From assembly GCA_020746835.1 (NCBI GenBank), contig JAGPNK010000006.1, positions 2,088,388 through 2,152,387 on the forward strand: DNA of 64,000 nucleotides, given 5' to 3'. This DNA is from Stachybotrys elegans. Its lineage: Eukaryota; Ascomycota; Sordariomycetes; Hypocreales; Stachybotryaceae. Made by a program: the position numbers and the translations under genes. The notes beneath the pieces were generated by a model. That model was not told the DNA's origin, searched no databases, and saw only the letters and a list, made by a program, of their open reading frames with translations. Positions 1-64,000 of this stretch are shown piece by piece. Every line of letters begins with the position of its first letter. Positions within the stretch are counted from its first letter, which is position 1.

Positions 1-16
1 CCAAGGCTGGTGGCAA

Positions 17-38
17 ACGCCTCGACTACCCGAGGCGT
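17..38 (+). other. Perfect 8-bp hairpin upstream of the Ama1-like start
   Basis: ACGCCTCG and CGAGGCGT pair perfectly around a 6-nt loop, 20 nt before the ATG at 59. If transcribed it lies in the 5' leader, where it could slow scanning. Function is not shown. Confidence 0.35.
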
Positions 39-58
39 CTTCGGTCATTTCTCTCCCC

Positions 59-2623
59 ATGGCGGCTTCATCACCTGAAAACAACCGAAAATCTTGCCAA
101 TCCATTGAGACTCCTCGCTTGTCTCGATGGTTTACACGGATCAGGAGTGTTCCTGTTAGCCCCGCAGATTCCGGCTACGGCTCGCTTGGTGATGCTTCTC
201 CAGATACCTGTCCTCGTCGCACACGTCGGCATCCGAGATTTCTCGACGGCCCGGGCTCATCCGGCAGCTTACATTCCGAGTATGAAGATGCCGAACCAGA
301 GGGGTTCTTGGGTCATACCTCACAGCCAAGCCACTCCGTATCGAACGAATCTTTCCGGGTCGAGGAGAACGAGGCGGAAGTCATATGTCCCAGCAAGCCC
401 TCTAAGTTGAAGCCGCTCTCGTGCCCAAGTTCCCCTCGTTTTACGAGTTCGCTTGCTTGCGATAGATTTATCCCAGTGCGAGATGGTCTCTCGTCAAGCT
501 CAGAAAGATACCAGAGCACCAAGCACCCAGAGGTTCTCTCGCCTACAGAAAGACTTCTTCGCTATGTCCCCGGCTCTGCCGATCCTTTCATCATTCGGAG
601 TCCGAGGGCCGAATCAGTCTCTCCAACAGTCGGCGTGGTGCGACGAGGCCGTCTGCGGCTACCAAATGGTGGTTTAGTGAAGCTTCTGTATACGGACAGG
701 CACTAATCGTGGATACAGATGTTTCAATGCCGTCTCCAGAATCAGTCGTCGGAGAAGACAGGCAAGCCATCTACAATCGATGGGTTGCTGGAATGCAAGG
801 CCCTGGGACTTTTATCATCGACGATGGTCATGATCATCGACTACACGGAGGGGCAAACGGGAGGGTTTTCACTACGTCCTACCCGATCAGCAAACCCAGC
901 GTACAAGACGAGTCCGAGAGCTACCAGGACCGCCTAGCTTTGGCATTGAGAATCAACCGCGTCTGCAGAGTCTTGACCTTCGACCGGAAGCATAACGGCT
1001 CGCTATCGACTACCGAGTATGCGAGTCGCCATCCAAATCAGAGCTCTGCGCTGAGGTGGAATGGGTATACGTGGGAAAACACGCGGTGCTCTGTCCGTAA
1101 GTTTCTCTGAAGATTGCCATTTTCCTTGCTGATATATACCCTAACAACCCTCAGAGACGACCAGATCATCAAGCAGACGCTTGTTGCCCGCATCACCATT
1201 CAAGTATGATTCTTTTCTCATTTTCCCCACCCCCTTATTCTGACAGTCTGCCAGAGTCCTAGATGCCCCTGATCTACGCGACGACTTCTATTGCTCCATC
1301 CTTGCCTACTGCGCGACGTGCAAGACCCTTGCCGTTGGTCTGGGAAATCTCGTCTACACCTGGTCTGAGGGAATAGGGGCTCGTATGCTCCACGGCATAT
1401 TCATGGACCGAGTTTAGTTGACGTCAATTTCGTTCTCGTCTGTATATGGAGGAAAGAGCATCTTGGCAATGGGTCGCTCCAATGGCTCTCTGATCTTGAA
1501 GTCACTCTATGAACCGCGTCCACGATTCGAAATTCAACAGCCCTTCCCAGTAGCATGCGTGAGTTAGAGATCGACGACATGTTCGAGGCCGTCAAGGAAC
1601 CCTTTGGCCCTGGGCGTCGCCGTTGACATGGAGGATCTAGTGGTAGGGGACGACACGGGTATTATATATTACTATATGGTTGAATGGCCTTCGAACTGGG
1701 AGGTTACGAGGGATACCTGGTCGGGGTCTATGACCCTTGTGGCCAAGCTCTCACTTCACAGCCAACAGGTGTGTGGGCTCTCCTGGTCAGCCGACGGTCA
1801 GTTCTTCGCCTCCGGGGGAAACGACAATCTCTGTTGCTTCTACAGCGTGGATGAGGTGCTCGGTGAAAGACGGGAGGCGGTCTATGATGACAGGTTAGGC
1901 ACTCGTCCACCAGAAGGCCATGGATCTGAGCCTGAAGCACTCGCCCTTGGAATGAGTTTGTCTAGGTCTAATCGCCAGTCCATCGCCAGAAGCACCAATC
2001 CCTGGGGAAGCGGCGGTGCTCGACGGCGCGCAGCTACACGAAGCTCGCCAAATGGCTTCAGGAGGCTTGGTCTAAGCAGCGCAAAGCATCGCTGGATTCA
2101 TGGCGCTGCGGTCAAAGCCATCGCGTTTTGCCCCTGGCGCGATGAGCTTGTCGCTACCGGAGGAGGCTCCACTGACAAGTGTATTCATTTCTTCCATACG
2201 GTATCTGGCTCTGCTCTGGCTACCATTGCCGTCTCTGCTCAGGTAACTTCGCTCATCTAGTCGACGACGAGACGGGAGATTGCAGCGACGTTTGGCTATG
2301 CGCAGCCCGATCACCCCTATCGAATCGCAATCTTCAGCTGGCCAGACTGCCAGCAGGTCGCCGCGATACCATGGGAAGGGGACCTGCGAGCGCTGTACGC
2401 GATCCCATATCCTAGAGGGCCGCTCGGTGAGATGGGAGTCACGAGAAGCCGCACGGCCCAGGAGGGATGCATCGTGGTTGCGTCGAGCGATAGGACCGTC
2501 AAATTTCACGAGGTATGGTCTGACAGCACCAAGGCTACTGTCGAGGGGGCAGGAATGCTTGGTGGCAGTGGTATTCTTGAGGGGTTGGCTGGCATCGACA
2601 AGGAGGGCGATATCATCCGATGA
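59..2623 (+). CDS. AMA1: Ama1-type APC/C activator (Cdc20/Fizzy family) with three in-frame UAG codons
   Basis: WD40 co-activator that would bring substrates to the anaphase-promoting complex in meiosis. Proposed exons are 59-1096, 1155-1203 and 1255-2623 (introns 1097-1154 and 1204-1254), about 817 codons. The N-terminal part carries a C-box, DRFIPVR (about residues 135-141). The exon junctions rebuild the Fizzy-family stretch FKVLDAPDLRDDFYCSILAY. WD-like segments follow, such as VGDDTG, LSWSADGQFFASGG and IAATFGYAQP, and the protein ends in Ile-Arg, the tail APC/C activators use to dock on TPR subunits. Three in-frame TAGs (1415, 1565, 2258) all sit where relatives have Trp. One frame change around 580-610 (frame of 59 to frame of 598) has no evident intron. 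Divergence from Cdc20 and Cdh1, and the GYAQP...SWP...AAIPW stretch, favour Ama1. It could be a recent pseudogene, but intact functional ends argue for recoding. Confidence 0.72.
1415..1417 (+). other. In-frame UAG at a Trp position, site 1
   Basis: The frame reads MDRV-stop-LTSISFSSVYGG. Family members have Trp before the (L/V)TS segment. TGG to TAG is a single G-to-A difference and UAG is the favoured context of fungal A-to-I editing, which would restore UGG. About codon 416. Confidence 0.7.
1565..1567 (+). other. In-frame UAG at a Trp position, site 2
   Basis: The frame reads FPVACVS-stop-RSTTCSRPS. Cdc20/Cdh1/Ama1 proteins have the conserved VSW at this blade. The same frame continues into LGVAVDMEDLVVGDDTG without further damage. 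About codon 466. Confidence 0.7.
2258..2260 (+). other. In-frame UAG at a Trp position, site 3
   Basis: The frame reads AQVTSLI-stop-STTRREIAATFGYAQ. The family motif here is LxWS. The reading frame stays open from this codon to the natural stop at 2621-2623. About codon 697. Confidence 0.72.
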
Positions 2624-2964
2624 GCCCAGGCTGTTTCAGTGAATCAGAATGAAAACATGCGTTGGAGTAACAACGCGAGCAAATGGGGTGCCGGGGAAGC
2701 TAAACATGGCAATAACAATCATAGGTGGGAAACAAGAACGCTGAGATGAGTATACATAGTGGTTTGGGGTTGTCCTCCCTGGTCGTGGATAACAGCCTAG
2801 AAACAATAATAGAACACATACTACCTCCTTGGCCCAGTTGAGAAGCTGCCACATTATATGTTTGGATATAAGTCAATATCGCGCCAACGCCATCCCATGC
2901 CAAAGTAAGAGAGAAGTAAATGTAGAACGCCCGCTCTGCCTTGCTGTCGAGAATCGAATGGTGA
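2624..2964. other. Convergent 3' intergenic gap
   Basis: Space between the 3' ends of the Ama1-like gene (+) and the SNARE gene (-). It should hold both 3' untranslated regions. I see no gene, RNA or repeat in it. Confidence 0.6.
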
Positions 2965-3824
2965 CTATTTTAGGATGGCGATGAGGAGTACAAGTATGAT
3001 TATGAGGATGATGATTATCGTCATTGATTTGTTCTCACTGGCACCTCTAGCAACTTTGCCGAGCATCTTGCTGGCTCGGTCGAGACGAGACTGGTGGCGG
3101 TCGACATAGCCGTCTACTTCGTCAAGCATAGCAACATGGTCGTCGAGCTCGTCGCCAATCTGCATGCTAAGCTCTCTCTGGCGTCCAATCGATTCGCCCA
3201 ATCGGTCGAGCTGCTCATCTTGCTGCTGGAGGATCTGGTTGTGGTACTGGTGGAGCTGCTGGTTGCTCATGCCAGCGGCTTCGTCGGCATAGCCGGCCGT
3301 ATCGTTGGCGGGATCATCCCGGTAGGGACCGAACAGCTCCTGCGATGGGGAGGGCGGCGTATCGCTGAATCGGACCGTCTTGGATTTGCGCGCCGACGTT
3401 GCGCTGGTGGTGGAGGCGTGGGCGAAGTCTTCGGTGAGCTCTTCCGAGTTGGGGTGGGTGAGCGTGTCCCTTGTCGAAGGGTTGGAGAAGCCGTGGAACT
3501 GGGCCGTCAGGTCGTCGAACTGCTTCTGCAGAGAGGGGAGGGACTCTGAGATGGCGGAGGCGGCGCTGTGTGTCCTCTATGGTTAGATTTATACTCGAGC
3601 CGCTTGAGGGGGTCTCCTTCTCACCTCTCATCACCAGCCTGTTCCAAACGGTCCCTCTCCTGGCGCAGGTTTACCAGGCCATCGCGGAATTGGTCGAGCG
3701 AGCGAGAGATGTGCCCATCCTGCGTGTCGCTGTCGAGGTTGAGGCTCTGGGCGCGCTGCCGCTCGAGCAAGGACAGCTTGACATGATCGGCGAGCAGGAA
3801 GAGCTGGTTTGGGTTGTTGGACAT
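2965..3824 (-). CDS. SYN8: Syn8-type t-SNARE, tail-anchored
   Basis: Endosomal/Golgi Q-SNARE for membrane fusion. Exon 1 is 3625-3824 and exon 2 is 2965-3565; the 59-nt intron (3566-3624) has GTGAG and ACACAG borders and splits a Ser codon. The 266-residue product is close to yeast Syn8 (255). An N-terminal helical region (RDGLVNLRQERDRLEQ) is followed by a Ser/Thr/Pro-rich linker, a SNARE coiled coil at about residues 186-245, and a C-terminal hydrophobic anchor at 248-265 with only one residue after it. The core GDELDDHVAMLDEVD aligns without gaps to syntaxin-8/Tlg1 members, but the ionic zero-layer position normally Gln is His210. Tlg1 is the main alternative; length and overall pattern favour Syn8. 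Confidence 0.85.
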
Positions 3825-4631
3825 TGCGAGTGGCGCCGCGCGGGTATGAGACGGGGAGAGAAGGCGTGTAGGATGACCGAACTCTTCTGATGAAACTTAT
3901 CGGATGGGTTCTTGTTGATCAGTTGGACGACGTTCGACCCGTTGGGAGGTTCCGTGCCTGCTTAGCCGGGAGGATGATGCGACGCCTTTCGTTCCAGAGC
4001 CTGTTATGGCAGTACACGCGATAGCGTACCGCCTTCGTCACTTGGGCAAGTACTCTACTAATTTGCACACTGTGTATCTACCCTATACCATTGGGTTCGT
4101 CAATAACTCGCCTACAATGGCACAGACACAAACATCCGCTGCTGACATTCCGGTTATGCAACCATCTGTGTTTCATACTTAACGTGCTTGGCCACTTGCT
4201 GTGGTTGCCTATATCGTGCATGACGTGCAACGCCTGTCGTTAATCGTGAAGTGATGACTGGATGGTTGGGCCACACCTTGACATACAGACACCGGCGCTA
4301 ACACCGGCGATCCCAGAACCAAGCTTATTCCAAGGCTTGCCATACCAACTACACCGTACGAAGAGACTGGCAATCATGATTGAAAGTGTGCATATTGATT
4401 CCGTTAGATACGTGATAAAAGCAAGATAGATAAACGATTGGATCCCGTGCACGTAATGACCCTAGCAAAAACGAACATTTTGATACGGCATGCCCTAGAT
4501 AGGAAACTCCCATGTCTCCCACCAGCCGATATCCCCAAACCCAGCTCCGGCATAGTTGAACCCCAGTGACCAAAGAATAACCCATGGGACAAGACCCTTT
4601 TAAAAATACAAGCGAAATCTGAATGCCAGGC
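3825..4631. other. Intergenic: SNARE promoter side and 3' end of next gene
   Basis: Lies upstream of the minus-strand SNARE gene and downstream of the next minus-strand gene. Stops are frequent in all frames. No tRNA-like arms, repeat or small multi-exon gene was recognised. Confidence 0.6.
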
Positions 4632-5531
4632 CTAGCAGAGGCTCATCTCAGAATCAACTGTCGTGGCGACTGGCGCGGTCTCCAGTGGACGGGGAGACTC
4701 AGCAGCAAAGAGAGTGTCGGCGCCCTCAAAGGCAGGTGGGCTCTGTTGCAGATTGGCAAGGGTGCTCTGGACAGTGTGACTGATGAGTCGACCCTGGCGA
4801 AGGTTTTCGGCAAAGAGGAAGAAGCCTTCATTGGCCTCAACCAGATATGACAGCAGGCCCTTGCTCTCAAGGCAAATGCGGACGTTGCTGAGGGGATAGT
4901 GGTTCTCAATGTAACGAGCCCAGCCGCGAGAAGCAGCTTGAATGTGCTCGTCGGCGCTAATCCGGCGCCATCCAATACCGAGGTGCAGAGTGAAGTCGTC
5001 AATGATGGGCCCATTGGCGTTTTCCACAGGGGAAGAGCCAGTAGAAAGGGTTGCAAAAGCGGCGGGCTGAACTGTGGTGTTGGCGTGATCATCTGCAAAG
5101 CCCATGCGCTGAGACTTGAAGGACCGGGGCCTGACATGGGCGTCCAATTGCTGTTGACGCGACTTCTTCTCTTGGGCGTTCTTGTCCTCGAGCCAGGTGC
5201 CAGATTGGCTGCCGGCATCGGCGACGTACTTGTTTTCGGGCTTGATGAGAACCATGCCCTCGCCATAAGTCCACTCCTGTTCGGTGGATACAGGCTGGAG
5301 GACGGGAGCGTCAGATTCGAGGTTCACTGACGCTTCGTCGCGAGAGCGCTTGCGACCAGCGGCGCGCGGAAGAGCGGCTGCCATGATCGGCATCGGGGGA
5401 GACGCGCCGAAAGCCCTGGGTGAGGCGCGGCGGCATGGGAATCCACCCATGGGGAGAGGAGTTTGGAGGAAGGGCTGGGGAGACATGGTGAGCACCGGTG
5501 AGTTGGTGTACTGACGACCGAAGGAAGCCAT
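4632..5531 (-). CDS. Fungal protein of unknown function, 299 aa, single exon
   Basis: Uninterrupted 299-codon frame. The N-terminal third is low-complexity and Pro/Met/Ala-rich, with a basic cluster GRKRSRDE near residue 60 that could be a nuclear localisation signal. The C-terminal half is more ordered: GIGWRRISADEHIQAASRGW, then ARYIENHYPLSNVRICLESK, then a segment ending in EGFFLFAENLRQGRL. This looks like one conserved helical domain of a fungal family I know only as hypothetical. No catalytic motif, signal peptide or membrane segment is visible. The + strand upstream is purine-rich (CT-rich in the direction of transcription), typical of a fungal promoter or leader. The first Met is used; Met16 in the same frame is the alternative. 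Confidence 0.78.
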   Translation of the reverse strand: MASFGRQYTNSPVLTMSPQPFLQTPLPMGGFPCRRASPRAFGASPPMPIMAAALPRAAGRKRSRDEASVNLESDAPVLQPVSTEQEWTYGEGMVLIKPENKYVADAGSQSGTWLEDKNAQEKKSRQQQLDAHVRPRSFKSQRMGFADDHANTTVQPAAFATLSTGSSPVENANGPIIDDFTLHLGIGWRRISADEHIQAASRGWARYIENHYPLSNVRICLESKGLLSYLVEANEGFFLFAENLRQGRLISHTVQSTLANLQQSPPAFEGADTLFAAESPRPLETAPVATTVDSEMSLC

Positions 5532-7995
5532 TATGGGCGTTGATGATGATCGCGAACTGAACGTGCTAGTTTATTAGTATTCAAGACTTGCACAAACCCT
5601 GAGGTCAGCGAGTTAGTAAACGGTGTTGGCGTCTCGAAAAGATGCCTTGTTGTCGAGGATCTGGTCGAGACAAGAGTGCTGCTGCAGGAGTACCGAGGGC
5701 GCGTTCGATACAGAGAGGACGGTTGGCGGAGACCAAAGCCTGGGAGAGCAATGACCTTGATGGTTCGGTATGGGAGGAAGGTCAAGACGATGGAAGATGT
5801 AAAGAATGCCAGCAGGTGGGCGAATGCGCGAGCATAGACTATGGATGGTTGCTTGCGCCGGCACTAGATGTGATATACACGAGGACGAGTGGCACCTAGG
5901 TAGGTAGTAGGTGTACGAAGTGTGTAAGTGGTAGAGGGAGGATGAAGAGGAAGAGGAGGGAGAAGAAGAAAGAAGAAGAAGAGGAAAAGGAAGAGAGGAT
6001 GGGAATGGTATGGTATGGGGACGTCGGAAGAAGAAAAGAGGAATAAGACGTGAGCTATGAGAAACTGGGGCGAAGGCGCCCGTCCGTGGCTGCACCAGCT
6101 GCAGCAACCTCAAGGCGAAGCCAATGCAGGGTACGAAACAGCTGCAACGTCTGCGCACCGTAGCGCGAGGTAGATCCGATTTTCGTGAGACCTCTCCAGT
6201 GCGACCCACACAGTAAACGCGACAGTCTTGGGGCGCAATTTAACGTGACTGCACAGTGCCAGAGGTACCCTAGGAGATATCCGAAATCACGTGGGCGACC
6301 CGTCCGGGGAAGATGGATCTGCAAGGGTACCGTGTGGCCAACAGTGCGACGGACTGTGAGCCATCCGGAAAAAGGCACGACTCGCATATGCAGTACTTCT
6401 GACGCCCAGCCTCTCAGGCTTAATTTAGCGGCAAGGAGGAGCGGAGTCTTTGTCGCTGCGAGGAGTGGGTCCATAAGCACAGTGCTGATCTTCGAGGAAT
6501 TGTGGGCCGCTCCCTCCCAGCCTGCTGCCGTCCCCTAGCAGATAGCGTCAGCCAGCCAACCGGCCATTGTGGTCGGATTGGTCGAGCCCACGTCTCCACA
6601 GGGCATGCTGACTTGCCTCGCCAGGACAGGGCCGCTAGGCTGGACCAGTCCAGGTCAAATCCCCCTCGAGGGCCCCCTGAGCGGTGCCACTTTTAGAGCG
6701 GATGCTTGTCGGTGCACACGCAAACTTGGAATGTCACCTCGCAAGTGAGGCTGCTCACAGAGCGGCTCCCGAGCTAAACCCGATCCTGAGGGCATCGCTC
6801 GACTTCGACTGGCTCCAAGGGTAAAGTGCCTTGCAGAGAGGGGAGCTTGCGGGGCCTGGACGCATGCATGCCATAGGTACCTCTTACGAGCATCGGCTAG
6901 ATTTTTTGCGCACGCAATCCGGGAAAGTCACGTGTATACCTTGCTCGACAGACATCAGCCAAGAGGCGGATTCTCCGGTGGCTGGCAGGATCCGATGATA
7001 GATGGATACCTGGCTCTTCTGCGCACCTCGGCGAAGCATGGTTGTATATGCCTACTAGCCGATACCTTCCTGCATGCATGATACGACCCTCGGCTGTCTC
7101 CTATCTGCTCCTCCGTCTCCCATCTCATTCGCTTGCTGGTCCATACTATTTCTGGCACTAGCCGCATACCAATGAGGTGCTCAGGATGGGCAGGTTGGCA
7201 GGCAAGCAGCGAGGTGTGGGAGAATGAAGTGAGACAATGGTCGACCTGGGTAGCGGTGTCGCCCCCTCAACCCAGCTCGCCTTTCCGTCCTCCGTCTGCG
7301 TGTCTCCTCTGAGCGTCCATAGCCCGCTGATGCTGAAGCGGCAGGGAGTATCTGACATGGCAATCACCACACGTCTATGGTCCGTCCAAAGGGTCTATTC
7401 CCTAGTATCGGCGATGGCTGGATTTCAGAGGCGCACTCAATGTCTTGCTTGAACTGTCCAGTCGTCGTTGGATTATTACCCGGGCTATCTGATGCCGAAT
7501 ACCCAGATCTGTAGAGACTCCCGCATGCCACCCCGAGGCGAGGCCAGATCTTCTTACCATGCCCAACCTGACGCCATGTCAATTCGCCATGGCGACCCTG
7601 GCAATAGCTCGGTAAACTAGGGCCTTCTTGTGAGCTGCGATGTAAAGCCAGGAGCTGCTAACATGTGCCGCAACACGGACGCGTCGTGGCTCAATCATAA
7701 CGCCTAATCAGCAGAAGCGATTTTGAAAGGCCACTTACTGGCCTGCGCGACCATAATCAATATGTTGTATCCTGTTAGGTGTTACGGGCCTTGTTTCTAT
7801 CGACTTGTTGTCTGTAGCTCAGCATCTAACGGCAAGTTCACGTCACTCACCACTTCATATTCTCGCCGATTCAGGGCGCTCCTCAATATCTATACAGAGT
7901 GGAAGTCAATGGTCCAAACGATAGTCCCTTATGACCAATTTTCGACGACGCTCGGGTCTGACCACGCCCCATCCCCAGAACCTAGGATTTCCGTG
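5532..7995. other. Gene-poor stretch
   Basis: About 2.4 kb between two minus-strand genes. The first part should hold the promoter of the 4632-5531 gene. The rest has only short overlapping frames without plausible splice structure or recognisable protein content. Base composition is normal, so it is not RIP-degraded DNA. I see no tRNA or repeat. Confidence 0.5.
5934..6000 (-). promoter_or_regulatory. Pyrimidine-rich leader tract of the 4632-5531 gene
   Basis: Read on the minus strand, this is an almost pure CT tract (CTTCTT and CCTCTT units) about 400 nt upstream of the start codon. Such tracts commonly precede transcription starts in filamentous fungi. Assignment to this gene is by position only. 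Confidence 0.4.
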
Positions 7996-8851
7996 TTATA
8001 CTGAACCGCCGTCTTGCATTCTACCGAAACGACTCTGATGGCGAGATTCGGGTAACCCCCTCGAGCCCTGGGGCTGTGATTCTGCTGGAACGGAGTCATC
8101 GTACACTGCAATGTCTCTATCGCCGTCCTCGCCAGCATATTGAGATGGTATCGTGTACTCGCTCTTGTTGTAGGTCCACTGGGGGCGTCTCCTGTGCCTC
8201 TGGTTTCTCTCAGACATTGGAACTCTGAAAATGCCAACAGGACTTGGCTGCGAGGGGAGTGTCAGATCAGAGTAGTGGCTTGAGAGCACTCGTTTTTGCC
8301 CTACCTCTGGGCTTGTTTGGTCTTGCTGACTGGCTCGCACGGGAACTGTATCTGGGCCCGAGTGTGTGTATTGTCCAGCGATAGAGCGAGGAGCCTGTAA
8401 ACAGCACATGAGCACCCTCACCATAATCAGCTCGGGCCACAGTACTCACCTGGTTTGACCTCCGAGTGGTTGAGAACGGTGGTGGAAGGGTGCTCAACCT
8501 TTCGAGTGAAAGTCTGACTTCTTCAACTGGGTCCTGTTGCAAGATGCCTTCGCGACCACCGGCTTCTGATGGGCCACTATGATCATTGGTAACGCTGCTG
8601 CTGGGTTTGCTGGAAACGGGACACCCATGGAGCATTCCTTGAGCATGCAAATCTAGTGGCCTCTCGTACCAATAGGCTCTTGAAGCCGGGTTATCATGGT
8701 GATAGGAGTTGATACCGAGCTGGTTGATGCGACGGGTGCCAGCACCCCGACGTGCGCGCGGTCTCGATGTACGCACATATTGCCGATGGAGCTCATACTC
8801 CTCGAGCTCCATCGCCGTCAACGAAATGGTTGTTGGTTTCAGCCGAAGCAT
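7996..8851 (-). CDS. Hypothetical fungal protein with N-terminal LRLKPTxIxLT motif
   Basis: Two exons, 8450-8851 and 7996-8394, with a 55-nt intron (8395-8449; GTGAGT to TTTACAG). They join in frame to 266 aa. I start at the Met of MLRLKPTTISLTAMELEEYE because this opening resembles the start of many short fungal proteins of unknown function; a longer in-frame start exists at 9076. The rest is hydrophilic, rich in Arg, Ser and Pro, and looks disordered, with a patch EEVRLSLERLSTLPPPF before the intron. No enzyme motif, membrane segment or signal peptide is visible. The clean intron and continuous second exon make it a credible gene. Function unknown. Confidence 0.6.
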
Positions 8852-10691
8852 GATGGCCCGTAATAGACCTCCTTGGACGGGTAACCGGATACTGTTGCAT
8901 GACCTAACGTAAGCTCGGCGTGCTGTACGAGTTCTCTTGACGGCGTATAACAGGCGGCTCGGTGAGTAAAATGCAGTACAGATCAACACTGCAGAGAAAT
9001 GCTTCAAGGTAAGGCATACCCAACCCGCAAGAGATAGTGGCATTGAAGACCGCCATCTACCTTCCCTCATGCACATATAACCTGATCGGAAGTAGTAGGC
9101 ATCCTGTGCCTAGATGGTCAAGCCTGCCTGAAAGACAAGTATGATGCATGGGCGGTGTTCCTAGCAAAGGATGTAGCCCTTCCCACCTTCCGGGCATCGG
9201 TGCCACCTCACTTGAACTCGAAGAGCTTCATTTGAGGCGTAGGGGCAAGTGCACTTATTGCATTGCAATGAGTGGTATATGCCTGCAAGATATAGATGGG
9301 TACTCCTCTTCGAGTATATGAATGGATGGAAGCTGGTGCTCAACCTAGGAGGTACTCAGTCCCTTAGAGGTGGGACCTATCAATGCATCACTGCGAAATG
9401 ATCCGGCGGCACCGATCAGGTCAAACTCGTCAATGCCATATATGTAGGTAGGCGTGCAGTTTGAATGCAATAAACGCATTGAACACGCTTGCTTCCCCTA
9501 TACAGCTAGAACTGCAGCATATGAGGAAGAGTTCTAGTCCTCGGTGTGGAGAGCTGCAGATCACAGCTTCCAGCAATAAAAGGAAGAGCATATATGCTGG
9601 CTATGGTGAGGCAACAAATAAATGCGTGTTGGTCCATCACTCGCGTGTACGTGGCCTTCTGACTAGGAAGCGGAACCAATGCATATCTTTCCACCATGCC
9701 TCCGCTTTCTACCTACCACATCGACCAATGTATGTTGGCGTGGGTATCGTCCTTGTCTCCTTTCTTGACGTGCTTTGCTGCCCCTCCAAAAAAATACTAC
9801 GCGTTTTGACTTAGGCGTCCAGATGAAACAATCGCGCAGTGGCCAGCAGGTCGGTCAATGCCTACCTATGGGTGGAGCAGCACCTGGACATTGACAAGCA
9901 AGTATTCTGATATAAATACGGAGGCTCCCCTTTCCTGATCACCAATAATCGACATAGCCCGCATGGGTGCTTCCAGGCACCGGCTTTTAGGACCTGAGGC
10001 GAGTGCCTTAAAATTAGTACCGCTGTCGGCAGGTACCTCGCTGCTATCCACATCACATCAAACATGGTATTAAGAGGCAGGATCATGGCAGCAGTCATAT
10101 GTCGGAATGTTTTGCAGAGGGTCATTTCCCTTCCTCTACAGGGTTTCCTGTTTGCCCAAGTAGAATGGTGGAAACAGCAAAAGGAACACTCGTATCCCAG
10201 ATCTTGCTGCGATGGAGGCGCGGCCTTGGAGGGTCTTGTCTCGTGTTAGGGTGGTCGGATTCCTCCACGAATGTAACGCCAGAAAACAGGAATTCGGCCC
10301 AACTTCCCACCAGCACTGAATGGTAAACTTGGAACCTGCTTGAAGTTTGATCATTACCTAGGCCGTAGCTTAAGTGTTTGAATGTATTGGCAGGCTACTT
10401 GCATATTTGCAGCATGAGGGAGGGCAGATTGAAGGGCGCAGTGGTCGGTACCTGAGGCCGCAGGTACCTCCCGGTTGATGCCCATGGTGGTAGAGCCTGC
10501 ACTTGCCCCTACTGTGCCTAGCACCTGAGGCGTCCCCATTTGGATTGCACAGTCCGGTCATGGTTCGTCTTCAGGGTCGACGCCGCTTGTGGCCGATACC
10601 GTAACCATCCTCTTGTCCGTCTTTATCCTGTTGGGAGAGTCATTCTTTCCCACCCCTCTCAGCGGCAACTCTGGGCTTCTGGACCACCATC
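8852..10691. other. Long intergenic: divergent promoters
   Basis: About 1.8 kb between the starts of the minus-strand hypothetical gene and the plus-strand kinase gene. It contains many short GGTACC, CCTAGG and AGGTAGG motifs but no credible coding structure. The last 100-150 nt before 10692 are pyrimidine-rich, as expected for the kinase leader. Confidence 0.5.
10447..10468. promoter_or_regulatory. Inverted repeat GGTACCTG-N6-CAGGTACC
   Basis: Perfect 8-bp inverted repeat around a 6-bp spacer, about 225 bp upstream of the kinase ATG. It could be a dimeric transcription-factor site or a member of a dispersed palindrome family. No factor is assigned. Confidence 0.35.
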
Positions 10692-13119
10692 ATGAATGGT
10701 GACCTCAGCCTTTCTCAGGCCCTGGGAGGTCTGCGGATAGCCAACCCAGATGATGCCGCCGAGGTCATATCCCAACCATCAACTGCCCCAGCCTCTGCGC
10801 CCTCTGCTCCCGATGCGACGACACATACCACCATCTCAGACCCGAGCCTCCTACAGTCCGACTCGAACATGCTGCAGCACCGCCATGACTCGACCGCCCC
10901 GGCCCTTGCCCAGACCCCCTCTCAACAAGAGGCCTCTAGATATTCCCTCCACACATATTCCGATTCGCGGGATGCCTCATCTGCCGCTCTCTCGACACCG
11001 TTGCCTGCACCTGCTACAACTCCTTACATTTCCCGTGAACCTAGTCTGAGAGACTCGCAACGAAGTTACCAATCTCAGCGAGGCGGTCCCATGCCCCCTA
11101 ACAACGGCATTCCACCTCCACGAAGAAGCTCGCGAGGCATGGGCGGCGGCGGCGGCGGCAGCGGCTATAGTTCCGCCTCCCACCAGCAATCGGTACCGTT
11201 TGCTGGAGATGCACCGATTCCCACGACCAGCGAAGAATGGAGGGACCGTGGAGCAGCAGTTGGTATCCGCCGTGAGGTCGACGCCAACGGCCGTACGGTG
11301 GTCCGCCAGGTGAAGAAGGGTGTCCGTGACTTTTCCTTCGGGCGTGTACTCGGCGAAGGCTCCTACAGCACTGTCTACCTGGCCACCGACCGTCAGACAC
11401 TCAAAGAGTACGCAATCAAGGTGCTCGAGAAACGGCACATAATCAAGGAGAAGAAGATAAAATATGTCAATATCGAGAAGAACACACTCAACCGCCTTAC
11501 AGAGCATCCCGGCATTGTTCGACTATATTACACTTTCCAGGACGATGCCTGCCTTTACTACGTCTTGGACCTATGTAACGGCGGCGAGCTGTTGGGCGTT
11601 CTGAAGAAGACTGGCACTTTCGATGTCGAATGCACAAGGTTCTACGGCGCCCAGATCCTTGATGCTATAGATTACATGCATTCACGTGGAGTTATCCATC
11701 GAGATCTGAAGCCAGAGAACGTTCTCCTGGACGACCAGATGCATGTTAAGATCACGGATTTCGGTACGGCCAAATTGCTGAGAGATCCTCGAGAGGCCCC
11801 AAGCACAGACTCGGTGGAACGGGGCATACCAGACCCGGGAAGACGAGATGCCGAGGACGAGGACAGTCGAGCTGCGTCCTTTGTCGGCACAGCCGAGTAT
11901 GTCAGCCCCGAGCTTCTGACATCGAAAAATGCCTGCAAAGCCAGCGATTTATGGGCATTCGGCTGCATCATTTATCAACTTCTGGCTGGGAGACCGCCGT
12001 TCAAGGCTGCAACGGAATATTTGACTTTTCAGAAGATTGTCAATCTCGAGTATGAATTCCCCTCGGGATTTCCTCCTGCAGCCCGAGATTTGGTCGAGCG
12101 ATGCCTGGTGCTTGACCCGGCCAGGAGACTTACAATCGAACACATCCAAAACCATGAATTTTTCGATGGCCAACAATTTGGCAAGGGTTTGTGGCGCACC
12201 AAGGCACCAAGACTGCGCCCATATGTTCCCCTTGCCCAGGAGCCCAACATTATCCAACTAAATGGCATGCCATCTAATCCTACTCCCAACCCTATAGCAG
12301 ACCTGAGATACCAACCGCATGCCCAGGGCAACCCACCAAATGGCGGTAATCGTCCTGCACGTATCATCACAGAGCTCCCGCCACCCACGCAATTGGATAT
12401 TGAGTGGTCTCCTGTACTCAACAAGAACAACGAGCGAATCTTGAAGCTCGGCGATCTGATGGTGGTCTCTACACCTCTGCCGAGTGGCTCAAATGGCAAA
12501 GGTTCCGATGAAGGGCACAAAAAACTGTCCCGATTCTTTGGGGGAAGCACGACGAAGAAACGACAACGTCTTGTCATGGTCACCTCGAGTGGCCGTATTC
12601 TGCTAGCTCCAGCAGGTGGTGAGGAGAAGCGGGCGAAGCAAGAGCTGTCTCTTCTGGCTCCAGACTGCACATGGAGAAGCCAACGTGATGCAAAGGGGCA
12701 ACTCGTGTGGTGCGTGGATACAGTAAGTATGCCTGGAATTCGGGAGTCGAGCCTGTGGACTAATACATAATCTCTTCTAGGGAGGCTATCACTATACATT
12801 CGAAGACACCAAGGGTTCGACCAGCTCCGAAAGCGGTCGCCCTTCGGCTGAAGAATGGATAGAATGCCTGGAGACAGCGAAGGAGTTTGCGCGGTCGCAG
12901 AACAACGATAATGGGTTTTCTGAGATGACCTCGAACATGTCAAGCCCAGCCAGCACTATCGGCGGTCCTGCGAACTATCCCGAAACTCATTCCAGTGGGG
13001 ACTGGACTGGACGGAATCATCTGAGTAAAAGTCAAGCCAGTCTCGACGACCCGGCGCCGAAGCGCAATCGCTTCAGCAAGAGACAATCACGAAATGGTCT
13101 CGGAGGGCCCGCGTTCTGA
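10692..13119 (+). CDS. PDK1-type protein kinase (Pkh1/2 homologue) with C-terminal PH domain
   Basis: Phosphoinositide-dependent kinase that phosphorylates the activation loops of AGC kinases in sphingolipid, cell-wall and TOR-linked signalling. Exons are 10692-12722 and 12781-13119 (intron GTAAGT..CTTCTAG), 789 aa. Residues 1-210 are Ser/Pro-rich with a Gly run near 151. The kinase domain starts near 213: Gly loop GEGSYSTV (221-228), ATP-binding Lys243 in AIKVLEK, HRDLKPEN (336-343), DFGTAK (356-361), and activation-loop Ser396 in ASFVGTAEYVSPE, the hallmark PDK1 arrangement. The C-terminal segment has PH-like strands (LVMVTSSGRILLA, YHYTFEDTKGS, EEWIECLETAKEF). The tail is basic. All catalytic residues are present. 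Whether it corresponds to Pkh1 or Pkh2 cannot be decided. Confidence 0.93.
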
Positions 13120-13908
13120 AAGTCTTTTGACAAGTTTCCCAGCAGATTCACCATCGGCAATCTGCCTGGGCACGTCGCCCTTATCCGAACGATTCGGTAC
13201 GTTAATAGGCATTGGCAGCGAGGCGCATTATCATGGAGTTCGTTTCTGCATCCAGACTCGTGCTTTTTTTGTTGAGTACTGGATTGACCAACAGAAGGCC
13301 ATGGGCTGTTTGCTTTGCTTAGCGCAAGCTAGGTTGGTATATGAGCTGTTCACTTGCTACATGTAAAGGATGGATATTTCTCGACTTGATGTCTAAGCGT
13401 AATTGGCGCATAAGAGAGGCTTGCGTATAGATGGAGAAGATCTCCTGCGGTAGCGATTTTATCAAGTGATACGGTGCGGCTTTCTTGGCGCCAACTCCTA
13501 CTACGACTGGAAAACTAAGGACAGTGATGTTCATATTGACGGTCGTACGGTGAGGACGGCACTGGATTAATCAAGTACCTCACTACTTTTTATCATTGCT
13601 GGATATACATTCACAATGCAGTAGCGAGCTTGCTTGGCTTCTATGTGTTGGATTCAAGATTAATTGATGGGTTCATGTCAATAGATTCAAGTAGATGCCT
13701 GATGCATCCGTACTCAATATTAGGCACGCAGGCCGCTGGGATAGGAAAGGGAGATGTGGTCACGTGACTCAGCGCATCGATTTTGGAGCGACGGAGACGC
13801 GACACGCGAAACTGTTAAACTACCTTGTAGGTAGCAGGAGTAAGAAGACTCTCATCGACCGTCTCGACATTCAACGCAATTCGCCTTCGCCTCTTCTAAT
13901 CCGCAATC
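13120..13908. other. Intergenic between PDK1 and SNF12
   Basis: Tandem plus-strand genes flank this gap. It should hold the kinase 3' UTR and the promoter of the SWI/SNF gene. No further gene, RNA or repeat was recognised. Confidence 0.6.
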
Positions 13909-15585
13909 ATGCAGGGACAGTTTCGCTCCTATGCGCAGCAGGTGCCCCAAAGGTCGCCGCATGCGGCCAATCAACGACGTGGCGGCATAGGTAACAAGCC
14001 TCTTTTTTCTCTATTGTAGAGCCAACTGTTGACATTGCACTCGAGCAGGTCCCATGATGTCTTCAGGACCTCATCCTCAAGTGCCTCTCACCCAGGCGCA
14101 AATCACGCAACAGCAACAGGCCCAGGCGCATGCCAGCGAGTTAGCGAAACGAAGAAGCCGGAAACCCACGGACAAGAACATCCCAGACGGAGTTGAGGAC
14201 AGTATTGTTGACCCGGGGCTTGTGCAACGATACAAGGATCTACGAGAAGTCGAGCGCCAATTGGACGCGACGGTGGCTCGAAAGCGTCTGGACGTGATTG
14301 ATGCTGCCAACCGAAACACAAAGGTTTGAACCCCAATGCAAGTCCCTTCATCGTTGATGGCTGCTGATCTTATGTCCTCAGCAATACAAGACTCTTCGCG
14401 TATGGATCAGCAATACTGTCGAGGACCAGGTTTGGCAAGGAAACGGGATCAGCGCCGATTCGTTCGACTTTACCCCCAGCATGGAGGCATCCTACCGTGT
14501 CAAAATCGAGGGACGCCTACTGGACGATGAAGAGGAGAGCGATCAGGATGCCGCGGTTTCCGATCCTCACTCGGACAAGATGGACGAAGATGACGCCACA
14601 GCCCAGAAGCCCAAGGGAACGCAGTCCAACGAGCAGAAGCCGAAATTCTCCCACTTCTTTAAAGCGTTGTCAGTCGACTTTGATCGATCGCGTTTTCGCA
14701 ACGGCGCAGAACAGACTGTCGAGTGGAAAAAACCCGATCCATCGGCACGAGGTCAGGGTGCACCTGCATCTGTCGATTTTGACGAGCTTACTTTCAAGCG
14801 CAATGGGGACGAGAACATGAATATTATCATCAACCTGCACAGGCTTGAGAGTCCCGAGCGTTACCAGCTCAGTCCAGAGTTGGCTGATGTGGTTGATATG
14901 ACGGAAGCGACGCAGCACGAAGCCGTCATGGGAATGTGGGAGTACATCCGACTCTGGAATCTGCAGGAGGATGAAGAAAAGAGGAACTTTCGTTGCGATG
15001 ACCTCCTCAGGAAGGTATGTGATGTTCTAATCCTGCCACCGGCTCTTGGTGTTCTAACGTCTAATCTGCAAGGTCATCCGACGTGGCGATATTGGTTACA
15101 TCCCAATGTTGACCGAGTACGTGACGCAACATTTGCGACCACTCTCTCCGATTAGCCTGCCGTACACGATTCGGGTGGATGAAGAGTTTCACAAAGACCC
15201 TCAGCCGACAGTTTATGACGTGAGGGTCTTGGTTGACGATCCACTGCGGGCAACTCTTCTCCCCTTGATCAACAACCCCAGCACGGCCCCTACTTTGAAG
15301 GAAGTCAACTCGCTTGACGAGCAGTTGGCACGACTTGTGCAAGCTATCGCCGCTTCCAAGGCTAAGCACTCCTTCTTCACCTCACTGAGCGAAGATCCCG
15401 CAAACTTCATTCGCCAGTGGCTTAGCTCACAAAAGAGAGACCTTGAGATCATCATGGGAGACGCTACTAGAGGCGGCGGCGAAAGCGCCACGGGCGACGA
15501 ATGGAGGCGCGGTGGCAAGAATAGCATCTGGGCCACTCAGAACGCAAGGGAGAGCGTGAATGTGCTGCTCTCAAAACAGAGATGA
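13909..15585 (+). CDS. SNF12: SWI/SNF and RSC complex subunit Snf12/Rsc6 (BAF60, SWIB domain)
   Basis: Nuclear chromatin-remodelling subunit. Four exons: 13909-13990, 14049-14323, 14382-15014 and 15073-15585, giving 500 aa. Intron 2 has a weak donor (GTTTGA); the others are standard. A Gln/Ala-rich start precedes the BAF60 signature: RYKDLREVERQLDATVARKR, then KTLRVWISNT and the TPSMEASYRVKIEGRLLD strand. The SWIB domain spans about residues 275-350, with RYQLSPELADVVDM, AVMGMWEYIRLWNLQ and a final part across intron 3 (LLRKVIRRGDIGYIPMLTEY). The C-terminal region LSSQKRDLEIIMGD is also typical. Fungi may use one protein for both SWI/SNF and RSC; the sequence alone does not separate Snf12 from Rsc6. 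Confidence 0.92.
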
Positions 15586-16025
15586 GCGAACCGACATGAT
15601 TGTTTGGGTCAGTAGATCATGCTAGATTTCAGGTTGGACCCAGGCGTACATGAGGGCTCAGGTTATAGGCGCATATCGGGAGACAACGGTTTTTGGCATC
15701 TCTTTATTCTTGCTTAATATGAGCAGCAGCAGTGTACAATACCCGTAAAGTCACAATTTCCTTCAACGGATATGTCATCGATGCAGTCTTGAAACAGGAT
15801 GTATAGAAATCATGATCCAAGGGAACGTTTAGAGCGCTTGGCAATGCGAGGAATCACTGCCAATGTGGTATACAGGTGCCAATAAATTGGATGCAACGGA
15901 TGCTTATGCTAGATATATGACTTGTTCTTTCAACGCCTCCCCAAAAGGACCCATTTCGCAGCATTAAACCAGACAGTAACATGTTGAGTGCGCAGCGAGT
16001 ACAGAAATGTCCACAGCCAGCATCT
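15586..16025. other. Convergent 3' intergenic gap
   Basis: Between the 3' ends of SNF12 (+) and HYM1 (-). It should contain both 3' UTRs; nothing else was recognised. Confidence 0.6.
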
Positions 16026-17388
16026 TCACCTCTGAGGGGGGACTGGGTTTGGTGGCATGTTCCTGATCTGCTTGATCAGGAATTCCCGCTCGTCGACAAA
16101 TTGCTCATCGTCTGTACGGTCCTCGAGAAAATGAGCAAGGAACTTGAGCAGCTTGTCGCGGTTCATGAGGAGAATCTTTTGCACGGCGATAGATTTGTGA
16201 GGATTTGCCACAAACACCTTGAAGACGTGAAAGCCCTCGTACTGAACCATCTTCCTGTCGTCACGGAGGAGATTCATGCATATCTTGAGATGCTCGCCGC
16301 TGTCAACATACGCAGTCATGACGCTGTAGTTTGACCGGTCCAGGAGAATCTCGCCGAGTAGCTTGATGGACTGGCGCTTCGTCACGTAGCTGTTGGACTG
16401 AACCAGGATGCCATTGTACTTCTCGAAGAAGAGATCAAAGTTGGCAGAGAGGTACCGTGGTACTAATTCCTTGTGGCGGGTCAGGAGCTCCTATGCCCGG
16501 TGTTAGTTGACGGTCGAGATGCGCATAGCTCTATGGCATCGGCAATCTCACTCTGAATGTGGTGAAGGCATCTGCAGCCACCTCGAAAGAGCTCTTGTCA
16601 ACCCAATCAAAGAACTTCCAAAAGACGCCCCTGCCGCTCTGCGGGCGATCCCGGTCAATGGCGTTGAGGCCCTTGGAACTGGATCCAGGCTCGTCCCCGT
16701 CGTCGTACAATATGACAGCAGCGGCAGCTTCATTCTTGAGCAGCTCCCGGAGGACGGATCCAGCTGGCGTCGCGCTCTCCTTGTGGTCGTAGGCTTTGCA
16801 TAACTCGACAAGGACTTGCGGGCGATTGCAGACGACGTACGACAGGGCTATAGGGTCGCTCTTGGGCGCTGCATTGGCGGGGCGGAAGCGGAATACGTAA
16901 GAAAATATGACTTGCGTATCCTTCCGCGATTCAAAGGGCAGACGGTACAGGTTAATTGCCAGGAGATGGAGTAAGTCCTCGTCGATCAAGCTGGTGACGA
17001 GTTGGTAGATCTGCTCGGGAGAACTTTCGGCATCTTTGCGTGGCACGTTAGTATGGGGCTGGGTTGGTGAGATTGTTGGGAGCAAGCATGACGGAATAAA
17101 GGGGGAGGCCAGGTAAAGGGGCTCTCGGGACGGGATAAGGACAGTCTCGATGGCCAAGGCATACCTTGAGTTCCTTGGAGGACAACCTTCATCTGATTCA
17201 AGATGCGGGCGAGCTCTTCGGCCTAGAGATCAGAAGAGTGAGCGGGCGGCACATGAGATGGGTGGTGAGTCCCGGGGACTGACCTTGGCTTGGCCACCGG
17301 GTGTTTCAAGCTTCAGAATGTGCTCGCGAGCCTGCTTGGGCAAGTCTGCTGCAGAGCGTGCCCGCGCTCTGCCGAATAGGAAAGACAT
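16026..17388 (-). CDS. HYM1: Hym1/MO25-like scaffold of the morphogenesis (RAM/Cot1) pathway
   Basis: MO25-family helical-repeat scaffold that supports germinal-centre and NDR kinases in polarised growth and septation. Four exons: 17284-17388, 17165-17222, 16552-17033 and 16026-16490, about 369 aa, normal for the family. It opens MSFLFGRARAR, followed by LARILNQMKVVLQGTQ and EQIYQLVTSLIDEDLLHLLA. Family landmarks include RKDTQVIFSYVFRFR, FFDWVDKSSFEVAADAFTTF, the exon-4 junction ELLTRHKELVPRYL, and LLGEILLDRSNYSVMTAYV. The C-terminal helix FLIKQIRNMP is intact. Intron 2 (17034-17164, 131 nt) is the longest in the gene. The promoter region is shared with the divergently transcribed isoleucyl-tRNA synthetase gene. 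Confidence 0.93.
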
Positions 17389-18414
17389 GACGGGACGTTG
17401 GGTGGAAGTTGGGCAGTTGAAAACAAGGACAAATTGTGGTGGTATAGCCCGAACCGAGTCAGGGACTCTTGTGGTTGTATACACGGATTGATTGATGTAC
17501 GGTTTGGGATTTTGTTATGGAGTAAAGCGAGGGTCTAGGATGATGGAGCGACAAGTTATCCCACGCGATGGGCGCGGTGCCGGGCAGTTCTGGTATGAGC
17601 AGTTTGTGTCAGAGCCGTGAAGCCTCGCCTTATATCGGGTGAGGCAATGTTGACAGTGTTATTATTGTTCTGGAACCCCCAGGATACCTCACCAAGCAAC
17701 CAAGCATCCTGGACCCTCTTTTATTTTTGCCCAGAGCCGAACGGATGGAGAGAGCAGAAGTAGTAGGTAGTAGATATGGAAGCGTCGGTGCACTGACTGG
17801 CCTTGCATTGCCAACTGAAACACCACCTGGGCCTAGTACCAATGATGGAGGGAGGTGTACCTTACCCGGGACTTGGACCAACGTCCAATCGTGGACGCAA
17901 AGGGGAACCCCCATGAAAATGATTCATGCATCATTGTAGGGGTTTGCTTTCTGATAGGCTTACCCGGTTGTTTGTTTTCGAGTGCTACATGGCCATCCAT
18001 GATACTGGTGTAGAGGAGAGACGGTACGAAAGGTTACAATGCAATGAAAATAATGTACGATATATTACTAGGTAGGTAATGATGCCCAAGACCACCCAGT
18101 TCACCCATCACGCGGGTACACGTTGTATAAACAAATACTTAGCTGACAACATCAATCGGGACTGCCAGAGCGCCTGAAACAGCTGGGGGCTGGCCGGATG
18201 AGAAACAAGTTACCGTTGATCGAAAACACCAAAATCCATCGGAATGGGAGGAGTGTATCTGTGGTGCAGGAACGGAACCTCACCAGGAGGAGCCTGGTCA
18301 GGGTGAGTCGTCCCTGGCAAGTCGTGCCCCACTAGCTCCTTTATCCTGTTATCGGACTGACGGTCGATGAGGGGCAGCAAAAACCCCACCACCACTACTT
18401 GCAGTCAAACAACT

Positions 18415-18421
18415 TGAGTCA
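18415..18421. promoter_or_regulatory. Gcn4/Cpc1-type site TGAGTCA
   Basis: Exact match to the core site of the bZIP activator of general amino-acid control (Gcn4 in yeast, CPC1/CpcA in filamentous fungi), about 250 bp upstream of the isoleucyl-tRNA synthetase start. Confidence 0.55.
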
Positions 18422-18557
18422 CGCCTCACTCGCAAAGAAAACAAGAGGTGCCATCACCAAGGAACGGTCATACTTCGGTAAGCATCGCTCTGAGGAGGCG
18501 TGTGGTGGATTGATAATCTGCAAAGCCTCGCGTGGCCTAGTAGAATCATCGACCAGG

Positions 18558-18564
18558 TGACTCA
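18558..18564. promoter_or_regulatory. Gcn4/Cpc1-type site TGACTCA
   Basis: Second exact bZIP core, 104 bp upstream of the ATG and in the opposite orientation to the first. Two sites before an aminoacyl-tRNA synthetase gene suggest starvation induction. Confidence 0.6.
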
Positions 18565-18667
18565 TAGCGTTTTCTCCCAACCCGACGGCTTCAAAAGAAG
18601 TGCGACTCTACTTCTGCGAGCCAAAATCCCTTGAGGCAGGCAAATCGTCGCCCCAGCATCGAGCACC

Positions 18668-21600
18668 ATGTCGATAGATTTCCCCAAGGAGGAGGAGGTC
18701 ATCCTCGAGAGATGGAATGAGATCAAGGCTTTCCAGCGTCAAGTGAGTCCTCCACCACCATTACACAGTGGCGTTTGCACGTCCACTGAAGCCCAGAGTC
18801 TTTCGGCATTATTGACACGCCATCTCCAGCTTGAACTTTCGGAGGGCCGCCCGCACTACACGTTCTACGATGGACCGCCATTCGCGACCGGTCTTCCTCA
18901 CTATGGTCACCTGCTCGCTTCGACCATCAAGGACATCATCCCCCGATACTGGTCCATGAAGGGCTACCATGTCGAACGACGCTTTGGCTGGGATACCCAC
19001 GGTCTGCCCATTGAGCACGAGATCGACAAGAAGCTCGGAATCTCGGGAAAGGAGGCTGTCACCAAGCTCGGTATCGGAAAGTACAACGAGGAGTGCAGGT
19101 CCATTGTGATGCGTTATGCTACCGAATGGCGCCATACCATTGAACGTCTCGGTCGTTGGATTGATTTTGACAACGACTACAAGGTGAGTTGCGCAAAAAG
19201 CCTCGGAATTCTTCAGGGCCAAGAGAGCAGTCGTACTGACAATCATAGACCATGGATCCCAAGTTCATGGAATCCGAGTGGTGGGTCTTCAAGCAACTCT
19301 TCGACAAGGGACAAGTCTACCAGGGCTACCGTGTGATGCCTTACTCAACTGTCCTGACCACGGCCCTGAGCAACTTCGAGGCCAACCAGAACTACCAGGA
19401 TGTCACTGACCCTGCCGTGGTGGTTTCCTTCCCACTGGTTGATGACCCGGAAGTCTCCCTGTTGGCTTGGACAACGACTCCTTGGACATTGCCATCTCAT
19501 ACTGGCCTCGCAGCCCACCCAGACTTCCAGTACGTCAAGCTGAAGGATGAGAAGACCGGCAAGATATACATTCTGCTTGAGAACCTCATCGGGACCTTGT
19601 ACAAGGACCCAAAGAAAGCCAAGTATACCATCATCGAGAAGCTTCTCGGCAAGGACATGCTGGGCTGGAAGTACCAGCCATTGTTCGACTACTTCTACGA
19701 GGAATTCAAGGACCATGGCTTCAGGGTTCTCAACGGCACGTATGTTACTGCTGACAGCGGTACCGGTATTGTCCACCAGGCCCCGGCATTTGGTGAGGAA
19801 GATTACAACGTGGCCATGGAGTCGGGTGTCATCAACGAGAAGCGCCCCCCGCCGGACCCCCTCAATGATACTGGTCACTTCACCGAAAAGGTTCGCGACT
19901 TCGCTGGCATGCATGTCAAGGAGGCAGATAAGCACATCATCAAGTACCTCAAGGGCACAGGAAGACTGGTTGTCGACTCGCAGCTGAAGCACTCGTACCC
20001 CATGTGCCCTCGCTCCGACACCCCGCTCATCTACAGAGCTGTCCCATCCTGGTTCATTCGCATCCCCGACACGATCCCTGACATGCTGAAGAACATTGAG
20101 GGCTCCCACTGGGTCCCTTCATTTGTCAAGGAGAAGCGATTTGCGAGCTGGATCGCCAACGCGCGCGACTGGAACGTGGGCAGAAACCGATATTGGGGTA
20201 CTCCGATCCCGCTCTGGGTCAGTGATGACATGGAAGAGCGTGTGTGTGTTGGCAGCGTTGCTGAGCTGCGTGAGTTGAGCGGCTATAAGGGAGAATTGGA
20301 GGACCTTCATCGCGATAAGATTGACCACATCACTATCCCCAGTCGCATGGGCAAGGGCACTCTGAAGCGTGTCGAAGAGGTCTTTGATTGCTGGTTCGAG
20401 TCGGGCAGTATGCCTTATGCCAGCCAGCATTACCCTTTCGAGAATGTTGATAAGTTCAACAAGTCTTTCCCTGGCGACTTTATTGCTGAAGGTCTGGACC
20501 AGACGAGAGGCTGGTTCTACACCCTGCTTGTGCTGGGAACCCATCTGTTTGGCTGCTCGCCTTTCAAGAACTGTGTTGTCAACGGTATTGTCCTCGCCGA
20601 AGACGGCAAGAAGATGTCAAAGCGGCTGAAGAACTACCCCGACCCCGCCATTGTGATGCGCCAGTATGGCTCCGATGCCCTGCGCCTCTACCTCATCAAC
20701 TCTCCCGTCGTCCGTGCCGAGCCCCTGCGCTTCAAGGAGTCCGGAGTCAAGGAGGTCGTGCAGAAAGTCCTGTTGCCACTGTGGAACAGCTACAAGTTCT
20801 TCGACAATCAGGTTGCACTCCTGAAGAAGGTTGAGAATGTCGATTACAAGTGGGACCCCAGCATGGAGTCCTCCAACGTCAATGTCATGGACCGCTGGAT
20901 TCTCGCAAGCTGCCAGAGTCTGTTGAAGTTTGTCAACCAGGAGATGGAAGGTGATATTACACTCAAAATACCAGCCGCATACGACCTGCTAACGTCAACT
21001 ATTAGGCTATCGTCTGTACACCGTCGTTCCCCGCCTGTTGGAGCTCATTGACAACACTACCAACTGGTACATTCGCTTCAACCGTCGACGCCTCAAGGGA
21101 GAGAATGGCGTCGAAGACACGCTGCATGCACTCAATGCCCTATTCGAGGTGCTCTTCACCCTCTGCAGAGGACTGGCCCCCTTTACGCCTTTCCTTTCGG
21201 ATACCATCTATCTGAAGCTGCTTCCCCTCATTCCTTCGGAGCTTCAGGGCGAGGATCCTCGTAGCGTTCATTTCCTCCCCTTCCCCCAGGTTCGAGAGGA
21301 GCTGTTCGATGCCGAGGTTGAACGCCGTGTGCAGAGGATGCAGCGAGTAATTGAGCTTACTAGAATCTCACGCGAGCGCAGAGCCATCGGCTTGAAGACG
21401 CCGCTCAAGACCCTGGTTGTTATTCACCCTGATCAGCAGTATCTCGACGACGTCCGTTCTCTGGAGAACTACATCACGGAGGAGATGAACGTGCGAGATT
21501 TGGTCCTGACCCAGGACGAGGCCAGGTACAACGTGCAGTACAGTGTGACGGCGGACTGGCCTGTCCTCGGCAAGAAGCTCAAGAAGGACATGGGCCGGGT

Positions 21601-22090
21601 CAAGAAGGCCCTCCCTGGTCTCACCAGCGAGCAGGTGCAGGGATACGTCCGGGACAAGAAGCTGTTGGTTGATGGGATTATGCTTGAGGAAGGCGACCTG
21701 GTGGTGCGACGTGGAATCAAGGAGGACGAAGCCTCCCAAAAGCTCGAGACCAACACCGACAGCGATGTTCTGACCATCCTCGACACGGAGCTGTACCCAG
21801 AGCTGGCTGAGGAGGGTCTTGCAAGAGAGATCATCAACCGCGTCCAGCGACTACGAAAGAAGGCTGGCCTACAGCCCACAGACGACGTGAAGATGGAGTA
21901 CCGCGTGGTGTCGGACACGGAGAACACCGGCCTCAATAGCGTGTTCGGATCTCAGAGAGCCGCTTTCGAGAAGGCGCTGCGACGGCCCGTCGAGCAGCAG
22001 GAGGAAAATGGCCAGACAGACAGTGTCATCATTGACGAGGAGTTCGATCTCCACGGAGCTATGCTTGGCTTGCGGTTGCTGAAACTATGA
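18668..22090 (+). CDS. ILS1: Isoleucyl-tRNA synthetase, cytoplasmic
   Basis: Class I synthetase charging tRNA-Ile in the cytosol. Exons are 18668-18742, 18830-19183, 19249-20950 and 21006-22090, giving 1071 aa (yeast enzyme 1072). The HIGH-type motif is HYGH (residues 49-52) in [13 protein letters not shown], and the KMSKS-type motif is KMSKR (598-602). The CP1 editing domain is present ([31 protein letters not shown]). Other landmarks are [32 protein letters not shown] and [13 protein letters not shown]. The third intron is placed so that QEMEG joins [13 protein letters not shown]. Start [16 protein letters not shown] is the usual fungal beginning. No mitochondrial presequence is visible. 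Two Gcn4/Cpc1-type sites lie upstream. Confidence 0.97.
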
Positions 22091-22183
22091 TGTCCTTCCA
22101 CAGATAGTAGACATATACGTGGAACAAAAGAGTAAAATAGAATGAGTTTGCCTTCGAGATAGCTAAATCCATGATGCAATTCT

Positions 22184-22469
22184 CTACCTCTTGGCCGCCA
22201 ACTGCAGGGAGTGAGGTTAGAATGAGTTTAAGAGTGTGGAGGAGGGTCTGAACCGACCAGATAACAGTCCTTGAGGCGCATAAACTCCTTCACGCATTTG
22301 TCCTTATGAACGGAGTTGTAGTCTGCCACTATGCACCTCCCGTAGACTGCAGCCTGGCTCCAGTCAGTCTAAAGCTGCGATGGGGGAGAGAGAGCATGTC
22401 TCTTACCTCTGCAGAACATTGTGACGCAGCTTTTGCAAATTTCTGGATAGGTCGTGAGGCTGGCTGCAT
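22184..22469 (-). CDS. Twin-CX9C mitochondrial protein, NDUFAF8-like complex I assembly factor
   Basis: Small three-exon gene found by assembling the minus strand: exons 22407-22469, 22258-22353 and 22184-22201, giving 58 aa. Introns are 53 and 56 nt; intron 1 has GTAAGA and GCCAG borders, intron 2 a weaker GTCGGT donor and CTGCAG acceptor. Four Cys form two CX9C pairs (Cys18/Cys28 and Cys41/Cys51), the fold imported by Mia40 into the intermembrane space. The order AAVYGRC...KCVKEFMRLKDC closely follows human NDUFAF8 (C17orf89), which has a YGRC...EF..L..C arrangement and supports complex I assembly with NDUFAF5. Complex I is present in filamentous ascomycetes. If intron 2 were retained the tail would differ by a few residues. 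Function is inferred from pattern similarity only. Confidence 0.72.
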
Positions 22470-23048
22470 GGTGGCTGGTGAGGATGGCAAAAATACCCAC
22501 GGCGAGGTGCTGGTAGGAAGTGAGTTCGGCGGCCTTTGATTGCTCTGCCTTACTTCGCTTGCAGGATGTAAAGTTCCAGTTTGCAGGGTTAGAGGTAGAA
22601 GCCGAATCTATTCATCATCCAACATCAATGATCTACAATTGTCTGTAGGTACTAGTATCCATTTCGAGCTTGTACCAGTACATGAATGGAGCCTGACCTC
22701 TCGCTGGATTCGTGTAGGGGTACTTAGTAGGGACCACCTTGACAGGGCCCGTACAGTTCCCAGCCACAGAGTGCCTAGAATTGGCCCCTTTGACGCGAAG
22801 CCTCTATCGCGCTTAGACGCGACAATGGCTTTTGTGACCCCGGATCCTGCCATCCATTGTGCTTTTATTCTAATATTTCACAACCACACCACGATTCTCT
22901 CTTGACCTGGGTATTTGCTGCTGCCACACACCTCAGACCACAACCGAGATCGCGCGGACTATCCTGGCTATAGCTCCGTTCGCATTGTCGCTACAGAGCG
23001 TCCCCTGTTTTGACTATGGATCAATAACACGGCCGACTTGTCGCCTCG
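22470..23048. other. Divergent promoter region (twin-CX9C gene / SFI1)
   Basis: About 580 bp shared by two divergent genes. Apart from the minimal upstream ORF at 23016, I see no coding feature with support. Confidence 0.55.
23016..23027 (+). promoter_or_regulatory. Minimal upstream ORF (Met-Asp-Gln-stop) before SFI1
   Basis: ATGGATCAATAA ends 21 nt before the A that becomes the first base of the proposed spliced SFI1 start. If transcribed it would be the first AUG in the nearby leader and would need leaky scanning or reinitiation. Confidence 0.4.
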
Positions 23049-26000
23049 AGTAAGCCGTCGCTTCTTGTTCTCCCCGATCGCACTCAATGGCGCTGACCTG
23101 ACAGTGGCGTATAATCAAGCCAACATCAACCTCCCTGCGTCACCGCCTGACGATGGCCGCGCCGGTGCTCGCAGCCCTGGCTCGACTCGCGCCAGCAGTG
23201 AACCTTACTACACCAACCAAGGTGCGCCGGTCGGAGCTCGTAGCGCCTTGCAAAGACTGACAAACGGGGAACCAGATATTACGATACTTTATGATATTGT
23301 TGTCGCGGCCCAGCATGAACTCGAAAATGACGCGCACCCAAAACCACTGCCCGCCGCTGCCCTTTTCAAGGCATACGACAACGTGCTTCCGAAGCACGGC
23401 ATAGATCCCGATGACGACCACCATCTCTCAGCATTTATATTCCGCATTGGAGGCGAGCGCGGGGATGGCAGTCTTCTCTCCAAGTTCCAGACCATCCTTG
23501 GTCGAATGGGCATCGTTCTTGAACACAGCGACAACACGACGTCCTCATTGTCGGAGAGCAATTCTCCTCCCAATATTGTACGGCCTTGGGACCGTCATAT
23601 GCCCAAGGAAGATGGCGCAACCCGAGATGGCCTGGAATTTTCCGACACCCCTTCGGCCTCTCCTGCCAACGACAAGAGGTGGGCACCGCCAACGGCCCCC
23701 TCAGTGGCATCACCGCGAGCCGTGGACGACTTTGATTCCTACCATGATGTAGGATCCAATAACTCTCTCCCACACCGACTTGCAGCGGCACGAGACCAGG
23801 CAAAACCCACGGTCGAGCCCGCATATCAGCCTGCATACGAGCCCATATACGAGCCGGAGGATCAACCAGAAAATGAATTGGAACAGGAATCACGAGATGA
23901 GCCAAAAAATGGAGAAGCCGAGCTTGATCCAGTTCCCCGGCCACGACGGACGGCAGAAGAGATACGGCAAGAAATACTAAAACGACTTAACCACAGCGGC
24001 CCAGACGGTCTCGCTGCGATGCGACGCGCAACTCTGGTCTCTGCTCTGGACCGATGGCGCGGAGCCGCCTCTACACCCCAAAACCTCGGGGACCGCCGCC
24101 CTCCGCGAGAAGACAGGCTCCAAACAATTGTCGAGGTTTCTGATAGCAGCTTCGAGGAAAGTGGTATGAGAGAAAACGTTGGTGACGAGCACCAGGAGGT
24201 TCAACTCCCTTTCGCGGAGGCAAATTCTGTCATCCCGCCAACTGTCGAAAAACATTCGTCGCCATTGCAAGAGAAGAGCATCGCATCGGAGGTAGAGCAA
24301 CCACCTACGCCACAGAACCCTACCGAGAAGCCTGCCATCGTCGAGGAGTCATTTTCGAAAAGTCAACTGCCACACACACCACAGGCACAGCCCCCCACGA
24401 ATGATAAGGCTCATATACGACTTTTGAAACGCGCTGCTCGTGCTCGGCAGCTCTATCTTGCCAGCAAAATGTTCAATCGATGGGCCGACAAAACAGCTCG
24501 TCGGCTGGAACGGGAAGCCGTGGCGAGGAGGCATATGATTCGCTTTCGATGCTTCCGTGCTTGGATCCAGACGCCCATTTCTGCATCTCCAACCGTTGAC
24601 CAGTTAAGGTCGCTTACAGCTGTGCAAAAACTTCGACGAGCTGTGGCTGTTCAGGAAGAGCAATTCAAGAAAGCCGCTGAATCTCTGGCGCACTCATACA
24701 GGCTCGGAGTGGTCTCGCGGGTATTTGAACGGTGGTCAAACAGTCTCTTGCAGCAAGAATTGCGCAAGAAAAGAGCGGCAGAGCTCAGCTCTAAAGCGTT
24801 GACAAAGTGGCGGGTGCAAACCTCTCACGATAAGTCTGTGGGCATGGTCATAGTGGCAGACAACGAACGCTTCCTTCGTATGCAGGCGTGCCATTTTTGG
24901 AGCCGGCGGATCATCTCTGACTCGATTTACTCCAATGCGGCCAGGCAGATCTACATGGAACGCCTTGCCTACAAGTATCTGCGAGAATGGTGGCAACAAG
25001 CCGAGGCCCGGAGGCGAGCAGAGACATGGCGGCATCACATGCTCATGGATAAGGCGGCGCGTGCGTTTGACCATTGGAATCTCCAAGCTAGGGCACAGGC
25101 CTTCATATGGAGGAACGAATATGTCGCGGTATCGCGCGTCTTCGAGCGTTGGACCGCCGTTGCCCAACGCGATAAGCAGCAAGGAGACCTTGCCATGGCT
25201 CACTATCGCGATCGTATGCGCTCCAGGCTTGTCACCACTCTTAGCCAGGCTCACAAAGAGCATTCCAACTTGACCCGGTTACACAGCCGTGCAAGTTTGT
25301 ACGTCAACGCGACCAAGCTACTTGAGGTATTTGACTCGGCTGTTCAGCGCAGGAAGACTCAGGAGAAACACAATCTCCGCCGAGCTATAATGAAGAGATA
25401 CACACAGCTATCATCAGCCAGGAAGAAGCGAAACTTCTTCTCTGCCTTGGACACGTGGAGAGAGGCTACCAGAGAGAGTCTCGAGCAAGATCAGATGGCC
25501 AAAAGCCACAAGGAGCTCGAGACAATGGAGCAGCAGAACGCCATTTTAACAAAGTGGCGAGAAGCTGCGAATGTGCAGCGTGAGCAGGCGGCAGAGATCG
25601 ACCAACGATATGCTCAACAGTACCTTGATAAATGGGCGAACAGCACACAGCAGCATGAGGAACGGGGTCGACAAGCGTGGGAAGCCTGGGTTATCAGGAA
25701 GCAACACGAGTACCTGAAGGACTGGTCCATTGCAGCGATGCAACAAGGAGGCCAGGCACACACCGCGACTGTTGCCCGACACAGGCACGATCGCGAGAAA
25801 CGGAATGTTGTGTTCAGATATTGGAGACAGAGCCTTGGACTCAATGACGAGATCCAACCAGAGGAGTTTGAGGGTGGCGCATTAGGCAATGAGTCCCAGC
25901 TTGCCTATCGCAGTACTTGGAGAAACCCGTTTGCCTCGCGCTCACAAGCCAGACGCACGCCGTTCCGTTCAGATGATCTGGCAAGCCTGCTAGGGACGCC

Positions 26001-26553
26001 AACGCCATGGACAGGCTTGCAGTCCAACGTCGGCAAAGGATCCCGGATGGACCCGTTGACGGAGGCAGAAGAAGTATACTTCCCTGGGCCTGCACTACCA
26101 GAAGACGACACGAGCAGGGCGCCCAGACCTGCGCAGGGGACCAAAGGAAAGGAACCATTAGCCTTGCCAACAACGACGCCTCGAGCTCCTGTGCCCTTGC
26201 ACTTGAAGCGTGTTTATCAGCCACAGAACCCCCGCTCGGACAATAGAGGTCACGGTACTTCGCTACCGCTCCGGATGCAAACCGGACGCAGCAAACAACC
26301 CCTCAATGACACTGTTGTAGGACTGCAGCCGGTCCCTGGGTCCCAGAATCGAGAGGAAATGCTTGGCCAGTCAACCATGCACCCTCCCCCGCGACCCTTC
26401 CAGTCCCAGCGTACCGTCAACATAACAGAGCCATCGGATATGTTTGCGCCGATTGTGAAGAGCAGGCCAGCCAATAGCCGGACAACTCGTCTGCCACGCA
26501 GATCACTGGTACAGCCTGCGGCCACCGCACTCGAGGCAACAGAGCTTGCATGA
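23049..26553 (+). CDS. SFI1: Sfi1-like centrin-binding spindle-pole-body protein
   Basis: Half-bridge component that binds Cdc31/centrin along a long helix and is needed for spindle pole body duplication. The conserved N-terminal region (LFKAYDNVLPKHGIDPDDDH, IFRIGGERGDGSL, GRMGIVLEH) lies in one frame without an upstream ATG. A GTAAGC..GACAG intron at 23050-23104 joins A23049 to TG23105-23106, creating an ATG followed by AYNQANINLPASPP; this gives 1149 aa. Residues of about 460-960 hold many Sfi1 repeats with a Trp or Phe every 20-35 residues (KMFNRWADKTARRLE, RVFERWSNSLLQQE, KAARAFDHWNLQARA, RVFERWTAVAQRD). The middle is acidic and Pro-rich; the C-terminal 200 residues are disordered and Arg/Pro-rich. 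A TTG start at 23038 without the intron is the alternative. Confidence 0.85.
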
Positions 26554-27191
26554 CAAGGTGCAAAGTCGTCTACCTCGGGACAAGATCCACCCAACGTATG
26601 GCAGGTTCACCGCGTCTCCTTCTATACGCGACTTCATCGCTGCTGGAGATGTTGTAGGGGAAAAGAGGCTGAGCCATCAGTTGTTGCATAAGTAGGATTT
26701 GCGACAGTACATAACTGAGAGGTATGGTGAGAGGAGGAATTGTCGGCCTACTTGTTCTTAGGAGTTGCTATGATAGATACCCGTTGGAAATTTGAAATGA
26801 CATGATGCTACAGGGCTATTGTAAGCCCATTTATTTGCTTTTGTCTTGCAGGCTTCATTCCAATTGATTGTTAAGTACTTTAGACTCAAGGACCTGGGTG
26901 TCATGCAGAATTCCAAATGACCAGTCGCACGGGATTTATACTGGACTCAGTGGATTATGCCCCCCCGGCTTGCCTAGCGCGGCATCCCCTTCCCTGTTGC
27001 GTCATGCCACAGCTGTTTGGGGGTACCTCGACAGACTTGCAAGTACCACCATCTGAGCTGGGTTCGCGATGAGCTTAGACGCTACTCAAAGTCGCGCGAT
27101 GCTGAGCTGAAACCGAGAGCTCTGTTCATTCTGCACTCACCACCCAAACACTTGAGAGATATGCGCGCTCTCGAATCTCGCTGCTGGTAGG
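26554..27191. other. Intergenic between SFI1 and RAV1
   Basis: Tandem plus-strand genes; the gap should contain the SFI1 3' UTR and the RAV1 promoter. No extra gene or RNA was recognised. Confidence 0.6.
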
Positions 27192-30100
27192 ATGAGCACC
27201 GTCCTCCCTGGGCAACCGCCGCCGAGGCTTCAAGCTCTGGCCACCGGCTACTGGTCAAATCGACACATCAACGTACCTCCCCCCCCTTCAAGCTCAAGTT
27301 CCGGCTTGTGCTCTGGAGCTGTATTGCGCGTGCCTCGGCTAAGCATAGTCATACCAATAGGCATATATATCCGGAAACGCATTTACCATTCTCGAAGGAG
27401 TCACAGATATCCTCCAAACGATCTACGATGATGACGATCACCACCTCGAAGCAATCGCGCTCGACGAAGCGTCCGGCAAGATCGCGACCTGCACGGCTAC
27501 CCAAGTCCGCGTCTATAAGCCCGTGGGACTATATGACAATGCTTTGAAGGTCCGTTGTTTACCGCATCTCCTACACAGCCCGGCTGCGAGAGGCTTACGT
27601 GTCTACAGTGGGCTCTTGAAGTTGCCTTCCCGATCCCGACCTCCAAACCATACTTCTACGAAACCTGCTCGGTATCCTGGGGCAGCTCAGAGGAGCTATT
27701 GGTCGCGACGAGCTCCTTGTATCTCTTTTCCACCAAGACCGAACCGCTGCGCCTTTGGGATAAGAACCTGCCATCACCAGTCAAATCGGCCGCTCTGTCC
27801 TACGACTCCGCATACATCGCCTCAGTAGGTCACTATGACCGCTCGCCAAAGGTCTGGCGTCGCTTGAGCTACGGCCAGGATGAGGTGCGGTTCGATTTCA
27901 CATATCTACGACACCCAGATCTTGTAACCTCTATCCGATGGCGCAAGCCGTTCCATATCGAGCAGGCGGCAGAAAACGTTCTGTATACTTTCTGTCTCGA
28001 CAACCATGTGCGCATTTGGATACCGACAGAGACCGTCGAAGGGCGGCATTGGAAACTTTGGGGACGGATAGATCTGGGATCATCCCTACCGAATGCGCCC
28101 ACGTCAGCCGGTGTGCGCATCGCCTTCATTGTGGATGGGCGCGACTTTACGGCTTCCGTAGAGAGGGCCGTGCAAGACCGAATGTCGGACGATCCGAGCA
28201 CTGATGAAGTGGCGCTCGATCACCTGGTGGCTATTGCGAATAAGAGCCCAGAGGTCTGTATTGCGGTGGACTGCGCTGGTAACATGGCTGCGTGGGCCCT
28301 CGAAAATGTTGGCGGTGATGATACCTCAAAATCTCGCATCTTCAGCATTGCACAGGTTCAATCTCGGCAGTTTGAGCGGCTCGAGGGCTATTTCTCGCTC
28401 CACGAACCTCAGCATGCGGAACTACAAGCCTACTGCGATAAACGCACGGGTGAAATCCACATGCTCTTACATACATTCGACGCGAGGATCGGTGTTTTCG
28501 TCAGCAACGCAGCTGATCTGCTTGACCCCATTACCAACAATCGGCGTCTGCAACTGCGGAATATCTGGTGTGGGCATTCGGAACCCATCAAGAAGGTTAT
28601 ACGTAACTTCAGTGGCCGGGCAATTGTCTCAAGAACGTCTGCTGGAGAAAGCATAGTATGGCAACATGCGACACAAAAGTCCGGCTCACCAGGGCTGGCC
28701 CTGACACGCCAGAGTGTTATTCCCAACAAGGGAAGCATCCATCGTATCTGTGTGTTCAGAAAGGGGCGGTTTGCTGTGGCACTTCACCAAGGCGTCGCTA
28801 CTTTATGGGACTGTCGGCAAGAAAAGGCCGTGGCTTTGGCGAGCGTCTCGGTCGAGGTTGAAGGGCAGCCGCTGTGCTTGATCATTCTACCCCGTCCTCA
28901 TTTCCAGGATTACACGACCGCGCATATTGCCACGATTACGTCGGAAAGACACGGTGTGGTTTGGGAGGTGACGCTGCCAAAGTATTTCGAAACCCCCAGT
29001 TCCTCGGAGCCAAGCGGTATGCGGGAGTTCTGCCGATTCGATTTGCAATCTATTGAGGACCTGGCCTACGTTCTTCCTGTGGATCCTGCCGGAGCCAAGC
29101 CTTTGGTCTCGGGCTTCCTGGATGTATTCGCTCGTGACGTGGCCATCAGTTATACCAACTCTGGTCGCGTTGAGTTCTGGACAGCACGCGTGGACTTGGA
29201 GAAACAGCGGGTGGACTGGTTGTCTACCTGCGCTACAGACACGGGACTGTCCAACCCGAGTCTGGTCAGCGGTAGCATGCTGAAGAAGGCTGCTCTCGTA
29301 AATTCAACCAGATCTCAGCTTACTATTTGGGATGTGGGAGGATCTCAGCTAGAATACGAAGCCGATTATGACGCCCACAACATCGTGCAGGATCTGGACT
29401 GGACATCTACTCCCGATTCGCAGTCCATTCTGGCAGTCGGATTCCAATATCGCGTTATTCTGCTCGCACAGATGCGTTTCGACTATCTCAACAAGGGACC
29501 GGCTTGGGCAGCTATTCGGGAAATCAACATCAGAGATCTCACTCCTCATCCTATAGGAGATTCTGCATGGCTTGGAGATGGGCACCTGGTGGTTGGTGCT
29601 GGGCATCAGATGTTTATCTATGATAGACGAGTACGCGCATCCGACACTGTGAGAACTGATCTGCGGCTACCACCACGCAAGGATGGATCTTGGGACATCT
29701 TTGAAGCTGTACAACGCTTCAACGGTCCACTTCCTGTTTTCCACCCTCATTTCCTCAGCCAATGCATTCTTTCTGGAAAGAATATCATGGTGCGACGCAT
29801 TCTCCTGTCCCTTCACAAAACGCTCAAGTTCTTCATTCCCGGAGAAAGTATCGACGACTACTTGGGCATCGATCCCAATGATTTTTATGACCGAGAGGTG
29901 AGTCGTCGACTGCACCCTTTAGCTCAGTAGCCACTAATCAGGAAATGCATTTAGGGGACCTCCTCCAAAGTGAAGGATAGGACGGCAAGTGCGTATCTGA
30001 ATGGGGATACATCTGCCGACGAGGAAGACGAATCGTTTACAGAGCAGACGGCGACGATGATCAACGAGAAGTTGACAAAAATCACCATTCCGCAACTGTC

Positions 30101-31562
30101 CGGTCATGAACAGATCCAACTGGCAGACATCATTGAGTGTGTTTCTCTGGTGGAACACCACCGGCGTTCCTTGGATGAGAATGGCGCGCGCTTCGTCCTG
30201 TTCTTCCGGCAGCATGCGTTACGCAAGGGGCGCACGAATGAGATGCAGCTTTCCTGGAGAGAGATCAACTGGGCATTTCATTCCAGCAGCCAAGACATTC
30301 TTGTGGACTTTGTGTCGCGCCAGTACCACGGGAGCATGCTTTGGGAACATGCACGGGAGAGCGGTATGTTCGTGTGGCTCTCGGACAACACGGCTTTGGT
30401 GAGTTTCATGGAAGCAAGGCACCTGACTGCCGAAAGACTGCTGACGCGGCCCAGCGAACTCAATTCGAGATCATTGCAAGGAATGAGTATACCAAGAGTG
30501 ACACCAAGAACCCGGTTGACTGCAGTCTGTTCTACCTTGCTCTTCGCAAAAAGACGGTTCTGCAGGGCCTATGGCGAATGGCAACCGGGAACAAGGAGCA
30601 GGCAGCGACTCAAAAGCTATTGGCTAACAACTTCGATGACCCCAAATGGAAGCGCTCAGCATTGAAGAACGCTTATGCGCTTCTGAGCAAGCGCAGATTC
30701 AGTAAGCACTCAACGGGGAGAATATGGCTACATGACTGACTAGTGACAGATTACGCCGCGGCCTTCTTTCTGCTGGCTGATAGACTGGAGGATGCGATCG
30801 AAATATGCTTGCGACAACTTGACGATATGCAGCTGGCTATTGCCATTGGCCGAGTTTACGGTGGCGATGACAGCCCGGTGTTCAAGAAGTTGCTGAAGGA
30901 AGATGTGCTCCCTCTTGCCGCACAGAAGGGGAACAGGTGGCTGGCTTCATGGGCCTTTTGGATGCTTGGCCGTAAGGATATGGCTGTCCGGTCGCTCATT
31001 GTTAGTTGCCATATTATCTCGACAAGGCCAAAGTACGCTAACAGCCTGCAGACTCCTGTATACGCCCTCGTAGAGACGCCTTGCTCACCGGATATGAAGT
31101 CGCGTTTGTTCCTCACAGATGACCCTGCTTTGGTTGTCCTCTATTCGCAGCTCCGCCAGCAGACACTGCAGACACTCCGTGGAGCCTCAAAGATTGGACC
31201 GAAGATCGAGTGGGAGTTTGTACTCCATAGCGCCAAGCTCTACGACAGGATGGGATGCGATCTGTTGGGACTTGACCTTGGTAAGATCAGTTGCTGCGTT
31301 CCCCAAGACCCTACCAAGCGGGTACTGATAATCTGCAGTGCGGAACTGGGAGTTCCAACGAACGAGCGCAGTTGGCCTCGGAGGCGATATGAACCCACTG
31401 AAACTTCTGCGGCGGCGCAGCTCACTCGTTGTCGATGACATGCCGTCCGCAAAGTTGCATGCTTTGGGTGTCGGCTTAGAACCGACGAAGCCATCTAACA
31501 ACCAACCGACGACCTTTGTAGAACCTGACGCTGGGTCCCTGTTGGACAGCTTTGGATTTTAA
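27192..31562 (+). CDS. RAV1: RAVE complex subunit Rav1 (regulator of V-ATPase assembly)
   Basis: Large cytosolic subunit of RAVE, which with Rav2 and Skp1 reassembles V1 on Vo and so controls vacuolar and endosomal acidification. Eight exons: 27192-27272, 27361-27549, 27609-29897, 29955-30398, 30455-30701, 30750-31000, 31052-31280 and 31339-31562, giving 1317 aa (yeast 1357). The start MSTVLPGQPPPRLQALATGY and first blades (ISGNAFTILEG, ASGKIATCTATQVRVYKPVG) lead into two WD40-like propellers with CSVSWGSSEELLVA and RHPDLVTSIRWR. The Rav1p_C region follows, with NWAFHSSSQDILVDF, HGSMLWEHARESGMFVWLS, ALRKKTVLQGLWRMA and AAAFFLLADRLEDAI. The tail is Ser-rich. Every junction preserves the frame. 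Confidence 0.93.
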
Positions 31563-32254
31563 GCCAGAACAGTCGCTAACACGCGTCATTAAGTGGGAGA
31601 ATACTGTGTTCAGTTTTCAAAACCGTGGGTGTCCCTTCTCTTTTGAAGTTAATTTGTGTACTATATGTAGCATGCGACGACTGGTACGGGGTTATAGAGG
31701 AGGACCTCCTGTATACAAGTGGAATGAAGTCACACTATTTGTTGCTTGTGGCCAACCGTGAATGAATGTCACTCACACAGGTCAGCATGATAGATTGTGT
31801 GTAGGCAGTATGTATTGAAGTATGTAACTTACATCCCCATCCAATATTGGAGTGGTAGTAGATGTTGAACAGTCTCGATATGGGCTAGCGTTGTCTACTG
31901 ACATTCTTGTTTTGCTGCACCTGCATATTGTGTGGCATCAGCAGATATTACCAACAGCAACCGCCTGCTCAGCATCAAGAAGATTCACGTATTGATATGG
32001 CAGAATTGGCAATAAATGCCATTCGAGATCACTTTGGTTGAATTGATTGCTGGAACACGTCATTGCATTTGGTCACTCAACACTCTCCATATTAGTCAGC
32101 TTCATGTCACGAGAGTTCGCGTCTCATTTAACGGCAATCGCGCAGCGTGATCGACCCTTCCTCCTTCCAAGGCCTTTCCTTTTGCCTCTCTGAATGTACG
32201 ATGCTCTAGAAGATCGCTCAAATTGTCGGAATCCGAGTTTCCGAGATATTTGCC
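31563..32254. other. Intergenic between RAV1 and the OPT transporter gene
   Basis: Contains the RAV1 3' UTR and the promoter of the transporter gene. Slightly AT-rich; nothing further recognised. Confidence 0.6.
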
Positions 32255-34834
32255 ATGGCTCCGACGACGCAGGCTCCGGGCCACAGCTTCACGATCCGAG
32301 GCGTGGCGGCTGGGCTGGCCGTCGGCACTGTGATATGCTCCGCCAACGTCTATTTCGGTCTGCAGACGGGCTGGGTGTCCATCATGTCCATGCCGGCTAG
32401 TCTGATGGGATTTGGCGTTTTCAGACTGTTGCGGCCCTATCTCCAGTTTCCCTTCTCACCTGTGGAGAATGTCCTGGTTCAAAGCGTCGCCTGCGGCATG
32501 GCCATTATGCCCCTGGGCTGTGGTCTGGTTGGGGTGGTAAGTTGACTCATCTCTCCCCCGGGATTGCTGTCTCTTCTGCTTTCCGCTTCCAAGGCGCCGC
32601 GAATCGACAATGTCTACCACTACCTGTGCTGACGACCAAGTCTAGATACCTGCAATGGAATATCTCCTCTCCCCGGCGGAGGAGGGGCCCCTGTACTTGA
32701 GCATGTGGCAGCTTATCGTCTGGTCTTTAGGCCTGTGCTACTTTGGTGTTGTATTTGCCGTGCCTTTGTTAGTAAACCAAGAACCACTGTCTACCCCATG
32801 CCAGACTCTGTAACTGACAGCGTCTGATGACCCATCCGTAAAGGCGGCGTCAAGTTATCATACGTGAACGACTCAAGTTTCCCAGTGGCTTCAGCACTGC
32901 GGTACTCATATCTATTCTCCATGGTCAGAACGACAAATCCTCCAAGGAGATGGAGTCTGCTGCAAAGGGAGGGTTCGCCAGTCTTGTTCCCAAGGATCCC
33001 CCGCCAACGGCAGAGGATGAGAGCACGCCTTCTCCAGCTGCACCGGACGCGACGGAGGAACAGAAGTCGGAGTGGGCTTCTAACATGAAATTGCTACTCA
33101 ATTGCTTCCTGGCCTCTGGGGTTTATACCGTGGCCACTTACTTTGTGCCTGTTTTACGAAACATACCCATCTTCGGCCGTGCTGCTGCTGACACCTGGTT
33201 GTGGACATTGAATCCCAGCTTGGCCTATGTTGGACAGGGCATCATCATGGGTACGGAAACCACCATGCACATGCTTCTAGGGGCCATTGTAGGATGGGCT
33301 GCCCTCAGTCCCTTGGCAAAGGCCAAGGGATGGGCACCTGGGCCAGTTGATGACTGGGAGCATGGCAGTAAGGGCTGGATCGTTTGGATCTCCCTAGCAG
33401 TGATGCTGGTCGATGCGGTTGTCAGTCTATCATTCGTCGCCCTTCGGCCACTCATCGGCCGCCGACTTGTTGCTCTATACCATAAAGTGCAACAGCAGAT
33501 GCAGGACAGCAGGGTTTTCCGGAGACTACGAGGCGAATCGCATGAATATACTCAAGTGCCCAGCCGAGAGCCGCTACAAGAGGCAGATATCGATGACGAA
33601 CGGCTCAGCACCTCATTTGATGAGCCTTCATCACCTTGGCATCCAGATGACGATGGCGGCGATGATGACGATGCTCCATCAAACCAGCGCGTTGGCCAGT
33701 GGACAGTCATCATCGGACTCACTGCTTCAATCCTCTTGTGCATTTTAACAGTCCACATCGTCTTTGGAGATCTCGTACCATTATACGCCAATGTAATTGC
33801 AGTTACTATGGCGTTAGTCCTCAGCATAATGGGCGTCAGAGCTCTTGGCGAGACCGACCTAAACCCAGTGTCTGGCATCAGCAAACTTGCCCAGCTCTCC
33901 TTTGCCCTTATCATTCCTCAATCGAACCAGGCAAGCGTTCTCATCAACCTAGTTGCTGGAGCTATAGTAAGCACACAACCCCCTAATCCGCTGGAGGTTA
34001 CCCGAGACACAAGCTGATAAACTAATACTTTCTCTAGTCCGAAGCTGTGAGTGCAGAATTTCTCTTCTGTTGGTCGAGGTCTTTACAGGTCGTTCTAACG
34101 AAGCTCACAGGGCGCTTTGCAAGCGGGTGATCTCATGCAAGACCTAAAGACAGGTCATCTACTGGGAGCTGCACCCAAGGCTCAATTTTGGGGACAGGTT
34201 ATCGGGGCAACTGTCGGCGCAGTATTCAGTGCTTTTATGTACCGACTCTATACCATGTAGGCTCCCTTGTGTTCTTCGGGCTACATTTTCTGGTTTGTCG
34301 TGCTGACGATAGACTTTGCTTAGGGTGTACGAGATTCCAGGAGAACTTTTTCAGGTTCCCACAGCGTACGTGTGGATATTTACAGCGAGGCTGGTGACTG
34401 GGCAAGGCCTTCCGCCCATGGCTAAAGAATGGGCGTTTGGCGCGGGCGCTTTGTTCGCTGGTGCAACCATTGTCAGAGCCCTGGCCTCTGGAAAGCAATG
34501 GAGAGCATGGATCCCTGGTGGCATCGCCGTGGCAATTGGTAAGTTCACAGTATTGATGCCCATGGGCCATTTGGTATCTAAGACGCAGACAGGCATGTAC
34601 AATGTCCCATCTTTCACTCTTGCCAGAGCGATAGGCGGCATCTTCGCCTGGTATTGGAACCGAGTAATGAAGCGATCTAGCACGCCTCTCATAATCCTTG
34701 CCTCGGTATAACACCAATTCCCTAGTTGCTTCGTTTTCCACGTTACTCACTCAGACCAGGGCTTCATTCTCGGCGAGGGGTTTCTGAGCATCGTCAACTT
34801 GCTTCTGCAGAGTCTCCGGGTCCCTCATCTGTAA
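32255..34834 (+). CDS. OPT-superfamily transporter (YSL-like clade, YGL114W type)
   Basis: Polytopic oligopeptide/metal-chelate transporter family; substrate unknown. Exons are 32255-32536, 32646-32767, 32844-33966, 34038-34046, 34111-34256, 34324-34538, 34593-34705 and 34760-34834, giving 694 aa. Exon 4 is only 9 nt and encodes Ser-Glu-Ala; it is needed to join LINLVAGAI to GALQAGDLMQDLKTGHLLGA, the family signature. The first segment has TIRGVAAGLAVGTVICSANV and YFGLQTGWVSIMSMPASLMG. About 14-16 hydrophobic segments are interrupted by an acidic loop (DDDGGDDDDA) near residue 375. The C-terminal part reads GMYNVPSFTLARAIGG and FILGEGFLSIVNLL. The clade is the YSL-like one, not the Isp4/Opt1 peptide transporters. 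The 3' end is 49 bp from the convergent PRMT3 gene. Confidence 0.9.
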
Positions 34835-34883
34835 AGCAGAGGCCTTGACTTCTGGCAGGAGCTTCGGGGCTGTATCAGACAAG

Positions 34884-36604
<1,721 letters not shown>

Positions 36605-37142
36605 TTTCTTGGCCAATAATATGTTCAGTGCTGTGAGAGAGAAGTATGAATCAGTGAATACTTTGTGGGGGCTTGTATTTATTTGAATGATCTGGGTTCG
36701 TGTGGAGGAGTCAATTTTTTTTCCCGCTTGGTCTGCCAATAAGGTACCAATGGCTTTGAATTCGAAATTTAGGCAGGTACCTATTTCTGCCTACGTCCCC
36801 TCCAATGGTTGGTAGTGCAGGTATCCTTTGCGCCAAAGATATATTGCGGAGACACAAAAGCACTGCAAATTCAGCACCCAAGGGAGTTGTGCTACTGATC
36901 AGGAAGTGCGACGGTGACTGGCTACTCGGATTGGTTGCTCGCCATGTAAATATAACCCTACATATCTGATGGTGGTCAAGATGCCTCAGGCGGTCTGTCT
37001 GGATCATATTTGGAACGCTGGCAATGTGGACATGCCCTACACAGCTTAGGAAAGGTGGTGGATGGATGAGTGCAGTTCAGCATTCGAATCATGCATATCC
37101 TTTCCAGAGCCAGTATATGCCACTGCAATCATTGCCTTTTCC
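36605..37142. other. Promoter of the PRMT3 gene and 3' side of USO1
   Basis: Both neighbours are on the minus strand. The gap should hold the methyltransferase promoter and USO1 terminator. No other feature recognised. Confidence 0.6.
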
Positions 37143-37161
37143 TTAATCGACGTCGTCTTCG

Positions 37162-37200
<39 letters not shown>

Positions 37201-40200
37201 TCTTCTTCACCTTCGGATACCTCCTCGCCCAGCTCTCGTAAACGCGCCTGATAACGTTAGTAACAGCTCATCGACGCGGGGTGGAATGTGATGTTTTTCT
37301 CACCTTGTATTTTGCTGCCTTTTCTTCTAGGTCCCCAAAAACAATGAGAAGGTCCTCCAATTCAGACTGCGCGGCATCCTTGGCCTTTGTTGCCTCCCTA
37401 GCCTCGGTCTGTATCTATGGAGCCATCAGTATTGCATGAAAGAGATTTTTCCATTTATTGTCCAGTCGACTTACCGTCTTAATGCTCAGCCGCTCCTTAT
37501 CAATCGTTCCTTGAAGGGTTTCGACCTGGGCTTCAAGATCCGCGCACTTCTTCTCGTGCTGCTTCTGCTGCGTCTGAGCTTCCTCGTTCCTCTTGTCTGC
37601 CTCTTCCAGCTTAGAGCTTTGCTCTGCAAGTTGCTGGGCGTGCGCATCACGCAGAGCTTGAATTTCTTGCATCTTGCTCTTCTTCATCTGTTGATTCTAA
37701 CATTAGCATCTGGCTCTAGGGGGCCATGAAGATGCTCCTTTACCTTCATCAAATCGACCTCAAGCCCGCTAATTGTAGCCCGCAGGTCAGCTACCTCGGC
37801 CGCTGTGCGTCGATGTACGCGCTCTGTTTCAGCTTCTAGCGTTTTGCGGAGATTGGCGAGCTGCTTCTCATGCTCTGCATCTTTGGACGCGGCTTGTGCC
37901 TGAAGTCGAGCTACATGCCTTTCGTTTTCGGCTTCCTTGGCTGCTATCTGACTCTGAAGCTTACTATGTCACGACAGGTCAGCGATTGCTTAGTCTAACC
38001 TTTGGCAAGTCATAACTACTTACCGGAGCTCAGCCTCGTGCGCTCGCTGCACACCCTCGGCAGCGCTTTTGAGACGCAGCTTTTCAGCTGTTGCCTCATC
38101 ACGCATTTTTCGACGCTCAGCATCGCTTGTTTTCTGCAGGGTCTCTATACCTAATTTCAGCTTGTTGATCTCAGCAATAGACTCATCCGCGGTTTTCCTG
38201 CGCTCGGTTTGTTCCTGGCTGAGCCGAGTTTCTAGAGACTGTATCTCCTGGTCCTTTCCCGCCACCTGTGCACGCAGGGAGTCTACAAGCTCTCTTGATA
38301 CACCTTTCTGCACTCCATTCGTCAGAATAGATATTTCCAACCCAGGTTCTCGGTCAATGGCGCGCGTCAGGCGACTATAATTGTCTTTGAGAAAGTCGAC
38401 AAAGACGGAATCGAAGAAGACTTCAGGTTGCTGACCTGGTGCGGAGACATCGAGCTTCTGCGGCGTGACTTCAAAATCCCGTACCAGCGTATGGCTGCGG
38501 AGCTTGACGAGACGGTCCAAATACGTGTCGCGGCTCAGTCGTGAGATCAGAATAGAATGAAGAGTCGACCGGGGGATTGGCGAATCCTTTGTTGAGAACT
38601 CATACGCAACGCCTAACAGCATTGCGCATAGGCCTTGGACAATTTCGCCTCCTGTTACAACAGGTTGCAGAGTTGCCTGGATCAGGCTTTGAACGTTGCT
38701 TCCCTCGCTCAAGAAGTCGCTGACAGCGTCCAAGTCCTCAAAAAGCCAGCCAAGGAGCAGCATCAGGTAGCCGACCAATATGCGCGGATCATCGTCTCGA
38801 CGAAGTCCTGTCACCAGATGAGCTGTGATGGTCTGTATGGCTGTCACAACTTCCTCGCCCTTTGAGGAGTCGCCTTCTGTAAGTCCCAGCGCTGCAGACT
38901 TCGCGGTTGGGTTCTCGTACAGCAGATGGAAAGCAAGCACCGCTGCAAACCAGCACCGATACGGGTCACTCGCTTCTTGTGAGGGTTCTAGGAGCACCGT
39001 CAAAACGTTTGCAGAATCGTCTTGCCCAGCCCGATGCCCCTCAATGGCCCTGCCTAGAAAATGCAGTTTCACCTCATCATGATTTGACAGATAGGCCTTC
39101 AAACATTCACATGCTGAAAACCGCACGTCGAAGGCTGACGTCTCCTGCATATTCAGTGTCAAATCCAGCAATCCATCAATGACATATACTTTGTTGACAC
39201 CATTGACGTCCTCTGCAGCCAGAGCGGCAGAGTTGAGAGGTGCAGGGACAAGCCGCTGCGCGAATGCTTCCTGAAGTGCATCATTGCTCCGGATTATATC
39301 GCCACAAGTGACAAGAGCCTATATGAAGGGGTTAGTACAGTGATTGGTTTTCAATGGGACCGCCTCACCTCAGCTTTGATGTGAACCTGAGCATCCCGAC
39401 TAAATGCCAGTTCGAGAACACCGATTGCAAGACCATGCTTCCAGAATGCGTTTTGATTTTGTTTAGTCCCTACCGAGCCGGGCGGAAGGAAGAGTCGTGC
39501 TACGGCAAGAAATGCATACAAATTTCGATTTCTTTGGGCTTGTGCCCATGTCGCAATATCTGCTTCTTGCCCCATATCATGCAGCAACTGATTCAACATT
39601 CCAGATAGAAGCTTTATGCAGCCCGACTCTCTGCACAAGGACTGGTTGGAAGGATTGCGCCGTAGCAGATTGGCAAGCAGGATCAGGCAGTCCTCCACTG
39701 TTCTCCCACCCTCAGAGAGGCCACCATCAGCCGCGATGATGTTGAAAATACGCTCGTACGCATTTTCAAAGGCAACAAGCTTTTGGATCTCGACCGACGT
39801 TGGGGTAAGAAACGTGAGGAGGCTTATTGCTTCGTTTCGTATCGCTTCACGCTGGTCGTCAAGTACAGCGACGAGGCGGGATATACCCAGGGGAGCGGTG
39901 AAGATGCATTCTTCTGTTCTCTCTGTACGGGCCGAGAGAATGGCGATGAGGAGCTGCAAGGAGTAGAGTCGGGAGTAGAAATCGGCGGAATCGAGGAAAT
40001 CGAGCAGCAAGGTAATGTTCTCTTGACGCTGGGTGAATTCGTCAGCCAACCAGAGGGCAATCTCGTCGGAAGCTTCGGGGCTCTGTTCGTTTGGGCTGAA
40101 GAGCATCAACAACGTTTCAAGAACGATCTTGACAGTGTCGACATCCTCGCCGTCGTTAGACAAGCTTCCAATCAGGCTCCTGAGGGCACCGGAGGCCACC

Positions 40201-40349
40201 GAGGCGGGATAGTCTTTAGCAAAGCTCCTCAGGCCCAGTATGGCTGCACGTCTGTCCTCGAGGAGCGTCGCAGAACCAAGACGGCCACTCAAGACCGTGA
40301 TGGTATCTGTGACAGATTGCTTGGCGGGTGCTGTTGGGATGGAGAACAT
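37143..40349 (-). CDS. USO1: Uso1/p115-like vesicle tethering factor
   Basis: Golgi tether that captures ER-derived COPII vesicles with Ypt1 and SNAREs. Six exons: 39369-40349, 38024-39318, 37744-37963, 37475-37687, 37304-37414 and 37143-37247, giving about 974 aa. The globular armadillo head (about 1-650) starts MFSIPTAPAKQSVTDTITVL and includes LEDRRAAILGLRSFAKDYPA, DEIALWLADEFTQRQENIT and EVFFDSVFVDFLKDNYSRLT. Residues 690-940 are a heptad-rich coiled coil (ELVDSLRAQVAGKDQEIQSL, QEIQALRDAHAQQLAEQ). The last 25 residues are almost all Asp/Glu, encoded by a trinucleotide repeat. Yeast Uso1 has a much longer coiled coil (1790 residues); this length is nearer to animal p115. Upstream it shares a promoter region with divergent RAT1. 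Confidence 0.92.
37146..37203 (-). repeat. GAC/GAT trinucleotide microsatellite coding poly-Asp in USO1
   Basis: The + strand shows a run of GTC (with GTCATC interruptions) that reads as about a dozen Asp codons plus Glu on the minus strand, directly before the stop. Length is likely polymorphic. Confidence 0.85.
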
Positions 40350-40953
40350 GGTGCCAATTCAGGTAACTGTTATGCCATTGCAGCAGAGGCTTTGGCTCCA
40401 GAAAGGTAATCAGAAAGCAATGAGCAGCATAGACGGCGGTGGTGAGACTTTCAGAAGAGCAATTGGCCAGGTTGCGTTGGATGCGATGAAGCTCGGAATG
40501 CCAGAGTATTGGAAACAAAACCCCTAAGCTAGCTTGTACCTCCCCCGAGATAGCTTAGCAGTCCGTGATGTTCATCCACGCCAAGCTCAACTAGGCCACA
40601 GTACACGAAACCAGGAGTACCGGGCTGCTTTGTACCTTATTCCCACACACCCTTAAGCACCACTTTTATCAGACAGCCTTACCGTATCCGGCTACGGTGC
40701 CTGGTGCGCGTACGAACGAATGGCTAAGCACCTAGCGCGGTGCATGGAACCTTATCAATAAGAGAATTTCCTTGCCTTCTGCCTGACACCCTGCTTCCTA
40801 CCAGCTTCATGCGACCATCAATGGACTGGTCGCAAATGATCTAAAAGCCTACATACGCAACCCGAAACTCTCGGGTGTCTTTGAACCTACTCTGCCTCGC
40901 GGCTGTCATTGTCAAAGGCTTGCAGCGCATTACCTCAAACACCAGTTTCCGCC
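40350..40953. other. Divergent promoter region USO1 / RAT1
   Basis: About 600 bp between divergent start codons. No coding feature with support. Confidence 0.6.
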
Positions 40954-43900
40954 ATGGGTATTCCGGCAGCTTTCCGATGGCTCTCGAAAAAGTACCCCAA
41001 GATCATCTCGCCGGTGATCGAGGATCAGCCTATTGTGATGGAAGGTGCTGGCACAATACCTGTTGATACCACTCGTCCAAACCCCAATGGCGAAGAATTC
41101 GATAACCTCTACCTCGACATGAATGGCATCGTCCATCCTTGCTCGCATCCTGAAGACAGGCCCGCGCCTGCCGATGAGGAGGAAATGATGCTCGAGATCT
41201 TCAGGTATACTGAGCGCGTCGTCAACATGGTTCGCCCGCGCAAGATCTTGATGATTGCTGTTGGTACGTGTTGCCTATCCCTCGCCGGCTTACAGTGCCA
41301 GTCGCTAACCTCGAAACAACCCAACAGATGGGGTAGCCCCTCGAGCCAAGATGAACCAACAACGCTCGCGTCGATTCCGCTCTGCCCAAGACGCGAAGGA
41401 GAAGGAAATAGAGAAGCAAGAGCTGCTAAAGCTGATGAAGCAACAAAACGGCGGCACTTTGCCAGCAGAGAGCCTGGAGACAGTAGTCAAGAAAGCGTTT
41501 GACTCGAATTCTATCACCCCTGGTACTCCTTTCATGGACATACTTGCAGTGAGCCTACGATACTGGTGTCAATACAAGCTCAATACCGATCCCGGATGGG
41601 CAAAGCTCAAGATTATCATATCCGACGCTACAGTTCCTGGTGAAGGCGAACACAAAATCATGGCATTTGTGCGTTCCCAGCGTGCCTCTCCCGATCACGA
41701 TCCCAACACTCGCCATGTAATCTACGGCCTGGACGCCGATCTCATCATGTTGGGTTTGGCGACCCATGAGCCACACTTCAGGGTTTTGCGCGAGGATGTG
41801 TTCTTCCAGGAAGGTCGAGCAAGGACCTGCCGACTGTGTGGGCAGAAGGGTCACGAAGCGGCCAATTGCCGCGGTGAGGTCAAGGAGAAGGACGGCGAGC
41901 ACGACGAGAAGGACAAAGGCGTCACCCTCAAACCCTTCATCTGGCTGCATGTGGCGGTTCTGAGGGAATACCTTGAAGCAGAGCTGGCAGTGGCCGGTCT
42001 ACCTTTTCGATTCGACTTGGAAAGGGCTATCGACGATTGGATCTTCATGTGTTGTTTCGTCGGTAACGACTTCCTGCCTCACTTGCCAGCCCTAGAGATT
42101 CGGGAACACGGCATTGACACGTTGACAACCATATGGCGAGATAATCTGCCAGCCATGGGTGGCTATGTTACCAAGGATGGCCATATTGATCTTGACCGAG
42201 CCCAGGTTATCCTAGATGGGCTGGCCAAACAAGAGGATGCCATCTTTAGACGACGAAAGGAGCAGGAAGACCGACGAGAGGCCAGTATTAAACGCAGAAA
42301 ACTCTACGACAACGGAGGGCCACGGAACGGACGATCCGATCGGGGTTTCAACGGCGACGAGGCTAGTTCCACTGGGCTCTCGTCATCCACGCTGTCTTCG
42401 ATCCCCAAGGAACCATCGCCGGCAATTACGCATGACATGATTGTCAATCGCGGTGCCGCACGCGACGCAAACGTCGCCAACAAGAGTGCTGCAAGCGTCT
42501 TGAAAGATCAGCTTCGGAATAACAAGCATGCTTCCAGCGCACCGGCCAGTACCACCGAAGTATCGTCATCCAGCCTTGGTAAACGCAAAGCCTCCGATAC
42601 GGACGGCGATGCGCCCACCACGGGATCCGACAAGCCATCCGACGGGAATGCAGCGCAAGCTTCAGACGAACCGCCTCCTGATCCTGTGCGCTTATGGGAG
42701 GATGGCTACGCAGACCGCTACTACCAGCAGAAATTCCATAGGGATCCTACTGACATTGCCTTCCGCCACCAAGTGGCACAAGCGTATGTCGAGGGTCTCG
42801 CGTGGGTGTTGCTCTACTACTTCCAGGGTTGCCCGTCGTGGGAATGGTACTATCCTTACCACTACGCCCCATTTGCGGCAGACTTCAAGGACATGTCAAA
42901 GATGGAAATCAATTTTGAGAAGGGCCGTATCTCACGACCATTTGAGCAGCTCATGAGTGTCCTGCCCGCTGCATCACGCCACGCTCTACCCGAGGTCTTC
43001 CACGATCTCATGACGAACGAGGATAGTGAGATTATCGACTTTTACCCAGAGGACTTCGAGGTGGATTTAAACGGCAAGAAGATGGTGTGGCAGGGCGTCG
43101 CGCTTCTTCCCTTCATCGATATGAAGCGCTTATTGTCCGCCGTCCAGAGCAAATATCCTTTGCTCAGTGCTGCCGATACTGCCCGCAACGGTGTAGGCCG
43201 AGATGTTCTCATCTTCTCCGAGGGTCATGAAACTCTCTACGACGAGGTTCTTACCAAGTTCTATTCAAAGAAGCAGGGGGCGCCGGTCTTTACTCTCAAT
43301 CCGAAAATGAGCGATGGGCTCTCAGGCAAGGTCGAGAAACAGGCAGAATATGTTCCGCACGGCACTCTTCACTACCCTCTCGAGCGCAAGTCGATGCCAG
43401 ATGTCGACTATGACCGCTCAGTTAGGTGAGTTTCAACTGCTCATACACCCTTGACTGCGACATGCTGACTTTTCTAGTGTGAATTACGACATGCCTACGA
43501 CCTCACATACTCACAAGTCGATGCTTTTGAGGGGCGTCAAAATGCCGACTCCTGCGTTGAGCCGAAGCGAGATTGAAGAGATACGAGGCCGAACAAGGCG
43601 GACTGGTCGCAGCTACGGAGGGGCACCGCTCGGGCGTTTCGATTATAACAGCGGTCGGCAGGAGCCAATCCATTACGGAAGGAATGACAGGCGAGGCCCC
43701 CCTCCAGGTAGAGGTGGAAGGGGATATGGACGCCAGGACTCTCATTATCCACCGCATGCCGCCGCGCCACCGCCAGGCTGGGTGCCACCTCCACCTGGTG
43801 GCCTTGGTTTTGGCATGGGCGCACCACCACCTCCCCCGCCTCCAGCTTACCAGCAGCACGGTCATCCTCCTTACCAAGGAGGCTATCATAACAGCCAGCC

Positions 43901-44015
43901 AGGTTGGTCGCCGATGGCCCCGGGCTCGGCTCCAAACCCGTATCAGTCATATGGCAATGGCAGCTCGGGTAACAGGTATAATTCGGGGTCCCAAGGCCGG
44001 CGAGACTACAGATAA
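40954..44015 (+). CDS. RAT1: Nuclear 5'-3' exoribonuclease Rat1/Xrn2
   Basis: Processive 5'-monophosphate exonuclease that terminates Pol II by the torpedo route and trims rRNA and snoRNA. Exons are 40954-41263, 41328-43425 and 43478-44015, giving 981 aa. The start [17 protein letters not shown] is canonical. Catalytic acidic clusters lie in [33 protein letters not shown] (built across intron 1), [15 protein letters not shown] and [17 protein letters not shown] knuckle [14 protein letters not shown] (about 271-284), found in Xrn2 rather than Xrn1, is followed by [20 protein letters not shown]. The region around 415-545 is variable and Ser/Asp-rich. The [16 protein letters not shown] segment, which contacts the Rai1-binding side, is present. 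The tail is Arg/Gly- then Pro-rich. Confidence 0.97.
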
Positions 44016-44828
44016 TACCGGTCGCGGTTGGCATATCGGTCTGTGGTCCTGCGGCGCAACATGCGGTACCAGAGTTTGCACACTCCAGAGTTGAATGCTA
44101 AGTTGGCGGGGAATGTCGATTTCGGGGGAGCTTTACTGGGCTGTCGCAGCACAATCGGCTCTATAGTTTATGTAGTCGGGTACATTTCAGAGACCTAGGG
44201 CTTGGACTTGTCGTTCACAGTCAGGAAATAACACACCTCTTCCTCTTCTTCCTTGTATTACATTGCTTTGTTTGCCTTAATTCACACATTGTTGGTTCTC
44301 TTCGACAACGCTTCAGCGCACAAGTGCCGAGACATGGGTAGTAGTGGGTAATTAACGCCGCATCGATACGCCTTAACTTTGAGCCACTGCCAACCCACGC
44401 CCAGCTCATCTGTACGGTACAGGTATGGACGCTGACTGTGTCCCGACATGGTAATCCTGAGTTATAGACTGATAGATACAACGTGCACTCTCAAGGACTG
44501 AAGTATTCGCATTTCACGGAGCGCCTCCCCTGTTATAGGCAGTGGGGTACTCCGTACTACCTTAAGTAGTAGTAGCGCAAGTATCTTAGCACTGACCTAT
44601 GCTAAAGCCAGGCAGGTAAATGCATGTCGCTCCTTAACTTAGGGTACAGCTATGCACCACCTTAGGGCACCTGCTCCGTAGGCTGTCACAGATTGTATGG
44701 ATTCTGTAACTACCTAGGTACCCCGTCCCTACACCCTAGCTCGACCCAACACCGCATCATTGCAGCCCATCCCGTCCTCCACCCATTGCTGTCTTGGTCT
44801 CATTACTTTACCTCCTCATGCAGTCATT
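44016..44828. other. Intergenic between RAT1 and the RasGAP gene
   Basis: RAT1 3' UTR and RasGAP promoter. The second half has several palindromic or repeated motifs (ACTACCTTAAGTAGT, two CTTAGGG boxes, TACCTAGGTA). No gene recognised. Confidence 0.55.
44711..44720. promoter_or_regulatory. Perfect palindrome TACCTAGGTA
   Basis: Ten-base palindrome 109 bp upstream of the RasGAP start. Related CCTAGG/GGTAGG strings occur elsewhere in the window, for example near 5896 and 18068. Function unknown. Confidence 0.35.
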
Positions 44829-47800
44829 ATGGACGAAGACGTAGGCCTGGTCGCCTGTCTCGTTGATAGGCTAGCCACCAGAGTAAGATCACAGCTCGTT
44901 GTTGTCGCTCAAACCAGTTGCCGTTTCGCTGACAACCCATGTTCCCCAGCTGCCACATCGCACAGGTACCGATGGCCACACGTTGCAGCATGATGATATC
45001 CTTCACATAACACGTGCTGCGCTGGTCAGCCTGAGCAAGTCTGAGATCGAGGCCATCCTCGACTCACTTGTTACTCTACTGGAGGACCTGGCCCGCCCCT
45101 ACGTCGATGTCGCTGCTCACCCTGGCCATGTTCTCCTCTCGGAAGTCTACTTGGCTGCTCTGGCGGCTGATTGCTGCTCCGCTCACTGGGACTTCGTTTG
45201 CCAAGACAGCGATGGTTCAGTCTCATCGCCTCCGAGGCTGACCGATGATGCGCTGGTCAAACGCCTGTTTGATATACTCAAAAATTTACTTGACCCGATT
45301 CCCGAGGATTACGTTCTTCCTGCCGATACCCTTCTCGAGCAAGTGGCCAGGCGTAGTATCCCGATCCCGCGTTCCAAGGATTGGCCCTCAGCAAGTCCAT
45401 CGGGCCTCTTCATGGCGGATGCTGTTGCTTTAGATGTCTATCAGCAAGAGTTGGATGGCTATGCCAAGGTCCTGGTTGAGTACGTTACGGCATCCAATTG
45501 GTCACCAGCGTTTGAGCACTTCAGAGCTGCTCTCTACAATACTCGATCCGGCACAGCTACGCCCTCGCCTTCTGCGCCCGAAAGTTCTTCGCCATCCCAG
45601 GGAGTGGAAAGGGCAACTCTTGTTATCCTGCGCCTCCTGTCCTTCTTCTGGGTTGACGGCACAAAGCTGGGTCTTATCGTTCAAGAGCTTTGTTCGAGTT
45701 TTCTTCACCTTCGCAAAACCTACCAGAATACAGCCGCCATTGTCATCCCACTCCTAATCACCCGATGGATAGACAGGTGCCCCGATGAATTCGTTAAACT
45801 CCATCAGCTTCACAAAAGACTTGATGGGGGTGCAGATACCATTTTTGACATGTGCCAGACGATGGTGGACAGTAACAAACGAAAGGCTCTACTCCACCCC
45901 ATGCAGACCGCTCTGTTGTTCCTTATTCCGGACGTCTTTGAGGTTGCCAGCAACCTACGAGAAGCCAAGACTGGCAGTATGATGAAAAAGATCACGTTCC
46001 TCGATGGGCTACGGAAGTCTGTAAAAAATGGCAACGAGCAGTCCGGCTATTGTCTCGTTTCTTTGCTCCTCGCAGCGCGCCAGTTCGATATCGATAGCGA
46101 CTCTGCTCTCGTGAGCTACGCAATGGATGTCCAAGACGAGGTACAGGATGCATTCTTTCGCCAATCTTCGCAGCCCATCCACAACCCTCCCTTCAACCAG
46201 GCCTTAATGACTGCCGCTTTTGTCAGCCTTGCACACCTCAACTTAGATGACTGCATCAAGCTCGCGGGCCAGTGTGTGCTACCATCATCTCCTAAAACCT
46301 TCAAGTCCGCCGCGATTCAGGCATGCTGTCACTTTGCCAAGCATCCTCGCACACTTGAGTACGATGGATTACTCACTGCCATGACCCCGTTCATGCGATC
46401 CCAATTGGAGGTGCGTGTACACTCACATACGAGAGATTTAATGCTTCTGCTAACTGTATGGTCTTTAGGCTGCTGCTGCATTGTCGGTGGACCAGATATT
46501 GTCTGTTGATATCGTTGATATGACATGCAGTATCCTCCAATTCCTCGACTCTGACCCTCGGCCGCTGGTGGAGAGCATCGCTCGCGGTTCTGAGCAGAAG
46601 ACATCAGAATGTTTGTTGCAGCCCTTTCTTCTTTGCATCATTTCACCCAACAAGTCCATTCGGACACTTGCGGTCAGCGTTACAGCCAGGCTCTTTGCCG
46701 GCCAAGCCAGTCATTTCCGATCGGCCGAGGTTCGGCGTCGATTTGAGACCGAGGAACTTCGGAGAGCACTATGGAGCCAAAGGTAAACAATTCCGACAAT
46801 CGTAAAGTTGAATCCTGCTAAGATTTGCCAAGCTCCAAATTCCTACTTGACATGTGTGAGTCAGTCCTAGACACCAATGGCGATTCTGAGCTTTCGACGT
46901 TGCACGAGTACTTGGAGGCACGACTTCTTCTCCTAAAGAACTTCCCGGTAAGACACCATCATCGTATCCTGTGCTTCTTTCTTATTCGGCGGATCCCCGT
47001 ACACTTATCTCTCTCTTGACTTGATGAGATGAACTGACAGTGCTTGTTCTAGGAGCTGTCGGAGACCCCCTCGGCTGTCCCTGATGTTGTGACTGCTTCT
47101 TATAAACTTGAGAGCACACTCCTCGTCTCTCTCTGCTCTGTCGATGTCAAGACATGCCGAATTGTGACCTCTTGCATTGGTGTTTTCCTGGAAGAATGCA
47201 TCATTGTCGAAAAACATTCCGAATCGGCCAAGTCGTCCTCTTCAATCATTCGAAACAGCGACATTTTCCGCGAAATTGCATCACGCGACTTCAGGTTCAC
47301 AGGCCTTGTAGCTTTCCAGAAACGAGTCAGAACATTGCTGCGTCGCATGCAATTCCCGACTACAGGAATTTTGAATGCATGGGAGGCGGCATTTGATCGC
47401 TGGATACATTTGGCAAAAGATGTGTCAACGTCAACGACTGACTCAGTCCATGATAGGATGCTTACGGAATGGAGGAACTACTCGGGATTTCTGGCATCCT
47501 TGGGTGGCATTTGCGTTGCAGATCAAGCCATCATTCTGGAAGAGCCCGCTCTTGGTGGATTGAAATGGATTGACCGTCTTTCTTCCGATAACTACGAAGA
47601 GCCACCCCTCACACGCTATCTGAAACTCAGCATACAGCTGCTAGCATGCTCGAACGTCAAGGTTCGGGAGGCTATGCGAGATGTGCTGTCAAGCGAAGTT
47701 TCGCCCATCCTTTACCAACCGCTTTTCCGGGCTCTAGAGTCGGAGCTTGAGGTCCTTTTCACGGGAGCCCTGGCACCCGTCGACAAGGGCCAGGATAGTG

Positions 47801-50800
47801 AGATCATCTTTGCCGACCAGGCTGCGTCTCTGCTGAGAGCGCTGGTCGAGAGACTGGAAAGTCGATCAGACCTTGGTGCAGCTTCATCGGTCCATCTGGG
47901 TGCGCTAACTCTCAATTTTGCCAAATTCGTCGATGGTTATGTCGACTCAATAAGTACTCCTCGTGTTAAGATCCGCGTATGTCAGCTATGCGAAGCCGTC
48001 ACAAAAAGAAAGGAACACCTTAACCTCAGAGACGATGTGCGCATACGGAACCAACTCCTGGAGTACATCTTCAGCTGGGTAGATAGACCACGATCCCCAC
48101 GCGACCAAAGCATCGGTATTGCACGTCAAGATGAAGCCTTCCGAGTGCAGAGAGATCTTGACAAGGCATGCTTAAGGTCACTGGCTGAACTGACATTTCG
48201 GCTGCCATTACAACCATCTGACAATCAGTCTGACGCCGAAATGAACGACATGAAATCCCAAATGTTCCATACCTACTTCAACCGATTCCTTTCCCTCTTG
48301 AATCATGAAGTCGACTCGGGGCGGGTGGACTCTGTTTCGGGTGCTGCAAATAGGGACGATACGGTGTCGAGCTCAGACCTGGCAATCACAATTCTCTCCA
48401 ACCTCCTCAGCGCCAACATTGACGTAGGTCTCAAACATTCGTTGAGCATTGGCTATCACGGCAACGTCGAGATACGCATAGCCTTTGTGAAGGTCCTTTA
48501 CAACATACTGGTTCAAGGCACCGAGTTCAGCAACATCACTGACTCGGCTGTAAGCGAACGGTATGAGGATCTATTGACAGTATGTTGCTCAAAAATACGG
48601 ACATTCGCCCGACATGCCTGCTAACGATCATATAGCTGCTCACAAAGGATCTGTCTCTGACTGTGGCAATGAGCACCATGTGCCCCAGCACAGAGGTCGA
48701 CGAGCTTACCATTTGTCTTTTGACAATATTCGAGCAACGTGGAATGATTTTTGACTTCTTGGAAGCACTCATCCGACAAGAGATTGAGGATACAGGTAGG
48801 TCTCTTCTGCGACGTGCGGTCGACATTTACTGATCGAGTGCATGCAGAGAATGAAGCCGAGATCTTACGAAGGACTTGCGTCGCCACCAAGATGCTGTCT
48901 GTGTACGCTAAGTGGAAAGGCGCCTCGTATCTCAGAACAACCCTCCACAAGGTCTTGGAGAGGCTGATGTTGACTTCCCAAGATCTGGATTTGGAACTGG
49001 ACCCTGCAAGAGTTGACACACCCGAGGAGCTGCAAAAGAATGCGCTGCAGCTTCAAATCGTTGCAAAGGTTTTTATAGACGACATATGCACTTCTGCTCC
49101 AAATATTCCAGCATCGTTTCGACGAATTTGTAGTATTGTAAGTCAGCCTCTTCACTTCCCCATGGCCAGGGTTCTCATCTCATTGATACTAGATATCGGA
49201 GGCGGTGCAACCTCGATTCCCGGATGCAAAGTACACGGCTGTCGGGGCTTTCGTTTTTCTTCGCTTCTTCTGCCCTGCAATCGTGGCGCCAGATGTTGAG
49301 GGTCTCGTGTCATCGGCACCTTCAAAGGAGATGCGCCGCGGGCTTCTCTTGATTGCCAAAGTGATTCAAAACCTAGCCAACAATGTTCTGTTCGGTGCCA
49401 AGGAGCCCTACATGTTCCCTCTCAATCATTTCCTGACACAGAACATTTACAAGGTCACCACCTTCCTTCGCGAGATATCGGTATGTTTCGATCCAAGGCG
49501 AGTGGGAGCGGCTCTAATAAATCCTACCTACCTAGGTGCCGCCAGCACAGTTCGACTATCGTGCCAGCACAGAGCATTTCGACTTTGGATCCTGTGTAGC
49601 ATTACATCGCTTCCTCTACGACCACTGGGATCATGTACGCCAGACATTGCTCTCTCGGGAAAGAAGAGATTACGCACGATCCCCCGGGGAGCTCATACGC
49701 GGACGCTCACCCGTCTTGGAGCCTTTGCGCAATCTCATCACAAACCTTGGACCGCCACCGCTAGCAGTCTCATGGAATCGGCCTCAAATATCCGCCAACA
49801 ACCCACCACTGTATTCAAGATTCCAGAACTTCATGCTTCGCCATGCATTCAAGAATACAGATTCGTTCCTGCCTGGCGGGGCGGTCTATGATGGAGGCGA
49901 AACCAAGGTGAGCATGTCGTGTACCAATGGCCCAGCATCTACTAATGTATTCAAGGATGGACTTTCCGTCATCTGTGTGATTCTTCGCAACGCAGAGACC
50001 GAAAATATGGACTATGAGACCTTGCTTTATTGCTACCTTAGGGTACCTACTGTTCCTCACCTCTGCAATCCGGACGTCACTAACAGCTTATGAAGATTGC
50101 AAGCCGACTCTGGCACCAACCATTTGGCCTATTCATTGATGCTACTTGCTACAATGGCCGCAATGAACCTCAGGACGAGCTTTTCAAGATGATTGAGCTT
50201 CTGACCCCGTCTGAGATCTCCATGAATCTGGCAAGGATTTACATATACAACATGAATCTTGCGTTCAAGTCAGTCCACCTCTTTAATCGCTGGGTTCAAT
50301 CTTGCTAAACAAAGGAATCATTAGGAGATGCTTCCGCCGTATGCTAAGAACTTGCACAAAGAACGAGCGAAGCGTGTTTCACCCCAAGAACGTCGATTAT
50401 CACTTGATTGGCAGCTTCCAAGATCTCCAAGGCCACTTTCACCTGAGCCAGCTTCATTTGCCCAAGGAAACCATTAGTGTTGTTACAGATACTCGCTACA
50501 TGTTCCAGCCAATTGTTCGGCTATCCAAGACCAAGGGGAAGATCGAGGTCGTCATCAAAGTTGGAAGTCAGTTCGTTCAGATTACATCCACTAAGAAACA
50601 GGAGATCCTCGCGGGATTTCGGCTGAGCACCACCGTCAACGACATATTTCGTCTTAGCGAAATTGAGGAGGCCGCAACATCCATACAAACCGAGGACGAT
50701 TCAGCCTTTGGTCTCAGGGCAGACGGGGGCAAGGTCGTCATGTACTTCACCAGTCCCCGGCGAAGTGACGTTCTACAAACCATCAGAGGCGCCAAGGCCA

Positions 50801-53222
50801 AGCAGGGGAAAGATGGAAGACCTCTCAAGCCAGTTGAGCGGCTGGTCCGTCCACAAGATGTTCCCGGGACCCTGCTTAATCTGGCCCTTGTCAATCTCTC
50901 CAGCCCTGACCACATTCTACGACTTTCGTCTTACAATTTGCTCGGTGCGCTATGCAAAGCTTTCAAGTTTGCTTCGGCAGAAAGGTTGATCTGCTCTAAA
51001 GGTACGTTGGTATCCCTGCTATGGTATATTTAAGCTTGTGCTAATACCGGCTCAAGACCTATCAGTCCCTTTGGGCTCCAGTCGATTTGTGGTCAGCATC
51101 AGCACCCAATTGGCTACAGCAGAAACGCAATTGACACTGGATTTTTTGACTGAGTTCTTTGTCGGTTGGGAAAGCTTTTCAAGCGACCAGAAGCCACTAA
51201 GCTTGGCGTATATGGCACCATGGCTTCCAGGCCTCCGTACCTACGTCTTGACCAGCGAGCTAGATGGAGAGAAAGCCAGAGAAAAGGTCGCACTTACCTT
51301 TCGAAAGCTTCTCGACATCGCGATCCGGGATCAAAGTCTTGCATTCATCCTGGAGCAGGCTGTATGGCCATCAATAGTCCAGGATGAGATGTTGCTGGAT
51401 ATCTTCTTGGACGAACTGATGAAGACTGCGATGAGCTACAGTATCCATGATGAAACTCTCGAAATCATCTCGTCTGTTGTGGTCAGCATCGGGACAGTCA
51501 CGCTTCGGGGCAAAGTGATATCCCGACTACGCAAAGCCCTCAACCGTTCTTCCCTGAGGCCAACCAAACACTTACCAGACAATGCAGTATGGCCGGAGAT
51601 ATGCGTGCTGCTTCAGTTCTGTTTGGACCTGTCATTTGATCACGGAGTCCAAGCTCAGCTATTCCTCCCAGAAGTGTTCCATATTGTAACGATGTTGGCA
51701 AATACAGGCAGCCAAGGCGTCCGTCAGCTTGTTTTCCGGTTCTTGGTAAACTCGGTACATGCTGCATGCACGTCCTTCAACCTTGACGATGCGAGGACCA
51801 TCAAATTGCGATCTCAGCTTGACTTGCTCTGTGAGCCACGGGGGGAGTTGTTCTCCCCGCCCCCTGCGGTCGGACGTGATGGGGCTTCGGTGTCCACAGC
51901 ACATGATTCGGTTTCTAGTCTATCAAGCACGGAAAACCTGGCAGCTCTGCTGTTCGACATATGTTCGCTCGCCGCCCCGTCTGTGGACATGTCAAATGCA
52001 TGGAGGTCACGTTGGATGAGTCTTGTTGCAAGTACTGCGTTCCAGAACAATCCAGCAATTCAACCCCGCGCCTTTGCTGTCATGGGCTACCTCGCCCGAG
52101 ACGAGGTTGATGACGATCTGCTGTACCAGGTCCTGGTAGCTCTGCGGAACAGCATTGGTCGTTTCGGCGATGACTCAAGCATCGAGATGCTGGTTTCAAT
52201 AATATCTTCCCTATCGAAAATGATGACGAAGCTCCCATCGGCGTCCCGATATGGACTCCAATTATTCTGGCTGGCTGTGTCCTTGGTTCGTTTGGTTCCA
52301 GCTGCGCTGTTCAACTGCACTGCCCAATTCCTCGAGGCAGTGCTCATCAACATTGGGTCTACTGGGGAAATCAGAGGCGAGAAGATGGCACCGCTGCTTC
52401 TCCAGGGCCGCAGCCCGCTCGATGAGGTAGCACTGCTATTAGACGATGCGTATGGCGTTCACTTCACAGCAGATTCGTTTCATTTTGCGCTCTGCGCTTG
52501 CCTTGCGCGTGCGCTTACAGACACCATGACCAGAGCAACGGCAATGCACGTCTTGAGCTCATTCCTTGAGATGACCACATGGAATTCCGACCCAGGATCC
52601 TCCAATGTGAGCTCCATGACTCATGGCTCGCCCTATTTTAGCCTTGTGCTAGCTCGTGCGGTGAGTCTAGAGGAGGTCAAAGATGGTTTGTGGCTGGCAG
52701 GTATAGGAGCAGATGCCGCGACAAGCCTGCAAGATGTCCAAGGACTTCAGGACATCCAGTCTTTCAAGGACAATGAGCTGGTTCTTATCTGCGCTATGGA
52801 GCTTGTTGATTTCCAATATCTGGAAGATGCGATACAAACTCGTTGCCTCCGTTGGCTCAATGTCCTTGCCAAGGCACGGCCGCTTGTGGTGATGACACTG
52901 TGAGTGATGGTTGTTCATAGACGACATTCTATGTGCTGGGTGAGCTGACCAATATAGATGCGGCGCAATACAGCCGATACTTGATGAGATTTTTCTACAT
53001 GGACAGAACGCTGCTACGCTGGAAGCTGCACATGCTCTACTCCAAACCTTCACATCTGACAGTAGGTTTTCCATGGCAATGAACTCACTACAGCCCCTCA
53101 ACACAGCGCTTGAGGATACTGGGTTTAGTGGCCTTTGGCGGGCCTGTTCACTTGGGCTTGTAGAGGATATATACCGAGACTACTTTAACTTAATTGAAAA
53201 GTTAATAGAGGTAAGTAAATAA
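44829..53222 (+). CDS. Ras GTPase-activating protein, Ira/neurofibromin type
   Basis: Negative regulator of Ras/cAMP signalling. Fourteen exons: 44829-44882, 44950-46410, 46469-46782, 46833-46947, 47053-48579, 48636-48795, 48848-49137, 49193-49480, 49536-49907, 49956-50042, 50096-50268, 50325-51001, 51057-52899 and 52958-53222, giving about 2541 aa. The GAP domain lies near residues 1140-1450: arginine finger Arg1218 in ILRRTCVATKML and signature FLRFFCPAIVAP (from 1329). A Sec14-like segment (WHQPFGLFIDATCYNG, NMNLAFKRCFRRML) and a PH-like stretch (NVDYHLIGSFQDLQ, KIEVVIKVGSQFVQI) follow, as in neurofibromin. The rest is helical-repeat. The last codons before the stop become AT-rich, and a perfect GTAAGT sits at 53211 in front of the TAA, so the true C-terminus may lie in, or have been lost to, the AT-rich block. 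Confidence 0.92.
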
Positions 53223-53594
53223 AGATTAAATAAGGCTACTTTACTAATATAACTTAGTTAATTATTATTTAAATAAGAATATTATTATTTTTTAATTTTT
53301 AAAAGAATTAAAGTATAAAAGTTTTATTAGTAATTTATTAAAAATTAAACTATTTATTAATAATATAATATAAAAAAAGAATATAGAAAAAAAAAGAATA
53401 TATAGTATAGAGTATAATAAGAAAAAGAGTATATAGTATAGAGTATAAGTAGTAAAGAGTAAATAAATAGTAAAGATAGTACTTAATACCCTAGTAATTA
53501 ATATAATTATATAATATAGAGTATAAATAATAAAAAGTAAATAAATAGTAAAGATAGTATTTAATAGTTTAATAATTAATATAATTATAAATAA

Positions 53595-53990
53595 TCCATT
53601 AGCATTATAGTGCTCTCTATCTAGGTATAGATTATAATAAGGCTTTTATAGTATTAGTAACCTTATTTAATAAATTAACTAAAGCTTTCTAGCTAGGTAC
53701 TATTAGTTAGAGCCTTCTATCTAGTCTAATCCTGCCCTAACCCTCTATATATAAGGCCAGCTTAATATCCCATTGCATTATATGCCTATACATGTATGGC
53801 TTATAATAGTATAAGTTATAGCTACCTGTGGCTTAGCTACTCAGCCAGTTAGCTACTCTATATACTTAATAATAGCCTTATTATTATTTCTCTTTACTAT
53901 TTATAATTATATTAGTTACTAGAGTACTAAATACTATCTCTATTGTTTATTTACTTTTTATTATTTATATTCTATATTATATACTCTTTT
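53595..53990 (-). repeat. Repeat copy A, inverted relative to copy B
   Basis: About 400 bp that, reverse-complemented, follows 54420-54820: shared strings include GAGCCTTCTATCTAGTCTAA and CTAACTAAAGCTTTCTAGCT-like tracts, then the 45-bp module. Together with copy B it forms a large inverted repeat with a 430-bp centre. Confidence 0.7.
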
Positions 53991-54419
53991 CCTTATTATA
54001 ATTATAAATAATAAAGAAAAATAATAATAAAGCTATTATTAAATAAATAGAATAGCTAATTAACTAAGTAACTAAGTAATTAAATAGCTAAGCTATAAAT
54101 AACTATAAGTACTATTATAAACTATAAATATATAAATATATAATAAGGAAAAGAGTATATAGTATAGAGTATAAATAGTAAAGAGTAAATAAATAGTAAA
54201 GATAGAGATATATATAATAAAGAAAAGAATATATAGTATAGAGTATAAATAATAAAAAGTAAATAAATAGTAGAAATAGTATTTAATACTTTAGTAACTA
54301 ATATAGTTATAAATAGTAAAGAAAAATAATAATAAGGCTATTATTAGGCTATTTATATAGGGTAGTTAATTAGTTAAGTAGCTAAGCTATAAATAGATAT
54401 AACTTTATTATAATAAGAA

Positions 54420-54820
54420 AAAGAGTATATAGTATAAAGTATAAATAGTAAAGAGTAAATAAATAGTAGAGATAGTATCTAGTGCCCTAGTAATTAATAT
54501 AGTTATAAATAGTAGAGAAGAATAATAATAAGGCTATTATTAGGCTGCCTATATAGGGTAGCTAACTGGCTAAGTGGCCAAGCCATAGGTAGCTACAAGC
54601 ACTATTATAAGCCATACTAAGCTTATATATAGGTATGTAATGTAATAGAATATCAAGATATATATATATAGAGGGTTAGGGCGGGATTAGACTAGATAGA
54701 AGGCTCTAACAGTGTCTAGCTAGAAAGCTTTAGTTAATTTATTAAATAAGATTACACTATAGAAGCCTTGCTATAACCTATATCTAGATAGAGAGTACTA
54801 TAATACTAATGGAAAGCTTT
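54420..54820 (+). repeat. Repeat copy B, least mutated copy
   Basis: Contains TAGGGCGGGATTAGACTAGA and retains CpG and CpA that copies A and C have lost. It continues into an island of ordinary composition (to about 55165). Confidence 0.7.
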
Positions 54821-54985
54821 AATAATACTAGAAAAGCCTGTGACTATAACTACATAAAGTTATCTAGGAATTAGATAATGTCTAGATAGAGAAGTCATTT
54901 CTAGCAACCTACTATTGCTCCAGGCTGCCAATAGAGCTGCCGAAAAGCTTAATCTACGCCCATAGCTACATAAAGCCCTTAAGCC

Positions 54986-55165
54986 CCTGGCTTAAGAGAG
55001 ATGAATTCATTATCTATATCCCACCACCTGCTTGTGCCAGTTAAAATGCAAGCAAGCAACCACACCTATAACAACACGGCAGAGGGGTCAAATCCCGCTG
55101 CTACTCTAGCAGCCACAGCAGCCTCAGCTGCCACCACTACTAACACTGGCAAAGTCATCCACAAT
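54986..55165 (+). other. Less-mutated island between repeat copies B and C
   Basis: About 180 bp with normal C+G content and many CpA and CpG dinucleotides inside the RIP block. It opens a 66-codon frame (55001-55201) with an Ala/Thr/Asn-rich, low-complexity content that I do not regard as a gene. It could be the internal part of a miniature LTR-type element. Confidence 0.5.
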
Positions 55166-55171
55166 AACTTT

Positions 55172-55490
55172 ATTATAAGCTATATATATATAGGTATATA
55201 ATATAATAGGATATTAAGATATATATATATAGAGAGAGAGAGTTAGAGTAGAATTAAACTAAATAAAAGGCTCTAACTAATAGTGTTTAGCTAGAAAGCT
55301 TTAGTTAACTTATTAAATAAAGTTATACTATAGAAGCCTTACTATAACTATAACTATAATCTATACCTAGATAGAGAGCGCTATAATACTAATAGAAAGC
55401 TTTAAGCTAGAAAAGCCATTACTTTAGGCTACTAATAGAGAAAAGCTTATTTTGCTTTTAGTCTATAGCTATATAAAGAGATATATATAG
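55172..55490 (+). repeat. Repeat copy C, direct repeat of copy B
   Basis: Matches 54601-54985 in the same orientation (ATATATATAGAG, AGCTAGAAAGCTTTAGTTAA, CTATAATACTAATAGAAAGC) but with more C-to-T and G-to-A changes. Copies B and C flank a short unique segment of about 190 bp. Confidence 0.65.
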
Positions 55491-55497
55491 ATATATA

Positions 55498-55735
55498 ATC
55501 CTCCTAAGTATAAAATTTAAAAGGCTTATACTGTTTTTTTTACTGTCTTTTCTAGCTTACCCTAGACTTATTTCTATATACTATTACTAACTAAGTAGGT
55601 TTCCTATATTATATAACTAGTATTAAGCTTCCCCGATAGCTCCTTTATATTATATACTTCTTTATAGCTTAACCTTCTTATATAACTATAGTTCCTTTAT
55701 AGCTTAGTATATAGCTTCTATATATAACTATAGCT
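55498..55735 (+). repeat. Direct repeat D, copy 1
   Basis: Begins CCTCCTAAGTATAAA and runs through AAAAGGCTTATACTGTTTT, TTTTCTAGCTTACCCTAGAC and ACTATTACTAACTAAGTAGG. Nearly identical to 56359-56600. Confidence 0.75.
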
Positions 55736-56358
55736 TTTAATATATTGCTTCTCTTTTCTCTCTACTGTTTATAGTTTGTATTAATTGCTAGGGCACTAAA
55801 CACTACCTTTACTATTTATTTACTCTCTACTACTTATACTCTATACTATATACTCTTTTCCTCATTATATTACTTCTCTTTATAATATTATATTATAGGG
55901 GCATTAGATATATAATTTAGTAAGAAGGTAGTAAGAGTAATTAATTTAAAAACTAATCTAAAAACTAACTAAAAACCCTAATTAAAAAACCAAGCTAACT
56001 CTCTTAGAGTAACTCTAACTATCTCTAGCTTAGTAGCTTCTAAAGTAAGTTATATATCTCTATAGCCCTATAGCTATTTATAGCCATTTTTAGTATAGCT
56101 AGCCTCTATTACTAGCCTCTTAAATAGCTTCTTAAATAGCCTAAAGCCCTTTTTTTTACTCTTTTTTCTAGGCTTTAACTATAATTCCTTATTAAAATCA
56201 CTATATACTAAAAGTATATAAAAGTTATTCTATTACTATTAGTAATACTATTATTAAACTATTTAAAAGGACTTATTTTAATAATAATATTATTAAAGAT
56301 ATAAATAGAGATAGTAATTAGGGCTATTATAATTACTAAAGTAGCTATATTATTACTA

Positions 56359-56600
56359 TCCCTCCTAAGTATAAAGTTTAAAAGGCTTATACTGTTTTTT
56401 TTTTACTATCTTTTCTAGCTTACCCTAGACCTATTTCTATATACTATTACTAACTAAGTAGGTTCCCTATATTATATAACTAGTGCCTAGCTTCCCTTAT
56501 AGCTCCTTTATATTATATGCTTTTTTATAATATACATTCCTTTATAGCTATATAGCTTTTATATATAACTATGGCTTTTAATACATTACTTATCTATTAA
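56359..56600 (+). repeat. Direct repeat D, copy 2
   Basis: Second copy about 860 bp downstream of the first, same orientation and order of motifs, with scattered transitions. Could be LTRs or tandem insertions of one element. Confidence 0.75.
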
Positions 56601-58799
56601 TAGCTCTCTATAATAGTATTAGTATTTAATTAAATATTATATAATAAGGAAAAGAGTATATAATATAGAGTATAAATAGTAAAGAGTAAATAAATAGTAG
56701 AGATAGTATTTAGTACTTTAAAACCAATATAATTATAAATAGTAAAGAAGAAGAATAATAAGGCTATTATTAGACTACTCTTATATATAGAGTAGCTAAC
56801 TGGCTAAGTAGCCAAGCTATAAATAGTATCACGGGCCTAGACTAGAAGTGGGTGCCTGAGGCTACTATAGTAGCTATAGGCAAGAAATATAGCTAAGGAA
56901 CAGTATATAAAAGCTACTATTTAATAGCAAAAGCAAAGCTATTTATATAGCTAGAATAATAGTAGTATAGAGTATCTTTATATTCTAACCTAGCTATACT
57001 AGGGTTATAATATAGTAGCTAGATAATAATATAAATAGTTTAAAACCTTACCCTCTTAAAGAAAGAGAGAGCAAAGAATAATTAATATTTATTAAATAAT
57101 CTATCTTTAAGCTTACTATATATCTCCTACTAAATATTCTTTTACTCTATTTATTTTTTATTTTACTACTATTATAGATTATTCTTTCTTTTTAAGTTAC
57201 TATTAGACTAAAGACTATTTAGATAGAAAGATACCTAATTTTATTCCTACTTATATACTATATAATAGCTCTATTACTAATATAGTATAGAGCTTTTATA
57301 TATATAATACTAAAATAGATTTATTATTTAGTTTACTAACTATAGAGACTATAAATAATCTCTTTATAGCTTTAGCCTTTAAGCTAGATCTACTCTCTAT
57401 AGTTAAGTCTATTTTATATAATTCTTTAGTTAGCTAAATACTTAATCTAGCTAATAATATACTAAATAAATATATTAGGCTTACTATTCTTAAAGGTTTA
57501 TAAAAGTATAAACTATAGTATATTTAGAATATAGCTAGCTATAGCTATTTCTTAATTAATTTATAAAAGCTATTAAAAGTAAAGGGTCTATATACTATAG
57601 AGATAAAGTAATCTAGAGGTAACTCTTTTATAAAGGTATAGCTCTTTAAGCCTTAGCTCTATATATCTATCTATTTTAATTTTAATATATTTTTTTAAAG
57701 ACTAGAGATAGTCTTTTAGGCTTTACTAAATATAAGTAGTAGCTATATTACTTAGATTAACTATACCTCCTTTTACTTAAAAAGATTCTTTAAATAATAA
57801 TAGAATAACTATTTAGCTACTAGAGTACTTAATTTTATACTAATTACATAGGTTAAGTTTATTAGATAGTTATATAGATAAGTCTCTAGTAGTAATATCT
57901 ATAACTAAAATACTATCTTAAAGGTACTATACTTATATTAAAAATATAGAAAGTCCCTTTTTATATTTATAATATACTTTAAAGGTATTATAGTAAAAGC
58001 TTTAATCTTACTATTAAAAAAGGCCTATATTTTCTTCTTCTAAGCTATATTTACTAATTAAATAAAAGAATATATATTTAGTAGAAAACTATCTACTAAC
58101 TAGCTAGAGATTATTAAGTTAGCTACTACTATTAATATATAGATACTATAGCTTATATATAGCCCTAAGCTATACTATAGCTAGACTATAGGAACAGTTT
58201 TTAAATTAATAATCTAAAGTAATTCTAGAAGTAATTAAAATATTATAGCTAGTAATTTAATTTCTTTTCTAACTATAATACTAAAGCTATATAGCTCTCT
58301 TACTAATAGCCTACTTATAACCTATTAATAAAAAATAATATACTATAAGTATAATATACTAGAATATATTTCTATCTATTATATAGTATCTAACTATAAG
58401 TAGTATAATAATATTAAGTATATTACTAAAAGATATAGTATAAATAGTTTATTTATAGAAGTATTACTAATACTTTTTACTAGCTATACTATAGCTATAA
58501 AGCCTAATTTAGTTTTTATAGCCTTTAGTATATAGTTTTATTAAATAGAGAGTAAAAATAGTATAAAATAGTATATTTTAATCTAAGGGTATTAAAGTTA
58601 GGTTTTAGTAATTATACTACTAGACTCTAGCTTAAATAGCTATCTAATTTACTCTTAGCTAGTTAGTTCCTTTATAAAGTAGCTTTTAAATATACCTAAG
58701 ACTATTAGGGGATTTATATTTAAAGTAATAATATAAGCTAAGGGCTAAATTAAAAAGCTTATAAAGATTACTAATAACTAGAAATAGATAAAGCTTTAA

Positions 58800-61700
58800 C
58801 TATTTATTTTTATAATAGTAAATAGAGAGAAGAATATTATTTTAGGCCTTTTATAGTTCTAAGTAATTAATTTATAAATCTTATTTAAATATAACTATTA
58901 GAATTACTTTATTACTATAAAAAACCTTAAGGTATTACTATTCTAGAAGACTAAGAAAGCTATTATAACTTATAAATATACTATAGTATTATAATAGAAA
59001 GACTAATAAAAATAGAGAAAAAGTAATCTATTAATAAACTAACTTTATAGTTAGTAATATTTACTAAATATATTAATTTTAATAATATATTCTTATATAA
59101 ATAAGCTATTAAGTTACTTTCTATTCTAAAAAGAAAAAATACTCTATTAACTTAATTAGTAATAAAGTACTACTATAAAATCTATTTATATTTATATAGT
59201 TAAAGAGCTAGAGGCTTTTTAAAGCTTTTTTAATACTATACTTAAATATAATTAAATATAGTAATTTATAAGTCTAGTAATAGTATCTATACTATTTATA
59301 CTAAAAAAAGAAAAGAAACTATAGCTATATATTAACTATTATAAGCTTAATAAGCTAATAGTTAAATACTAGGTATCTATTCTATTAATTATAGAGATCT
59401 TTAATTAACTATAAGGTATAGTTATTTATATAAAGATTAACTTAATAAATATATATTACTAGCTATATATCTATAAAAGCAATAAGTAAAAGACTACTTT
59501 TTAAACCTAGTATAGACTCTTTAAATTTCTAGTAATATTAATAAACTTATAAATATATTTATAATCTTTTAGAAGTTTATAAATAAAGTACTATAAGATC
59601 TAATAGATATTAGCTATATTATTTATTTAAATAATATTTAGTTTTTAATTATTTAATTATAAAGTATATATAGTATATATATAAAGTATTTAAATAATTA
59701 AAAGCCTACTAACTATATACTAATCTAAAAAAGTATAAATTCTTAATAATCTAAATAAGCTACCTTAGGTTTATAGTAATATTTAAAAAGATCTAAATAA
59801 AGCTAGAGTATATTAAGGCTATTATTAACTAGCTAAAGTTTAGTAATATAAATAAAGTATAGTTACTATTTAGATTTATAGAGTTCTATTAATAATTTAT
59901 TAGAAACTATAGCTATATTATTAACTACTAACTAATTTTGTTAGCTATGTATTAACGTGTGTCACCACTGTCATGACTCAGACTATGATAGAAGGTCTGT
60001 CAGACCACTAGATAGGTCTAATTAATCATCATTACCTCACTACTGACAATTTTACTTAAAGAAAGAAAAAGAAAGTTTTTAGCTAGAGTTTAGTAAGAAG
60101 TAAATAATTTAATAGTTTAAAATATCTTTTTAAAAGAACTAGTACTAAAGTAATTTAATTTAAAAGTAAAGATTTAAATAGAAATAAATACTTTAGATTT
60201 TACAATTAGTACTATTTTTATATAGCTATAGTAAAATAGTTAGTATTTATTATATTTATATTAAAAAAGCTAAATAGTACTATAGTAAATCTTTTATACT
60301 AAATAAAGAGATACTTACTATTATTAAAGTATTCTAAATATAGAGATATTATTTTATTTATATATAGAATAAAATAAAAGTAATTATTAATTATTTAAAT
60401 TATATTTATTTAGTAAGAAAAGTAAAGTTAATTTATAAATAGCTAGTAGTTTAGATAAGTTAGTAGTATTTAACTTTATAATTAGATATAGATTAGAGTA
60501 TATAACCCTATAGATTTATTATTTTATAGAGTTAACTTTTATAAAATAAAAGGTTAAAGTATAAGCTATATAGTAGCTATATTTTAATAGTAATTCTATA
60601 ATAAGTTAAAAGAACTCTTAGAGAGTTATAGAAAAGATCTATAATCTAATAGTATTAAAAAAGCTTTAGAAAGAACTATATATAAATAGATTATATTTAA
60701 TAAATAGTTTTAATACTAGAAGAAATAAATATATTAAACCTACCTTTAGTTTATATATAATATAATAGTTTTTATAGATAACTTACTAATAATAAATAGT
60801 AGTTTTACTAAAACTAAGAGAGTAATCTAAAAGGAGAAATATAGGGTAATTAAAAAAATATAACTATAATAAATAAACTACTAAATAAGTCTTTAAATAA
60901 GACTATTTAATAGAAGTAATAGAGAGATACTTTGCTTAAGAAAAGCTATAATAATAGATATATTACTAGCTAGTTTAATAGTTAAAAGCTATTAGTTATT
61001 AAAAAACCCTAGCTTTTTATATTATAAAAAGTAGATTTTTATTTTATAAAGCTTAAAAATTAAGATTCTCTAGCTATTATATAATAATCTTACTATAAGT
61101 ATTAAAGTATTATAAAAATCTTAAAGTATATTATTATATTTTACTTTTAGCTAGAAATAAAAGCTTAAGTAAAGTAATATATAAAAATATATAACTTATA
61201 TTAAATAAATAAAATATAATACTATTAACTCTATAGTAAATTAATAGTACTTTTAATTTTAGCTATACTATTTAAGAAAATCTTAATAGATTTTATTATA
61301 GATTTATTTAAAGTAATAGTTTAAAAAAAAAGTATAATTTTCTATTAGTTATAGTAAATAGACTAATAAATATATAATCTTTATTTTAATAAATAAAGAG
61401 ATTATCTATAAGATATTAGTAACCCTATTACTAGAGAATATTTTCTTTTATTTTAGCTTACTAAAGGGTATTATAATAGACTATATATAAATCTTTATAA
61501 AAGCATTCTAGTAGTAAATCTTTTACTACCTTATTATATATAAATAGTACTTTAGTATAATATTCTATTTATAAACTAATAGTTGAATAGAGTAAATAAA
61601 CTAAATAGTTAAGTACTATATTAAAGTTTATTATAAATAGTTATAAAAAAATTAAATTAATTTACTTTTAATAATTACTTTTATATAGAATATAGCTATA

Positions 61701-62450
61701 TATAAAAAAAGTAATATAGTATTAGTATAGCTATTATTAGATTATATATTCTATAAATCTAGCTAGATTTTAGTTATATATTATAAAGTAAATAAAAATA
61801 GTTTAATAGTATAATAAGTTAAAGATTTAAAGATAGTATAAGCTATTACCTTATAGTAACTATAAAAAATATAAGTAGTATATTTAAAGTATTATAATAA
61901 AAATAACTAATTAAAAAGTTTAAAAAAAGTAACTAGATTATTATTTTAATTAAATATATAAATCTAAAGTATTTATTAAAAAAGTTTATAGAGAAATTTA
62001 TTAACTCTTATTAAATTAAATATATTATTAAGCTATACTACTTGGCCTATTAAGTATAACTACTATTAGCTATAAAAATATATAATATCTTTAATATTAA
62101 TAACCTAGAGCTATATTATAATAAAAAAAAAGAATTTATTAAACTAAATTAATATTCTTTTTTACTAAAAAACTTAAAAATTAAAAAAATTCTAGTATAT
62201 AAAAAAGTTAAATATATTATAAATATAAATAAAGTAAAAGAACTTTTCTAAGTTTAAGAATATTTAGTAGAAAAGGCAAGACTTTATTATAATTAAAGTT
62301 ATTAATAAATATAAAGTTAAACTCTAAGTAAAAGAAAAGTAAAGGCTTTATAGAAAAGAAACTATAAAATAGCTAAAGGTTTAAAAAAGAAAAACCCTAA
62401 GCTAAAAAGGTTCTAAAAATTATATTAGTAATAATAGCTAGTAAAATAAA
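58800..62450 (+). mobile_element. RIP-inactivated Ty3/gypsy retrotransposon, pol region
   Basis: Conceptual + strand translation, full of stops and some frameshifts, still shows pol landmarks in Ty3 order. A possible protease end (ILGL, near 58830) is followed by reverse transcriptase (YRLFKFLV near 59520; YLNNI from YLDDI near 59625; later FIEFY..FIRNYS near 59885). RNase H has an ETDASDFAI-like stretch near 60180. Integrase has a DFIIDL near 61290 and a TDGQTERVNQ-like stretch near 61575. Asp-to-Asn and Gln/Arg/Trp-to-stop changes are what RIP produces. LTR limits and gag were not resolved. Confidence 0.75.
59940..60047. mobile_element. 108-bp insertion without RIP mutations inside the gypsy pol
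   Basis: The segment has normal composition with many CpA and a CpG, and is flanked by AATTTT direct repeats (59934-59939 and 60048-60053). Its ends, GTTAG and CTGAC (TGTTAG...CTGACA if shifted by one), are imperfectly inverted, and a palindrome GGTCTG-T-CAGACC sits inside (59994-60006). Removing it joins the reverse transcriptase and RNase H halves. It looks like a solo LTR or MITE inserted after RIP; the family is not identified. Confidence 0.6.
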
Positions 62451-64000
62451 AGCTTAAAAAAGTTCTAAAAATTATATTAGTAAAATAAAGCTAGTAGTTA
62501 GCTAGAGCTAAATAAATAAAAAGCTTAAAAAAAAACCTTAAATACTAAAGAATAAAGTAAAATACTAAGATAGTTAATTAATAAAACTTTAAATCTTTAT
62601 TAATACTATACCTTATATAGAGAATATACTACTATTATAAAGAAAAATAACACTTACTTTACTTTTTATTCTTTTTAAACTTTAATAAAACTTTATTATT
62701 TTTAATTTAAATTAATACTAAAGAAAAGTATATATAGAAAGAAAGTACTAAAACCTTAAAACTTTTAAATAGAAGATATACTAAACTATTATAGTAGCTA
62801 GCTAAATCTAGACTTTAGTTATAGCTTAAATACTATTAGTTATATTAATTTTATACTAAATCTATAGTACTTTAAGTTAATAGTATTACTATTATTTCTA
62901 TATTACTATTAGCTAGTAGTTTAAGTAGCTAAAGTACTTTTTTTCTTTTTAAATATTCTAGTATTTTTTTTCCCTTTAGTCTATATAAGCTTAATAGTTT
63001 AAAGTTAGAAACTATAGTTAATAAAAAGGTAGTAAAGTTCTAGATAAGTTTAATAGGTTTATTAGTAAGCTTTTATATAGTTTATTATTTAAATAATAAT
63101 AGTAATATTAGTTAATCTATTTAGTAGTAAAGTTAGGGTAGAAAGCTATAAAAATAAAGTAAATCATTACTATCTATATTATTATAATAAGACTTAAATA
63201 TAGTATCTATATAATTCTAAATTATAGCTATAGTTAAATAGTATTAGTATATAATAGACTAGCTATTATTTAGTAAATAGACTATAAGTAGTAAAATAAA
63301 ATAACTTATAGATAAAAGTTAGTCTTACTTTTAGCCTTAATTACTAGAGCTATAAAGCTATATAAATATAAAAAGATTACTATTAGTATCTCTAGCTTTA
63401 GTAATAATACCTTAGTATAAAGAAAATAATAAAGAAAAAAATTTTCTATAGAGTTATTTACTAATATAAATAAAGCTTTATAAGCTAAGATTAATATAAA
63501 TAGTAAAGAATAAATAAAGTTATTATATATATATAATACTATAGAAGATATATAAAGCTATTATAAAGTTAGCTAAAAGCTTATATAGTAGTATAATCTA
63601 GGCCTTATAGTTAAAAAATAATATTAAAAAAAAAAATAAAAAGCTTAAAAGCTTAGTAATATAAAGGAAATATATATAAGCTAAATACCACTAGCTATTT
63701 ATATTTAGTAAATACTTTATAGTATTATAAAAATATCTTTAAAAGTATTAGTAACTATACCTACCTAAGGTAATCTTATAAACCACCTTTTTACAATATA
63801 TAATCAAGATTATACCCTAAGAACCTATTTCTAGCTAGTTTTACTTATATATCTATATATATATTATACTATAAATAAGCTCTAATACCCTATTAACTAT
63901 AATAAAGCTAGTATATACTAATACTAATTACTACTAATTACTAATAAAAAAAAGCTAAAGACATAAACCATTAGCTATTAAAATAGCTAAGCTATAAATA

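Follow-up and report, generated by a model that had tools for sequence, protein, structure and literature searches.

The closest described counterpart of the gene considered here is FgAMA1, the AMA1 orthologue of Fusarium graminearum, reportedly the subject of a dedicated study (Hao et al. 2019, Mol Microbiol 111:1245). The orthologue (FGRRES_10728) is listed among 69 genes with intra-coding UAG to UGG editing (PMC4817773, Liu et al. 2016), and several later papers state that the full-length protein needs editing or that editing matters for ascospores (PMC9499528, PMC11156358, PMC12582100, PMC11050156, PMC9600606). Since UAG editing of this orthologue has been published, the kind of gene that we describe here from Stachybotrys elegans is already known, and the initial annotation's mention of such editing for the Fusarium AMA1 orthologue is borne out (PMC4817773). 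The two genes are orthologous and share the presence of in-frame UAG. However, while UAG to UGG editing in perithecia, required for ascospore formation, is a feature of FgAMA1 itself, the three UAGs of the S. elegans gene are seen in DNA, and we infer their editing.

Other edited genes offer further comparisons. PUK1, which the initial annotation had also invoked, does contain tandem UAGs that require editing in F. graminearum (PMC4817773), and its edited stops turn over between species (PMC5381528). As described from F. graminearum, F. verticillioides and Neurospora crassa, PUK1 resembles the S. elegans gene in carrying several UAGs, but differs in encoding a protein kinase. AMD1, FgRID and FgBUD14 are sexual-stage genes dependent on UAG to UGG editing, and stage-dependent splicing across a stop is reported for FgBUD14 (PMC11156358); these are genes other than AMA1, and the RID-like domain frames of the S. 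elegans genome are free of stops. False annotated introns over edited UAGs were described by Liu et al. (PMC4817773). In the literature searched we found no cross-species study of where AMA1 stops lie.

The window, a stretch of 64,000 nucleotides from the genome of S. elegans, a member of the Stachybotryaceae (Hypocreales, Sordariomycetes), contains the single-copy AMA1 orthologue (a meiotic APC/C activator) of this fungus, whose coding span, 59..2623, comprises four exons (Table 1). Removal of three GT-AG introns gives a spliced coding sequence of 2406 bases, in which 801 codons, including 15 TGG and 3 TAG but zero other stops and zero frameshifts, are followed by a TGA stop. The initial annotation had proposed a frame running from 1256 to 2623, broken solely by three TAGs, with the remaining Trp codons all TGG. 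The spliced model agrees on the TGG codons and on the stops, the three TAGs being the only ones ahead of the terminal TGA, but not on the beginning, as the last exon opens at 1255 and the coding sequence at 59. The C-box and the terminal Ile-Arg, likewise given as intact, are confirmed by the translation; the DRFIP motif corresponds to the C-box, which, like the terminal Ile-Arg, is needed to bind the APC/C.

Table 1 Features of the AMA1 gene, in positions of the window
Feature	Position	Strand	Details
Exon 1	59..668	+	Start codon 59-61; donor 669 or, with the frame equally kept, 672; spliced model
DRFIP motif, taken to be the C-box	461..475	+	Residues 135-139; intact in translation
Exon 2	719..1096	+	Spliced model
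Exon 3	1155..1203	+	Spliced model
Exon 4, WD40 propeller	1255..2623	+	Stop TGA 2621-2623; reading frame, Pfam, structural relatives
TAG site 1	1415..1417	+	Codon 400; candidate edited A 1416; predicted stem
TAG site 2	1565..1567	+	Codon 450; candidate edited A 1566; predicted hairpin loop
TAG site 3	2258..2260	+	Codon 681; candidate edited A 2259; predicted interior loop
Terminal Ile-Arg codons	2615..2620	+	Intact in translation

The encoded protein has a propeller of Cdc20/Fizzy type, with Slp1, Cdc20 and Cdh1 as the nearest solved structures. In Pfam, PF00400 matches above its own cut-off, and PF24807 matches with an E of 2.4e-55, yet at 188.4 bits lies below the curated cut-off of 200. Among the best 120 of 2802 relatives the top ones come from Stachybotrys chartarum (66%) and Paramyrothecium foliicola (64%), and the latter protein, as well as several further close relatives, is annotated as AMA1. 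The 43.4 Mb genome yields one full-length match, which rules out a second intact copy as a substitute; two other loci match partially at 39-50% identity, and these are mitotic activators, distinct from AMA1 and without a stop in the matched parts.

All three TAG codons fall where relatives carry Trp, although the strength of this statement differs between sites. Within the best 120 of 2802 relatives, Trp is aligned in 120/120 at both site 2 and site 3, exactly as the initial annotation had it, whereas at site 1 it is merely common (W 107, H 7, Y 3, gap 3). In the alignment of orthologues proposed as a check, made here at the protein level, the S. chartarum and Paramyrothecium proteins have Trp at sites 1, 2 and 3, and Trp-linked skips occur elsewhere in Sordariomycetes (see below). 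Had the stops arisen as independent nonsense mutations, the chance of 3/3 being TGG to TAG would be 0.0002, 0.001, 0.003 or 0.007, under transition weights of 1, 2, 4 and 10, respectively. Under RIP-type change alone (CpA to TpA), 18/38 targets are TGG to TAG, a proportion that cubed comes to ~0.11. We reject RIP as the origin of the stops, given that the indices of the gene (0.62; 1.22) show no RIP signature by customary thresholds. Across the window, a single stop splits 14 frames that have 90 or more codons to either side of it (TGA 10, TAG 3, TAA 1), and one of the three split by TAG is AMA1 at site 3.

The protein remains conserved past the stops. At columns that are at least 98% conserved, the window protein departs in 2/116 (rank 16 of 130 near-full proteins), or in 2/114 once the two columns that are themselves stop positions, counted as Trp by read-through, are excluded; by segment, before, between and after the stops, the departures are 0/14, 0/8, 2/57 and 0/35. 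Identity to S. chartarum over the same segments is 0.68, 0.73, 0.75 and 0.83, against 0.83, 0.71, 0.81 and 0.80 for Paramyrothecium, such that the S. elegans protein is the less similar of the two ahead of the first stop (0.68 vs 0.83). In a tree of 32 rows, which leaves the fork nearest the window protein unresolved, its end branch measures 0.29 changes per column, versus 0.19 each for S. chartarum and Paramyrothecium and a median of 0.1. Judged by these alignments, the S. elegans AMA1 is somewhat fast-evolving yet constrained beyond every stop, and is no old pseudogene. The marks of a pseudogene (mixed stop types, frameshifts and loss of conserved residues) are absent, in line with the earlier argument that random decay should bring other kinds of loss, where 3/3 TGG to TAG, no frameshift and retention of conserved residues are seen.

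The genome also appears equipped for editing. Of three DUF726 loci, L007 carries Met-Val ahead of RAEKAG and has Ser at +31, Asp at +89 and His at +129, a spacing identical to that of M500, S531, D589 and H629 in F. graminearum Ame1; the remaining two have QN and LD at the Met-Val position (aligned by eye). Replacement of KN by MV is described as a critical step for editing in Sordariomycetes (PMC11087585). A Tad2-like gene (L016; HAE, PCVMC) and a Tad3-like gene (L020; HCV replacing HAE) are recognised by motif only. As far as such residues and motifs can tell, an Ame1 with the editing-tied residues and Tad2- and Tad3-like genes are encoded in this genome. In Fusarium, relatives of the RID-like and SPO22 genes either depend on editing of this sort or undergo it; in S. 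elegans the SPO22 domain frames, like the RID-like ones, contain zero stops, which weighs against the editing reading. A search for a PUK1 orthologue through kinase domains, with 123 of 240 candidates scored, found TAG in 13/136 listed matches; of these 13 loci 10 were inspected, none having TAG clearly at a Trp position, and their TAGs resemble intron or domain-edge stops, a further point against that reading. Separately, the locus L039 (G000:C6:387500-397400) includes, at about 4610-4864 on the minus strand, an HMG box of apparent MAT1-2-1 type, RPPNAYILYRKERH, with an intron within the box and an APN2-like frame upstream; both names rest on motifs. A search for a MAT alpha box gave no match, a result too weak to demonstrate that the box is absent.

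Predicted RNA structure, computed from 30 bases on either side of each candidate A, supports one site of the three. A 1566 is placed in a hairpin loop with a probability of 1.0 and has preferred bases at 5/6 positions, while A 1416 is placed in a stem (hairpin probability 0.002) and A 2259 in an interior loop (hairpin probability 0.25), both with a depleted base at +3. The U at -1 and the purine at +1 are uninformative, because the UAG codon itself supplies them. Hairpin loops are thus predicted for 1/3 sites, as compared with 2/12 other UAGs of the transcript, 44/120 random A and 3/15 TGG codons. In F. graminearum, about 62% of edited sites are reported in predicted hairpin loops, and sequence is said to weigh more than structure (PMC9600606).

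We consider it likely that the S. elegans AMA1 is kept functional through sexual-stage A-to-I editing of its three UAGs. Under this model, Tad2-Tad3-Ame1 would deaminate the middle A of each UAG in the fruiting body, the edited codon would be read by the ribosome as UGG (Trp), and the complete Ama1 protein, including the entire propeller, would be made as spores form. Without editing, translation would halt at codon 400, leaving a piece of at most 399 residues that includes the C-box but little of the propeller beyond its beginning, which might be harmless or, equally speculatively, inhibitory. Because all sites must be edited in one molecule, full-length output should approximate the product of three efficiencies. 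The stops probably arose singly, by TGG to TAG, and would have been tolerated since editing corrects them. The initial annotation had combined A-to-I recoding with a gate made tight by three sites in one mRNA. The recoding is the best-supported part, in view of the published editing of the orthologue, the genes for the machinery and the conservation past the stops. A selected gate is not supported: UAG seems to occupy different Trp codons in other lineages, a hairpin loop is predicted at only 1/3 sites, and the facts are accounted for equally well by neutral accumulation under editing.

Among the relatives, annotated AMA1 proteins often lack short segments that contain Trp or end at it. We aligned 188 proteins (the window protein, the best 120 of 2802 and 67 new ones from a second search, itself the best 120 of 304) and scored early ends and in-frame losses spanning 6 or more conserved columns. 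The survey covered 366 columns, a set that excludes the variable stretches 201-275 and 389-402 (window-protein numbering), and disregarded shorter skips. The survey concerns annotated proteins rather than genomic DNA, and several of the species are close kin. With species assigned to classes from their names, and related species not being independent, a Trp-linked skip or early end is found in 46/103 named Sordariomycete AMA1 proteins vs 2/35 of those from Leotiomycetes (Fisher p about 1e-5). The first search alone gives 8/44 vs 2/30; the 59 Sordariomycetes added by the second search, which was seeded with a skipped F. verticillioides protein, account for 38 of the 46. Of the 46 proteins, 43 have a Trp-containing skip, which in 20 of these proteins finishes precisely at the Trp, and 6 of 7 early ends stop directly ahead of Trp. 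When only distinct skips are counted (n=32), 9 end at Trp vs 1.2 expected, a figure reached in 0 of 20000 random placements, and Trp is contained in 29 vs 21.4 expected (p 0.0003).

As a control, an internal skip occurs in 0/83 named Cdc20 proteins, on which basis we reject the idea that the Trp-linked skips stem from annotation noise. In 21/37 unnamed Cdc20 proteins there are losses or early ends by the last intron (556-593), two of them just before Trp; introns alone can therefore yield such a pattern in unspliced calls. Metagenome AMA1 proteins have a Trp-linked skip in 0/49, though as single-exon calls they could hardly show one.

The skips that end at Trp look like invented introns, opened by a GTN codon and closed by the AG of TAG: 7/9 distinct ones open at a conserved Val, and the closing AG points to TAG because a TGG or TGA codon cannot supply it. 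They differ in position among lineages. In F. verticillioides, F. oxysporum, F. sambucinum, F. sarcochroum and others the skip closes at Trp 54. Nine proteins from Xylaria, Hypoxylon and related fungi have a skip that closes at Trp 148, with Trp 144 lost too. Trp 373 is the end point in two Fusarium, one Xylaria and one Nemania, and Trp 421 in T. barbatum; three Trichoderma skip over Trp 373. Five of the six early ends finish one residue ahead of Trp 373 and one ahead of Trp 294. In the annotated F. graminearum protein (P0126) the Trp of site 1 is skipped, which suggests that one FgAMA1 stop is site 1. What is new here is the occurrence of apparent Trp-linked skips across annotated Sordariomycete AMA1 proteins, at Trp positions that vary between lineages, and this variation suggests recurrent Trp-to-UAG turnover. 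On balance we favour, with some reserve, an editing-dependent AMA1 stop that is recurrent in Sordariomycetes but has a moving address (in window-protein numbering, Trp 36, 54, 104, 144 or 148, 294, 373 and 421, with 335 here), S. elegans being an instance with three stops together; either a sexual-stage gate is maintained as its sites move, or Trp codons of the gene drift between UGG and UAG, being near-equivalent under editing.

Two further cases among the annotated proteins deserve mention. In Lachnellula (Leotiomycetes; P0091, P0105) six residues from Val to Trp 373 (368-373) are absent, as if a UAG had been skipped; according to two studies, editing has so far not been found in the Leotiomycetes examined (PMC11087585, PMC11156358). 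In Fusarium langsethiae (P0129), AMA1 is fused to a PF00704 domain in a protein of 1140 residues, probably an annotation artefact around an interrupted gene.

Several alternative explanations for the three stops may be considered. If sex had been lost or become rare, AMA1 could be a recent pseudogene decaying by nonsense mutations, as the number of stops, the fairly long end branch (0.29 vs 0.19) and the sister proteins with Trp at all sites, which imply that the stops are recent, would allow. We regard this as unlikely in light of the uniform TGG to TAG changes (3/3; 0.0002-0.007 by chance), the intact frame without a RIP signature, the conserved residues retained past each stop, the apparent presence of further sexual-stage genes, and the recurrence of similar Trp-linked gaps in relatives. 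Alternatively, the stops could be spliced out within introns, perhaps in a stage-specific manner, as reported for FgBUD14 across a stop (PMC11156358), and a strong donor-like GTGAGT (1559-1564) does lie directly ahead of site 2. Yet the coding sequence around sites 2 and 3 is conserved in 120/120 relatives (the best 120 of 2802), and an intron opening at 1559 and closing at the acceptor at 1640 or 1646 would, by hand count, remove 82 or 88 bases and so break the frame, making splicing quite improbable.

A full-length product from UAG would likewise be permitted by stop-codon readthrough or by a UAG-decoding tRNA that inserts an amino acid. No such case is known in the group, which counts against this route, and readthrough at three sites would multiply the loss; with editing of the orthologue documented (PMC4817773), it has very little to recommend it. 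Error in sequencing or assembly is conceivable in that a single assembly was seen, but would demand that the same G to A error had happened three times, always at the middle base of a conserved Trp codon, and in a gene for which a stop of this kind is already documented in an orthologue; we think it extremely unlikely. Editing of the three UAGs is the reading that we prefer.

If confirmed, AMA1 would provide a compact test of whether restorative editing represents adaptive gating or constructive neutral evolution, given that a single gene offers 13 Trp positions (within the propeller columns compared), a wide range of lineages and apparently independent UAG gains. It would also serve as a warning that automated gene prediction conceals genes of this kind by false introns and premature ends. 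Confirmation would also extend sexual-stage stop editing to the Stachybotryaceae and, together with the MAT1-2-type locus and the editing genes, would argue that S. elegans keeps a sexual cycle.

Two minor observations concern the surroundings of the gene and its domain. Its convergent neighbour (window 2965-3840, minus strand) appears by eye to be SNARE-like, with a C-terminal membrane anchor. Elsewhere in the genome, runs of strong and regularly spaced WD40 matches are found at G000:C15:353100-354095, C32:123070-124065, C47:15488-16483 and C5:1419332-1420579, three of the four with near-equal scores and spacing.
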